Positions 1 through 51,010 of a DNA stretch of 51,010 nucleotides are shown piece after piece. Made by a program: the position numbers and the translations under genes. The DNA is from Clostridiales bacterium (lineage in GTDB: Bacteria; Bacillota; Clostridia; Lachnospirales; Lachnospiraceae). The stretch's first letter is position 1; each line of letters begins with the position of its first letter. The notes under the pieces were generated by a model, which searched no databases, was not told where the DNA came from, and saw only the letters and a program-made list of their open reading frames with translations. Location of the stretch: NCBI GenBank assembly GCA_020860565.1, contig JAJBUA010000011.1, positions 1 through 51,010 on the forward strand. Reading direction: 5' to 3'.

Positions 1-84
1 AGGCGTGTTCGGGACTTTCACCCGTTAGAGCGCGCCCATGGCGCGCAAACAAAGAATGCGCCTCAGCGTATCCCTGCGGCGCAC
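1..84 (-). other. Group II intron, 5' end only (continues off the left edge)
   Basis: On the minus strand, position 84 begins GTGCGCC, the usual kind of 5' end of a bacterial group II intron. TGCGCC/GGCGCA can pair as the first domain I stem. Further on, near positions 25-8, comes GGGTGAAAGTCCCGAACACG, a stretch I recognise from domain I of many bacterial group II introns. A GC-rich hairpin (GCGCGCC/GGCGCGC) lies between them. The ribozyme body and any reverse transcriptase would lie to the left of the window. The 5' splice site at 84/85 is inferred from the GTGCG start. The tRNA-Arg gene lies about 50 bases upstream in intron orientation. Confidence 0.65.
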
Positions 85-137
85 CACCACACATGAAAGT
101 CAGCTGCCCGGCAACGCTTTCATAAGTAAATGAAAAA

Positions 138-209
138 TGCGTCTGATAGGAATCGAACCTACGCACGCGGCTCCGGAGGCCACTGCTCTATCCACTGAGC
201 TACAGACGC
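138..209 (-). tRNA. tRNA-Arg (anticodon CCG)
   Basis: The minus strand folds as a complete 72-nt tRNA. The 7-bp acceptor stem is GCGTCTG/CAGACGC with discriminator A. The D arm is GCTC/GAGC. The anticodon stem GTGGC/GCCGC closes the 7-nt loop CTCCGGA with anticodon CCG, and the T arm carries the TTCGATT loop. CCA is not encoded. CCG reads the arginine codon CGG. Confidence 0.95.
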
Positions 210-220
210 ATTGTTAGATA

Positions 221-249
221 ATGATACTATATTTTTTCGTGATTTGCAA
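221..249 (-). promoter_or_regulatory. Sigma-A promoter of the tRNA-Arg gene
   Basis: On the minus strand a -35 element TTGCAA (249-244) and a -10 element TATCAT (226-221) are separated by 17 bases. They sit about 11 bases before the mature tRNA 5' end, as expected for a tRNA promoter. Confidence 0.6.
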
Positions 250-257
250 GAGGATAA

Positions 258-286
258 TTGCTTTTTTCTGGCTTATTTGATATGAT
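258..286 (+). promoter_or_regulatory. Probable sigma-A promoter of the 341-1489 gene
   Basis: TTGCTT (258-263) and TATGAT (281-286) are 17 bases apart on the plus strand. They lie 55 bases before the start codon of the next gene. The -35 match is only partial. Confidence 0.4.
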
Positions 287-340
287 GATACCAGTGTCAA
301 AAGGTCAAAAATCGAATGCATAATATAAATCGGAGGAAAC

Positions 341-1489
341 ATGAGACAGGATCGCAGATTTCAAAAAAAGAAAGGCCTGACAGCAGAACAGAAGCGTCTG
401 ATTCCCCTGGCAGGCATCGTTATTGTTCTCATTCTTTTCATACTCATCGTCTTTACGGCAGGGCATAAAAACAAGACGGCGGATCTTGCGGCAGCAACGG
501 AAGCTTCCTCTGTTGCGGGAGAAATTTCACCATCGGAAAACCGGTCGGAAACGGCAGGAAGTGACAGTTCCGACAACCCGGATGGGGAAACCTCAACTCA
601 GGAAACATCAGATGAAGAAACCGAAGCGGCTACAGAAGCCGAAACGGAACCCGCTGCCGCTCTGCTGCAGAAGAACAGCATCCCTGAGATACTTTCTGTC
701 ATGGAGCAGTATTTCACCGCGCGTGCAAACGCGGACGCAGACACCATCAATGCCCTGTATGGAGTAAGCGGCGCCCCGGAGGAGTCTCTCGTTGCCCATC
801 GGGATCAGTTAATGCCCGCCGCAAAATATATCAGCAGTTTCGACGATGTCACCACCTACGTCATGGACGGCACCGCGGAAAACAACTGGCTGGTCTACAC
901 CACGACAGATATCCGCTTCTTTGCCGCGACAGCCAAAGCGCCGATGATTATGTGGTGCTTTATCGAAAAAGGGGCAGATGATTCTTATTATATTCTCGAT
1001 AACCATCTGCTTTCGCAGGATATGCTGACCTGCGCGGATATCGCAAATCACAGTGATGAGGTTCGTGAACTGGCCTCAGAAGTCAATGGCCGGCTGCGGG
1101 CAGCTCTGGAGGAAGACGCCGATCTGGACGAGGTCTACGGTATCCTCCGCGCTGGTTCGCCTTTATGGAAAGATGAAGAAGAAACCGCGGCGGAAGTTGT
1201 GATTCTGGATGACTCAGAAGCCGCGGCAGATAGTTCTGCTGACGTTGAAGCGGAAAATCCGGAAAATTCTGAGGGAACTGCAGAAAATGATGACGGAGAA
1301 GCTGCTTCTGCCGAAAATAATTCACAGGCAGAGACAAACAACGCAGATGCCAATACCGATACAGATGTTGAAACAGATACGGAAACGGTCGACGATTCTT
1401 CCGCGGGTTCCGATGCCGAGGCCGATGCAGACACCGAATCATCCGGCGAGACTGATACCGCCGGGGAATCACCCGCCGAAACGCAATAA
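341..1489 (+). CDS. Membrane-anchored protein with acidic low-complexity arms, function unknown
   Basis: I do not recognise this 382-residue protein. A basic N-terminus (residues 1-20) precedes one hydrophobic segment (about 23-42), giving a single-pass anchor with the rest probably outside the cell. Residues 45-105 are rich in Ser, Glu and Thr. A compact region at about 110-270 (starting NSIPEILSVMEQYFTARANAD) has the size and opening of an NTF2-like fold, which is inference only. Residues 290-382 are a second Glu/Asp/Ala/Thr-rich tail. The start has a GGAGG site at 332-336. queA follows after 20 bases, so the two may be cotranscribed. Composition suggests a cell-envelope protein with flexible linkers. 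Confidence 0.8.
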   Translation: MRQDRRFQKKKGLTAEQKRLIPLAGIVIVLILFILIVFTAGHKNKTADLAAATEASSVAGEISPSENRSETAGSDSSDNPDGETSTQETSDEETEAATEAETEPAAALLQKNSIPEILSVMEQYFTARANADADTINALYGVSGAPEESLVAHRDQLMPAAKYISSFDDVTTYVMDGTAENNWLVYTTTDIRFFAATAKAPMIMWCFIEKGADDSYYILDNHLLSQDMLTCADIANHSDEVRELASEVNGRLRAALEEDADLDEVYGILRAGSPLWKDEEETAAEVVILDDSEAAADSSADVEAENPENSEGTAENDDGEAASAENNSQAETNNADANTDTDVETDTETVDDSSAGSDAEADADTESSGETDTAGESPAETQ

Positions 1490-1509
1490 TGGAGGCATAA
1501 TCAGATATT

Positions 1510-2535
1510 ATGAATGTAAAAGATTTTTATTTTGAACTCCCTCAGGAGCTGATCGCCCAGGATCCTCTCGACGACCGATCGGCCTCCCGCCTGCTTGTCA
1601 TGGACAAACAGACTGGTGCAATCGAGCATCGGGTATTCCGCGATATCGTAGAATATCTGCATCCGGGCGACTGTCTGGTGATCAATAATACCAAAGTCAT
1701 CCCCGCCCGTCTGCTCGGCGTTAAGGAAGATACCGGAGCGCATATCGAAGTGCTGCTCTTAAAACGCAAAGAAAACAATATCTGGGAAACTCTGGTAAAA
1801 CCCGGCAAAAAATGCCGCCCCGGCGCGGTACTCAGCTTCGGCGACGGCCTGTTAAGGGGAACGGTTCTTGATGTTGTCGATGAGGGCAACCGCCTGATTC
1901 AGTTCTCTTTTGAGGGAATCTTTGAAGAAATCCTTGATCAGCTGGGTCAGATGCCGCTCCCACCCTACATCACCCACCAGCTGAAAGATAAAAACCGTTA
2001 TCAAACCGTATATGCCAAACACGACGGCTCCGCCGCGGCACCGACCGCTGGACTGCATTTTACCACAGATTTGCTGAAAGAGATCGAAAACATGGGTGTC
2101 AAAATCGCACATGTCACCCTGCATGTCGGTCTCGGCACCTTCCGTCCCGTCAAGGTGGAAAATATCCTCGACCATCATATGCACTCCGAATTTTACTGGA
2201 TCGAAGAATCCGAAGCGCAGAAGATCAACGAGACAAAGTCGAATGGCGGCCGTGTGATCTGTGTCGGTACAACAAGCTGCCGCACGATCGAATCCGCCGT
2301 TGACCCGGACGGGATCCTGCGCGCAAAAAGCGGCTGGACTGATATCTTTATCTATCCCGGATACCAGTTCAGGATCCTCGACTGCCTGATCACGAACTTT
2401 CACCTGCCGGAGTCCACGCTCGTCATGCTGGTGTCCGCCCTGGCTGGGCGAGAACATGTGCTGCATGCGTATGAAGAGGCGATCCGGCTGCGGTATCGGT
2501 TTTTCAGTTTCGGGGATGCGATGTTTATAAAATGA
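1510..2535 (+). CDS. queA: S-adenosylmethionine:tRNA ribosyltransferase-isomerase QueA
   Basis: QueA moves the ribosyl group of S-adenosylmethionine onto preQ1 in the wobble position of tRNAs with GUN anticodons, making epoxyqueuosine, the penultimate step of queuosine synthesis. The 341-residue product has the normal family length. It opens with [19 protein letters not shown] and carries the family hallmarks APTAGLHFT (about residue 180) and [14 protein letters not shown] (about 205-218). It ends at the usual FSFGDAMFI region. A GGAGG motif lies at 1491-1495, rather far (14 bases) from the ATG. It is convergent with the MATE gene, only 21 bases away. No other queuosine genes are in the window. 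Confidence 0.97.
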
Positions 2536-2556
2536 ACCACTCGTCCCTGCTCTCCT

Positions 2557-3918
2557 TCACTCCTCCGGCAATCCACGGAAAAATCTTACCACCATCGGTA
2601 CCGTGACCATCGCCGACACCGCATCCGCCACTACCTGTGAAATCTGGATGCCGAACAGTCCCAGGCAACGGCTCAGGATCAGCAGCGCCGGGATAAATAC
2701 GACTCCGCTGCGGATGCTGGATAAAAATGTCGCCGGTACGCTCTTCCCGATACTCTGAAAGAGCATATTGCCGCAAAGCGACATCGGCATCAGAAAGAGG
2801 GACAGGCACTGAGCCCGCAGCGCGACGACTCCGATGGCAATAACGTCCGGATCATCCCGAAACGCCGCGATAATCGTCCCTGAACAGGTGAGCCCGATCG
2901 TCGCGGTGACAATCATTACCAGCATGCTGCTGCGCACACTGAACCAGAATGCCTCCCGCACACGGCCGTATTTGCGTGCCCCATAGTTAAACGCGCTCAC
3001 CGGCTGGAATCCCTGTCCGATACCGAGCGCGATACAGAACAGGAAATTAATCACCCGGCTCACAATGCTCATGGCCGCGATCGCCGCGTCCCCATAAGCT
3101 GCGGAACACTGGTTCAACATCATCACTGAGAGGCTGTTCAGCCCCTGACGCATCAGGCTCGGAAGGCCGACTGCAATGATATTCTGAATATCTGCAAAAT
3201 CTCTGGTAAAATAACGAAGTGACATCCGGCTCTGCACTTTGCCCCGGACGAAGGGACTGAACAGAATCGCGGCCCCGATATACTGAGAAACCGCGGTAGA
3301 GATTCCGGCTCCCCGGATCCCCAGATGGAACCCAAAGATCAGAATCATATCTCCGAAAATATTGAGAATGCCGCCGGATGCCAGTCCAAGCATGGCAAAA
3401 AAAGCTTTTCCTTCATAGCGCAGAATATTATTCATCACACAGCTGGACGCCATCGCCGGTGCGGCAATCAATATCCACGTACTATATTCCTTTGCATAAG
3501 GAAGAATCGAATCCGTACTTCCCAGAAATCTCACTAATGGAGTGTGAAACAGAAAACCCAAAACAGCTATGACAATCCCGCAGAAAACCGCTAAAAAGAA
3601 ACTGGTAGATGAAAATCTGCGCGCACTTTCCACATCTCTGGCGCCCAGATGACGGCTGATGTTGCTGCCCGCACCATGTCCGAGCATAAATCCAAACGCC
3701 TGGATAATCGCCATCAGTGCAAAGACGATGCCTGTCGCGCCGCTGGCACTGGTCCCCAGCTGGCTGACAAAAAATGTGTCGGCCATATTGTACACATTTG
3801 TCACCAGCATACTTACTGTCGTAGGAAGCCCCAGTGTCAGCACCAGCTGGTGCACCGGGGTACCTGTCATCTTATCATACTGCGCCTGCGCGCTGTCCTT
3901 TTCTCCCATGTCGAACAC
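2557..3918 (-). CDS. MATE family multidrug/toxin exporter
   Basis: This 453-residue integral membrane protein belongs to the multi-antimicrobial extrusion (MATE) family, which exports cationic drugs or metabolites in exchange for Na+ or H+. The N-terminal half begins with the family-typical TGTPVHQLVLTLGLPTTVSML and a VTNVYNMADTFFVSQLGTSASGA segment. About twelve hydrophobic segments in two related halves are visible, and the second half contains GLPSLMRQGLNSLSV and GIGQGFQPVSAFNYGARKYGR, both typical. The substrate cannot be told from sequence. The gene stands alone between truA (62 bases upstream) and queA, and may be the last gene of the ecf-truA operon. Confidence 0.92.
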   Translation of the reverse strand: MFDMGEKDSAQAQYDKMTGTPVHQLVLTLGLPTTVSMLVTNVYNMADTFFVSQLGTSASGATGIVFALMAIIQAFGFMLGHGAGSNISRHLGARDVESARRFSSTSFFLAVFCGIVIAVLGFLFHTPLVRFLGSTDSILPYAKEYSTWILIAAPAMASSCVMNNILRYEGKAFFAMLGLASGGILNIFGDMILIFGFHLGIRGAGISTAVSQYIGAAILFSPFVRGKVQSRMSLRYFTRDFADIQNIIAVGLPSLMRQGLNSLSVMMLNQCSAAYGDAAIAAMSIVSRVINFLFCIALGIGQGFQPVSAFNYGARKYGRVREAFWFSVRSSMLVMIVTATIGLTCSGTIIAAFRDDPDVIAIGVVALRAQCLSLFLMPMSLCGNMLFQSIGKSVPATFLSSIRSGVVFIPALLILSRCLGLFGIQISQVVADAVSAMVTVPMVVRFFRGLPEE

Positions 3919-3980
3919 CTTCTGTTCTTTTGTGTCATATCGTTTTCATTGTTGGTACGCTTATGGATATTCGAGAAATT

Positions 3981-5096
3981 TCAGATTAAAAATATATCCT
4001 GCCGCAAAACCGCCCGGAACCACCGCGACTCCGGATTCGCATTTTTCCAGTATTCTCTTATAAGTTGACGTTCTTCTCCTGTCAGACTTTTCCAGACTTC
4101 ATCCTGAATACACGTCTCCAGACGATAACTCCCATGGACATCTCCGGAAGAGAGACGGGATTTTTCCAGATCCGCAACATAAACCTGCGTCGCTCCATTC
4201 TGAAAGGCATGATGAATGCGTCGTCGCAAAACGCCGTCCAGTTCCCCATCCTCACAGCGATCAAGCAGAAAATACGCGGTTTTCTCCTGTACGATATGTG
4301 TTTGCAGGATAGCGTAACGCCAGTGGCAGTTCTCTCGATTAAGCCACGCAGAAAGTGCTTCTTCGTATTTAATATCAACCAGCGTCAGACCTCTGGCCGG
4401 GGCTGTCTCAGCAGCCGCCTGACGATCTCTGGCCTCCAGAATTTCCCGCACGCGCTCCGGAGAAACCTGACCGGAACCAACGCGAAGCAGGGTGCCGACG
4501 ATAATCCGCACCATATTATAAAGGAAACCGCTCCCGCTGATACGAACCGTGATCACGTCTTCATTCCTGCTCAGACTGATGTCGTAAATCGTGCGCACCG
4601 TCTCCTCTGCCTGTGTACGGGGCGTACAGAAGCTCTTAAAATCATGTTCTCCGATCAGATACCGCGCCGCCTCCCGCATCCGATCAACGTCCAGCGGCTG
4701 ATGACACCAATACGCATACAGCCGCTCCTGCGGCAGCGGGATCCTGCGGTTCGCGATCCGGTACTCGTAAGTCTTAGCCGCGTTTGTCCTGCGCGGATGC
4801 CAGTCTCCCGGCACTTCTGCGGAATCAAGCACACGGATATCCTCCGGCAGGCGCTGATTGACAGCAAAACAAATCTTGTCCGCCGGTATACGACTCCCGG
4901 TATCAAAAATGGCGACATTGCCCCTCGCATGTACGCCGCTGTCCGTGCGGCTGGCACCGATCACGGCGATTGGCTCATGGAAAAGGTCTGTCAAAGCCCG
5001 GTTCAGAGCCGCCTCGATCGTCGGTCTGCCGGGCTGAATCTGCCATCCGCAGTAATTGGTGCCATCGTAGGCTACGGTCAGGCGTATTCTCTTCAT
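3981..5096 (-). CDS. truA: tRNA pseudouridine synthase TruA with a C-terminal extension
   Basis: TruA isomerises uridines 38-40 in the anticodon arm of many tRNAs. Residues 1-245 form a complete TruA. The catalytic Asp52 lies in RTDSGVHA, and GSGFLYNMVRIIVGTL (189-204) is the conserved C-domain motif. Ordinary TruA ends near GLTLVDIKYEE at about 247. This protein runs on to residue 371 with a segment beginning WLNRENCHWRYAILQT that I do not recognise. The chosen ATG at 5096 overlaps the ecfT stop as ATGA, and the product then begins MKRIRLTVAYDGTNY as the family does. An upstream in-frame start would add about 41 residues that overlap ecfT. Gene order ecfA1-ecfA2-ecfT-truA is common in Firmicutes. 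Confidence 0.93.
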   Translation of the reverse strand: MKRIRLTVAYDGTNYCGWQIQPGRPTIEAALNRALTDLFHEPIAVIGASRTDSGVHARGNVAIFDTGSRIPADKICFAVNQRLPEDIRVLDSAEVPGDWHPRRTNAAKTYEYRIANRRIPLPQERLYAYWCHQPLDVDRMREAARYLIGEHDFKSFCTPRTQAEETVRTIYDISLSRNEDVITVRISGSGFLYNMVRIIVGTLLRVGSGQVSPERVREILEARDRQAAAETAPARGLTLVDIKYEEALSAWLNRENCHWRYAILQTHIVQEKTAYFLLDRCEDGELDGVLRRRIHHAFQNGATQVYVADLEKSRLSSGDVHGSYRLETCIQDEVWKSLTGEERQLIREYWKNANPESRWFRAVLRQDIFLI

Positions 5097-5893
5097 AACA
5101 CCATCCTCAATACTACAACCGCCGCCAGATATACGGCATACGCCGCATACATCACCCGATCCCGGTGAGCATAGTGCAGGGGCTTCATCTTGGTTCGTCC
5201 CTCGCCGCCATGATAGCATCTGGCCTCCATCGCCATCGCGAGATCCGTTGCCCTGCGAAATGCCGAGATGAAAAGCGGCACCAGCAAGGGGATCATGCTT
5301 TTCGCCTTCTGGATCACATTTCCGGACTCGAAGTCTGCCCCGCGCGCCATCTGTGCTTTCATGATCTTGTCAGTTTCCTCCACCAGGATCGGGATAAAGC
5401 GGAGAGCAATCGACATCATCATGGCAACCTCGTGCACCGGCGCGCCGACTTTTTTGAAAATGCCAAGGCTTTTTTCCAGACCGTCAGTCAGTTCATTTGG
5501 CGTCGTCGTCAGCGTCATAATCGAGCAACCGATCACCAGATAGATCAGGCGCACACCCATAAAGGCCGCTGTCCGAAGTCCCTCCCATGTAAGCTTCAGG
5601 AAACCGATATGAAAGATTTCCTCTCCCGGCGTCAGGAATAAGTTAAAGCTGACGCTGATCAGAAGCAGGATTACGATTGACCGCAGCCCACGCACCATAA
5701 AAGAAAACGGTACTTTGCACAGCCGGATCGCCGCCAGCAGGAAACAGGTTGCCAGCACATACGCAGCCACTCCCTTCGCCAGAAAAAGGGAAATGATAAA
5801 TACCATGGTTCCAAAAAGCTTCGTTCTCGGATCCAGTCGGTGAACCAGTGAGTCCACCGGATAATATTGTCCCAGTGTAATATCCCGCAGCAT
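5093..5893 (-). CDS. ecfT: Energy-coupling factor transporter transmembrane protein EcfT
   Basis: EcfT is the membrane scaffold that couples the two EcfA ATPases to exchangeable substrate-binding S components (for riboflavin, folate, biotin and so on). The 266-residue product begins MLRDITLGQYYPVDSLVHRLDPRTK, the usual family opening. It has about five to six hydrophobic segments and the cytoplasmic coupling motif region MARGADFESGN followed by AMEARCYHGGEGRTK. I chose the ATG at 5893, one base past the ecfA2 stop and preceded by AGGAAAGGTGG. A GTG at 5905 is the alternative. The stop overlaps the truA start by four bases. No S component lies next to it, so this is probably a shared group II module. 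Confidence 0.95.
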   Translation of the reverse strand: MLRDITLGQYYPVDSLVHRLDPRTKLFGTMVFIISLFLAKGVAAYVLATCFLLAAIRLCKVPFSFMVRGLRSIVILLLISVSFNLFLTPGEEIFHIGFLKLTWEGLRTAAFMGVRLIYLVIGCSIMTLTTTPNELTDGLEKSLGIFKKVGAPVHEVAMMMSIALRFIPILVEETDKIMKAQMARGADFESGNVIQKAKSMIPLLVPLFISAFRRATDLAMAMEARCYHGGEGRTKMKPLHYAHRDRVMYAAYAVYLAAVVVLRMVL

Positions 5894-5894
5894 C

Positions 5895-6752
5895 TCATCG
5901 ACCACCTTTCCTGATCAGATCCAGAATCGCTGTTCTGGCTTCCTCGACTGTGGTGATGTCATCCGAGATCGGAACTCCGTTTTCCCGCAGGCGATGCACG
6001 ATGTAGGTGATCTGCGGAGCGGCAAGGCCGATCTTTTCCAGTTCTTTATAATGGTGAAAGACCTCCTTCGGCGTCCCGTCGTACATCTTTTCCCCATGAT
6101 TCATCACGATAATCCGGTCCGCATAACGGGCAATATCCTCCATACTATGAGAAACCAGAATGATCGTCAGCTTCTGCTCTTTATGAAGTCTCGCGAGCTG
6201 GTCCAGAATCTCTTCGCGTCCCCTGGGATCCAGACCGGCCGTCGGCTCATCCAGAATCAGGACATCCGGCTTCATCGCCAACACCCCGGCAATCGCCACG
6301 CGGCGTTTCTGCCCGCCGGAGAGTTCAAACGGCGACTGCTTCCAGTATTTTTCCTTCAGGCCGACCTGCGTCAGCGCAAATCTTGCCCTTGCTTCCACTT
6401 CTTCCTGTGACAGCTTCTGATTTTTCGGACCATAACATACGTCCGAAAATACATCCACTTCAAAAAGCTGATGTTCCGGATATTGAAACACCAGTCCCAC
6501 TTTACTGCGAAGCGCTCTCATATCATAGCCCTCCGCGTAAATATTTTCCCCATTGTAATAAATCGCACCGCTCGATGCCCGCAACAGGCCGTTCAAATGC
6601 TGAATCAGCGTCGATTTGCCGGACCCGGTATGTCCGATCAGTCCCACGAACTGACCGTCAGTAATCTCAAAGCTGACATTTTTTAACGCATACTGCTCAA
6701 AGGCAGTCCCCTGCCCATAAATATAGTTGATATTCTCAACCTTGATTGACAT
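5895..6752 (-). CDS. ecfA2: ECF transporter ATP-binding subunit EcfA2
   Basis: This is the second ATPase of the ECF module. The 285-residue product has Walker A GHTGSGKST (residues 40-48), Q-loop region FQYPEHQLFEVDVFSDVCYG, signature LSGGQKRRVAIAG, Walker B VLILDEPTAGLDP and the switch His in ILVSHSMEDI. The start at 6752 follows a clear AGGAGGA eight bases upstream and gives the normal N-terminus MSIKVENINYIY; an upstream in-frame extension to 6821 lacks such support. It is separated from ecfA1 by 121 bases, unusually wide for this operon, and nearly abuts ecfT. It works as a heterodimer with EcfA1. Confidence 0.95.
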   Translation of the reverse strand: MSIKVENINYIYGQGTAFEQYALKNVSFEITDGQFVGLIGHTGSGKSTLIQHLNGLLRASSGAIYYNGENIYAEGYDMRALRSKVGLVFQYPEHQLFEVDVFSDVCYGPKNQKLSQEEVEARARFALTQVGLKEKYWKQSPFELSGGQKRRVAIAGVLAMKPDVLILDEPTAGLDPRGREEILDQLARLHKEQKLTIILVSHSMEDIARYADRIIVMNHGEKMYDGTPKEVFHHYKELEKIGLAAPQITYIVHRLRENGVPISDDITTVEEARTAILDLIRKGGR

Positions 6753-6873
6753 GTTTTCTATCCTCCTGATACGTCCGGGCCTGATATCATGCGCAGGGCT
6801 GTGCAGAGATTTTTCTGACAATCCCGCTTTCCTGTTCTCGACACATGTTACCGTATGGTCCCGGCGTCTTCGG

Positions 6874-7734
6874 TCAGACTCCCTGCAGAACAGGGAGCAA
6901 AGATTCCATCAGTTCGTCGATCGTCAGAATCCCATCCGGCAGACCGACTCCTGCCTTTTTCAGTTCATACGCAAGCTCCGTCACCTGCGGGACGTCCAGA
7001 CGGTAGGACTTTAATTCCTCCACTCTGGAAAAAATCTCCTTTGGGGTGCCGTCCATAACCAGATGTCCGTCATCCATGACGATCACCCGGTCCGCATCGA
7101 TCACTTCTTCCATATAATGGGTGATCAGCAGAACGGTGATGCCCTCTTTCTGATTGAGTTCATGAACAGTCCGGATCACTTCTTTGCGCCCATTGGGGTC
7201 CAGCATCGCCGTTGGTTCGTCCATGATGATGCAACGCGGTTTCATCGCCATCACACCGGCGATCGCCACACGCTGCTTCTGCCCGCCGGAGAGCTTATTC
7301 GGCGATTTTAACCGGTAGGCCGTCATGCCGACTGCCTCCAGACTCGCATCTACTCTTTTCCAGATATCATCGGTTGGCACCCCGATATTTTCCGGACCGA
7401 ATCCGACATCCTCCTCTACGATATTTCCGATAATCTGATTATCCGGATTCTGAAATACCATTCCCGCATTTCTGCGGATATCCCAGATATGCGACTCATC
7501 CGACGTATTCATGTCGGATACCCAGACCGTCCCCTCCGTCGGAAGGAGAAGCGCGTTTACCTGTTTGGCAAACGTAGACTTTCCGGAACCGTTATGTCCA
7601 AGGATCGCAACGAAATCGCCCTCTTTGATATCCACGCTCAGATCGTCAATCGCGCGGCTGACCTCTTCGACGTGCTCGTCCTCATCTCTTCTGATATAAT
7701 CAAAAATCAACCTGGAAGCCTTAATTATTCCCAT
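6874..7734 (-). CDS. ecfA1: ECF transporter ATP-binding subunit EcfA1
   Basis: This is the first ATPase of the ECF module. The 286-residue product has Walker [10 protein letters not shown] (46-54), the Q-loop region [23 protein letters not shown], a signature [13 protein letters not shown], Walker [14 protein letters not shown], and switch His in [10 protein letters not shown]. The N-terminus carries an acidic insert ([16 protein letters not shown]) between the first two strands, as is usual for EcfA1. AGGAGG lies six bases before the ATG. It is probably the first gene of ecfA1-ecfA2-ecfT-truA, following the 7787-9196 gene by about 50 bases. Confidence 0.95.
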
Positions 7735-7786
7735 GCAGGTCCTCCTGTTACCTTTTTCCTGATTGTTGTCTGAAACCTTTACCAGT

Positions 7787-9196
7787 TTACCTACTTATGA
7801 GCGTTCCGTCAAGTGCTATCTTTCGGCGTATCCCCCGAATCGCGCTTACATAACCACGATACTCCGCCCCCGTCAATGTCACCGTCTCTCCTCCATAGAA
7901 AATATCATCCAGAAGTCCGGCCAGCCTGATAAGGATTTCTTTATTTTCGGCATATTTCTCAGAATTCTGCGGCGCCTGCGAATCCTGCGCGGTGCCTGAA
8001 TCTGACTCATCGACAAGTCCTTCCCGGCTCAGTCTGCGCACATATCCTCCCGGCGATTCTCCCGGATGCCTGCGCAGCCGGTGTTTTCTCCCGGTCCGCT
8101 CCGCCAGTACCAGCAGTCCCTGCGGGCTTCTGCGGCAACGCAGGTAATGCCACTCGAACACCACCGCTTCTGCAAATCTTCTCAGGAACGCGATGATCAT
8201 GGGAAGCAAATAGCTTTTCCGCACCACCTTATGACGATGGGTGCGAATCTTCGCCCGGAAAATCTTTTTATCGCGAAGCTGATACAGGATCCATATCGCC
8301 AGTCCCGCCAAAAACAGGCCAAAGATCAGGGGAAACACCCACACAGGAAGAATTCCGCCACTTTCTTCTTCTGCGATTTCTGCCATCTCTCCCATCGCAG
8401 TCATGCTTTCCTGTGCCGCGTTTTGTTGAGCATCCGGCAAAATGCGGATCAGGAAAAGGATGATCGCCGCCAGCACATTGCCGATTGCCCCAAAGATTAC
8501 TGATAGCACTGCTCCGACTTCCCTGGCAATTACAAGAAGCAGATCCACCGCACTATGGATCTGACCGGACGCGACGCCGACCGCCGCTCCGGTCACAAGA
8601 ATAAAAGTCAGCGGCAGCACCGCCAGCATGATTTTTCCCGCCGCGCTTGCCCCCTGGATCTGATGTCCCTCTTCGGAATGAACCCGCAGGTGTCCGATCA
8701 CCAACATGTCAAACGCCATCGCCCCCAGTGACAATACCCATAGCGTCTGCTGCGACCTTCCGGCCGCATACTCGGTATACAGATAAAATGCCAGTAGCAC
8801 GATCAACGTATCTACATATCCCAGGATCGTATTGGCTTTTGGCTGACGATATGCCGCTACCGCGGCATGTATCCCGACAAAAAATGCCACAATTCCCACC
8901 AGAAGTCTCATGTCGGCAAGATACGACACGGATTGAAGTCGGAGGCATACCGCAATCACTTCTCCTGTGATGGCAGCTCCCTGCACAATCAGAAAAACCG
9001 TCCACGTCGTCCCCAGAGAGATCAACAGCATTCCCAGAAACAGCTGGATCGCGATCCCTCCGAGCCAGACTGCCAGATCGCAGGAAAACTCCCAACCACC
9101 GATCATCGGCACAAAACCGATCATCAGCATACATACCGCAACATCAGAAAGAAGCACGCTGAACCCTCGCAGGTATTCCCAGATCCGCTCTGCCAT
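7787..9196 (-). CDS. Multi-pass membrane protein of the MoxR/DUF58 cluster (DUF4129-like C-terminus)
   Basis: This is a 469-residue membrane protein. The first about 240 residues hold seven or so hydrophobic segments, then there is one more segment near 290-315. The cytoplasmic tail starts with a basic stretch and ends with a helical region ([20 protein letters not shown] then [20 protein letters not shown]) that resembles the DUF4129 tail of transglutaminase-cluster proteins. No transglutaminase Cys-His-Asp core is visible. The start at 9196 lies one base beyond the DUF58 gene stop and has AAGGGGTG upstream; an ATG at 9214 is possible. Position after moxR and DUF58 genes suggests a role in envelope assembly or metal insertion by this chaperone set, which is inference. 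Confidence 0.75.
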
Positions 9197-9197
9197 T

Positions 9198-10595
9198 TCA
9201 CGCACCCCTTTCATTCGGTTCCTGATCATCCGTTTCCTGTCTCCTGCCGGCGGTCTCCGTCAATATTTCATCCGCATACAGGCAGGCTCCTGTGTCAGCA
9301 CCTCTCCGGTTTAAGATCATCCGATGCACCTTTCCTGCGCCAAGCAGTTCCGATATTTCCTCATATCCCGCCATTTTCTCATTCATGCTGCAGATATAGA
9401 TATCACCACAGAGGTGTGTAATCTGCCAGAATTCCTCCCACGGGAAAATGGTCTTTTTCCCCTCATAATCGACCCTCGCCAGTGCCTCCATACAGCGTGT
9501 CAGATCGTCTCCGTCCGCTGTCGGCATTACCATCACCGCCTCATGCCCTGTGTAAGCCGGAATGATCAGTGCAGACGGAATCCCATGCTCCGATATTTCC
9601 CGTATGACAGACGCAATCAGGCTGATCATAGTCTCCATCTCTTCCGGCTGAAACTCCGGTACCAGTTCCTCCGGCGACCCGTCGGCGTATTGCCGTTTCA
9701 CCATCCGGTGAAATGACTCCAGATCCAGAATAAATGCCGCACAGCCGGGCATCACTGTCTCATAAAGCTTAATCTCCATCTGGCCGCTCATCGCGAGCCG
9801 TCTCCAGTTAATCCTCTTAACGGAATCCCCCGGCGTATACGGCCGGCTGCCCTTGAGTATGGTGACATCCTCCTGCTGCCCGCGGTTTCGTGCCGCTGCC
9901 TCATGAGACATTTTTAAAAATGGCTGCACATTGACCAGCATAAGCCGCGGATAAACGACCAACTGTACGGGTTTCGGCAGCGGATATCGCTTTCCCTGCG
10001 CGGACAGGCCAAATCCGTCGCCTGCCTGCAGACTTGCCTCCGTAATACAGGTCCATCCACGCCTCAGCGTTACCAGCGTTTCCTCCCAGGTAATCTCCTG
10101 CTGCCAGAGCAGCCAGACAAAGCGCTCACGGATCCCGGTCAGCGCTTCTGCTCCGTATTCCATCACAAACCAGAATACTTCTTTGTCATCTTCCGTCCTT
10201 AACAGTTCTTTCTTTCCAACCGGCAGGATCACATCCAGCCACACCAGCGGAAAAATACTGAGATTGCGCACTTTCAGCTTCAGGCTGAGCGTACCACCCG
10301 CATGGCAACAGGCTGTCCCGGCCTCTGCCTCCAGACGGATCCGGTGCAGAATCCCCCGGCTCCAGAACCATGAGGAAAAACACAACAGAAAGAAAAAGCA
10401 CAAAAAGGCGCCGACAATCTGTGCCCGAAAATAGATTGCCAGCACCGCAAAGAATAACAGCACTCCCAGACCTGGAAGCGTCACAAAACGGCTGGTTTTA
10501 CTCTGTCCCGCTTCCTGACCCGGCCTTGGTTTGATAGAATTTTCCAATCCCGATTCTATTTTACCTTCTTTGTCTCTTTCCTCTGACATATTCAT
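9198..10595 (-). CDS. DUF58 domain-containing protein
   Basis: This 465-residue protein has two adjacent hydrophobic segments (about 38-78), a beta-rich middle, and the DUF58 core SRPYTPGDSVKRINWRRLAMSGQ (about 285-308) that defines the family. A vWA-like fold follows. DUF58 proteins pair with MoxR AAA ATPases and are thought to help mature extracytoplasmic or metal-containing enzymes; the exact client is unknown. The downstream membrane-protein gene starts one base past this stop, so translation is probably coupled. The gene start is weakly supported (AGAAAG upstream); ATG at 10589 is an alternative, six bases later. Confidence 0.9.
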   Translation of the reverse strand: MNMSEERDKEGKIESGLENSIKPRPGQEAGQSKTSRFVTLPGLGVLLFFAVLAIYFRAQIVGAFLCFFFLLCFSSWFWSRGILHRIRLEAEAGTACCHAGGTLSLKLKVRNLSIFPLVWLDVILPVGKKELLRTEDDKEVFWFVMEYGAEALTGIRERFVWLLWQQEITWEETLVTLRRGWTCITEASLQAGDGFGLSAQGKRYPLPKPVQLVVYPRLMLVNVQPFLKMSHEAAARNRGQQEDVTILKGSRPYTPGDSVKRINWRRLAMSGQMEIKLYETVMPGCAAFILDLESFHRMVKRQYADGSPEELVPEFQPEEMETMISLIASVIREISEHGIPSALIIPAYTGHEAVMVMPTADGDDLTRCMEALARVDYEGKKTIFPWEEFWQITHLCGDIYICSMNEKMAGYEEISELLGAGKVHRMILNRRGADTGACLYADEILTETAGRRQETDDQEPNERGA

Positions 10596-10672
10596 GCATC
10601 TTTCTGGTTTCTTTACCCTCTCATGTTCTATAAATCGTTCTGCTTTTTCTTTTTCTTTATCTTTGTATTTTT

Positions 10673-11653
10673 TTATTCTTCTACTGTCCTGTTTCCTTTG
10701 AAAATTTCTTTATGATAAGGCGGCACCGGAGTACCTTCCATCAATTCTCCCAGAACCGACTCCGCCGTCTTCTTCTGAAATCTTGCCTCACCGGTCAACA
10801 CCGCCCGATGCGCCATAACCGGGCGCCAGATCGTCTGGATATCTTCCGGGATCACATAGCTTCTCCCCTGCATCGCCGCATATGCCTTGCTTCCCTGATA
10901 AAGGCTGCGGGACGCGCGCGGGCTTCCTCCCTGCTTAAACCACGGACACTCGCGGGTCTTATGCACCAGATCGACTATATAACGGCTGCAATAATCCGAA
11001 ACGCTGACTTCCGCCGCTTCCCTGCGCAGTTCCAACAGGATCTCCGGCGTCGTTACCGTCTGGATCTCCTCATAAGGTGTCCGGCCGCCAAGATGCTTTA
11101 AGATCTCTACTTCTTCTCCCACCTCCGGATATCCCATCGACAGACAGACAAAAAAACGGTCCATCTGCGCGGCGGGCAGCTGAAATGTGCTCTCGCGCTC
11201 CACCGGATTCTGCGTCGCCAGTACCATAAATGGCTGCGGGAGCGGCAGCGTCGTCCCATCGATCGTCGTCTGTCCTTCCTCCATTGCCTCCAGCAGCGCC
11301 GACTGCGTGCGGGGAATCGCCCGGTTAATCTCATCCGCAAGCAACAGGTTCGTATGAACCGGCCCTTTTACCAGTTCAAAATCCGTTGTCTTCTGATTAA
11401 ATACGGTCATGCCGACGATATCCGACGGGAGCAGATCCGGCGTGAACTGCAAACGTTTGAAATCACATCCCAATGCGATCGCCATCGTCTTAACCAGCGT
11501 CGTCTTGCCGCTGCCCGGCAGGTCATTTAACAACACATGACCGCCGGAAAAAATCGTCATCAGGATCATGTCGATCTGACGGCGCTTGCCTACGATAATT
11601 TTCTCCGTCTCCTGCTCCAGAAGCTTTGTATAATCCGCTATTGTCTGATTCAT
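10673..11653 (-). CDS. MoxR family AAA+ ATPase
   Basis: MoxR ATPases act as chaperone-like motors with DUF58/vWA partners. The 326-residue product has Walker A DLPGSGKTT (44-52), a pre-sensor region QFTPDLLPSDIVGMTVF, Walker B LLADEINRA, sensor 1 LATQNPVE and the sensor 2 motif SPRASRSL. The ATG at 11653 has GGAGGAAGG seven bases upstream and gives the normal start MNQTIADYTKLLEQ. Extending upstream to 11710 would overlap the previous gene and lacks a ribosome site. It is the first of the three-gene cluster with the DUF58 gene and the membrane-protein gene. Confidence 0.94.
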   Translation of the reverse strand: MNQTIADYTKLLEQETEKIIVGKRRQIDMILMTIFSGGHVLLNDLPGSGKTTLVKTMAIALGCDFKRLQFTPDLLPSDIVGMTVFNQKTTDFELVKGPVHTNLLLADEINRAIPRTQSALLEAMEEGQTTIDGTTLPLPQPFMVLATQNPVERESTFQLPAAQMDRFFVCLSMGYPEVGEEVEILKHLGGRTPYEEIQTVTTPEILLELRREAAEVSVSDYCSRYIVDLVHKTRECPWFKQGGSPRASRSLYQGSKAYAAMQGRSYVIPEDIQTIWRPVMAHRAVLTGEARFQKKTAESVLGELMEGTPVPPYHKEIFKGNRTVEE

Positions 11654-11706
11654 GCCTTCCTCCGATTGTAACCGTGTCTTCTTAATACAGATCTGTTGCT
11701 GTTGTC

Positions 11707-13056
11707 TCATCCGCCATGGCTTTCCGGAACCTCTTCCGTATCGTCATGTGTCTCATATCCATCATACTCATCCAGGAAATGATGCCGTACCCCATGCTCT
11801 TTATATGCGATCACCGTATTGAGGTTGACATTTTCCACACTCTTAAAGATATTACTCTCCACAAACGGATTGGTCTTCTTCATCTCGGCAATCAGCTGCT
11901 TGACCTCCTGACGCTTCGAATAGCCCGTACCATCCGGCCGGCAGGTCGTGCAGCTGTCCGTAAAACGGCACGCGCACTGGATAAACCGCAGACCGTTATA
12001 ATCACGCCAATGCTTGATATCGTCCTCCCGGATCAGATACAATGGCCGGATCAGTTCCATTCCCTCAAAATTGGTGCTGTGCAGCTTCGGCATCATCGTC
12101 TGAACCTGTCCGCCGTAGAGCATTCCCATGAGAATCGTTTCTATCACATCATCGTAATGATGTCCGAGAGCGATTTTGTTGCACCCCAGTTCCTTTGCCT
12201 TGCTGTAGAGATACCCCCGCCGCATTCTCGCGCACAGATAACACGGAGATTTTTCGATATCATAAACTGCCTCGAAAATCGATGATTCAAAGAATACGAT
12301 CGGCACTTCCAGAATTTTCGCATTATTTTCAATCATCCTGCGGTTGAGCTCACTGTATCCGGGATCCATGCACAGAAAAACCAGTTCGAACGGAAACTTG
12401 TGATGGCGCTGCAGTTCCTGAAAGAGCTTGGCCATCAGCATCGAATCCTTGCCGCCGGAGATGCAGACCGCGATCCTGTCATTCTCCTGAACCAGTTCAT
12501 ACTCGCGGATCGCTTTGGCAAATCTCGAAAAAAGCTCCTTGTGAAAACGTTTGCGGATGCTCTTTTCTACGTCGAGAGCTTTCTGTGAGCGCCCGTTTGG
12601 TTTTCTCTCACCATGCTGCCTCTGTTCAGAACCGTCTGCTGCCGCTTCATTATCTTTCTGACGAACATCCGGTTCTTCATCTTCCCCCGCAGATTTTACA
12701 TCTGTCGATGGGGCATTCTCGTCCTTTATCCCACCGGCCTTCTCTTCTTCCGCGTTCTTCTCAGACACAAGCCAGCCATGGTAACCGCCCGCAAGGCTGT
12801 AAACCTGCTCCGCACCGTTTTCACGAAGTTCCTCTGCACATTCCTTACTGAAAATTCCTCTGGTGCAGTACAGGATCATCTTTTGATCTGCCGGAAGCTC
12901 TTTCCATGTCTCTTCCAGTTCTTCCCGCGGGATATTGACCGCATCCGGGATCATGCCATAAGCAGTGTCAAAAGCGGATCGAATATCAATCAGACAATAG
13001 GATCCGTGCGGAAGGTTTCGGATCTCCTCCCACGTTAATTCCAATGTTTCACTCAT
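11707..13056 (-). CDS. Rhodanese - TtcA-like tRNA thiolation ATPase fusion
   Basis: This is a two-domain sulfur-transfer enzyme of 449 residues. Residues 1-98 are a rhodanese domain with catalytic Cys64 in YCTRGIFSKE. A charged low-complexity linker spans about 100-160. The rest is a PP-loop ATP pyrophosphatase of the TtcA/TilS class with SGGKDS (200-205), GHHYDDVIET (298-307), a CxxC at 272/275 (CYLC) and further cysteines at 363, 369 and 372, suited to a [4Fe-4S] cluster. TtcA makes 2-thiocytidine at tRNA position 32; the bound rhodanese could deliver persulfide sulfur in cis (inference). Its target base is not proven by sequence. It lies 53 bases upstream of moxR. Confidence 0.9.
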   Translation of the reverse strand: MSETLELTWEEIRNLPHGSYCLIDIRSAFDTAYGMIPDAVNIPREELEETWKELPADQKMILYCTRGIFSKECAEELRENGAEQVYSLAGGYHGWLVSEKNAEEEKAGGIKDENAPSTDVKSAGEDEEPDVRQKDNEAAADGSEQRQHGERKPNGRSQKALDVEKSIRKRFHKELFSRFAKAIREYELVQENDRIAVCISGGKDSMLMAKLFQELQRHHKFPFELVFLCMDPGYSELNRRMIENNAKILEVPIVFFESSIFEAVYDIEKSPCYLCARMRRGYLYSKAKELGCNKIALGHHYDDVIETILMGMLYGGQVQTMMPKLHSTNFEGMELIRPLYLIREDDIKHWRDYNGLRFIQCACRFTDSCTTCRPDGTGYSKRQEVKQLIAEMKKTNPFVESNIFKSVENVNLNTVIAYKEHGVRHHFLDEYDGYETHDDTEEVPESHGG

Positions 13057-13219
13057 ATAAAATAGTAACCTCTGTTATTTGCGATGTTCAGGTATCTATT
13101 CGACAGGTTACATACCTTTTCCGCGGCCGTCACAGATACCAGCTCATTACGGTTCAACTCGCTAAGTATCTGTTATTATACTTTCTAAAATTCAAAACAG
13201 CAACAATTAATCATGAAAA

Positions 13220-13255
13220 AAGAAGGAAAACAGCTCTTATTCTGTTTTCCCTCTT
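13220..13255 (-). terminator. Rho-independent terminator of the Uma2 gene
   Basis: A hairpin pairs 13220-13233 with 13242-13255 (13 of 14 pairs) around an 8-nt loop. On the minus strand it is followed by a run of six T residues. It lies just past the stop codon at 13267. Confidence 0.8.
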
Positions 13256-13266
13256 AAACAACAGAT

Positions 13267-13821
13267 TTAAACCTTACTTAAAAGCAAATCCGCTACCGTA
13301 ATTGCAAACCCATGATAAATGCCAACCTCAATTTCCTGATCAAACGCAAAAATCGTCGGCGCGGCGTCCTGCTCATAACGATATACGGTTGTGCGCCCTT
13401 TATCCGGATCGACAATCCAGTATTCCCGAACTCCGGCCTCCAGATATAGCATATTTTTCCGGCTGTAATCATGTTTTCGACTGCCTGGGGACACAACCTC
13501 GATGATCCAGTCTGGAGCGCCGATACACTCCTTCTCCGTCAGTTTGCTTTTATCACAGATTACAGAAATATCCGGTTCCACCCAATTTTTATCCGATGCA
13601 TCCAGATTAACTGCAAATGGAGCCGGTATCACTTCACAGTCACCCCGGTGAGAAGCAATGTAATTACCGATTATTCTCGTCAGCTGGGCAATCAGCCTTT
13701 GATGCCCAAGACCAGGCGGCGCCATATCGTAAAACTGTCCATCAATCAGCTCCGCACGACAATGTTCCGGCAGATTCCAATAGTCATCCGATGTATAATA
13801 ATGTTCTTTCAGCAATGGCAT
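13267..13821 (-). CDS. Uma2 family (DUF820) putative restriction-endonuclease-fold protein
   Basis: This 184-residue protein matches the Uma2/DUF820 family, which has a PD-(D/E)XK nuclease fold. The family pattern is visible: ELIDGQFYDMAPPG near residue 25, VEPDISVICD near 80 (catalytic Asp), and PDWIIEVVSPGSRKHD near 103-118 with the E-V-S core. The family is common in bacteria with large gene numbers and is often near mobile DNA; its biological role is unclear. AGGGAGGAG precedes the ATG. It is a single gene with its own terminator. Confidence 0.9.
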   Translation of the reverse strand: MPLLKEHYYTSDDYWNLPEHCRAELIDGQFYDMAPPGLGHQRLIAQLTRIIGNYIASHRGDCEVIPAPFAVNLDASDKNWVEPDISVICDKSKLTEKECIGAPDWIIEVVSPGSRKHDYSRKNMLYLEAGVREYWIVDPDKGRTTVYRYEQDAAPTIFAFDQEIEVGIYHGFAITVADLLLSKV

Positions 13822-13961
13822 AAACGGCTCCTCCCTTTATTTCAGGTTCTGCATTCCCTCACGTATTTTATCATAGCAAAAGATATCGCATTCTTCAAGT
13901 TCCGTTTCACAAAACCAGAAAGCAAACGCCAAAGAACATTATTATTGTGATCGATGATTAA

Positions 13962-15017
13962 TTACTGATCCAGCAGGAACGACACATGCTCCCCCTGATA
14001 CAGCATACTTTCCGCTCCCATCATAAACAGCGGAGTCCCTGTCAGTTCGCCGTTTAGATATGCCATTGCGTCCTCATATGCGTACTGAATATACTCGGCG
14101 GACGATGGATAATCATGATGGCCCGCGAAGATATATGATACAGAATCCCTGTAATCCAGCAGTTTCTCCATGCTGTCCGCATAATCCTGCATGCTCACAT
14201 TTTCTCCGGTCATAATGACAGGTCCCGGCTGCACACTGTCGCCGCTGATCAGAATCCCGTGATTCCGGTCAAGGAGCGCAATACTGCCATTCGTATGACC
14301 CGGTATCTCAATCACTTCAAATGTAAAATCCCCACAGTTAAGCTGATCGCCTTCACTGATATTATAAGGCGTAATCCCCTCCGGCAGCAGCGAGGCATCC
14401 TTCTCATTGATATAGCAGCAGTCGAAAACACCGATTCCGCCGATATGATCCGGATGCCCATGCGTGATTACGACCTCTATCGGAAGATCGGTAATTGTGC
14501 GCACAAGTTCTGTTACCTGATCGTCCGCCATCAGCGTATCGATCAGCATTGCCTTATCTTCACCTACAAACAGATACGCTCTGGTTCGCGGCTCATCCAG
14601 CACATACATATTTTCCATAAATTCATCGGTGGTCACTGTGATCGCGCTGCTCCCCCAGGAACCGGAGCTGCTTTCCTCCTCCGACGACTCGCCTGATTCT
14701 GCTGTATCCTCCGCAGACGACATTTCCTTCGTCTGAACCGTTCCTCCTTCTGTCCACGCTCCGTTTCCGTCTACCGCATATCCATCCGGTGTTACAATCC
14801 CTGTCACGAGATATCCCTCCCCATTAAAATAGTAACACTCACCGATACCATCTTCATCACTGTCGATCCATTTCCAGGCAGATACCGGATAACTCCCATC
14901 CTCCTCCTGCCACCATTTCCCGACGCTATTTTCTTTCCATTCTCCCGCCATTGCCGTAAATGACATCGCAAGCGTCATTCCGACCGCTGCCAACACCGCT
15001 GCGTACCTTCTCTTCAT
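13962..15017 (-). CDS. Secreted metallo-beta-lactamase-fold hydrolase with cell-wall-binding-like repeats
   Basis: The 351-residue product has a classical signal peptide (residues 1-24, cut after SFTAMA). Next comes an aromatic/Gly repeat region (WKENSVGKWWQEEDGSYPVSAWKW and a YYFNGEGYLVTG unit, about 27-95) resembling choline/glucan-type cell-wall-binding repeats. A Ser/Glu linker (97-122) leads to a metallo-beta-lactamase domain. Metal ligands are HGHPDH (about residues 186-191), H240 region (IPGHTNGS) and the SGD and GHHDYP elements. The substrate is unknown; the enzyme should act outside the cell, attached to the wall. It has its own promoter and a structured leader upstream. Confidence 0.88.
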   Translation of the reverse strand: MKRRYAAVLAAVGMTLAMSFTAMAGEWKENSVGKWWQEEDGSYPVSAWKWIDSDEDGIGECYYFNGEGYLVTGIVTPDGYAVDGNGAWTEGGTVQTKEMSSAEDTAESGESSEEESSSGSWGSSAITVTTDEFMENMYVLDEPRTRAYLFVGEDKAMLIDTLMADDQVTELVRTITDLPIEVVITHGHPDHIGGIGVFDCCYINEKDASLLPEGITPYNISEGDQLNCGDFTFEVIEIPGHTNGSIALLDRNHGILISGDSVQPGPVIMTGENVSMQDYADSMEKLLDYRDSVSYIFAGHHDYPSSAEYIQYAYEDAMAYLNGELTGTPLFMMGAESMLYQGEHVSFLLDQ

Positions 15018-15082
15018 GTTATTCTCCTTTCATTTGTGACTGCCGGAATATTTCCTTACTCGCCCCTGCGCATAAGATGAAA

Positions 15083-15119
15083 AGGGATTCATCGATGCAC
15101 GCACATCCAATGAATCCCT
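15083..15119 (-). terminator. Hairpin in the leader of the secreted hydrolase gene (possible attenuator)
   Basis: A perfect 10-bp stem (15083-15092 with 15110-15119) encloses a 17-nt loop. On the minus strand its 3' arm is followed by TTTTCATCTT. It lies between the promoter at 15158-15186 and the start codon at 15017. A short reading frame of 13 codons (MAYRGIHWMCVHR) begins before it and ends in its loop region. Its role as attenuator is inference. Confidence 0.45.
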
Positions 15120-15157
15120 CTGTAGGCCATAAATTCCCGGCTCACTGATATGATTTC

Positions 15158-15186
15158 ATCATAATCAGATATTTTTTTGTTGTCAA
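15158..15186 (-). promoter_or_regulatory. Sigma-A promoter of the secreted hydrolase gene
   Basis: On the minus strand TTGACA (15186-15181) and TATGAT (15163-15158) are 17 bases apart, close to the sigma-A consensus. The leader from here to the start codon is about 130 bases. Confidence 0.8.
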
Positions 15187-15255
15187 GAAAATCTTCCTGA
15201 TTCTATTGTATGGTTTCTATTGACCGGTTTTTATTGCTCAGTCTGGCTTTGATTA

Positions 15256-16458
15256 TTACAACGCCATTTCATAAATTTTCTTTATATCATCTTTGTAAAG
15301 ATGTTTAAAGAACGCCACATACCCGACTCCGTTGGAATCCGCGCACTTCTGGGCCATCTCATCGATCTGTTCCGGCGTCGGATGAATATTCATCTCGGAC
15401 ATGCTGGTAGGCATACCGATCTTATGACACCACTCCTCGAAAGCTTCGATCCCTTTGATGGCAGTTCCGTTAATATCGGAAAAGTCTTCCGAAACTCCCA
15501 TCACACGGACAGCGAATTTTGCAAACCGCGCAGGATTTGTACTCATGCAATATCTTGCCCAGCTGCCCCAGACCGCACAGAGACCGGCTCCGTGAGTCAT
15601 ATCAAACATACCGCCCATCTCAGCCTGGAGTTTGTGAGGGCCCCAGTCTGCCATACGTCCGCAGCCGGTCAGTCCGTTATGGGAAAGACTTCCGGCCCAC
15701 ATCAGTGTTGCGCGGGCGTCATAATTGGTCGGTTCCTTCATGGCTACAATCGCCGCTTCCTTTACCGATATCATCAGCCCTTCGGCGATATGATCTACCA
15801 GGTCCGTCCCTTCCACATTATGGAAATAACGCTCCATCGTATGCATCATGATATCAGCCGCACCGCAGGCAATCTGATATTTAGGAAGGGTAAAGGTAAT
15901 AACCGGATCCAGAATTGCAAAAAGCGGACGTCCGATATCGTTAAGGTAGGTGCGTTTCACATGATCCTCATCAATCGTAATCACCATGGCGTTACTCATC
16001 TCTGAGCCGGTCGCTGCAATCGTGATGATGCAGCCCAGCGGCGCGATTTTCACCTTTTCTTTTGGTATCTTATGGAGGCTGAGATCCAGTACCAGATCCA
16101 GAATATCAAAATCATCATTTGCGATACCGTAGGCTATCGCCTTTGCCGAATCAACCGCACTTCCGCCTCCTATGGGAAGTATAAAATCCACACCTTCTTT
16201 CCTGCACAGTTCGATTCCCTTGCGGACAAGACTCAGTCTGGGATTGGGGACGACGCCGTCCAGATCGATATATTCCAGACCGGCGTCCATAAGGCTTTTA
16301 TGTACCTTATCCAGGATTCCATTTTCCTGGAGGAACGTATCGCCATAGTGTACCAGTACCTTGTGAGCGCCCCGCGACGCGATCTCTTTGCCCACTTCCA
16401 GTTCGGCATCGCGTCCGAATATCACTTTTGTAGGCGCATAATAAGTAAAATTATTCAT
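15256..16458 (-). CDS. Iron-containing alcohol dehydrogenase
   Basis: This 400-residue NAD(P)H-dependent dehydrogenase belongs to the Fe-ADH (type III) family, closest in layout to butanol-dehydrogenase-like members. Visible are the nucleotide motif GGGSAVDSAKAIAYG (about residues 97-111), the ATGSEMSNAMVIT segment, and the metal-binding DIMMHTMERYF and MTHGAGLCAVWGSWARY elements. It is the last gene downstream of the zinc dehydrogenase (40 bases apart) in the sigma-54 PTS operon. Its likely job there is to interconvert an alcohol and aldehyde or ketone released from the sugar pathway, perhaps for redox balance; the substrate is not known. Confidence 0.93.
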   Translation of the reverse strand: MNNFTYYAPTKVIFGRDAELEVGKEIASRGAHKVLVHYGDTFLQENGILDKVHKSLMDAGLEYIDLDGVVPNPRLSLVRKGIELCRKEGVDFILPIGGGSAVDSAKAIAYGIANDDFDILDLVLDLSLHKIPKEKVKIAPLGCIITIAATGSEMSNAMVITIDEDHVKRTYLNDIGRPLFAILDPVITFTLPKYQIACGAADIMMHTMERYFHNVEGTDLVDHIAEGLMISVKEAAIVAMKEPTNYDARATLMWAGSLSHNGLTGCGRMADWGPHKLQAEMGGMFDMTHGAGLCAVWGSWARYCMSTNPARFAKFAVRVMGVSEDFSDINGTAIKGIEAFEEWCHKIGMPTSMSEMNIHPTPEQIDEMAQKCADSNGVGYVAFFKHLYKDDIKKIYEMAL

Positions 16459-16498
16459 TTACGTATCTCCTTTGATTTTACATCTGACAACGAACGGC

Positions 16499-17563
16499 TT
16501 ATTCCTCATCCATCCGGATCACACAGCGATAGGTATCCGGCCTGCAGGCATCGTCATATGCCTGCTTGCACTCGCTGAGGGCGTACGTTCCCTGGATGAC
16601 CTGGCTCATGTCCACGGCTCCGCTCTGCATCAGTTTGATCGCCAGCAGGAAATCCTTGTCTACCGAGCCGACCGTACCGATAATCTCATGCTCCAGCGTG
16701 TGAAGACGTCCCAGCTTCACCGGTACCGGATCGTCCGGGATCTGATTACTATAGAGCACAATGCGACCCGGAGCCGCCAGCAGCGAATAATACTGATCAA
16801 AGAATTTTGACGAAGCGATACTGTAAAATACAACATCCACTCCTCTTCCTTCCGTTATCTTACCGATAAATTCACCAATATCCTGTGTTGCCGGATCCAC
16901 GACAAAATCGGCGCCGGCCTTCAATGCACGCTCTCTCCTTTCCGGATCCATTTCTGCCATGACGACTCTTGCTCCCACTCTCTTCGCAACCTGAACATGC
17001 AGGATACCCATGATACCGGCTCCGATAATGACACAGGTCTCTCCCATTGCAAGGCGGGCGCGCCGGATGCTGTGAATGACATCGGATAACGGCTCCGTGA
17101 TGCACGCATACTCAAAGTTCACCTCAGCCGGGAACTTAAATACTTCCGTCGGTTTGCGGACGATGTACTGCGAGAAGCAGCCCTGCAGGTTCATCGGCGT
17201 ATCAATCGTCGGCGGAACGGCCGGTTTACTGAAATTCGGGCCGTGTTCACAATGTCCCAACCCCAGGATGCAGTTCTGGCAGGTCATGCAGTGGATTCTG
17301 CCGACCGTAACATTGTCACCGACCTCATATCCTTTTACATTTTTGCCGACCGCTACGACAATGCCCGCTCCCTCATGTCCACCGACACGCGGAAAGAAGC
17401 TCTTCACTTTCCCATCATATGGGCGCTGGTCGATCGTGCAGATCGATGAACGCATCACTTTAATTAAAAGCTGATCATCGCTGTATTTTGGTATCTCATA
17501 TTCATGGATCGTGACCTCATGTACGCCGGTCACCACCACTGCTTTCATTTTTTCCGGAATCAA
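16499..17563 (-). CDS. Zinc-dependent medium-chain (polyol/sugar-type) dehydrogenase
   Basis: This medium-chain dehydrogenase has about 354 residues. GHEGAGIVVAVG is the catalytic zinc region. The structural zinc motif CMTCQNCILGLGHC (C-x2-C-x2-C-x7-C) is complete. The Rossmann element is VIIGAGIMGILHVQVAKRVGA. It fits sorbitol/threonine/polyol-phosphate dehydrogenases. The start is uncertain: a TTG at 17563 has AGGAGG nine bases upstream, whereas the ATG at 17548 (MKAVVVTG) has only a weak site; an ATG at 17581 overlaps the AGGAGG itself. I favour 17563. It sits between EIIB and the Fe-ADH in the PTS operon and probably oxidises or reduces the imported sugar phosphate. Confidence 0.88.
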   Translation of the reverse strand: MIPEKMKAVVVTGVHEVTIHEYEIPKYSDDQLLIKVMRSSICTIDQRPYDGKVKSFFPRVGGHEGAGIVVAVGKNVKGYEVGDNVTVGRIHCMTCQNCILGLGHCEHGPNFSKPAVPPTIDTPMNLQGCFSQYIVRKPTEVFKFPAEVNFEYACITEPLSDVIHSIRRARLAMGETCVIIGAGIMGILHVQVAKRVGARVVMAEMDPERRERALKAGADFVVDPATQDIGEFIGKITEGRGVDVVFYSIASSKFFDQYYSLLAAPGRIVLYSNQIPDDPVPVKLGRLHTLEHEIIGTVGSVDKDFLLAIKLMQSGAVDMSQVIQGTYALSECKQAYDDACRPDTYRCVIRMDEE

Positions 17564-17635
17564 AGCTCTGTTCCTCCTCATCTTTATTTTATCAGGGTCA
17601 ATTTTTAACCTGATTGCATCCGATTATGGATACGG

Positions 17636-18121
17636 TTATTTTACCAGCTTCTTTAACGGTTTTTTGGAATCCATATCGCAGATATTCTGCCCATAGACAT
17701 AAACGCCTCGTGCGTCGATGCTCTTTAACTGCGCGATTTCCTCGTCCGTCGCATAGAAATAGCCTCTTACAATCTTCTTTCTTCCGGAACCTCCGCCCAT
17801 ATTTCCGACATTCAGCTCCTTCAGCTCTACACCGTTATCCAGCAGCTGTACAAACGCGAGCGGCGTCTTGGCCAGGATCATAACCCGCGTATCCGATCCT
17901 TTAAATTCATCGCTGCACAGCAGTTCTGCCGCGTCCTTAACCGAATGCACATATACCTTTACTCCACTGGGAGAGATGCTGGTAAACAGATTCACCAGCA
18001 CCGGATTTGCCGCAGCAGCGTCGTCCGCAATCACGATCTGCTTCGCGTTTACCTCGCCGATCCATTTCATAACGACCTGCCCGTGAAGAAGTCTCTCGTC
18101 AATTCTCGCAAAAATGATCAT
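17636..18121 (-). CDS. PTS mannose/fructose/sorbose-class EIIB component
   Basis: EIIB of the mannose-class phosphotransferase system receives phosphate from EIIA and gives it to the incoming sugar. The 161-residue product has the family length and starts MIIFARIDERLLHGQV, with the phosphorylated His13. It is followed by NGVELKELNVGNMGGG and ends in the usual YGQNICDMDSKKPL region. It lies 99 bases after the EIIC-EIID gene in the same orientation. EIIA is encoded separately at 24807-25226 under its own sigma-54 promoter. Confidence 0.95.
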   Translation of the reverse strand: MIIFARIDERLLHGQVVMKWIGEVNAKQIVIADDAAAANPVLVNLFTSISPSGVKVYVHSVKDAAELLCSDEFKGSDTRVMILAKTPLAFVQLLDNGVELKELNVGNMGGGSGRKKIVRGYFYATDEEIAQLKSIDARGVYVYGQNICDMDSKKPLKKLVK

Positions 18122-18220
18122 AGTCCACTTTCCTTTCCTTTTTCAGATCGCGGAGAGATATCCGGGACATCCCTCCACAGTCATTCTTATGAATTCTCAT
18201 GCTCTCCCATCGATTTCGAT

Positions 18221-19849
18221 TTATGCACAGATACCGAGAGCGCCCAGAGCAAATGCGCCAAAGAATACTACGCACAGCAGCAGAACCGTACTCATTTTTC
18301 TCTTTTTCAGGATACCGAAGCAGACCAGTGTCAGAGCCAGAGGCAGGATTCCCTTCATAATCGCATCCAGCATCGTAGTCTGTAAATTAACGTCCGCAAT
18401 TACCAGACCCAGATTCAGCTTAACCGTTGAGGCAGCCAGTGCACCAAATGCGACACAGCCGACAATCCCGGCGATATTCGTAAAGTAATTCGCAGCTCCG
18501 GATGAATACAGCTTCTCGATTAACGCGCCGCCATATTTATATCCCAGCCAGCCGATCAGAATCGCCGCTATTACCTTAAAAATAACAAAACCGAAATAAG
18601 TAAAGTAAACGCCGGTAATACTGCCTGCCAGTACCATACTGATACCGACAGATTTAATAATCGTATTGTAAACGCTCTGTACCATCGGATCTCCGATTGC
18701 CGCTACCGGTCCCTGCATCGAAGAACCAAACGCACGGATTGTCTCCGGTGTGATATTCTCATTGCCAAGCGCACGTTCTTCTTCCATCGCTACATAAGGA
18801 GCGACCAGCATGCCCAGAAACTGATAGTTGGTATTGATAAACTGCGTATGCTTCTCCAGTTCTTCCATCTGGCGATTAACATCACCCGGATACAGCTTTT
18901 TCATAACGGTGGAAAGACCAAGCATGATCGCCTCCGCGTTCTTCGTCGCGGTGTTATTTCCCCATTCAATAAAGTTCTCAGTGATAAAGGTTGCCTTAAT
19001 TGCGTCCTTCGCGGTAAGGATATGATTCTTTCTCACCTCTGCGTTCTTAAAGAAGCTCAAATCCAGCGTTCCGTTCTGAATCTTTCCATAGGTATAGATC
19101 ACCAGCGCACAGACCGCGAGCACTACCAACACCAGCGTACTCAATCCCAGATACTCGCACAGGATAAAGGACATAATCATATAGAAAATCTTGCCGTTTC
19201 CGCCGATAAATACCAGGCCGAGGCCGATACCGACTGCCGGAAGCGCATTACCGGCTACATTTAGTCCGGTAGTCGCCCAGGTGGGAAGATTGTTCATCGC
19301 TGCCGAGATCTGATCGATTCCCAGCACCATAACCAGGAACATCATGACCGTAAAAATTGCCACTTTAAAGAACATATTCGCGGCGCCCCAGAACCACATT
19401 GCTCCGGGATTACGTTTCTCTACGGAACGGTCAAGGTTTGCCGTAAAGAAGCATGCCAGCGTATTGACCCAGTTTCTCAGGGAAGCAAACGCAATGCCTA
19501 CCGGAACCGCGATCGCAAGCGCGGCCTCGTATCCCAGGCCGCCTTTAAAAGCAACCACAACTCCGACGATCGTCCCGATCATCGGGTTCGACGGCTGCGT
19601 ACCTCCTACGGAGATTACGCCCATATAGATCAGTCCGATATAAGCGCCGAGGATCGCGCCGTCCATCGGATGTCCCAGAATCAGACCGACCGCATAACCA
19701 AGGACCAGCGGCGGTGTCAGGGAATAACACAGCATATAAATCGGTCCGAATGAAATCGCGCATCCAAATAAAAGCGCAATCAGAAAATATTGAAGTGTGG
19801 ACGGATTTGCCACCAGTGTGGCTGTCCATGTTGCAGCATCAGGTGCCAT
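18221..19849 (-). CDS. PTS mannose-class EIIC-EIID fusion permease
   Basis: This 542-residue membrane protein joins the two permease subunits of a mannose-class PTS that are usually separate. Residues 1-260 form EIIC, with about seven hydrophobic segments and the GAYIGLIYMGVISVGGTQPSNPMIG region. Residues about 270-542 form EIID, recognised by KKLYPGD, then MEELEKHTQFINTNYQFLGMLVAP and the GPVAAIGDPM motif, with a C-terminal membrane bundle. No stop or frameshift separates the halves. It lies between the class II aldolase and EIIB genes, 72 bases after the aldolase stop. It should move an unknown hexose or polyol across the membrane while it is phosphorylated. Confidence 0.93.
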   Translation of the reverse strand: MAPDAATWTATLVANPSTLQYFLIALLFGCAISFGPIYMLCYSLTPPLVLGYAVGLILGHPMDGAILGAYIGLIYMGVISVGGTQPSNPMIGTIVGVVVAFKGGLGYEAALAIAVPVGIAFASLRNWVNTLACFFTANLDRSVEKRNPGAMWFWGAANMFFKVAIFTVMMFLVMVLGIDQISAAMNNLPTWATTGLNVAGNALPAVGIGLGLVFIGGNGKIFYMIMSFILCEYLGLSTLVLVVLAVCALVIYTYGKIQNGTLDLSFFKNAEVRKNHILTAKDAIKATFITENFIEWGNNTATKNAEAIMLGLSTVMKKLYPGDVNRQMEELEKHTQFINTNYQFLGMLVAPYVAMEEERALGNENITPETIRAFGSSMQGPVAAIGDPMVQSVYNTIIKSVGISMVLAGSITGVYFTYFGFVIFKVIAAILIGWLGYKYGGALIEKLYSSGAANYFTNIAGIVGCVAFGALAASTVKLNLGLVIADVNLQTTMLDAIMKGILPLALTLVCFGILKKRKMSTVLLLCVVFFGAFALGALGICA

Positions 19850-19921
19850 ATGAATTTCCCCCTTTTCGTATCGTTATTTTTATTCTCTTTCTCTGTCGTT
19901 TAAGAAAAACCTCTTTCTTCC

Positions 19922-20782
19922 TTAATAACGATTTGCCGAACCAAACAGCTCCATATAATGACGGCATTTCGCGGTGAAGCCCTCATTGAACGCATTCACC
20001 TTCGCGTTGAAGAATGGCGGAAGCTTGCCGCTCTTCTCTGCCTCCTGCAGATGCGCGATGCCTGCCGCCGGCAGATCCGTGGCGATATTGATCTTATTGA
20101 TACCGCTGTGCGACAGCCGATAGAGGTTATCGTCTCCCGTACTGCTTCCTCCGTGCAAAACCAGCGGAAGATCCACGATCTTCTTCACCTCTTCCAGTCG
20201 GTCAAAATCGATGTGCGGCGTACCCTTGTACATGCCATGCGCGGTGCCGATCGCGACTGCCAGGGAATCACACCCGGTACGTTCCACATACTCCGCCGTC
20301 AGATCGATATCCGTCAGATTGGTAACGCCGTCTACCGCATAGTTATTTCCCTGACCTACATGTCCCAGCTCAGCTTCTACGCTAACTCCGCACGCATGGG
20401 CGATCCGGACCAGATCGGAAACCTTCTGAACGTTCTCCTCATAAGGAAGCTCGCTGCAGTCCGCCATGATCGACGTACATCCCGCTGCGATGCAGCAGAT
20501 CCAGGATTCAAAACATGGACCGTGATCCTGCTGGATGACAACCGGAGTCCGTGAACGATCCGCCAGGATACTCAGCTGCTGGACATAATCATTCAGCCAT
20601 CTCTTCCCTGCAAAGCTCCCGTACGGTCCATGAAAATGGATGTCCAGGATAACCGGGGCCCCGATCTCCTCCGCCGCGTTCACGATGCATCGTCCGGTCT
20701 CCACATTGATAATGTTGGGGGCGCAGACCGCATACCCATCCCTTTTAGCCGCATTTAACACTTCACTCGCATTTACTAACAT
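19922..20782 (-). CDS. Class II fructose/tagatose-bisphosphate-type aldolase
   Basis: This is a zinc-dependent aldolase of 286 residues, the family's usual length. It opens MLVNASEVLNAAKRDGYAV. Zn and active-site elements visible are QQDHG (about residues 83-87), EAELGHVGQG, GTAHGMYKG (His ligand) and LHGGSSTGD, followed by KINIATD. Members cleave fructose-, tagatose- or related ketose bisphosphates, and some take monophosphates. It is the first gene after a near-perfect sigma-54 promoter at 20847-20861 and leads aldolase, EIIC-EIID, EIIB, zinc dehydrogenase and Fe-ADH. Its context says it splits the phosphorylated product of the PTS, but the true substrate is unknown. Confidence 0.93.
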   Translation of the reverse strand: MLVNASEVLNAAKRDGYAVCAPNIINVETGRCIVNAAEEIGAPVILDIHFHGPYGSFAGKRWLNDYVQQLSILADRSRTPVVIQQDHGPCFESWICCIAAGCTSIMADCSELPYEENVQKVSDLVRIAHACGVSVEAELGHVGQGNNYAVDGVTNLTDIDLTAEYVERTGCDSLAVAIGTAHGMYKGTPHIDFDRLEEVKKIVDLPLVLHGGSSTGDDNLYRLSHSGINKINIATDLPAAGIAHLQEAEKSGKLPPFFNAKVNAFNEGFTAKCRHYMELFGSANRY

Positions 20783-20846
20783 ATGTACTATCCTTCCTTT
20801 CCTTTATATTTTTTTCATACATATTAGTAGTTACCTTTATATAATA

Positions 20847-20861
20847 GCAAAAACCGTGCCA
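20847..20861 (-). promoter_or_regulatory. Sigma-54 (-24/-12) promoter of the aldolase-PTS-dehydrogenase operon
   Basis: On the minus strand TGGCAC (20861-20856), five bases, then TTGC (20850-20847) match the sigma-54 consensus exactly, with correct GG-GC spacing. Transcription should begin about 12 bases further on, near 20836, leaving a leader of about 55 bases to the aldolase ATG. The site touches the stop codon of the preceding gene. A second promoter with nearly the same core is at 25293-25307. Confidence 0.93.
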
Positions 20862-21593
20862 CTACTCTTCCGGCAAGAAGTCCGTTTTGCCGTCCGATCC
20901 TGCAGCCGTCATTCCCCGGCGCGCCGTTTCCTGTAAAACATACTGCATAAAATATGCATAAGGACCGGCAGACAGCGGCCTGCGCGAACCTTTCCGGTAA
21001 AGGTAAGCGCTCACATGCTTTTCTCCGATCTTCGCCTGATATTCCTTCGCCTCGTAATCAAACAGATGCTGGATACAGCCGGTTTCCGCTTCAGAGAGGA
21101 GCCGGTCGCAGGCTTCATAATCCCGGACAGAATATTTGCCGGCAAAAATATCCTCCACCAGCTGATCCGGATCCTCCGCCCTGACCGGAAGAAGCATGGA
21201 AGTACGGCCGGTTTTCCTGGCCTGTGCCCAAAAGACGCGGAAACCATCTTTCGCCTCACGAAAATATACGATGCGGCTGCCTTCGGCTCCCGAAACCTCA
21301 TAAAAGAATCTCTGCACCGGATCGCGGGAGCGATATGTGCCATAAGATCGCGGAATCCTCATCGGTTCGCTCCCCTTCCTGCGGTTTTCCGGGTAATGAT
21401 AGTGCCGCACCGGCTCCGATGCACCGCCGCTCCCTCCCTTTACCAGAATTTCATACGCATAAGATACCGACGCCGATACAAATACCAGTGCCAGGACGCC
21501 GCAGACTACATTTCGCGTCTGAACGGTCAGCCAGATAAAAAACACTGCAGAAAGAGCCGGGATCACCAGCGTGTTACCTGCTTTTCTCAGCAT
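20862..21593 (-). CDS. Hypothetical membrane-anchored protein of the PTS locus
   Basis: I do not recognise this 243-residue protein. Residues about 8-47 form two hydrophobic segments, so the remainder is probably cytoplasmic. A basic stretch rich in His/Arg/Tyr follows (about 60-95). The C-terminal 140 residues are a mixed alpha/beta region with many charged residues (RIVYFREAKDGFRVFWAQ; DYEACDRLLSEAETGC; KIGEKHVSAYLYRKG). It follows HPr by 40 bases in the EIIA-levR-HPr operon and ends right at the second sigma-54 promoter. Being inside the operon suggests a link to the PTS, but there is no direct evidence of function. Confidence 0.75.
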   Translation of the reverse strand: MLRKAGNTLVIPALSAVFFIWLTVQTRNVVCGVLALVFVSASVSYAYEILVKGGSGGASEPVRHYHYPENRRKGSEPMRIPRSYGTYRSRDPVQRFFYEVSGAEGSRIVYFREAKDGFRVFWAQARKTGRTSMLLPVRAEDPDQLVEDIFAGKYSVRDYEACDRLLSEAETGCIQHLFDYEAKEYQAKIGEKHVSAYLYRKGSRRPLSAGPYAYFMQYVLQETARRGMTAAGSDGKTDFLPEE

Positions 21594-21633
21594 ATCTCCG
21601 CCTCCTTATCCCACATCCGCAACCAGATACCTG

Positions 21634-21900
21634 TCATAGATCTCCCAGCCCGCTTTCTACCGCCGACGCAAGCGCTTCCAGGGCTTCGTCTTCCCCCTGT
21701 CCGTCCGTTATAATCCGGATACTCTCCCCATATTTCACTCCGGCGGAAAGAACTTTCATCATACTCTTGCTGCTAAATTTCCGTCCATTCTTTTCAATAT
21801 AGATTTCGCAGGGATATTTCATGGCAGTTCTGACAAATACACTGGCTGGGCGCGCATGGATCCCCATCTTATTGACTATCGTTACTTCTCTGCTCTTCAT
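21634..21900 (-). CDS. HPr family phosphocarrier protein
   Basis: HPr passes phosphate from enzyme I to EIIA domains. The 88-residue product starts MKSREVTIVNKMGIHARPAS, with the phosphorylated His15. The regulatory Ser46 is in FSSKSMMKVLSAG, so both the enzyme I site and the HPr-kinase site are kept. The ATG at 21900 gives the standard length; upstream in-frame codons would overlap levR and have no support. The gene lies 52 bases after levR. An HPr next to a LevR-type activator, besides the expected housekeeping ptsH elsewhere, may be dedicated to this system (inference). Confidence 0.94.
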   Translation of the reverse strand: MKSREVTIVNKMGIHARPASVFVRTAMKYPCEIYIEKNGRKFSSKSMMKVLSAGVKYGESIRIITDGQGEDEALEALASAVESGLGDL

Positions 21901-21952
21901 AACTGGTTTCCTCCGTTTTTTATTATCGTATACGACTTTATGTCGCTCCTGA

Positions 21953-24784
21953 TCATTCCTTCTGTCCGAATGCTTCGTCCGTTTCCGGAAGCGTAAGCAT
22001 AAAATAAAAACATTCCGCATCAGAAACCGGAAATCCCCCGGCACCAAAGCAGCGGTTCAGCATCTCCTTCAGATATGCAAACCACTTTTCGGAACAGGAA
22101 ATCTCCTCCTGCCCTTCTTCCAGCAACTCGAGCGGGCTGTCATTCACAATTCGTTCCAGCATGCTGGCCGCATGCATAAAAATACGCAGCTCGATGTTAT
22201 CCGGCAGTTTATTCTTATAAACTTCTCTCTCCAGAATCCGGATCGCCTCGGATATACACTGCGTTCCTGTCTCCCGATCCACACTCGGCGCAAGTACACA
22301 GAAATTATTAATCTGTGTCTGGCTGGCTGGCTCTTCCCGCTCCTCATGAATCCAGCCGATATAAGAAGGCATACTCCAGTCCGTCAGGATATTCCTGATC
22401 TTGTCAATTCCCGCTGGAGAAAATACCGTATCGGCGAGGATAAACGGAACTCCCGGTATATCAGGGTTCACGGTCCCTACGATCAGTTTGAGATCTGACC
22501 CGTATGCCGCGGCTTTCGCTCCCACGTCGTCCACAGAACTGACCGCGACTACGCGCAGCGACGGAACCTGTTCGCGCAACTCCTGCTCCAGAAATTTTCT
22601 CATCTGTTCCGCGCTCCCAAAGCCGGTAACGCAGATCGTAAAAATCACCTGTTCCCCGGGCGAGACATTGTCCGCGTCCGTACCGGCAGATCCTTCCTCT
22701 GATCTCCGGAAAAACCACTCCATCTGCTCCCGGTAATCAGCAATGGTCTTATGATACATATCCTCCAGGGAAAGCTGCTGCGTCATCGTATTGCGGCACG
22801 CGATCACCGCCATATGTTCTTCCAGCAAAGTAATCACCCGGCAGGGAATGCCCGTTGCCTCATATAACGCTTCTTCTGTACCACAGAACTGCTGACAATC
22901 GGTAAAGATCAGATTGCCCTTCTCCCCGTGATGCTGCTTGATGTCAAAGCAAAGCATCTCAAAGGCTTTGCGCACTCCCAGCATCGCGTCTTTCTCTACA
23001 CAGTAAACATGATCTGCGCCAAATAGCGACCGGACATACCCCACAATCCCTGCTGCGACATTGCCGCTGCAGGAAATCATCGTAATATGCACATCCGGTT
23101 TCCAGCGGTTTCTCACAGTCTGGCTCAGAAAAGCAGCCAGAAAACCAATCTCATCGTCAGTAATTCCTGTGTTCAGATGATTGCTCAGCCATTCTCTGTG
23201 CTTTCCCAGAAACCTGGTCTCGCTCCGGTAACGGTCGGCCATTTCCCGGATATTCGGCGGGAGTAGCAGATTGCCGGACCGCGCCCGACTCACATACTGC
23301 TCCAGATGCATCGCCAGCAAAATCGGCGTCTTCTGCGGATAGATACGTTCCAGTTCGATCGCCGCCATGCTGATCAGCTTCATCGCCACCGGCAGAATCT
23401 TCGGAGAGATGGCATGTTCCAGCGACAGCAGTCCCTGGTTCACCGCACCGTATTCACTCCCCAGCGTCTCAAAATAACGGTCGATCTGGCGAATCACCAT
23501 CTGCCCGAGTTCCTCGCCCGCCAGCCCCATTTTCCGGCCTTCATCGATCAGGTGAAAAACCTGGTCATAGATATCGACAAACTGCAGCGTCTCATCGGAA
23601 TCAAATTTCGCCGGTTCCCTTGTCGTCACATGCATATCTGTCTGAAACCAGTCTGCCCGCGGGTCGATCTCCCGCGGTAAGTCGGACGCGATCGAATGGA
23701 CCTGAAAAGACAGATCATGAAGCGTAACCGTAATTTCTCCTCCCGGCGTTGACGCCCCGTCCTTTAAAAGCGCCTTCGCGCATGAGAGCTGAACGGCGTT
23801 CTTTAATGTCCCCAGATTGATCCGCGCGGCATAACCCACCAGTGTATTGAGCACGTCTCGTTTCACGCAGATCGCCCGGTCGATATGCTTTGCCTCCTGT
23901 GCGTAAAAGCTGCGGATAAACTCCGGCCACTCGCGCATCGGGCGCTCGGAAAGCGTCGGCAGCTGCAGCAAAACCGGCATCCGGCGGACAAAGGTATCGA
24001 TCAGCGTCGTATTGGAAATCGGTTTCGTCGTCGCGCCGATCAGCATAAAATGCGTTTCTCTCTTTGTATTTTCTCCTACCCGCCGGAAATATCCGGTATC
24101 CAGCAAAGTAAAGAACAACTCCTGGCTCGTACCGGACAGACAGTGAATTTCATCAAGAAAGAAAATGCCCCCGTCTGCTTCTTCGACCAGACCCGGCCGG
24201 TCCGCGATCGAACCGGTGAACGCCCCTTTCTTCGATCCAAATAAAATCGAGAGAAGCAGTTGTGGATTGTCTGCGTACTCCGCGCAGTTAAAATGCACAA
24301 ACGGCACTTCTCTGTCATTGCAGCCAAACGCGTGAATCTCATTTGCATATTCCCAGACTGTACGGGCAAAGGTTGTTTTTCCGATCCCCGTCGGCCCGGT
24401 GATCAGCATGTTCAGCCCGGACGGCGGATAAGAGACTGCCGCCTTCGCGATACTGATCAGGTGCTTCAGACTTCCGTTGCTCCCTACCAGCTTGGAAAAC
24501 GCATCTTCGTTTGCCGCGGATTTCGCATTGGCCGAAGAACATTCCGGCGCCCGGACGGCGGTTCCCTCAGCGTCTGGTTCTGGCGTACCGCTTTCTGCCG
24601 GGAAGAAACGCACATTTTTCTTTCCTTCCCTTCGCAGAAGACCTTTCTCTACCAGTTTATTTAATTCTACCGAAGCATCATTGCGCCAAATCCCCAGATC
24701 GCCTGCGGTCTGCTGCGCCGTCACGCCTTCATCCGCATGTTGAAAGACAAATTCAAGGATTCGATCCTCCCGACGCTTACTCAT
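21953..24784 (-). CDS. LevR-type sigma-54 activator with PRD and EII-like domains
   Basis: This 943-residue transcription activator is driven by PTS phosphorylation. An N-terminal winged helix spans about 1-60. The AAA+ sigma-54 interaction domain has Walker A GPTGIGKTT (130-138), loop 1 GAFTGS (187-192, in place of the usual GAFTGA) and Walker B FFLDEIH (208-214). Next come a PRD domain (about 420-530), an EIIA-Man-like domain (about 565-665) and an EIIB-like segment with CVTGFGSAEQM, then a second PRD near the C-terminus. In the EIIA-like part the expected active His is replaced (ISCSGN). The ATG at 24784 has GGAGTG six bases upstream. It should activate the two sigma-54 promoters at 20847 and 25293. 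Confidence 0.93.
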   Translation of the reverse strand: MSKRREDRILEFVFQHADEGVTAQQTAGDLGIWRNDASVELNKLVEKGLLRREGKKNVRFFPAESGTPEPDAEGTAVRAPECSSANAKSAANEDAFSKLVGSNGSLKHLISIAKAAVSYPPSGLNMLITGPTGIGKTTFARTVWEYANEIHAFGCNDREVPFVHFNCAEYADNPQLLLSILFGSKKGAFTGSIADRPGLVEEADGGIFFLDEIHCLSGTSQELFFTLLDTGYFRRVGENTKRETHFMLIGATTKPISNTTLIDTFVRRMPVLLQLPTLSERPMREWPEFIRSFYAQEAKHIDRAICVKRDVLNTLVGYAARINLGTLKNAVQLSCAKALLKDGASTPGGEITVTLHDLSFQVHSIASDLPREIDPRADWFQTDMHVTTREPAKFDSDETLQFVDIYDQVFHLIDEGRKMGLAGEELGQMVIRQIDRYFETLGSEYGAVNQGLLSLEHAISPKILPVAMKLISMAAIELERIYPQKTPILLAMHLEQYVSRARSGNLLLPPNIREMADRYRSETRFLGKHREWLSNHLNTGITDDEIGFLAAFLSQTVRNRWKPDVHITMISCSGNVAAGIVGYVRSLFGADHVYCVEKDAMLGVRKAFEMLCFDIKQHHGEKGNLIFTDCQQFCGTEEALYEATGIPCRVITLLEEHMAVIACRNTMTQQLSLEDMYHKTIADYREQMEWFFRRSEEGSAGTDADNVSPGEQVIFTICVTGFGSAEQMRKFLEQELREQVPSLRVVAVSSVDDVGAKAAAYGSDLKLIVGTVNPDIPGVPFILADTVFSPAGIDKIRNILTDWSMPSYIGWIHEEREEPASQTQINNFCVLAPSVDRETGTQCISEAIRILEREVYKNKLPDNIELRIFMHAASMLERIVNDSPLELLEEGQEEISCSEKWFAYLKEMLNRCFGAGGFPVSDAECFYFMLTLPETDEAFGQKE

Positions 24785-24806
24785 TGCATTCACTCCAATC
24801 TCTTTT

Positions 24807-25226
24807 TTATGAAAAATCAAAGAATGTTTTCACATCCACCAGACTTTCCTTTCCGGATTGCGCAACCGCTTCGACCAGTTCCTGCCCGGAAAGATTTTCC
24901 CGGAAATTCAAAGCTTCGATCAGCATCGGCAGATTCACTCCGCAAAGCCCGTAAATTCTCGTCTGTGCACAATGTTCCATCACCTGATTAAACGGCGTAC
25001 CGCAAAAGAGATCAAAAAGAATGATCGATCCCTCCGGCATCTCGCCGTATACCCTCATCGCCGCTTCCCCATAGGCCCGGATGTCGGAACCGTCATAAAA
25101 CGGCATTGCTTTCACCCCATCAAAATCCCCGTAAATCATTTTTGCCGACCCGATCAGTCCTTCGCAAAGTGAACCGTGAGACAAGATCAGGATACCGGGT
25201 AGCTTTTTCTCCATTTCGTTTTCCAT
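24807..25226 (-). CDS. PTS mannose-class EIIA component
   Basis: This 139-residue EIIA carries phosphate from HPr to EIIB. The active His17 is in LILSHGSLCEGL, and LFDLFCGTPFNQ and GVNLPMLIEAL are typical of the mannose-class EIIA fold. It is the first gene after the sigma-54 promoter at 25293-25307, and is followed by levR after 22 bases, then HPr. The ATG at 25226 has a GGAG nine bases upstream. EIIB and EIIC-EIID are encoded in the neighbouring operon. Confidence 0.94.
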   Translation of the reverse strand: MENEMEKKLPGILILSHGSLCEGLIGSAKMIYGDFDGVKAMPFYDGSDIRAYGEAAMRVYGEMPEGSIILFDLFCGTPFNQVMEHCAQTRIYGLCGVNLPMLIEALNFRENLSGQELVEAVAQSGKESLVDVKTFFDFS

Positions 25227-25292
25227 ACGCGATTACTCCATTTCTTTTCTGATTTGACTCATTTCGGAGCCTCTTTGATATCTGATTAAAAA

Positions 25293-25307
25293 GCAAAAAC
25301 CATGCCA
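25293..25307 (-). promoter_or_regulatory. Sigma-54 (-24/-12) promoter of the EIIA-levR-HPr operon
   Basis: On the minus strand TGGCAT (25307-25302), five bases, then TTGC (25296-25293) fit the sigma-54 consensus. The core plus flanks (AGTGGCAYGGTTTTTGCT) are the same as at the aldolase promoter except for one base. It is embedded in the 3' arm of the rpoN terminator hairpin and its T tract. Confidence 0.9.
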
Positions 25308-25328
25308 CTACGAGTAGTGACATGGTTT
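25297..25328 (-). terminator. Rho-independent terminator of rpoN, overlapping a sigma-54 promoter
   Basis: 25297-25311 pairs with 25314-25328 over 14-15 bp, including one G-U pair in the minus-strand RNA, and is closed by a very small loop. On the minus strand it is followed by TTGCTTTTT. It starts 21 bases past the rpoN stop codon. Confidence 0.85.
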
Positions 25329-25348
25329 AGTCTTTCGGATCCCGTTTC

Positions 25349-26713
25349 CTAACCAAAAACTTTTCTTCCGTCAGCATTCGGCAGTCCCATCTCTCCCCGG
25401 TACTTCGCTACTGTCCGGCGGGACACCGATACTCCCATCTCTTTTAATTGTTCACATATTTTCTGATCGCTGAGCGGGCAGACCTTATCCTCCTTCTGCA
25501 CGATCTCCCGGATGGCTCCCTGGATCTTCTCCGGCGTCTGCGCCTTCCCGGTCTCTGAGTTTCCCACCGCTTTAGAAAAGAAATAATTTAACGGGTAGAT
25601 TCCCCACGGGCACTGGAGATATTTCCCTCTCACGGCACGGCTCACGGTTGACTCATGAATGTCCAGCTCCTTCGCCACATCCTGCAGCCGCAGCGGCCGG
25701 CGATTGCCCGGCCCCTTCTCAAAAAACGGCTGCTGCAGCCGGACGATGGTCTCCGTCACTTTCGTGAGTGTAGTGCCTCTCTGTGAAATGCAGTTCATCA
25801 CCCACTCCGCCTGCCGGAGTTTATTGCTGATATAATCCCTTGTTTCATCCGAATTGTCCTCTTTAAGCATCTGACAATAATAACTGTTGATCCCGATCTT
25901 CGGATAGGCGTTATCATTTAACAGAATCTGAAAATAATCTTCAAATTTAACAACAGTAACGTCCGGGCGTATGTAATGCAGGTTCTCCCGCGAGCTGAAA
26001 CCGTTCCCCGGCTTCGGATTGAGGCTTCGAATGAGTTCGCAGTTTTTGCGTACCTCATCCAGAGAAATATCCAAAGCAGCAGCAATCTTAGGGATCTGAT
26101 TGCGTCCCAGCAGTTCCAGGCACTCCTGTACGATCCGTTTCGCAACCGGCAGATCCCTCGGCATCCGGGCCAGCTGCAGAGACAGACATTCTGCCAGATC
26201 CTTTGCTCCCACGCCTGCCGGCTCCGCCGACTGCAAAGTCTCAATATAGGAAACTGCCTCCGATTCTGTCAGATCAAATTTCAGGCACAGCGCGTCTGCG
26301 TCCTCCTCCAGATAACCGCGTGAGTCCAGAGAATTTGCCAGATAATACAATACTTCCTCATCTCTTTTATCCCGGCACAGCGGCGTCATCTGCGAGTAAA
26401 CATACTCAGCCAGCGTCTCTTCTTCTCTGGCGGCAACATTCCATTCCCCGTTCTCACGGGCTTCATCCCGCTCCGCCCCGTAGTAAATCCGATTCTGCTC
26501 GTCCGTGGCATTCAGCCATTCCAGCTTGCGTTGGATATCGGACATCCGGTCAGTCTCCTCTCTGGCATGTTCGATCTCTACCAGAGGATTTTCCAGTTCC
26601 TGTTCTTTGACAAACGCCTCCAGTTCCTGATTATTCATCTGCAGAACTTCTGCCGACTGAATCATTCTGGGGGAGAGCGTCTGTTTTTGCGTTGCTGTTA
26701 ATTTCATCTCCAT
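25349..26713 (-). CDS. rpoN: RNA polymerase sigma-54 factor RpoN
   Basis: Sigma-54 directs RNA polymerase to -24/-12 promoters and needs an AAA+ activator. The 454-residue product has the Gln/Leu-rich region I (TATQKQTLSPRMIQSAEVLQMNNQELEAF), an acidic region II, and the core-binding and HTH domains. It ends with the RpoN box variant SRRTVAKYRGEMGLP near residues 430-444, which reads -24. GAGGT precedes the ATG at 26713. Its placing next to its own activator (levR) and its target promoters makes the locus self-contained. A foldback element (26793-26871) lies in its upstream region. Confidence 0.96.
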   Translation of the reverse strand: MEMKLTATQKQTLSPRMIQSAEVLQMNNQELEAFVKEQELENPLVEIEHAREETDRMSDIQRKLEWLNATDEQNRIYYGAERDEARENGEWNVAAREEETLAEYVYSQMTPLCRDKRDEEVLYYLANSLDSRGYLEEDADALCLKFDLTESEAVSYIETLQSAEPAGVGAKDLAECLSLQLARMPRDLPVAKRIVQECLELLGRNQIPKIAAALDISLDEVRKNCELIRSLNPKPGNGFSSRENLHYIRPDVTVVKFEDYFQILLNDNAYPKIGINSYYCQMLKEDNSDETRDYISNKLRQAEWVMNCISQRGTTLTKVTETIVRLQQPFFEKGPGNRRPLRLQDVAKELDIHESTVSRAVRGKYLQCPWGIYPLNYFFSKAVGNSETGKAQTPEKIQGAIREIVQKEDKVCPLSDQKICEQLKEMGVSVSRRTVAKYRGEMGLPNADGRKVFG

Positions 26714-26792
26714 AGTTCTTACCTCATGGACAAATTATACTAAAATGTAGGGATAAAATCAATCTTTTTTGTCAGTATTCAGCAGACAGGCC

Positions 26793-26871
26793 GTCCCTGA
26801 GAGACAAGAATATCTTCCGAGTACCGTTACGTGGAAAATGTCCTCTACAGATATTCATGTCTCTCAGGGAC
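26793..26871. repeat. Foldback element copy 1 (short form)
   Basis: A 79-bp inverted-repeat element. The outer arms GTCCCTGAGAGACA and TGTCTCTCAGGGAC pair perfectly, then GAATATCT pairs after one mismatch, and then comes an internal loop (CTTCCG opposite CTACAG). The right arm is followed by TACTTTATTGA, which the second copy at 29593-29781 also has. It lies between the copA terminator and rpoN. Confidence 0.8.
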
Positions 26872-26920
26872 TACTTTATTGATAAAATATAGAAATATTT
26901 TTTTCGGTCTGGATCTTAAA

Positions 26921-26962
26921 AAGGATGCCGTATTCGATGATCTCAAATACGGCGTTATCCTT
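26921..26962 (-). terminator. Rho-independent terminator of the copper operon
   Basis: Stem 26921-26934 pairs with 26946-26962 (14 bp with a 3-nt bulge). On the minus strand it is followed by TTTTTAAG. It begins five bases after the copA stop codon. Confidence 0.85.
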
Positions 26963-26966
26963 CTTT

Positions 26967-29534
26967 TTACTCGATTGCGAGCACTTTATAATCCTGATCC
27001 TCAACCGCTTTCTTTAACACTGCATCATCCACCGCAACGCTAAGGCTTACTACCGCGGTTCCCTTCTCGTGGCTGACCTCTGCTCCGGCTACGCCTTCGA
27101 TTGCTTCCAGCGTCTTTTTCACTCTTGCCTCGCAGTGGCCGCACATCATACCTTCAATTTTCATTGTCTTTGTCATTTCACTCGTCTCCTTTTTTTGATT
27201 TTCTTTATCATTCACAGACGCATCTTCGGTAAAGACCGATGATACGACCGCGGATTTCACTTTTCTGTCACGGCTCACATCCCTGAGTTTGAAGAGATTC
27301 AGCCGCAGGGCATTGGATACCACACAGAAACTTGACAGGCTCATCGCCGCCGCTCCGAACATCGGGTTCAGCTTCCAGCCAAAGAGCGGGATATAGACAC
27401 CGGCCGCCAGCGGGATCCCGATCACATTGTAAAAGAACGCCCAGAAAAGATTTTCATGGATATTTCTTAATGTCGCGCGGCTTAAACGGATCGCCGCCGG
27501 GACGTCGCTTAATCGGCTCTTCATCAGGACCACGTCTGCGGCGTCGATCGCGATATCCGTGCCCGCGCCGATCGCGATGCCGATATCTGCGCGGGTAAGC
27601 GCCGGAGCGTCATTGATGCCGTCACCGACCATCGCCACCTTGCCATGCTCTTTTAACTTACGGATCACACTTTCCTTGCCGTCCGGCAGGACACCGGCAA
27701 TCACCTCGTCCACTCCGGCCTGTGCGCCGATCGCACGCGCTGTCTTCTCATTATCACCGGTCAGCATCACGACATGGATTCCCATGCCCTGCAGTTCTTT
27801 TACTGCCTGCGAACTGTCTTCTTTAATCACATCCGCCACAGCGATAATACCGATCAAACTGCTGCCCTTCATAAACAGCAGCGGAGTCTTGCCCTGATCG
27901 GCCAGATCCTCTGCCTGCTTTTGCAACGCCGTGCTCACCGAAGTCTGACCACTGATAAACTTAAGACTGCCGCCGGTCAGCTTCTCCCCATGCCATAATG
28001 CCGTCAGGCCATTGCCCGGCAGCGCCCGGAAGTTTTCGACATCTTCCGGCTGTGCTCCGGTCTCCTCGGCCTTTGCCAGAATTGCTTTTGCCAGCGGATG
28101 CTCACTCTTTCTTTCCAGCGCATAAGCCGCCGTCAATAGTTCATTTACAGTAAATCCGTTCGCCGGAACCAGATCGGTCACTTTCGGTTCGCCGCTGGTG
28201 ATCGTACCGGTCTTATCCAGCGCCACGATCTGCATCTTACCAGCCTCCTCCAAAGAGACTGCGGTCTTAAAGAGGATACCGTTTTTCGCTCCCAGACCGT
28301 TTCCTACCATAATCGCCACCGGAGTCGCCAGACCCAGCGCGCATGGGCAGCTGATCACCAGAACCGAGATTCCCCGCGCCAGCGCGAACGCAAAATCCTG
28401 TCCCGCCAACAGCCAGACGATCGTCGTGATGACTGCGATCGTGATCACCGTCGGCACGAAGACACCCGACACTTTATCCGCGATCTTGGCAATCGGCGCC
28501 TTGGTCGCCGCCGCATCGCTGACCATACGGATGATCTGGGAAAGCGTCGTATCCTCGCCAACTCTTGTCGCCTCACAGCGGATAAAGCCGGACTGGTTCA
28601 CCGTAGCAGCCGAAACCAGGTCTCCCGACACCTTATCTACCGGAATACTCTCGCCGGTCAGCGCCGCCTCATTGACTGCGCTGCTGCCCTCCACGATTAC
28701 ACCGTCCACCGGGATGTTTTCTCCCGGACGAACGATAAAAATATCGCCTTTATGCACCTGTTCAATCGGCACTGTGACTTCTTCTCCGCCGTGCAGGATA
28801 ACCGCGGTCTTTGGCGCCAGCTTCATCAGGCTCTTAAGCGCGTCGGTCGTCCTGCCTTTGGAGCGTGCCTCCAGCATCTTCCCTACTGTGATCAAAGTCA
28901 GAATCATCGCCGCGGACTCAAAATAGAATTCGTCCATATAGGTCATGACCGCGTCCATGTCGCCGTATACCTGAGCATCCGTCATCGCAAAGAGCGCGTA
29001 TACGCTCCAGACAAAGGACGCCATGGAGCCCATCGCTACCAGCGTATCCATATTGGGAGCGCGGTGCAGCAGGCTTTTAAACCCGCTAATAAAAAATTTC
29101 TGATTGATCACCATGACGATCGCCGCGAGAATCATCTGCACCAATCCCATCGCTACATGATTGCCGTCAAACCAGCTGGGCAGCGGCCATCCCCACATCA
29201 TATGGCCCATGGAAAAATACATTAAGACAAGCAGGAATCCCAGCGAAGCGATCAGGCGCTGCTTTAATACCGGCGTCTCGCGGTCTTTTAATGCATCCTC
29301 ATCGGCAGCCGCACGGTTGGACGCGCCTGCCGCAGCGCCCTTGACTGACGCGCCGTATCCGGCTTCTTCTACCGCACGAATAATTTCTGACACTGCCGCG
29401 CTGCCTTCAACTCCCATTGAGTTCGTCAAAAGGCTTACGGAGCAGGCGGTGACGCCGGGCACTTTGGATACAGCTTTTTCTACCCGTGCGCTACATGCGG
29501 CGCAACTCATGCCTGTAACATTATATTGCTCCAT
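26967..29534 (-). CDS. copA: Copper-exporting P1B-type ATPase CopA with HMA domains at both ends
   Basis: CopA pumps Cu(I) out of the cell using ATP. The 855-residue product has an N-terminal heavy-metal domain with GMSCAAC (Cys11, Cys14), about eight membrane segments, the A-domain TGES (293-296), the membrane metal motif CPC (396-398), the phosphorylated Asp440 in DKTGT, the SEHPLAKA motif and GDGINDAP. After the last membrane segment a linker leads to a second HMA domain (about 787-855) with MMCGHC, so the pump has metal domains at both termini. It is the last gene after csoR and the HMA protein gene. The gap before it holds a 189-bp foldback element. Confidence 0.96.
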
Positions 29535-29592
29535 TTAAATGTTGGATCTCCCTTCTGTGAAATTTGGAAATTGCGTTGTCGGCGATTCGCCT

Positions 29593-29781
29593 GTCCCTGA
29601 GAGGAAAACATATCCTCCGGGGACCGCTTGCGCTCAGGTTTTCACGTAGCAGTACTCCATATGACGTGTCACTGGCACGTCATATGGATACACTAAGGCA
29701 TAAGTTCGCAAGAAAAGCATCTTGCTCACTAAGTGCCGACGTGAAAAATGTCCCCTGCGGATATGTTTTCCTCTCAGGGAC
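29593..29781. repeat. Foldback element copy 2 (long form)
   Basis: A 189-bp inverted-repeat element between the HMA gene and copA. The outer arms (29593-29624 and 29750-29781) pair over about 29 of 32 positions. An inner perfect 13-bp hairpin lies at 29656-29668 / 29676-29688, and further small pairings (CTTGCG/CGCAAG) suggest a multi-branched fold. The ends and right flank (CTCTCAGGGAC then TACTTTATTGA) match copy 1. Against copy 1, stem bases differ in both arms so that pairing is kept. Confidence 0.8.
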
Positions 29782-29841
29782 TACTTTATTGACATACTTT
29801 ATATATTCCTGTCAGTCTACGAGAAATTTCGTATCAGATCC

Positions 29842-30213
29842 TTAAGCTTTCACCGTCTCGATCTCTGTCACCTTATAATCCTGACGTTCTACTGTTCGTT
29901 TCAGTTCGGCTTCGTCCAGTTCCCTGTCATAAGAGACTACGGCGATCTTTTTTTTCAGATCGACCTGACAGGATGCGCCGGCGATGCGGTTGATCTGGCG
30001 TTCGATCAGGTTTTTGCAGTTCACGCAGTGCATTCCTTCGATATGCATGATTTTCTTACCGATGACCGGATTCTCCAGAATCTTTTCTTTCTCCGGCAGG
30101 ATCTCTCCTCCTCCGCCGCAGCAGCCACCGCCGCCCTTATAGTGCCCCAGTGCGCTCTTTGCCGCCAGCGCGACCACGATTAATAGAATTGCTATGATAA
30201 TAATATTTCCCAT
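29842..30213 (-). CDS. Membrane-anchored heavy-metal-associated (HMA) domain protein
   Basis: This 123-residue protein has one N-terminal membrane segment (about 3-18). A Gly/Cys-rich patch follows (GGGGCCGGGG, 27-36), then an HMA domain (about 53-123) with the metal motif MHCVNC (Cys63, Cys66) and a ferredoxin-like pattern. It probably binds Cu(I) at the inner face of the membrane and hands it to CopA, in the manner of CopZ (inference). The Cys pair in the Gly-rich patch could be a second metal site. It lies 26 bases after csoR and upstream of copA. Confidence 0.88.
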   Translation of the reverse strand: MGNIIIIAILLIVVALAAKSALGHYKGGGGCCGGGGEILPEKEKILENPVIGKKIMHIEGMHCVNCKNLIERQINRIAGASCQVDLKKKIAVVSYDRELDEAELKRTVERQDYKVTEIETVKA

Positions 30214-30239
30214 GTATTACTCCTCCTGCTGCTTTTTTA

Positions 30240-30548
30240 TCACTTCATTAACTTCTGCAGCGTCGCCACCAACTCATCGATCACTTCGTCATGACCTTCT
30301 TTCATGTCGCGCACCACGCAGTGGCGGATATGGCTTGCCAGCAGTTCTTTATTAAAGGCGTTGACCGCCGCATTTACGGCTGCCGACTGTGTCAGGATAT
30401 CCGGACAGTACGCGTCCCGCTCCAGCATCCCTTTGATGCCGCGGATCTGGCCTTCGATACGGCTTAAGCGGTTCATCAGCTTGCGACGTTCTTCCTCAGT
30501 ACGTATCGTGTGTTTCTCACAATTGCAGCCGGTCTTTTCTTCTTCCAA
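30240..30548 (-). CDS. csoR: CsoR family copper-sensing transcriptional repressor
   Basis: CsoR represses copper-export genes and lets go of DNA on binding Cu(I). The core NRLSRIEGQIRGIKGMLERDAYCPDILTQ has the first Cys ligand, and ASHIRHCVV gives the His-x3-Cys pair, completing the C-H-C copper site. Extra N-terminal cysteines (TGCNCEKH) precede it. I chose the TTG at 30548, which has AGGAGG eight bases upstream and gives a 102-residue protein with the usual N-terminus; a GTG at 30590 is the longer alternative. Its promoter carries two operator palindromes (30593-30646). It heads csoR-HMA-copA. Confidence 0.93.
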   Translation of the reverse strand: MEEEKTGCNCEKHTIRTEEERRKLMNRLSRIEGQIRGIKGMLERDAYCPDILTQSAAVNAAVNAFNKELLASHIRHCVVRDMKEGHDEVIDELVATLQKLMK

Positions 30549-30592
30549 ACAGTTCGCCTCCTCGTCTGTAAATATCTCTCCTATGCACACGC

Positions 30593-30646
30593 AAAATACC
30601 CCGCCGGGGTATTTTCTATCTTATACCCCGGCAGGGTATTTGTCAA
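30593..30646 (-). promoter_or_regulatory. Copper operon promoter with two CsoR-type operators
   Basis: On the minus strand TTGACA (30646-30641) and TAAGAT are 17 bases apart. The spacer holds the palindrome ATACCC-N5-GGGTAT (30623-30639). A second, longer palindrome (AAAATACCCC-N3-GGGGTATTTT, 30593-30615) covers the expected start of transcription. TACCC/GGGTA half sites are the known CsoR operator type. Confidence 0.9.
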
Positions 30647-30725
30647 CCCTGTCTATGATGTATTTTTCTCAATTATCAAATACTCTCATTAAAATTCCTT
30701 ATCCATCATCCGATAAAACTGTGAT

Positions 30726-31571
30726 TTACAATTCAAACCTCAATCCCGTTGAAAGTCTGTGTACCTGATCTCCCAGTCGGCTATAGAGCTTTTCAAATCC
30801 CAGTGTACCGGTACAGTGTCCGGTATAAATCTGCTCTGTCACCTCCTGTCGGAAAACCTGACACAGTTTATCGATCTCCTCATCGGAAAACATACAGATT
30901 TCTTTATGATCCTTTTCTTCTTTCATATGCAATCCGCCAACATATGCGCAGACTCTCTTCTGTCCGCAAGCCGCTCTTGCTTCTCGTATGATATTGGCCG
31001 CACCTGCATGAGAACAGCTGTTGAAAATAACCAGACCCCTGTCCGTGTCAATCACCAGACTCTGTTCATGTGCAAAATCATCCGGAAGGATTTGACCATC
31101 CTGCCTTTTATACAGTCCGGTCTTTTCTCCGATCTGGTCAAGTCCCCTGGTATCGTGTGGTACAAGGACGATTCCGGGCAGAATTTCTCTGATACCATCT
31201 ACCAGAATAAACCTCTCCCGGTAGGATGCTACATTCTGAGGCACTCCGATCTCATACATCTCTCTCCCAGATGATAAATAAACGCCCAGTGCTTCTTTCC
31301 GCGCATATACCTTCTCAGCCGGATCCAGAAGAAAGATTTTCTCAAAGCCTCCGGCATGATCATAATGTCCATGCGACAGAACACACGCATCGAGCCCGAC
31401 CAGCGAAATACCCAGAACATCCGCATTCTCACAGAAAGCACCGGTACTTCCCGCGTCCAGCAATATCCGCTTTCCGGCGTATTCGATCAGCAGGCTTAAC
31501 CCATGCTCACAGGCAAGAATGCCATCCGATGTGTTTTCGATCAATACCGTGATGCTGATCTTATGATTCAT
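30726..31571 (-). CDS. Metallo-beta-lactamase-fold hydrolase (methanopterin-biosynthesis-type relative)
   Basis: This 281-residue protein of the MBL superfamily has SHGHYDHAGG at about residues 66-75, a conserved LLDAGSTG before it, FNSCSHAGAANII in the middle and YTGHCTG near the end. The arrangement matches the group annotated as 7,8-dihydropterin-6-methyl-4-(ribofuranosyl)aminobenzene 5'-phosphate synthase-like, found in many bacteria that do not make methanopterin, so the real substrate is unknown. It has no signal peptide. Its start overlaps the end of the DMT transporter gene by 11 bases, so the two are coupled. Confidence 0.9.
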   Translation of the reverse strand: MNHKISITVLIENTSDGILACEHGLSLLIEYAGKRILLDAGSTGAFCENADVLGISLVGLDACVLSHGHYDHAGGFEKIFLLDPAEKVYARKEALGVYLSSGREMYEIGVPQNVASYRERFILVDGIREILPGIVLVPHDTRGLDQIGEKTGLYKRQDGQILPDDFAHEQSLVIDTDRGLVIFNSCSHAGAANIIREARAACGQKRVCAYVGGLHMKEEKDHKEICMFSDEEIDKLCQVFRQEVTEQIYTGHCTGTLGFEKLYSRLGDQVHRLSTGLRFEL

Positions 31572-32484
31572 AAATTTCTGCCTCCCGTTCGGATTTTATA
31601 GTCTCCTCCTCTTCGATCCGCGAGTACCCGATCACTCCTCCCAGGATGATCACTCCTCCCACAACCTGCAGTGCCGCCGGGATCTCGCCAAATAGAATCG
31701 CCGCAAAAACAGAAGCAAATACAGGCTCGCAGAGTTTAGAGGCCGACACGAAGGCCGGAGACAGGTAACGGAGACACCAGCTGAATATACTGTGTCCCAG
31801 AACTGTGCTGAAAAGCGCAAGCAGGACTCCCACAACCACCGAATCCATGCCGTATCCGGTCAGGCTCTCTCCCTGTATGAGGATCATGACCACCAGCACC
31901 ACCGAACAGCTGACGTAGACCAGATAAGTATAAATCGTCGTGGAAGTCGTTTTCCGCACTTCTTTTCCGATCAGGGTATAAATCGCCACAGCGACCGCCG
32001 CCAGAAGTGAGAGAATATCTCCAAATAAATGCCCGCCTCCTCCGGACGACGCATCCGAAAACGCAATCAGCAGACTTCCCGCTACGGTAACAGCAATCGC
32101 GGCCGCCGCGCGCACACTGATTTTCCCTTTCATAAAGAAGCAATAACCCAGCGCCACCCAGATTACTTCTGTACAGACAATCGCTGTAGAACTCGCAACG
32201 GAAGTCTGAAAAAGCGATTCAAACCAGAGCGCGAAATGAAACGCCAGCGCGACTCCGCTCACGCAGCAAAGCAAAACCGTACGGCATTTTACCGTACGCA
32301 GTTCTTTCCGGTAAACCGGTTTTCCCAGTACCACAGGCGTCATAAAGAATACTGTCCACAACAGCCGGTAAGCTGCCGTTACAACTGATGGTGCCTGCGA
32401 GTATCTTACTAATATACTCGACATCGAGATCCCGATGATTCCAACCGTAATCACAGGAAGCGGGTGTTTTTCCAGATATTTCAT
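31561..32484 (-). CDS. DMT superfamily (EamA-type) transporter
   Basis: A 307-residue permease with ten hydrophobic segments in two repeated EamA halves. The first half contains SMSSILVRYSQAPSVVTAAYRLLWT and SLFQTSVASSTAIVCTEVIWVALG. The second contains TVLGHSIFSWCLRYLSPAFVSASKLCEPVFAS, which is typical of the family. Family members export amino acids, nucleotides or drugs; the substrate is not evident. It is followed by, and overlaps, the metallo-hydrolase gene. Confidence 0.92.
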   Translation of the reverse strand: MKYLEKHPLPVITVGIIGISMSSILVRYSQAPSVVTAAYRLLWTVFFMTPVVLGKPVYRKELRTVKCRTVLLCCVSGVALAFHFALWFESLFQTSVASSTAIVCTEVIWVALGYCFFMKGKISVRAAAAIAVTVAGSLLIAFSDASSGGGGHLFGDILSLLAAVAVAIYTLIGKEVRKTTSTTIYTYLVYVSCSVVLVVMILIQGESLTGYGMDSVVVGVLLALFSTVLGHSIFSWCLRYLSPAFVSASKLCEPVFASVFAAILFGEIPAALQVVGGVIILGGVIGYSRIEEEETIKSEREAEIYES

Positions 32485-32544
32485 CTCATTCCCTTTATCT
32501 TATGCGCAAGGGCGCGTAAGGAAATATTTCAGCTTATAATATCC

Positions 32545-33504
32545 CTATATGGTATCGGACCAGTTCTCCGTCTGTTCCAGCTCACTCTCAGAATCCGGGA
32601 CCCCCCAGCCCCGACGGATCCGCAGTTCCTGACTCTTGACGCTGACGCTGGTGCCCTCCGGGATCGAGCTCGTAATAAATACGTTACTGCCGATCACGCT
32701 GTCTTTCCCGATCACGCTCTCTCCTCCCAGCACCGAAGCTCCCGCATAGATCGTAACATTATCTCCGATCGTCGGATGACGCCGAACCCCTTTCAGCTTC
32801 TGCCCTCCGCGGGTCGACAGCGCACCGAGCGTCACGCCCTGATAGAGCTTGACATGTTCCCCGATCACCGTCGTCTCACCGACAACGATCCCTGTGCCAT
32901 GATCGATAAAAAAATATTTCCCCACTGTAGCCCCCGGATGGATATCGATGCCTGTCAGACTATGCGCATGTTCCGTCATAATCCTCGGAATCATCGGTAT
33001 ATTCAGTTCAAACAGCTCATGCGCCAGACGGAAAACCGTAATTGCGAAAAATCCCGGATATGCAAGGATAATCTCATCCTTGTTGCGCGCCGCCGGATCC
33101 CCGTCCAGAATCGCCTGCAGATCCGTGTCCAGATACTCCCTGATCTTGGGAATCCTCTTAAAAAACGCATGCGTCAGCTCCTGTGCCTTCTGCGAACGCT
33201 CCTCATCAGACAAACCGGCAAATTCTTCCCCATAAGGAAGCACCATGCGGATCTGCTTGCTCAGCCGGAAGATCGCATCTTCGATCATCACACACAGATG
33301 CGTCTTCGCATCATAAATCTTATAAAACCGATCCCGGTAATATCCCGGATAGACAATCGAGATCAGCTTATTAATGATCTCCACAATCGCCTCTTTATCC
33401 GGCTGATCGTACAGCTCCATCTTGTCGATCACCCGTCCTTGGTCATAATCCTTCAAAATCTGTCCCGCCAGATGCCGGATCTCTACTTCATCATGTTGAT
33501 TCAT
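32545..33504 (-). CDS. epsC: Serine O-acetyltransferase, EpsC type
   Basis: The enzyme acetylates L-serine with acetyl-CoA, the first step of cysteine synthesis. The 319-residue product has an N-terminal helical domain (about 1-170) and a left-handed beta-helix of hexapeptide repeats. Conserved HSLTGIDIHPGATVGKYFFIDHGTGIVVGETTVIG holds the catalytic His and Asp, followed by LGALSTRGGQKLKGVRRHPTIGDNVTIYAGASVLGG. Members of this long form are annotated EpsC. I chose the ATG at 33504 because GGAGG lies five bases upstream; the in-frame TTG at 33516 overlaps that site. It is a single gene here with no cysK next to it. Confidence 0.95.
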   Translation of the reverse strand: MNQHDEVEIRHLAGQILKDYDQGRVIDKMELYDQPDKEAIVEIINKLISIVYPGYYRDRFYKIYDAKTHLCVMIEDAIFRLSKQIRMVLPYGEEFAGLSDEERSQKAQELTHAFFKRIPKIREYLDTDLQAILDGDPAARNKDEIILAYPGFFAITVFRLAHELFELNIPMIPRIMTEHAHSLTGIDIHPGATVGKYFFIDHGTGIVVGETTVIGEHVKLYQGVTLGALSTRGGQKLKGVRRHPTIGDNVTIYAGASVLGGESVIGKDSVIGSNVFITSSIPEGTSVSVKSQELRIRRGWGVPDSESELEQTENWSDTI

Positions 33505-33527
33505 CACAACCTCCAAAAATATAATCG

Positions 33528-33550
33528 AACAGGAGGCTGTGCCTCCTGTT
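33528..33550 (-). terminator. Hairpin terminator downstream of the ABC permease gene
   Basis: A perfect 10-bp stem AACAGGAGGC/GCCTCCTGTT with a 3-nt loop. It lies between the ABC permease stop codon (33629) and epsC. The T tract on the minus strand is broken (TTCGATTATATTTTT). Confidence 0.6.
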
Positions 33551-33628
33551 TATTATGTCAACAAAAGTCCTGTCATTATCCGTTATAGTGTATCGTATTT
33601 CCCAGAGCTTGTCAAATATTCTGTTTCA

Positions 33629-35896
33629 TTACTCCGCCTCCGCCAGTGCCTGCTTCACAAACTCCGGTACCTGCCCCTTCGGGAAGCACATCCCGCGATA
33701 GCCTTCACTGCCGTCCGCTTTTTCATAGCGAACCGAAGCGTCGATCGGATCTGCAGTATAGATACAGTCATAATATTTCCGGTTCATATCCTTCAATACG
33801 CCCCGAAGCTGTTCCAGCTGCTCCGGATCCTTGATCTCCACGGACTTGACACCATATTCATAATTACTGTCATAATCATAGATGATGACCGAGTTCAGCT
33901 TAAGATCGTTCCAGTATCCCCCCGGTGTAATGCCATGTTTTTTCAGCAAAGCGACCGTATCAGTAAAGCAGGCATATACCGGATAATAATCCCGATAAGA
34001 CAGATCCTCCATATAACCATAGCTCTTATTTTCCGGCTGCGCCAGCCATTCTAACGCCGTCTCATATTCCTTTGTCGAGAACTGGATCAGGCCAATCGGC
34101 ACATCATCCGCCATCTTCTCCATCGTCAATTCTCCGTACTCTCTCTGCCATGTGGTAAGAAGCTCTTCCTTCTCCGCCTCCGTCAGGTCCGGCAGGGCAA
34201 ATTCTGCTTCGCCTTCGGCCTCCCGGTAGCGCACGATCCCCATCTCGTCCGCTGTCCGTTCCATCACCGGGAAGGTCGCCGCGAGATATCCCGGATCCTG
34301 ATAAACCGCGTCCACATCCGCGATCACATCCGCCAGGCTCATATAATAAGTCCGGTATACCTGACGTCCGTTCGTCAGTTCATAACGAACCGTCACATTC
34401 CCTGTACCGCCCCACTCCTGCACCGGTTCCTCTTCTGACACCTTTCCCGCAAGGAAGATCGATGTCGGCCCATCCGCGCCTCCAATGACAGCGGTAGCGG
34501 CGGCTGCTGATTCCTCGATTTCCTCATTTGCATCGTAATAAGTCTTCTCCTGCTTGCGCTCCATCGTCTGGCGGATGCCGGACTCCGCGATCGAAAGTAC
34601 CTCCGGTATCTTCCCACAGCTCATCCGTCCCGGTTCCAGCACACCCGGTGTATTATAATAATAAATACTTTCCCAGTAATACCCGCGCTCCTCCGTATAG
34701 GTAATCGAACCGTAAGATACCCAGTCATTTAACAAACTGATCTGGATCGCCGTCTCCTTCACCTGACTCTCCTCCGGCAGCCAGGTATCATACCCCAGCC
34801 AATCCGTCTGGAAAATGGACAGCACTGCGACCGATACAACTGCGCAGCCAGTCATCTGGACCTTATGAGAAAAGAGCTTTTTAAAATCAAAATGATAGAT
34901 AATTTCCATCACACAGTGCGAGATCACCACGCCGCATACCGCGCCAAAAATCATCCATCCCGCAGAATTCTGCATCGACCAGAATAGCAGTCCCACCGCA
35001 AGACCGGAAAGCAGACAGATCGGAATCCTTACGATCGGTCGGCTAATGCGAAATGCCATCGCTTTGCCCGCCGCCTCGGACGGACGCCTCTGATACAACA
35101 GCATGCCCAGAACTGCGAGAATCGCGGATATCACAAGAGCCATAACAGCGGCTCCGGCCACACTCTCGCCTTTTCCATATCGTTCGATCTGGTAAATGTA
35201 CTCCATGATCGGCGAGATCCGGCTGCCATTTTCAAAAAACTGCTGTTCACTCCCGACCGAATAAAAAGTCCGGAAAAAGGTTGAATAACATCCCTGCAGC
35301 ACCGAAAAGAAAATCGGTATATAAAACAGAAATACCATCGCTCCAAAGAATTCTACCACAATATTACCGGTCAGCATCCCCGCGATCACTACCGTTGAAT
35401 AGATCAACAGAAAATAAATCAGGTTCAGGGCACATGAGCGCACAGCCAGCGGAACCAGCAGTCCCATCGATACGCCATTCCCTGCCGCAATCATCACCGC
35501 GATCGCCATTGACACGACATAGGGGAGCGCCTGAAAAAGCACTCCATTGATATAATTCGCCAGATAAATCTTCTCTCTGCGCACCGGGATACTATGGTAA
35601 AAATCCACCTTACTTTTGGAATTCAGGTACGCAAAACTGCTCATCCCGCAGATCAGTGCCGCCGCCAGCATCCATATAATCGTAGCGCCGCCGCCGAAAT
35701 CCAGCAGAGCCGTAACATCCTGTGTATAGATTTTCAGCGCTTTCTCATAACTGAGATAGTTATTCATGTTATTAGCCAGAAGCGCCGCCATCACAGGATA
35801 GCAGAAGATACTCCCAAGCGTGGTCAGCGCGATCGCCCAGATCCTGCCCTTGCAGTCTTCTTTCATCAGTTTAAACAATAAATTTCCTGATGTCAT
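33629..35896 (-). CDS. ABC-2-type transporter permease with a large extracytoplasmic domain
   Basis: A 755-residue permease. The N-terminal half has about eight hydrophobic segments arranged as in bacitracin/GntR-cluster ABC-2 permeases (for example SFAYLNSKSKVDFYHSIPVRREK near residue 85, a well-known motif there). Around residue 345-365 the membrane part ends and a 390-residue soluble region follows, resembling the DUF6449 type of tail. Within it, near residues 468-482, lies VIGGADGPTSIFLAGK. The partner ATPase is encoded immediately upstream with a 26-base overlap, and a GntR (YtrA-type) repressor heads the operon. Such clusters often respond to cell-wall antibiotics (family knowledge); the substrate is unknown. 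Confidence 0.9.
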   Translation of the reverse strand: MTSGNLLFKLMKEDCKGRIWAIALTTLGSIFCYPVMAALLANNMNNYLSYEKALKIYTQDVTALLDFGGGATIIWMLAAALICGMSSFAYLNSKSKVDFYHSIPVRREKIYLANYINGVLFQALPYVVSMAIAVMIAAGNGVSMGLLVPLAVRSCALNLIYFLLIYSTVVIAGMLTGNIVVEFFGAMVFLFYIPIFFSVLQGCYSTFFRTFYSVGSEQQFFENGSRISPIMEYIYQIERYGKGESVAGAAVMALVISAILAVLGMLLYQRRPSEAAGKAMAFRISRPIVRIPICLLSGLAVGLLFWSMQNSAGWMIFGAVCGVVISHCVMEIIYHFDFKKLFSHKVQMTGCAVVSVAVLSIFQTDWLGYDTWLPEESQVKETAIQISLLNDWVSYGSITYTEERGYYWESIYYYNTPGVLEPGRMSCGKIPEVLSIAESGIRQTMERKQEKTYYDANEEIEESAAAATAVIGGADGPTSIFLAGKVSEEEPVQEWGGTGNVTVRYELTNGRQVYRTYYMSLADVIADVDAVYQDPGYLAATFPVMERTADEMGIVRYREAEGEAEFALPDLTEAEKEELLTTWQREYGELTMEKMADDVPIGLIQFSTKEYETALEWLAQPENKSYGYMEDLSYRDYYPVYACFTDTVALLKKHGITPGGYWNDLKLNSVIIYDYDSNYEYGVKSVEIKDPEQLEQLRGVLKDMNRKYYDCIYTADPIDASVRYEKADGSEGYRGMCFPKGQVPEFVKQALAEAE

Positions 35897-36770
35897 AACC
35901 AGCCACCTCCGTTTCGCTGATAAATATTTCTTCCAGAGATAAGGGGATTGTCTCGTAAAATACCGGGTTCACAGCCCTGATTGCCGCCTCAACACTTTCC
36001 ATATCGCCCCGGACGGTCAGCGTCAGCAGACGCCCTCGGCTCTCGGACTTTACAATATCCAGTCCCGGCACATCTGCCCCTGTCATCTCCGGCGCCAGCA
36101 CACACTGAACCTTATGCAGATTCATCTTCATTTCGTCCAGATCTTTATTTAACAGGATACCGCCTTTATGAAGCAGCCCCACATGATCGCAGATGTCCTC
36201 CAGTTCGCGCAGGCTGTGCGACGCGATAATCGGTGTCAGTCCCCGCTCCTCGATATCATTCGCAAAGATACTCTTTACTGCCTGACGCATCACCGGATCC
36301 AGCCCGTCAAAGGTCTCATCGCAGAAAAGATAATCTGTCCCCGAACAGATCCCGCAGATTACGGACACCTGCTTTTTCATCCCTTTGGAAAAAGTATTGA
36401 TCTTACGGTTCTCATCCAGATCAAAATTTTTCATCAGATCATGGAATCTCTTCTCATCAAATCCGGGATACACGATCCGGTAATAGCGCATCATATCTCC
36501 CGGATTTGCGTTCGCAAAGAAATACTGTTCATCGGAAATATAAAAGAAACGCCGTTTCGCTTCTTCATTTTCATAGATACCGATACCATCGACTGTAATC
36601 GTTCCCTCATCAGCTTTCAGCACACCGGCTGCCATCCGCAGAAAAGTGCTCTTTCCCGCGCCGTTGGTTCCGATCAGGCCAAACACACTGCCGTCGCGAA
36701 TCGCCGCACTGATATGATCGACCGCTGTGATATCGCCAAAACGTTTTGTCAGATTTACCGCCTCTATCAT
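35871..36770 (-). CDS. ABC transporter ATP-binding protein
   Basis: A 299-residue ATPase. Walker A is GTNGAGKST (about residues 34-42), the signature is the variant FSKGMKKQVSVICGI, Walker B is YLFCDETFDGLDPV, and the switch is IIASHSLRELED. The FSKGM signature and the short C-terminal domain are typical of YtrB/BceA-like drug and lantibiotic transporters. Its ATG overlaps the gntR stop as ATGA, and its 3' end overlaps the permease gene, so the three are translated together. Confidence 0.94.
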   Translation of the reverse strand: MIEAVNLTKRFGDITAVDHISAAIRDGSVFGLIGTNGAGKSTFLRMAAGVLKADEGTITVDGIGIYENEEAKRRFFYISDEQYFFANANPGDMMRYYRIVYPGFDEKRFHDLMKNFDLDENRKINTFSKGMKKQVSVICGICSGTDYLFCDETFDGLDPVMRQAVKSIFANDIEERGLTPIIASHSLRELEDICDHVGLLHKGGILLNKDLDEMKMNLHKVQCVLAPEMTGADVPGLDIVKSESRGRLLTLTVRGDMESVEAAIRAVNPVFYETIPLSLEEIFISETEVAGYDIRKFIV

Positions 36771-37150
36771 CGTTTGATCCCTCCTTTCATCTTCTCACCC
36801 GCCTGCCTTGCCATTTCGATAAAGCTCTCACCATCCATACCAAGCCCCGCGGCTTCCTCCGCCAGCGCCTCCATCTTCCCGGCGATCGCTTCTTTCTCTT
36901 TCTCACGCAGATTCTCGATATTGCCGACAAAACTTCCACGGCCTTTCACCGTATAGATGCATCCGCGCCGCTCCAGCTCGCCGTATGCGCGCTGAATCGT
37001 ATTGGGGTTAATCGACAGCTCCATCGCCAGACTTCGCACCGACGGCATCTGGCTGTCTTCCTCCAGCACTCCCAGAAGCATCAACCTCTGGAGTCCCTCG
37101 ACCACCTGCTCGTAGATGGGCCGGCTGTCCTTATAATCCAGTAATATCAC
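36767..37150 (-). CDS. GntR family (YtrA subfamily) transcriptional regulator
   Basis: A 127-residue regulator made of an N-terminal GntR winged helix (SRPIYEQVVEGLQRLMLLG, MPSVRSLAMELSINPNTIQRAYGELERRG, VKGRGSFVG) and a short helical tail of about 50 residues, the YtrA type. It starts at GTG 37150 with AGGAGGGAG seven bases upstream. It lies first in the operon with the ABC ATPase and permease. A 31-bp palindrome (37190-37220) just upstream is the likely operator, implying self-repression. Confidence 0.93.
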   Translation of the reverse strand: MILLDYKDSRPIYEQVVEGLQRLMLLGVLEEDSQMPSVRSLAMELSINPNTIQRAYGELERRGCIYTVKGRGSFVGNIENLREKEKEAIAGKMEALAEEAAGLGMDGESFIEMARQAGEKMKGGIKR

Positions 37151-37189
37151 AAATATTCTCCCTCCTCTCGTCTTCAGGTTCTCGTTTTT

Positions 37190-37220
37190 ATAAGTGTATT
37201 AATATTGTTAATACACTTAT
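37190..37220. promoter_or_regulatory. Probable GntR operator palindrome
   Basis: ATAAGTGTATTAA, five bases, TTAATACACTTAT: a perfect 13-bp inverted repeat about 40 bases before the gntR start. GTGTATTAATACAC-like cores are typical of YtrA-type operators. It overlaps the AT-rich region where the promoter should be. Confidence 0.8.
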
Positions 37221-37226
37221 AGCATG

Positions 37227-37254
37227 AAAACAGGGATTGCGCAATCCCTGTTTT
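37227..37254. terminator. Perfect-palindrome terminator downstream of the nitroreductase gene
   Basis: AAAACAGGGATTGC and its exact complement form a 28-bp perfect palindrome with A/T tracts on both sides, so it can end transcription in either direction. It lies 47 bases beyond the nitroreductase stop and just before the gntR promoter. Confidence 0.75.
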
Positions 37255-37300
37255 CTTACGATTTTATAATGTTTTATAACCATCTGGCGTTTGACGGAAA

Positions 37301-37879
37301 TTACAGAATAATATCCTCCAGCTTTCGTTTCGGAACATAATGAACGTCATTTTCATCCCGATAATACATCGTGCTCTCTCCGTCTGCGATCTCCGTAAGT
37401 ACAATCTTCTCTGCAGGCTTCCCGAACGCCACGACCAGCATCGGCACGATCGATTCCGGCAGATTCAGTGCTTCACGGACTCCCCCTGCGCGGAAGTTGC
37501 CGATCATACAACCACCCAGTCCCTTCTCGACTGCTGCCAGAAGCATGGTCTGGGCCACTGCGCCGATATCCCGCAGGAATTTATTCATAGCCACATCAAC
37601 TCTGGTATCCTGACAGATCACGATAAAAGCAGTCGGACACATGCCCTCATGAGGGAGAGTAAGTTCCCGCAGTGCCTTCGCCCAATTGGTCTCCTTCTGC
37701 AGCCGGTCAACCTCCTCCTTTTCAAACACAAGACAATACTTTAAGGGCTGGATATTCACCGTTGACGGACAGAGTCTCGCACACTCCACCAGTTCGACCA
37801 GCTCCTCGCGTGAAATCCGCCGTGATTCATCATACCCACGGTAACTGCGGTTTAACTCAACCAGTTCTCTGATTTTCAT
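37301..37879 (-). CDS. Nitroreductase family FMN-dependent oxidoreductase
   Basis: A 192-residue flavoenzyme. The N-terminal RSYRGYDESRRISREELVELVECARLCPSTVNIQPLKY matches the FMN phosphate-binding RRSxRxF-type opening and the nearby substrate loop. RDIGAVAQTMLLAAVEKGLGGCMIGNF is the conserved second FMN segment, and MLVVAFGKPAEK the third. Members reduce nitro compounds, quinones or enones with NAD(P)H. The substrate is unknown. GGAGG precedes the ATG. It stands alone with its own terminator. Confidence 0.93.
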   Translation of the reverse strand: MKIRELVELNRSYRGYDESRRISREELVELVECARLCPSTVNIQPLKYCLVFEKEEVDRLQKETNWAKALRELTLPHEGMCPTAFIVICQDTRVDVAMNKFLRDIGAVAQTMLLAAVEKGLGGCMIGNFRAGGVREALNLPESIVPMLVVAFGKPAEKIVLTEIADGESTMYYRDENDVHYVPKRKLEDIIL

Positions 37880-37930
37880 ATTCAGAAATCCTCCTGACTT
37901 TCCAAGATATTATAATATTTTTATCATAGC

Positions 37931-38701
37931 CTACTCACTCACCAGACGAAACACCGCCTGAATACTGGCCGTAACTTCCATCTCTCCCGCCATTACGCTC
38001 ATATCAGCGGCATCATAACTGCTGAGACTAAGGCTTTCCTCCGCATTAGCACTTCGCAGTCCCGAACTGATATACCTGCCCGACTGATTGTCGCTGTATT
38101 CCTCTACACTCAGAAGCCCCTTGATCTGACAGTTGTCCGCGGCAGCGATCACCTCTGCTTTCTTACGGGCGCTCTGCACTGCCTTAGTAAGCGCTTCCTC
38201 ATATGCCGCATCATATCCACTCGCATAATAAGAAACCGATTCTATCTCGTTGGCTCCGGCCTGTATGCCGCCAGAGAGAATACCACCCACCTGAGAGATC
38301 TCGATATCGCTGACAGTGATCTCTGTTGTCATCTCATATCCGATCAGTTTTCTCACATTTTCAATCCAGTTATAACGCGGATTCAGCGAAAATCCGGCCG
38401 TCTGAATGGACTCGTCTGCAACTCCGCTTTCCTTTAAATAAGCGAGCAGTCCGTCCAGCTTCTCTGTGTTTTCCTGCTGGCATTCCTCCGCACTCTCATC
38501 CTCTGTCCGGATGGCAAATTCAACCTTTGCCATATCCGGCGTCACCTTCACGGTCTCTTTGGTATTGATGGTAACATGATTGTTCTCCTCCGCACTCTGC
38601 ACATAAACAACGTCCGACCCGTTTGACGAATCAACGCTGCAGCCGCCAAGCATGACGCAGCTCAAAAATGCCGTCAATAAAAAAAACACCCGTTTTTTCA
38701 T
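37931..38701 (-). CDS. SIMPL domain (DUF541) lipoprotein
   Basis: A 256-residue exported lipoprotein. The signal MKKRVFFLLTAFLSCVMLGGCS has a lipobox (LGGC) with the modified Cys at about residue 21. The remainder is one SIMPL/DUF541 domain (VTINTKETVKVTPDMAKVEFAIRTE; GVADESIQTAGFSLNPRY; DAAYEEALTKAVQSARKKAEVIA). Family function is not settled; members include periplasmic or surface proteins linked to stress. I chose the ATG at 38701 because GGGAGG lies 10 bases upstream; ATGs at 38707 and 38710 are close alternatives. An in-frame extension to 38821 is unlikely, since it would bury the signal peptide. Confidence 0.9.
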   Translation of the reverse strand: MKKRVFFLLTAFLSCVMLGGCSVDSSNGSDVVYVQSAEENNHVTINTKETVKVTPDMAKVEFAIRTEDESAEECQQENTEKLDGLLAYLKESGVADESIQTAGFSLNPRYNWIENVRKLIGYEMTTEITVSDIEISQVGGILSGGIQAGANEIESVSYYASGYDAAYEEALTKAVQSARKKAEVIAAADNCQIKGLLSVEEYSDNQSGRYISSGLRSANAEESLSLSSYDAADMSVMAGEMEVTASIQAVFRLVSE

Positions 38702-38914
38702 CCTCATCATTCCTCCCTGAATATCCAGATGCAGCTGTTCCAGCAAAATAAATGCTTCCTGCTTTCCCAAACGCATCATTAAGGCTTCCGTCTGATCTAT
38801 AATCCAGTATATCAAGATCATTCAATGACCGCAATAAACAAATTTATGAATTCATTCTGAGCAAATCGTAACGCGTCCTTTTCATTCCACTCTCCTTCAC
38901 ATTCTCCCTGCGTC

Positions 38915-38943
38915 TTGACTTTCTATAGCAAATTTGCTATAAT
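38915..38943 (+). promoter_or_regulatory. Sigma-A promoter with palindromic operator of the DUF4160 operon
   Basis: TTGACT (38915-38920) and TATAAT (38938-38943) are 17 bases apart. The 18-bp perfect palindrome TATAGCAAATTTGCTATA (38924-38941) fills the spacer and runs into the -10 element. This is the expected site for self-repression by the HTH protein encoded at the end of the operon. Confidence 0.85.
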
Positions 38944-38969
38944 TTGAACCTGTAAAGGAGGTAAAGCTT

Positions 38970-39230
38970 ATGCCTACAATATCAATGTTTTTAGGTATTA
39001 TTATTCGCATGTACAATAACGGAGAACATAATCCTCCTCACTTTCACGCATCTTACCAGGGATACAATGGCGTTTTCAATATGGAGGGAGACCTGCTCGA
39101 CGGAGATATGCCACGAAAACAACAAAAATTTATTGCAGCCTGGGCAGAGTTACATAAAGATGAACTGATTGCAAACTGGGAACTTGCAATAGATGAACAA
39201 CCTCTCTATAAAATAGAACCTCTGCGATGA
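38970..39230 (+). CDS. DUF4160 domain-containing protein
   Basis: An 86-residue protein that fills one DUF4160 domain. It opens MPTISMFLGIIIRMYNNGEHNPPHFHASYQG, with the family's EHNPPHFHA motif, then DGDMPRKQQKFIAAWAELHKDEL. DUF4160 genes usually precede DUF2442 genes and have been proposed as parts of toxin-antitoxin-like pairs; the biochemical role is not known to me. AGGAGG lies eight bases before the ATG. It is the first of three plus-strand genes. Confidence 0.92.
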   Translation: MPTISMFLGIIIRMYNNGEHNPPHFHASYQGYNGVFNMEGDLLDGDMPRKQQKFIAAWAELHKDELIANWELAIDEQPLYKIEPLR

Positions 39231-39266
39231 TTGATTAGCACCTTATTACACGAAGGAGAAAATTAT

Positions 39267-39533
39267 ATGATTAAAAATCCCATATGGGTTGTAACCAATG
39301 TACAGCCCCGCCCAGATTATACCCTGCTTCTCACTTTCGTTACCGGAGAAAAGCGAATTTACGATGCCCGACCACTATTACAAAAGACAATCTACCTACC
39401 ATTAAATAATCTGAACTTCTTTATGAATGCAAAAGCAGATTGCGGCACTGTCACATGGAATGAAGATATCGATATCGCGCCGGAACACCTTTACGAATGC
39501 AGCATCCCTGCAGGAGGTTCTTCCAATGCCTGA
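39267..39533 (+). CDS. DUF2442 domain-containing protein
   Basis: An 88-residue protein with the DUF2442 pattern: WVVTNVQPRPDYTLLLTFVTGEKRIYDARPLL near the start and ADCGTVTWNEDIDIAPEHLYE near the end. The ATG at 39267 has AAGGAG eight bases upstream, so an in-frame TTG start at 39231 is less likely. Its last eight bases overlap the HTH gene. Together with the DUF4160 gene it forms the usual pair. Confidence 0.9.
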   Translation: MIKNPIWVVTNVQPRPDYTLLLTFVTGEKRIYDARPLLQKTIYLPLNNLNFFMNAKADCGTVTWNEDIDIAPEHLYECSIPAGGSSNA

Positions 39534-39738
39534 AGACTGTGCTTTTATTATTGATCTACTAATCGAACAGCGCCATAGCAAGGGCATGACACAACAAGAA
39601 CTGGCTCACGCCGCATGTCTTACACAATCTGTCATTGCACGACTGGAAAGCAAGAAAACAATGCCACAGCTTGATACATTGTTAAAAATCGTGAATGCTT
39701 TGGGCTGTGATCTTACTATCACTTCCTCCCCTCACTGA
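39526..39738 (+). CDS. XRE family helix-turn-helix regulator (antitoxin-like)
   Basis: A 70-residue protein that is almost all one XRE/Cro HTH domain: KGMTQQELAHAACLTQSVIARLESKKTMPQLDTLLKIVNALGCDL. The ATG at 39526 has AGGAGG eight bases upstream, within the DUF2442 gene. A single short HTH protein at the end of such an operon, with a palindrome in the operon promoter, suggests that it represses its own transcription. Confidence 0.93.
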   Translation: MPEDCAFIIDLLIEQRHSKGMTQQELAHAACLTQSVIARLESKKTMPQLDTLLKIVNALGCDLTITSSPH

Positions 39739-39784
39739 TTCCTGAGTGCTTTCAAACATACATAAAATTTTTATTTCAGAAATG

Positions 39785-39838
39785 ACAGATCAGCTGCTTC
39801 GCAAAATATATTTAAAATCTTCTCATCAGCTGATCTGT
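39785..39838. terminator. Inverted repeat between the HTH and YitT genes
   Basis: ACAGATCAGCTG (39785-39796) and its exact complement (39827-39838) are separated by 30 bases. The repeat lies between convergent genes and could end transcription from both sides. The T tracts are poor, so the call is tentative. Confidence 0.45.
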
Positions 39839-39855
39839 TCTGTTAATCTACATAT

Positions 39856-40701
39856 TTAAATACTTTCTTCAATGAATCCTTCTCCCAGCACCTCTCTGAC
39901 ATCCGTCACGATCACAAACGCCCGCGGATCTTTCCCCGCAATCAGTTCCTTCAGCGGTACGATCTCTTTTTTCGACACCACACACAGCAGGACATTCTTC
40001 GACATTCCGGTATACATTCCCGTGGCGTCTAGGCCTGTCACACCACGATCCATATCATACAGAATCGTCTCCGCGATCTCCTCACTTCTCTCCGAGATGA
40101 TAAACACCGCCTTGGAAAATTTCATACCTTCAATCAGACTGTCGGAAACCTTCGTCACTGCGAAAATTGCGATCAGCGCATAGAGCGCGTAACGGATACC
40201 AAAGATACCCGCGCCGACCAGCACGATCACCGCGTCCAGTACCTGCATGATCTGTACCAAACTGTACTGCTTCAATCCTCGCTGGATCAGAGCCGCCAGC
40301 ATATCGGTTCCCCCTGTCGTCGCCTGACTCACAAAGACCAGACCGGCACCCAGCCCGCTGATGATTCCGCCAAACAACGCTGCCAGAAGCAGATCATCCG
40401 TCAAAAATGTAATTTCAGGGATAACATAAAGTGAAACAGACAGCGTTACGGCCGCCACCAGCGTCCGCTTGATAAAATGCCATCCCTTGATCCGGTATGA
40501 CGCCAGAAAAAGAGGTATATTCAGCACAGTGTTTGTAATCCAGAGTTCGATTCCCAGCTGATCCTTGATAATAATCGAAAGGCCGGAAAACCCTCCTGTC
40601 ACAAGCCCCACCGGATCGTAAATGTTCTTGATTGCAAAACCCATCAGGCTCGCGCCAATTACAATCCTCAGATAATCACGAATCACAGACTTTCTGTTCA
40701 T
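39856..40701 (-). CDS. YitT family membrane protein (DUF2179)
   Basis: A 281-residue protein with five to six N-terminal hydrophobic segments, including the conserved NIYDPVGLVTGGFSGLSIII and FVSQATTGGTDMLAALI. A cytoplasmic DUF2179 domain follows (about 195-281; KAVFIISERSEEIAETILYDMDRGVTGLDATGMYTG, then LREV-like ending). The family is widespread in Firmicutes and the function is not established. The ATG at 40701 has GGAGG six bases upstream; a longer in-frame start at 40758 has no such site. It is a single gene. Confidence 0.93.
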   Translation of the reverse strand: MNRKSVIRDYLRIVIGASLMGFAIKNIYDPVGLVTGGFSGLSIIIKDQLGIELWITNTVLNIPLFLASYRIKGWHFIKRTLVAAVTLSVSLYVIPEITFLTDDLLLAALFGGIISGLGAGLVFVSQATTGGTDMLAALIQRGLKQYSLVQIMQVLDAVIVLVGAGIFGIRYALYALIAIFAVTKVSDSLIEGMKFSKAVFIISERSEEIAETILYDMDRGVTGLDATGMYTGMSKNVLLCVVSKKEIVPLKELIAGKDPRAFVIVTDVREVLGEGFIEESI

Positions 40702-41250
40702 ACAGTCCTCCTTCACTTCAATTTCTAAAATGAATGATTCCTCAATGAATCGTTCCATCCATGATAACAGATCCGGTTTGTTCCGTCAATTTGCCACTCT
40801 GCCACACAGAAGTATTCGCCTGTCAAATCTCATTTAATGCAGATCGCCGACATCTCTCTTCCGGCTAAAATTCGATGCAATCTTAATTTCTCCTAAATAT
40901 AAGCATAAAAGCACCGCTTTTTGCTTCAACAGTCTGCAATAAATATCGCAATTAATCCTTACATTTTCGCCGATATTTGCATATAATACACTTGATGAAC
41001 AAAAAAACACTGGCTTTTGTTTTTTCCGCGGAGATGGTGCCTGCATTGTTTCCGTATTTTTTGTTTTTTTATAAAATGTATCCATTTTGGAACCACTGAG
41101 CAAAATGATGCATTCACCTAATCGAGCCGAACAAAATGTAGTGACCATTCACCATCCTCTCACAACTCCGTGCTCACCACACGGTGCTTTCAATAGATAA
41201 AGTACTCTGAATGGTATTCCGAGTCTTCCAACACTCCCACCTTCATTACA
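40702..41250. other. Gene-poor AT-rich stretch with possible IS21-end remnants
   Basis: I see no convincing gene. The only long open frame (minus, 40834-41148) has no ribosome site and an unlikely composition. On the minus strand near 41150-41070, ACTACATTTTGTTC, ATCATTTTGCTC and GGTTCCAAAATGG recur, which resembles the short repeated motifs at the ends of IS21-family elements. This is a weak resemblance only. Confidence 0.3.
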
Positions 41251-41291
41251 AGAAATCAGGATTTCCCATTTTACAGGGAATCCTGATTTCT
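41251..41291 (-). terminator. Hairpin terminator downstream of the amidohydrolase fragment
   Basis: 41251-41267 pairs with 41276-41291 over 16 bp with one bulged T and an eight-base loop. It lies about 30 bases past the stop of the amidohydrolase remnant. The T tract is short (TTTCTTG). Confidence 0.55.
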
Positions 41292-41319
41292 CTTTAAAAA
41301 TCTCACTTTTGTTTATCTT

Positions 41320-42063
41320 TTACTGAAATTCTGTCTGTCTAAACAGGATTTCACCTCCTACCACTGTCATCTGAGGAAGCAAAATTTCATTACCATCAAA
41401 AGAATTACCAAAGGCATCCTCATATCGAATGATTCTTTTCTTTATTTTAAAAATTGCCAGATTTGCTTCTGTGCCCACAACAAGACTGGCTTTTTGAGAT
41501 TCACCCAGCCAATGTGCCGGAGTCAAAGTAACTGCTCGAAATACCTCTGTCCACGGTACACCGAGACAACGTATTTTCGACATCACATACGGAAGGGAAT
41601 ATACCGGTGCCTGATTTCGCACAAAAACGGTCATGTCCGTGCTTATGATATCAGGTATAAAACCATCCGCGATAGCTGTTCCTGCAACATGAAGATTAAA
41701 ATTACCTCTTCCATGTGCAACATCAAAAAGGACACCTCGTTCGCGTGCTTTCAAAATACCATCCTTTACCTTTCCGTGTTCATTCAGAATCGTGTCGCCA
41801 ATTCCATGATAAACATGACATAGAATGTCTCCCGGCCGCAACATCCCGGCCAATTCTTCCATGGAGATTACCGGATCATTGGCATGAACTACCAGTGGAC
41901 AACCGATATTCTCAGCCATCTCTATAGCAGCGAACAATGGCTTTTCCGAATCAATAAAACCCTTTGAAGCACGTGTTTTCAGCCCTACCAGTTTTCTCGA
42001 AAATTTTTCAAATAATTCCTTTATTTCATCGACACGATAATATGCTGAGTTGCTCTCTTCCAT
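41320..42063 (-). pseudogene. Amidohydrolase/deacetylase family protein, N-terminally truncated
   Basis: The 247 residues are the C-terminal two thirds of a metal-dependent amidohydrolase of the deacetylase-like group, which is normally near 370-380 residues. Visible are GLKTRASKG (the usual carboxylated-Lys region), PLVVHANDP, DILCHVYHG, FDVAHGRGNFN and the ligand Asp in PDIISTDM, ending TPAHWLG. The N-terminal strand and HxH metal pair are missing. The frame breaks at about 42060, exactly where the IS21-derived sequence begins. The start codon there is a chance ATG within the coding region. It was probably a catabolic hydrolase of the damaged island. Confidence 0.85.
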
Positions 42064-42292
42064 ATTGGTCGCCCAGATGATGAAAGAATGCTGTGCGAAG
42101 TACCGCTACCAGTTTTCACAGTTTAAAGTAATCTTTGACCTTGCTAAGGCAGGGCGCAGCCTGAAGACAGATGACAGCCGCGCGCAGATCCCCACGAGGG
42201 ATGTCAGCTATACGGGCCTTTCCGTATATGCAAAGGCGTTTTCGGAACGCACAGCGGGGAAGGAGGCGGCAGTAAGAACCGTGAAATCTTAA
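42064..42292 (+). pseudogene. IstA-like transposase, C-terminal remnant
   Basis: About 75 residues (AKYRYQFSQFKVIFDLAKAGR ... LSVYAKAFSERTAGKEAAVRTVKS) end in TAA six bases before the istB start. Position and orientation fit the C-terminus of an IS21 transposase whose first about 400 residues have been lost. The assignment rests mostly on the istB context, as no catalytic motif is left. Confidence 0.6.
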
Positions 42293-42297
42293 GGAGC

Positions 42298-43065
42298 ATG
42301 GATACTGAACATATCCCGGTCCAGCAGCTCACAGCCCTGCTCGATGCCTTCTCCCTGAAGCATGCATCCAGTATGCTCCCTGACCTTTTGGAAACCACGG
42401 ATGCACAGGATACCTCACACAGGGAATTTCTGCTGGCAGTCCTTGAGACTGAGGTGAAAGGGCGCAATGAGCGCCGCAGGAAGCGGAACTATTCCGCCGC
42501 CCACTTCCCGCCAAACATCCGGCCCCTGGAGGAGTTTGAGCCGGATGAGCTTGAGTCCGGAATTACAGCGGCACAGCTGTCCACACTGAAGGAGCTGTCC
42601 TGGCTGGATAACCGCGGCAACCTGGTGTTTGCGGGGCCTCCTGGCCTTGGTAAAACCATGGTTGCGTGTGGCTTTGGCCTGCAGGCAATCAACAACGGCT
42701 ATACCATATGCTTTGAGAAGATGATAAACCTGGTTAAAATCCTCGACACAGCAGAGACAGAACGGGCAGCCGGTTTCCGCCTCCGCAACATCAGGATAGC
42801 ACAATTAATCATCATAGATGAGATCGGGTATACCCCGATCAGCTGCGGCCAGACAAACAGGTTTTTCACCTTTATCAGTGATACCTATGAGAGCAGTTCC
42901 ATCATCTTTACCACAAATAAAAAGATCGTGGACTGGGCAGAAATGATGGGGAATCCCGTCCTCACCACTGCCATGCTGGACCGGATACTGCGCCACGCAA
43001 GATGCTATTCTTTCCGCGGGGAATCCTACCGGTTCAAGCACCCAGACTTATACAGTACAGGCTGA
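42298..43065 (+). CDS. istB: IstB-like transposition helper ATPase (IS21 family)
   Basis: A 255-residue AAA+ ATPase that assists IS21 transposase in target capture. Walker A FAGPPGLGKTMVACGFG lies at about residues 110-126, Walker B LIIIDEIGYTPIS at about 173-185, followed by SSSIIFTTNKKIVDWAEMMGNPVLTTAMLDRILRHARCYSFRGESYR, the typical IstB ending. The N-terminal helix bundle is present, so the protein appears whole. Its partner transposase is truncated, so the element cannot move by itself. Confidence 0.93.
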   Translation: MDTEHIPVQQLTALLDAFSLKHASSMLPDLLETTDAQDTSHREFLLAVLETEVKGRNERRRKRNYSAAHFPPNIRPLEEFEPDELESGITAAQLSTLKELSWLDNRGNLVFAGPPGLGKTMVACGFGLQAINNGYTICFEKMINLVKILDTAETERAAGFRLRNIRIAQLIIIDEIGYTPISCGQTNRFFTFISDTYESSSIIFTTNKKIVDWAEMMGNPVLTTAMLDRILRHARCYSFRGESYRFKHPDLYSTG

Positions 43066-43121
43066 TATGGATCTAAAAAACTCCTTACCATACGATGTAA
43101 AAAAGTGCTTGACACTTGCAT

Positions 43122-43193
43122 GTAACATTCCATTATAACCGCCATGAAGATGGCCAGTATGTGGAAGAAACCCTTCCCGTCCTCGATTTCATT
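43122..43193 (+). pseudogene. IS91-like transposase fragment (C-terminal part)
   Basis: The 24 codons VTFHYNRHEDGQ-YVEETLPVLDFI match a segment of IS91/IS801-type transposases that follows the catalytic core. The frame then leaves the family. An upstream part of the same kind of transposase lies at 50227-50447 in the same orientation. Confidence 0.65.
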
Positions 43194-43207
43194 CCGGCAC
43201 AAAAAAT

Positions 43208-43250
43208 AGCTGCCTGCGTTTCGTATCAGACAGCTGTTTTTTTGTTTTGT
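43208..43250 (+). terminator. Rho-independent terminator on the plus strand
   Basis: AGCTGCCTG pairs with CAGACAGCT (43208-43216 / 43227-43235; one mismatch) and is followed by a long T tract. It lies after the IS remains and could end readthrough from istB. Confidence 0.7.
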
Positions 43251-43272
43251 ATTATCCGCTACTTTCAACCGC

Positions 43273-43410
43273 CTATAATACAGATATCAGCTTTGGTAAA
43301 GTATAAGGTGTATGCTTCATATCCGGAATGATAACGTCATAACCAGATTCTGCAAGAATCTCAGCACTCATATTGTCGCCTAAATGTGCCCAGGCTCCAC
43401 AGAATTTATT
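43273..43410 (-). pseudogene. HpcH/HpaI (2-keto-3-deoxy acid) aldolase, N-terminal remnant
   Basis: Between a stop codon upstream and a TAG at 43275, one minus-strand frame reads FCGAWAHLGDNMSAEILAES then GYDVIIPDMKHTPYTLP. This is the start of an HpcH/HpaI-family class II aldolase, the GarL type that splits 2-keto-3-deoxy sugar acids. The remaining 200 or so residues are gone at the IS junction. It lies directly downstream of the enolase-superfamily gene, where a pathway aldolase would be expected. Confidence 0.7.
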
Positions 43411-43468
43411 TCAAGAACGAAGATCTTCTGATGTAATACGTTTATTTATGGAGCTGCCTTTCTGTGTT

Positions 43469-44551
43469 TTATCCGCGGTACTGGTAACGCTCGATATAGT
43501 CATGGTCAAAACGAACTCCAAGACCAGGTGTATCTAATAAGCGGAGCTTGCCAGCTTCTGGTTTTGGTGCTTGGGTAAAGGCTTCGTTCCACCAATCCGG
43601 AATATATTCAAGCAAACCACCAGTAGGAGATGCTGCCATTACGTGTGCACTCACCTCCATAAGCACATGCGCTGTCACAGGTACATGGAAAGCACCTGCA
43701 AGTGAGCAAACCTGTAAATATTCCGTAATGCCACCACAACGCATAAGATCTGGATTGATATAATCTGCACCACCAAGACGAAGCAGTTCAAAGATTTCTT
43801 TGCTTGTAAAGAGACATTCTCCAGAACATATCATAATGTCTGTTGTTGCGGCTAGTTCAGCATTACCTTTGAAATCCTGGCAGTGAAGAGGTTCTTCGAG
43901 ATATGTGATACCAAGATCTCGTAGATAAGGAACGATTTCTCGGGTCTGTTTCACATTCCATCCTTGGTTCACATCTACCATAATATCAAAGTCATCACCC
44001 ACTGCTTTTCGCAGTGCGGTCAAACGGGAAATATCAACTTTCCAGTCAGGGAACCCCAGCTTGAGTTTATATTTTGTATAACCTTCTGACTTAAACCATA
44101 AGGCTTCTTTGATCATTTCTTCCTGTGGCACCAGCCATCCGCCACTGCCATAGACTGGAAGAACATCCGTCTTTGCACCAAGAAGCTTATAAAGAGGTTT
44201 CCCAGCATCCTGCGCAATCAGATCCCACATGGCAGTATCAACGACTGCATAAGCGGACATCGGAAGACCAGTCTGACCGCAGCCACCCATGGTGGACTGT
44301 GCTTTTTTCCAGTGTTCTCGAATAAATGAAGGATCTCTTCCTATCAAATCACGGCAATATCCCTCAACCAACACTTTCATTGCTTCCGCTTGCGCCGTGT
44401 TGAATGTGTATCCCATTCCGATTCCGGTATATTCTTCTGTGTCCAGCTCAAGAAAAACATGCTCGATGTATTCAAGTGTGTAGACAGCATTTGGCAGTGG
44501 CTTAGTTAGCTTTTTTGAAATATGATAAACTCTGAAATCACGGATAACCAA
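43469..44551 (-). CDS. Mandelate racemase/muconate lactonizing enzyme family protein (probable sugar-acid dehydratase)
   Basis: A complete 360-residue member of the enolase superfamily. The barrel carries the MR-subgroup catalytic set: Lys162 and Lys164 in YKLKLG, metal ligands at Asp193 (VDVNQGW), Glu219/220 (LEEPL) and Glu245 (SGE), and His295 in VTAHVLMEVSAH. The lysine pair with the late His fits acid-sugar dehydratases such as galactarate, glucarate or galactonate dehydratase, but the exact substrate cannot be settled from these residues. Neighbouring aldolase, UxaA/GarD and FAH-type remains support a sugar-acid pathway. AGGAGA lies shortly before the ATG. Confidence 0.9.
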   Translation of the reverse strand: MVIRDFRVYHISKKLTKPLPNAVYTLEYIEHVFLELDTEEYTGIGMGYTFNTAQAEAMKVLVEGYCRDLIGRDPSFIREHWKKAQSTMGGCGQTGLPMSAYAVVDTAMWDLIAQDAGKPLYKLLGAKTDVLPVYGSGGWLVPQEEMIKEALWFKSEGYTKYKLKLGFPDWKVDISRLTALRKAVGDDFDIMVDVNQGWNVKQTREIVPYLRDLGITYLEEPLHCQDFKGNAELAATTDIMICSGECLFTSKEIFELLRLGGADYINPDLMRCGGITEYLQVCSLAGAFHVPVTAHVLMEVSAHVMAASPTGGLLEYIPDWWNEAFTQAPKPEAGKLRLLDTPGLGVRFDHDYIERYQYRG

Positions 44552-44653
44552 TCAGATTTCTCCTTTCACAATAGTTAGTGTTTTTAGGCGTTTGCGAAAC
44601 GCCAGAACCCGCATAAATACGGGATTCTTTTTGCTACAAAAAAAATCTCCTCA

Positions 44654-44886
44654 ATGATTTATGGTACAATAGAACTGTCAGAAACGTTCCGTAAGCCTCC
44701 AAAATTACCCCGGTTTAAACAGAACTTCGTTTCTGATCTGCAATCCGTATTTGACCGTCTCGTTAACATCACGGAACCGATCTGCCAGGAAATGGATGGC
44801 AATCTGGCTTCGATGCTCCTGTTCGACACTTCCGGGATTGAAGCCTATGTCACCGAAAATAACCCGAAATACGCAAACCGCATATA
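44654..44886 (+). pseudogene. IS1182-like transposase fragment (N-terminal part)
   Basis: About 77 codons read ITEPICQEMDGNLASMLLFD then TSGIEAYVTENNPKYANRI, a familiar N-terminal segment of IS1182-type DDE transposases. The sequence leaves the family after ANRI, just before the end of the FAH gene. Two hairpins lie immediately upstream (44599-44615 and about 44627-44642, the latter followed by ATTCTTTTTG). Confidence 0.7.
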
Positions 44887-44924
44887 TTTCACCAATATGT
44901 CCATCTGGATTCCAAATCTGCCGA

Positions 44925-45812
44925 TCAATATATAACATTAGTCAATCTTCCGATCCCTTCAATTTCACAGGTTACGGAATCTCCCTTTTTCAAATATCTT
45001 GGAGGAACATATCCCATTCCTACTCCCGCCGGTGTCCCTGTAGCTATGATATCTCCGCTTTCCAGTGTAATGCCGGCAGAGAGCTCCGCAATTAAAGCCG
45101 GAACTGATTTTATCAGAAAAGCAGTATTCGAATACTGTCTCATCTCACCATTCACATAGCTCTTGATATCAGCATGAAGTGGGAATGGAAGTTCTGTCCG
45201 GTCAGCGATCAGCGGTCCCATTGCGGTATAGGTGTCCAGGCTTTTTCCCATCATCCACTGTCCGTGACTTGTCTGAAGCTTTCTGGAAGAAAAATCATTG
45301 AATACGGAATATCCGAAAATATGTTGTTCTGCATCCTCCTCGCGAATTCCTTTTCCGCCTTTTCCTATGATAACTGCCAGTTCCACCTCATAGTCAATAT
45401 TATCATCCAGATCAAACCTTGCTTCCACTGCCTCGTCTGTTCCCAGAATACGGATTGCCCTCTTTAAAAAATATACAGTTTCACGAGCATGATCCATTGA
45501 TGATTCCGCAAAATGTTCTTTTGTTTCCTGACGATGATCTGCATAATTTACGCCAACACAAAGGATATCATGCACAGGACGTTCCATCGGAGGCAGAATT
45601 CTGGAATATCGAATATCGATAGCAGATCTTGCGCAGGTTTCTATCGCCTGCTTCGCTTTCACCGGGTCTCCGTCTGCCATTCGGATAAAATCAACAAAAC
45701 CTTTCCCACGAAGTTCCGGAAATACCTGATCCAGCAGGATTGCCTGATATCTGGATATTACTGCACCCAAATGCACTTCTCCATTCTCTAACATGAGACG
45801 GATATACTTCAT
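44925..45812 (-). CDS. Fumarylacetoacetate hydrolase (FAH) family protein
   Basis: A 295-residue FAH-superfamily enzyme. The C-terminal catalytic domain includes LCVGVNYADHRQE, the metal motif DYEVELAVIIGKGGK (Glu-x-Glu), FGYSVFNDFSSR, GKSLDTYTAMGPLI and ATGTPAGVGMG. Family members hydrolyse or dehydrate 2-keto acids; within a sugar-acid cluster a 2,4-diketo- or 2-keto-3-deoxy-acid step is plausible (inference). The C-terminus reaches the normal end (IEGIGRLTNVIY) although the IS1182-like fragment begins right after it on the opposite strand. Confidence 0.9.
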   Translation of the reverse strand: MKYIRLMLENGEVHLGAVISRYQAILLDQVFPELRGKGFVDFIRMADGDPVKAKQAIETCARSAIDIRYSRILPPMERPVHDILCVGVNYADHRQETKEHFAESSMDHARETVYFLKRAIRILGTDEAVEARFDLDDNIDYEVELAVIIGKGGKGIREEDAEQHIFGYSVFNDFSSRKLQTSHGQWMMGKSLDTYTAMGPLIADRTELPFPLHADIKSYVNGEMRQYSNTAFLIKSVPALIAELSAGITLESGDIIATGTPAGVGMGYVPPRYLKKGDSVTCEIEGIGRLTNVIY

Positions 45813-45838
45813 TGTTATACCAACCTCTTTTCTTTACA

Positions 45839-45926
45839 TTAATTACAAACCCTGGCAATTACCATTTCCATGTATCCCAGTGTCTCTGCTTTTGTCAGTT
45901 TTCCATCTGCAACTTCGCTTAGGGCT
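45839..45926 (-). pseudogene. UxaA/GarD-type sugar-acid dehydratase, C-terminal remnant
   Basis: The minus strand reads LSEVADGKLTKAETLGYMEM then VIARVCN and a stop, much like the C-terminus of altronate/galactarate dehydratases (a basic ASGELTKAE-LGHREFV-type ending). No open frame continues upstream through 46067. It is a scar of a larger gene between the FAH and TRAP genes. The assignment depends on a short segment. Confidence 0.5.
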
Positions 45927-46067
45927 TACCAACTTCATAATTCCTATAGCCTTATAAAAGTGCTCTTAAAATTGACCGGATTGCTTTTGAATCTTTGAAA
46001 TCCTGCTTTTCAGAATTTCGTCCACGTTTTAATCAAGATTACGAACTCGTTTCGCAATTACCTATAG

Positions 46068-47342
46068 TTAGTGTGTCAGCAGTTTCACCAGACCTAAAGA
46101 AAAGTCTGGTATATATGTAATGAGGGCTAATGCAATTACGGAAACAATCAGATATGGCATCAATGAATGAATCATGCTGCTCAGTTTTGCCTTGGCAAGA
46201 TCCGCACCCATGAACAGACAGAGACCAAACGGTGGTGTTACCATTCCGATTGCCAGATTACAAACCATAATAACGCCAAAATGAATTAGATTTACATTGT
46301 AGCTTGCAGCGATTGGAGCCAATAGTGGCGTCATAATAATGATACAGGAAGCGTTTTCCATGAACATTCCGAGGACCAGCAATAAAATGTTGATGAGAAG
46401 CAGGAACACATATTTATTGTGGGCAATATTTGCAAAGAACTGAGCTAAAAGCTGTGGTACATGCTGTTTACTCAGAATTACACTGAAAACAGCAGCGATA
46501 GAGATGATCAAAAGAATAGATGCCGCCAGAATGCCAGATTCGCGGAAGATCTTTGCCAAATGCTTCCATGTTATTTCGTGATAAACAAACATGCTGATAA
46601 AGATGCTGTAGAAGACTGCAATAACAGCGGCTTCTGTTGCGGTGAATATTCCACTGTAAATTCCACCAAGAATGATCACGGGAGTCAGGAATGCCAGAAA
46701 AGCATCTTTGAATGCCACCCAAATCTCTTTTCCGGAATATACGCGATCACCGCCGAAATTATTTTTTCGGCTTATTATGACTGCCACAAGAATGAAAGCA
46801 AGTCCAAACAGGAATCCAGGTATAACGCCAGCAATAAAACCATCACTGATTGATGCTGTCGAACCTGCCATGAAGCAGTAAAGCACCATTGGAACACTTG
46901 GAGGAATCATAACGCCCAGACAGGAAGCGACAGATACTGTTGCTCCCGAGAATTCACGGGAATATCCTTTTTCCAGCATGCCAGGGATAAGGATTGCACC
47001 TACAGCCGCACAGCATGCTGCTGCAGACCCGCATATTGCACCAAAGAACAGCGATACTAAAACAGCAACGATTGCCAAACCGCCACGGAACCTTCCAACA
47101 AGTGTTGAGCAAAATGTGATAAGGCGTCGTGAGATTCCGCCTTCCGCCATAATATTACCAGCCAAGATGAAGAACGGCAGAGCAAGATATGGAAATGAGT
47201 TAATTCCTGCAAACATCTTCTGGGCAATCCATACCATAGACATGGATGAATCGGATGCGATTGCGAGTATACAGGAAACACCAAGAGAGAAGACAATTGG
47301 AACGCCTAGTGCAAAGCAGATTAATAAAACAATATAGATCAT
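46068..47342 (-). CDS. dctM: TRAP transporter large permease DctM
   Basis: The 424-residue large membrane subunit of a tripartite ATP-independent periplasmic transporter, normal in length, with about 12 hydrophobic segments. Typical stretches are FPYLALPFFILAGNIMAEGG, LFFGAICGSAAACCAAVGAILIPGM and SVASCLGVMIPPSVPMVLY, then NLAIGMVTPPFGLCLFMGA near the C-terminus. It imports organic acids with Na+. Its ATG overlaps the dctQ stop by four bases. Confidence 0.95.
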   Translation of the reverse strand: MIYIVLLICFALGVPIVFSLGVSCILAIASDSSMSMVWIAQKMFAGINSFPYLALPFFILAGNIMAEGGISRRLITFCSTLVGRFRGGLAIVAVLVSLFFGAICGSAAACCAAVGAILIPGMLEKGYSREFSGATVSVASCLGVMIPPSVPMVLYCFMAGSTASISDGFIAGVIPGFLFGLAFILVAVIISRKNNFGGDRVYSGKEIWVAFKDAFLAFLTPVIILGGIYSGIFTATEAAVIAVFYSIFISMFVYHEITWKHLAKIFRESGILAASILLIISIAAVFSVILSKQHVPQLLAQFFANIAHNKYVFLLLINILLLVLGMFMENASCIIIMTPLLAPIAASYNVNLIHFGVIMVCNLAIGMVTPPFGLCLFMGADLAKAKLSSMIHSLMPYLIVSVIALALITYIPDFSLGLVKLLTH

Positions 47343-47854
47343 TGCGATTCTCCTCCCTTCAGGCGTGTAAGTAGATTTGCAATGGTGTTTAACATCATCA
47401 TGCCCAACCCAATTGGCATACAGAGATAAAACCAGAACATTTTTATGCCTGACATACTGGCGGCAGAGCTGTTAAAGCCAAGTGGTAGATATTTGTAGCA
47501 ACTGTATAGAGCCACGCAGAGAAAAGCAATAGAAATAACATCCACAACGCAGAGAAGAATATGTGCAACTTTCTTTGAAACAATTTCATAAACAACATCC
47601 ACTTTAATCAGCGTTCTGCGACGGCATGCAACTGCACCACCGAGGAAAGCAACCCAGATCATACTGTATCTGGCTATTTCTTCGAGCCAAGGGACTGATA
47701 TTTCTAATGAACGTGTAATAATCTGTCCCAATACGACGAATGCCAGAATCGCTAAAACGACAACCACAAGATATTCGATAACTTTATTCAGTGCTACAAT
47801 GATTTTTAAATACAGTTTCATCAGCTTAAACTCATCTTTCTGATTTCCAAACAT
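47339..47854 (-). CDS. dctQ: TRAP transporter small permease DctQ
   Basis: A 171-residue small membrane subunit with four hydrophobic segments and the family pattern VPWLEEIARYSMIWVAFLGGAVACRRRTLIKVDVVYE. It overlaps dctM by four bases, and dctP lies 123 bases upstream. It forms the permease with DctM. Confidence 0.93.
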   Translation of the reverse strand: MFGNQKDEFKLMKLYLKIIVALNKVIEYLVVVVLAILAFVVLGQIITRSLEISVPWLEEIARYSMIWVAFLGGAVACRRRTLIKVDVVYEIVSKKVAHILLCVVDVISIAFLCVALYSCYKYLPLGFNSSAASMSGIKMFWFYLCMPIGLGMMMLNTIANLLTRLKGGESQ

Positions 47855-47977
47855 AAAACAGGTTTGCAGTAACTCCGATGATCATCTATTCCTTCCTTCA
47901 GAGCGACACAGAACAATTAATCCAATTAATCCGAATCGCCCTGAAATATGAGAAAATCTTTCAAGTTTCAAATATTC

Positions 47978-49021
47978 TTATTTCATGCTCTTGATGATAT
48001 CTACAGCACCATCGTACTGCTCGTTGAGTTCATCGTGTAAAGGCTGAATCGCAGCTTCAAATGCTTCACGGTCAACTTCGTTTACTTCAACACCAGCATC
48101 GAGGATGGTCTGCATACCGGATTCTGTATATTTTTCACAAACTGCCGGAGAATTTTCAGCGGTTGCACTCGCTGCTTCGAGCAGCGCATTTCGCTGAGTT
48201 TCACTCATACGGTTCCATGCGGATTCGCTGATTGCAAGCATAACCGGCGCATAAAGATGATTTGTCATGGACAGATATTTTTGTACTTCATGGAATCCGT
48301 TGGAGCAAATTGCATTGATCGGGTTCTCCTGACCCTGAATCGTACCAGTCTGAAGTGCACTGAAGACTTCTGTCACAGCCATAGTAACCGGAGTTGCGCC
48401 AAGTGTTTCCCAACTTCGAATCTGGATATCACTTTGCATAACTCTTAAAATGATGCCTTTTAGATCTTCAGGGGTAGTGATTGGACGGGTGTTGTTGGTC
48501 ATTTCACGATACCCAAAATCCATAACGCCCAATGCGCGAATTCCGATATTACTTAAGTCTGTTCTAATTTCGTCACCGATGGAGCTTTCCCAAACACGGT
48601 TCAGATGATCAAAGTCATCAATCAAGTACGGGATCTCAAACATACCGCACTTAGGAGACGTGGCGGAGAGCGGAGAAAACGATACGATCATTACATCAAT
48701 GGTGCCTGCCTGCAAACCTTCGATGTACTCAGTTTCACCACCTAAAACACCACCAGCCTGAATATCCAATGTGATACTATCACTGCTCTTGTTGAGTTCT
48801 TCCTGTAATTTTGTCAAGTCTGAGTAATATACGGAATCTTCACTCATCGTGATTGCGCATGTGAGTGTAATCGGTGTTTCCGTGGTGGTATCAGAATTTG
48901 CCACCTGTGTATCAGATTTGGATGCCTGTGTTTCTGTGTTGTTTCCACTACAAGCGGTAAATGATGTTACCATACAAGCAATTAATGCCAGAGCAAGGAC
49001 TTTATTCCGGGACTTTTTCAT
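47978..49021 (-). CDS. dctP: TRAP transporter substrate-binding lipoprotein DctP
   Basis: A 347-residue extracellular binding protein. The signal MKKSRNKVLALALIACMVTSFTACS has a lipobox ending at Cys25, so it is a lipoprotein. The DctP fold is shown by YIEGLQAGTIDVMIVSFSPLS, ITTPEDLKGIILRVMQS and VFSALQTGTIQGQENPINAI; the Arg in LRVMQS normally binds the carboxylate of the ligand. I chose the ATG at 49021, since AAGGA lies six bases before it; the ATG at 49036 is an alternative. Its promoter faces lysR. Island context suggests a sugar acid as ligand. Confidence 0.94.
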   Translation of the reverse strand: MKKSRNKVLALALIACMVTSFTACSGNNTETQASKSDTQVANSDTTTETPITLTCAITMSEDSVYYSDLTKLQEELNKSSDSITLDIQAGGVLGGETEYIEGLQAGTIDVMIVSFSPLSATSPKCGMFEIPYLIDDFDHLNRVWESSIGDEIRTDLSNIGIRALGVMDFGYREMTNNTRPITTPEDLKGIILRVMQSDIQIRSWETLGATPVTMAVTEVFSALQTGTIQGQENPINAICSNGFHEVQKYLSMTNHLYAPVMLAISESAWNRMSETQRNALLEAASATAENSPAVCEKYTESGMQTILDAGVEVNEVDREAFEAAIQPLHDELNEQYDGAVDIIKSMK

Positions 49022-49139
49022 TTTCCTTCCTTTCATGTTTTCAAATCACTTACTAAACTTAAATCTTATATTTCTTCCGGGCAATCGAAAAAAATAATTG
49101 GTGTAAATTGTACAGATTTCTTGCCTAACCTGTGATTGT

Positions 49140-49196
49140 ATTATATAATTTATACATCACCTTAGCAAGCACAAGTATCCTAATCGATACATTAGG
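49140..49196 (-). promoter_or_regulatory. dctPQM promoter with probable LysR operator
   Basis: On the minus strand TTGCTA (49168-49163) and TATAAT (49145-49140) are 17 bases apart. Just upstream the inverted repeat CCTAAT-N6-ATTAGG (49179-49196) contains TAAT-N6-ATTA, the T-N11-A form bound by LysR proteins. It lies between dctP and the divergent lysR gene, at the activation position for the TRAP promoter. Confidence 0.75.
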
Positions 49197-49226
49197 TTTT
49201 CCTTAAATTAGAAAGAGGGGTTTTTC

Positions 49227-50174
49227 ATGACTTTTCGTCAACTGGAATATTTAGATATGATTTCAAGAGAAGGAAGCATTTCTTCTGCAGCAAAGAAGTT
49301 ATATATTTCTCAATCTGCCCTGAGTCAACAAATCTGTGGAATGGAAAAAGAATATCGGGTGGTTTTGCTGGATCGGTCTCACAAGCCAATAAGTCTTACA
49401 GAAAATGGGCAGATCTTTCTGGAGGCAGCGCAGAAAATACTCTCGATCAAAAATCAGCTAGAACATGATATAAGTAAAAACAGAGATAATAACCTTCATA
49501 TCAAAACAGTTCCATTTTATGGAACAAAGCTGGTACCGTTTCTTTTGTCTCAATTCTATCGTCAGTATCCCGAAATTCGGGTTTCTCTCAAATCAGATTG
49601 GGCACCTGTATTATTTCGCTCTGTAGGACATGAGCCTATAGACGTTTATATTCATGCGTTTGATTTGGAACCAATCAATCCGTCTATTCCTCTTATGCCT
49701 GAATTAAGACACGAAATGCTTTTTGAAGAAGAAATCATGATGGTAATATCTTCATCGCACCCGCTATTGCAGACTCTGAGTATTCAAAACAATGCCTCCG
49801 GTGTGCCTACCGTATCTATCGATGAAATTTGTAAATCAAAATTTATTTTGCCTTCTACAAGTTCGCGTTTGCTGGATATTGTTAAAGAATATTTCGGAAA
49901 TAAAATATTGCCTGATCAGATACAGATTATGAATCAGGGGTTTGATGCCTTAATTGCCCAGCTACAGTACAGTGATTATCTAACGTTTCTCCCTAACACC
50001 GCGATCAATTTTTGCGGAGCTGCTGTCGGTGTCCGTTTCTTTAGAGTGAGAGAAAGGCAGATCTTACGTCCGGTTGTTGCAAGTTATCCGGTTGGAAATA
50101 AGCTTAACTGTGCAGCAAAACATTTTATCAGAATCGCCCGTGAGGTTATGTCGTCTCAGCTTTATGGGATATAA
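49227..50174 (+). CDS. LysR family transcriptional regulator
   Basis: A 315-residue regulator. The N-terminal winged helix is MTFRQLEYLDMISREGSISSAAKKLYISQSALSQQICGMEKEY with the usual LLDRSHKPISLTENGQIFLEAA. A two-lobed effector domain follows. It is divergent from dctPQM, with the likely operator between them, so it should control the TRAP and sugar-acid genes in response to the substrate. The gene is noticeably AT-rich compared with the core genes. GAGGGG lies six bases before the ATG. Confidence 0.93.
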   Translation: MTFRQLEYLDMISREGSISSAAKKLYISQSALSQQICGMEKEYRVVLLDRSHKPISLTENGQIFLEAAQKILSIKNQLEHDISKNRDNNLHIKTVPFYGTKLVPFLLSQFYRQYPEIRVSLKSDWAPVLFRSVGHEPIDVYIHAFDLEPINPSIPLMPELRHEMLFEEEIMMVISSSHPLLQTLSIQNNASGVPTVSIDEICKSKFILPSTSSRLLDIVKEYFGNKILPDQIQIMNQGFDALIAQLQYSDYLTFLPNTAINFCGAAVGVRFFRVRERQILRPVVASYPVGNKLNCAAKHFIRIAREVMSSQLYGI

Positions 50175-50226
50175 AATTTCTGATCTGTTCCTGTCTGCTT
50201 CCGTGCGTGACGACGGATCTTGAAAT

Positions 50227-50447
50227 GTGAGCCAGGAGAAGATAAGCTACATTACTAATACTTCCCATTACTTTAACTATACTTTCCTCCGCAATGCTTT
50301 CCGCACAGCACTTCTCAATGAAATGGAATCCAGACTCGGCCCAGATTTCAAAAAGTCAAGGCCAAATGCTACCTAGGCCATAAAGATGGCTTCTATGTTT
50401 ATGCGAAACCAAACAAATGTGATCCGGAAACTGTCGTGAAATATATA
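50227..50447 (+). pseudogene. IS91-like transposase fragment (middle part, frameshifted)
   Basis: One frame reads SYITNTSHYFNYTFLRNAFR then TALLNEMESRLGPDFKK. After a frameshift near 50355 it goes on KAKCYLGHKDGFYVYAKPNK then CDPETVVKYI. Both parts belong to IS91/IS801-type transposases. The match stops at 50447. The piece that would follow soon after in the same protein is found at 43122-43193. Confidence 0.7.
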
Positions 50448-50462
50448 GTCTGCTTTGCTGTG

Positions 50463-50478
50463 CCCGCGTCCGTGCGGG
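50463..50478 (+). terminator. GC-rich hairpin with T-rich tail
   Basis: CCCGC-N6-GCGGG followed by TTCTTTTC on the plus strand, directly after the IS91-like fragment. A second hairpin GTTCGCC/GGCGAAC lies at 50495-50512. They may be the end of the lost IS. Confidence 0.4.
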
Positions 50479-50514
50479 TTCTTTTCATTCAAGGGTTCGC
50501 CGTCAGGCGAACTT

Positions 50515-51010
50515 TCCTACTACTTTGGTTATGACCTGTATATGCTGACTGCTTCGGATTCAGAGAATGACCTCCCTATATTTCCTTTTCTTGGGCCAGC
50601 CTCCAGGCACGATTCCCATGGGTTCCTTTATAACTGGTTCTCCATGAAACAGTTCCTCCCGGAAGCGATTGTCAGCAAACCGCTCCTTGACTCCGCACAT
50701 GATACCACGCCTTACTATACATACTGTCGCGAACAAGGAATCACGCCATTTATTGACCTCAATGGAAAAGGTGGCGGCCTCCTGTTTATAAAGATGATTT
50801 CACAATCAACAATGAGGGCGTCCCCGTTTGCCGCGAAGGATATCTCATGCGCCGCGATGGTACGGAAGCTGACAAAGGCAGGACCAAGTTCAAATGCCCG
50901 AAGATCAGCCGTGCCGGTGGGAAAATTACCTGCACTTGTGAAAATCCCTGCTCGAATGCGAAATACGGCAGGACGGTTCATCTTACCATGAAAGACAACC
51001 CAAGGTTATT
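50515..51010 (+). pseudogene. DDE-type transposase, internal part with a frameshift, runs off the right edge
   Basis: One frame reads SYYFGYDLYMLTASDSENDL and later LDSAHDTTPYYTYCREQGIT-PFIDLNGKGG. A frameshift near 50775 leads to a second frame with PPVYKDDFTINNEGVPVC, RDGTEADKGRTKFKCPK, CTCENPCSNAKYGRTVHLTM and KDNPRL. Together these make a DDE transposase of a type common in Lachnospiraceae. The N-terminus is missing and the C-terminus lies beyond the window. The Cys-rich C-terminal half is typical. Confidence 0.75.

Follow-up and report, generated by a model that had tools for sequence, protein, structure and literature searches.

The stretch of DNA analysed here, referred to as the window, comprises 51,010 nucleotides of contig JAJBUA010000011.1 from a Clostridiales bacterium. 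Its minus strand carries, in this order, copA, rpoN, EIIA-man, the gene for a LevR/DagR-type activator, HPr, an ORF of 243 aa, an aldolase gene, EIIC-EIID, EIIB and two alcohol dehydrogenase genes, with a gap of 122 bases between rpoN and EIIA. The features are listed below in the direction of transcription.

26967-29534, minus strand: copA, named from reading the translation
26734..26762, minus strand: sigma-A-type promoter-like site TTGATT-17-TATAAT, 5' of rpoN; consensus match only
25349..26713, minus strand: rpoN, sigma-54, 454 aa; PF00309, PF04963 and PF04552, with TIGR02395 above its cut-off
25297..25328, minus strand: hairpin of 14 pairs with a CUCG loop, probable stem of the rpoN terminator; kept in 3/3 junctions compared
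25292..25307, minus strand: sigma-54 promoter P1, TGGCATGGTTTTTGCT; exact consensus match, -24/-12 unchanged in 3/3
25287..25299, minus strand: T tract TTTTTGCTTTTTA, broken by the -12 GC
25279..25283, minus strand: transcription start of P1, predicted at about 25281 from its typical distance to the -12 element
24807..25226, minus strand: EIIA, mannose family PTS, 139 aa; PF03610
21953..24784, minus strand: LevR/DagR-type sigma-54 activator with PRD; PF00158, PF00874
21634..21906, minus strand: HPr; PF00381
20862..21593, minus strand: ORF of 243 aa, no Pfam match; its end directly abuts P2
20846..20861, minus strand: second sigma-54 promoter P2, TGGCACGGTTTTTGCT; hairpin not above chance
19922..20782, minus strand: class II fructose-bisphosphate aldolase family protein; PF01116
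18221..19849, minus strand: EIIC-EIID fusion, mannose family; PF03609, PF03613
17636..18121, minus strand: EIIB, mannose/sorbose family; PF03830
16499-17581, minus strand: zinc-type alcohol dehydrogenase
15256-16458, minus strand: iron-type alcohol dehydrogenase

The combination of an AAA+ and PRD activator with mannose-family EII genes is that of a LevR/DagR-type PTS operon. The activator matches the DagR equivalog NF047795 over residues 17-928 with 326 bits, below the NCBI curated cut-off of 1400. Walker A and B are present, and the motif is GAFTGS in 3/3 orthologues rather than the usual GAFTGA, a motif named in PMC6615313. A scan of positions 24600-27000 against Rfam yielded zero families at the gathering threshold. 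An inverted-repeat element, GTCCCTGAGAG ... CTCTCAGGGAC, is present twice, at 26793-26871 (5' of rpoN) and at 29593-29781 (5' of the copA-like gene). The copies have arms of 32 nt, 84% and 94% complementary, and look like members of a small repeat family.

The hairpin behind rpoN has the sequence AAACCATGTCACTA-CTCG-TAGTGGCATGGTTT (25328-25297) and is followed by the tail TTGCTTTTTA. The fold of a 66-nt RNA has an energy of -25.3 kcal/mol, whereas its shuffles average -10.6 (z -5.2, 0/200 shuffles), and a 59-nt fold of the hairpin gave a z of -6.5 (0/200 shuffles). The form is that of an intrinsic terminator, with a stable stem-loop and a T run immediately 3' of it that is broken by GC. The break that the -12 GC makes in the U tract is expected to weaken termination, a point against the explanation favoured below.

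The 3' arm of the hairpin and the T tract together read TGGCATG-GTTT-TTGCT (25307-25292), an exact fit to TGGCAYR-N4-TTGCW. The -24 GG is at 25306-25305 and the -12 GC at 25294-25293, with 10 bases between them (GG-N10-GC). P1 and the stem overlap by 11 bases (25297-25307), and the -12 TTGC lies inside the T tract. An earlier sequence-only reading had claimed that hairpin and promoter share bases; this is borne out, and the range that it gave was right within a few bases. P1 also fits the Clostridiales sigma-54 consensus published in PMC6615313, which in the relevant passages is TTGGCATNNNNNTTGCT, save for the leading T. The strict pattern TGGCAYRNNNNTTGCW has 7 sites in the 2.83-Mb genome as compared with 1 for the reversed control, and P1 and P2 are its only exact matches in the window. 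Matches in the window with up to two mismatches to the sigma-54 pattern were at chance level (22 found versus 24 expected), so only exact matches were used.

A sigma-54 promoter is expected at this position because the downstream genes include a sigma-54 activator. The top sigma-A-like match on the minus strand between rpoN and the activator gene (24401-25349) reaches just 9/12 and lies within EIIA, which leaves P1 as the best candidate for the operon promoter. Because accidental combinations of a site and a hairpin do occur, as described below, the case for P1 rests on setting and conservation and not on the match alone.

P2 precedes the aldolase, EIICD and EIIB genes and has GTAGTGGCAYGGTTTTTGCT in common with P1, the two promoters matching over 20 bases with one C/T difference. 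Its 22-base core, GAGTAGTGGCACGGTTTTTGCT, is identical in three genomes while the adjoining upstream coding sequence and the flanks differ. P2 folds at the level of its shuffles (z -1.1) and lacks both a complementary 5' arm and a T run after the GC, whereas P1 has both, the T run in 3/3 junctions; the 5' arm and T run specific to P1 are what a terminator requires. GTAG stands before TGGCA in P1 and P2 and is absent from the other five strict sites in the genome, and is therefore a mark of this locus. Within 400 bases upstream and 200 downstream in the three genomes, P1 and P2 had neither a common 12-mer (up to one mismatch) outside the cores nor a common inverted repeat with exact 7-base arms. 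The P2 region (20826-20866) contains an inverted pair, of which one member, AGTAGT, is at the -24 element and the other, CTACT, is conserved and located some 30 bases past that element, near the expected start.

We searched for EIIA orthologues in 24 genomes of the genus, in 299 of the family and in 9 of the genus to which G321 belongs, and a contig scan with the activator as query gave two loci, one of them on the contig of G008. Besides the window, these searches, which may miss distant orthologues, provided two orthologous junctions, in G008 and at locus L106 in G321. Of 66 loci checked for an RpoN box, only those of the window and G008 showed one. The RpoN protein of the window has 90% identity to its G008 counterpart and 74% to its G321 counterpart, and the remainder of the 25 best-scoring loci listed reach no more than 50%. 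The genes 5' of rpoN in G321 read like ispH and rpsA, not copA (names by reading translations), so that the linkage of rpoN with the EIIA-activator operon is kept in differing surroundings. The activator gene of G321 (L172 7453-10296) appears as two same-frame ORFs, perhaps because of a real stop or a sequencing error, the MAG being of low coverage.

The G008 junction, which is the same as that of L105 (JAJQAC010000073.1, MAG Clostridiales bacterium BH.7_2), comes from a sequence with 86% DNA identity to the window over 9.8 kb. None of the 36 positions of the element differ, versus 14 of 86 in the remaining gap (Fisher p 0.0099, or p = 0.0043 when the ribosome-binding end is excluded). L106 (JAJQCU010000376.1, MAG Lachnospiraceae bacterium C.8_9) has 74% DNA identity over 4.8 kb, and its element has the sequence AAAAAGCATGCCACTACTCGTAGTGGCATGCTTTTTGCTTTG. 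Here three bases of the stem differ from the window, the -24 and -12 elements are unchanged and 14/14 pairs are kept, as counted from alignment A3. The changes include a compensatory C-G to G-C swap, of which the 3' base is a free base of the promoter spacer, and a U-G to C-G change in a second pair. The hairpin of L106 folds with a z of -5.1, and three random stem changes preserved all pairs in 1.3% of simulations. In a shuffle control for covariation, 154/500 shuffles reached the observed score; with three junctions, two of them close, the covariation is suggestive and not proven.

Taken at the level of these sequences (n = 3), the pattern suggests that selection may act on the hairpin besides the promoter. 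Hairpin and promoter are present together in the window and at each of the two orthologous junctions; loss of the hairpin with retention of the promoter, which would have spoken against the sequence-only reading, was not seen at the two orthologous loci. The top of the stem and the loop, CACTACTCGTAGTG, are identical in 3/3 junctions, an invariance beyond what a terminator needs and hence compatible with a protein-binding role.

To survey rpoN 3' ends more widely, we sampled 69 rpoN loci (20 + 29 + 20) from the genus and the order, of which 63 were read and 6 dropped since the box was not found; the last 20 were drawn from 22 strong hits, leaving out G463 and G475. A strict sigma-54 site was present within 300 bases of the rpoN 3' end in 4/63 (the window, G008, G561 and G507), and among these four a terminator-like hairpin over the site is present in the window and G008 only. 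At the rpoN 3' ends of the genus, a sigma-54-like site lay within 260 bases in 2/15 (the window and G008; 5 of the 20 loci had been dropped because the box was not found). Among the rpoN 3' ends read, the fused terminator-promoter was seen in this lineage alone. Overlap as a general habit was rejected on the basis of four strict sites at 63 ends, two of them in the hairpin form.

The G507 locus (L170 1872-8433) contains rpoN, a strict site 87 bases past its stop codon, an HPr-containing ORF, another strict site, genes whose translations read like dihydroxyacetone kinase subunits and PTS parts, and a third strict site; the two further sites are at 4057 and 7381. A weak inverted repeat of -9.1 kcal/mol surrounds the first site. 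The juxtaposition of rpoN with a sigma-54 site and PTS genes is thus found more than once, and since neither P2 nor the rpoN-adjacent site of G507 has a hairpin above chance, the overlap is not required for such promoters.

Of 397 family genomes, 4 (about 1%) had a strict-core site within a 7-bp inverted repeat, one match each, and the reversed control gave none among the matches listed; the pattern misses the window itself, owing to the G-U pair of the window. Of the look-alikes, L117 falls within coding sequence, L115 where an ORF of the opposite strand begins and L116 between two convergent ORFs; L118, with a terminator-like hairpin, lies between co-directional transporter ORFs. A match to PF04552, the sigma-54 DNA-binding domain, was absent from all four genomes, for which reason the four were taken as accidents. 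L118 (1501-1537, promoter strand), in genome G031 with no detectable rpoN, is an example from nature of what a scan for sigma-54 promoters would falsely report.

We considered several other explanations for the element. The inverted repeat could be a DNA operator, with a regulator (for example the PRD activator or a repressor) binding CACTACTCGTAGTG beside the -24 element and termination being incidental. The identity of stem top and loop in 3/3 junctions, the GTAG that sets P1 and P2 apart from the other five strict sites and the conserved CTACT of P2 about 30 bases past its -24 would all suit an operator. However, allowing up to one mismatch, the genome has the palindrome ACTACNNGTAGTGNCA at a single place, on both strands thereof, the compensated pair is outside this core and the hairpin is followed by a T run in 3/3 junctions, so that we regard an operator as unlikely. 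A multi-site operator was rejected, the palindrome being unique in the genome.

Two further explanations give up one of the two functions. If the hairpin were a neutral inverted copy beside a real promoter, with little terminator activity, one would expect what is in fact seen, namely that it consists in essence of the promoter block and the reverse complement of that block, and that the U tract is interrupted; yet in L106 the pairing has outlasted changes at three bases of the stem, and in G008 the block shows no difference, versus 14/86 in the flanks, which makes a neutral copy very unlikely. Conversely, the hairpin may be the rpoN terminator and the sigma-54-like match an accident, with EIIA transcribed from elsewhere. 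The look-alikes in 4/397 family genomes, at least one of them terminator-like and intergenic (L118), and the lack of a detectable rpoN in all four of these genomes show that such accidents arise. The site in the window, on the other hand, precedes a sigma-54 activator operon beside rpoN and is kept in 3/3 junctions, retains the GC even though this spoils the T tract, and agrees with P2 over 20 bases but for a single C/T difference, and we find an accidental match here highly improbable.

The explanation that we favour, and consider probable, is that 25287-25328 on the minus strand is bifunctional, serving as the intrinsic terminator of rpoN while its 3' arm and T tract supply the -24/-12 elements of P1 for the EIIA-levR-HPr operon. 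It draws on the geometry, the fit to both consensuses, the gene context and the fact that three species have conserved the two features together, one pair having changed in a compensatory way. The hairpin would terminate transcription, and sigma-54 polymerase would start at about 25281. The main use of the arrangement is presumably insulation, as a compact insulator-promoter shielding an activator-controlled operon from rpoN transcription. The rpoN gene, read from the sigma-A-like promoter, would probably be expressed continuously, and the hairpin would stop this transcription short of an operon that is kept silent until the LevR-type activator acts. Since the predicted P1 start is 3' of the hairpin, transcripts from P1 would not contain the hairpin or be stopped by it, and the hairpin would belong to the rpoN transcript only.

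The short gap may have forced the stop and start signals onto common bases. The promoter is probably the stricter constraint of the two, and the hairpin looks as though a 5' arm and an extra T run had been added to a promoter block that is present elsewhere in the locus without either. The -12 GC is kept in 3/3 junctions despite breaking the T tract, which is what one would expect of a terminator that adapts to limits imposed by the promoter.

The sequence-only reading went further and proposed that polymerase leaving rpoN might disturb sigma-54 holoenzyme waiting at P1, linking the supply of the sigma factor to promoter use; this is not supported. In E. coli, intragenically bound sigma-54 holoenzyme had no significant effect on overlapping genes under the conditions used, according to passages in PMC4591121, which concern the bound holoenzyme as a roadblock and not its displacement by elongation. 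These data argue mildly against roadblocking. That leakage through the terminator primes the activator is a conjecture, attractive because no clear other promoter for the activator was seen. The idea could be extended to a physical feedback device in a self-contained module that brings along its sigma factor, in which holoenzyme parked at P1 and polymerase finishing rpoN would be mutually exclusive at the shared bases, the level of RpoN would tune its own termination and leakage would provide the first activator molecules to ignite the operon, but we hold such a device to be quite unlikely.

No description of an overlap between a terminator and a sigma-54 promoter was found in the literature searched, which mostly did not extend to subscription papers and leaves the absence of such descriptions unproven. 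In the arrangement proposed here, stop and start fall in the same bases in three species, at the gene of the same sigma factor by which the promoter is recognised, and they offer a small testable system for the mutual constraint of a terminator and a silent, activator-dependent promoter. Terminators can conceal sigma-54 promoters from annotation and can mimic them in genomes that lack sigma-54.

Among the loci that resemble this one, G507 likewise has a strict sigma-54 site 87 bases past the rpoN stop, ahead of a PTS gene, but the inverted repeat there is weak (z -0.7) and a T run is lacking. In the frd-ampC region of E. coli, the ampC promoter is located in frdD, and the ampC attenuator, past the start, doubles as the frd terminator. 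Both there and here, the terminator of the upstream operon overlaps the control region of the next gene at a compact junction; here, in contrast, the terminator is upstream of the predicted start, has bases in common with the -24/-12 elements and involves a promoter of the sigma-54 type. LevR/DgaR/MptR-type systems are mannose-family PTS operons controlled by sigma-54. The window shares with them EIIA-man, a PRD-containing sigma-54 activator, EIIB, EIIC/D and consensus -24/-12 promoters; the LevR regulon is treated in parts of PMC6615313. It differs from them in that rpoN is the upstream neighbour, in that two promoters part the regulators from the transporter genes and in that P1 sits in what is probably the rpoN terminator.
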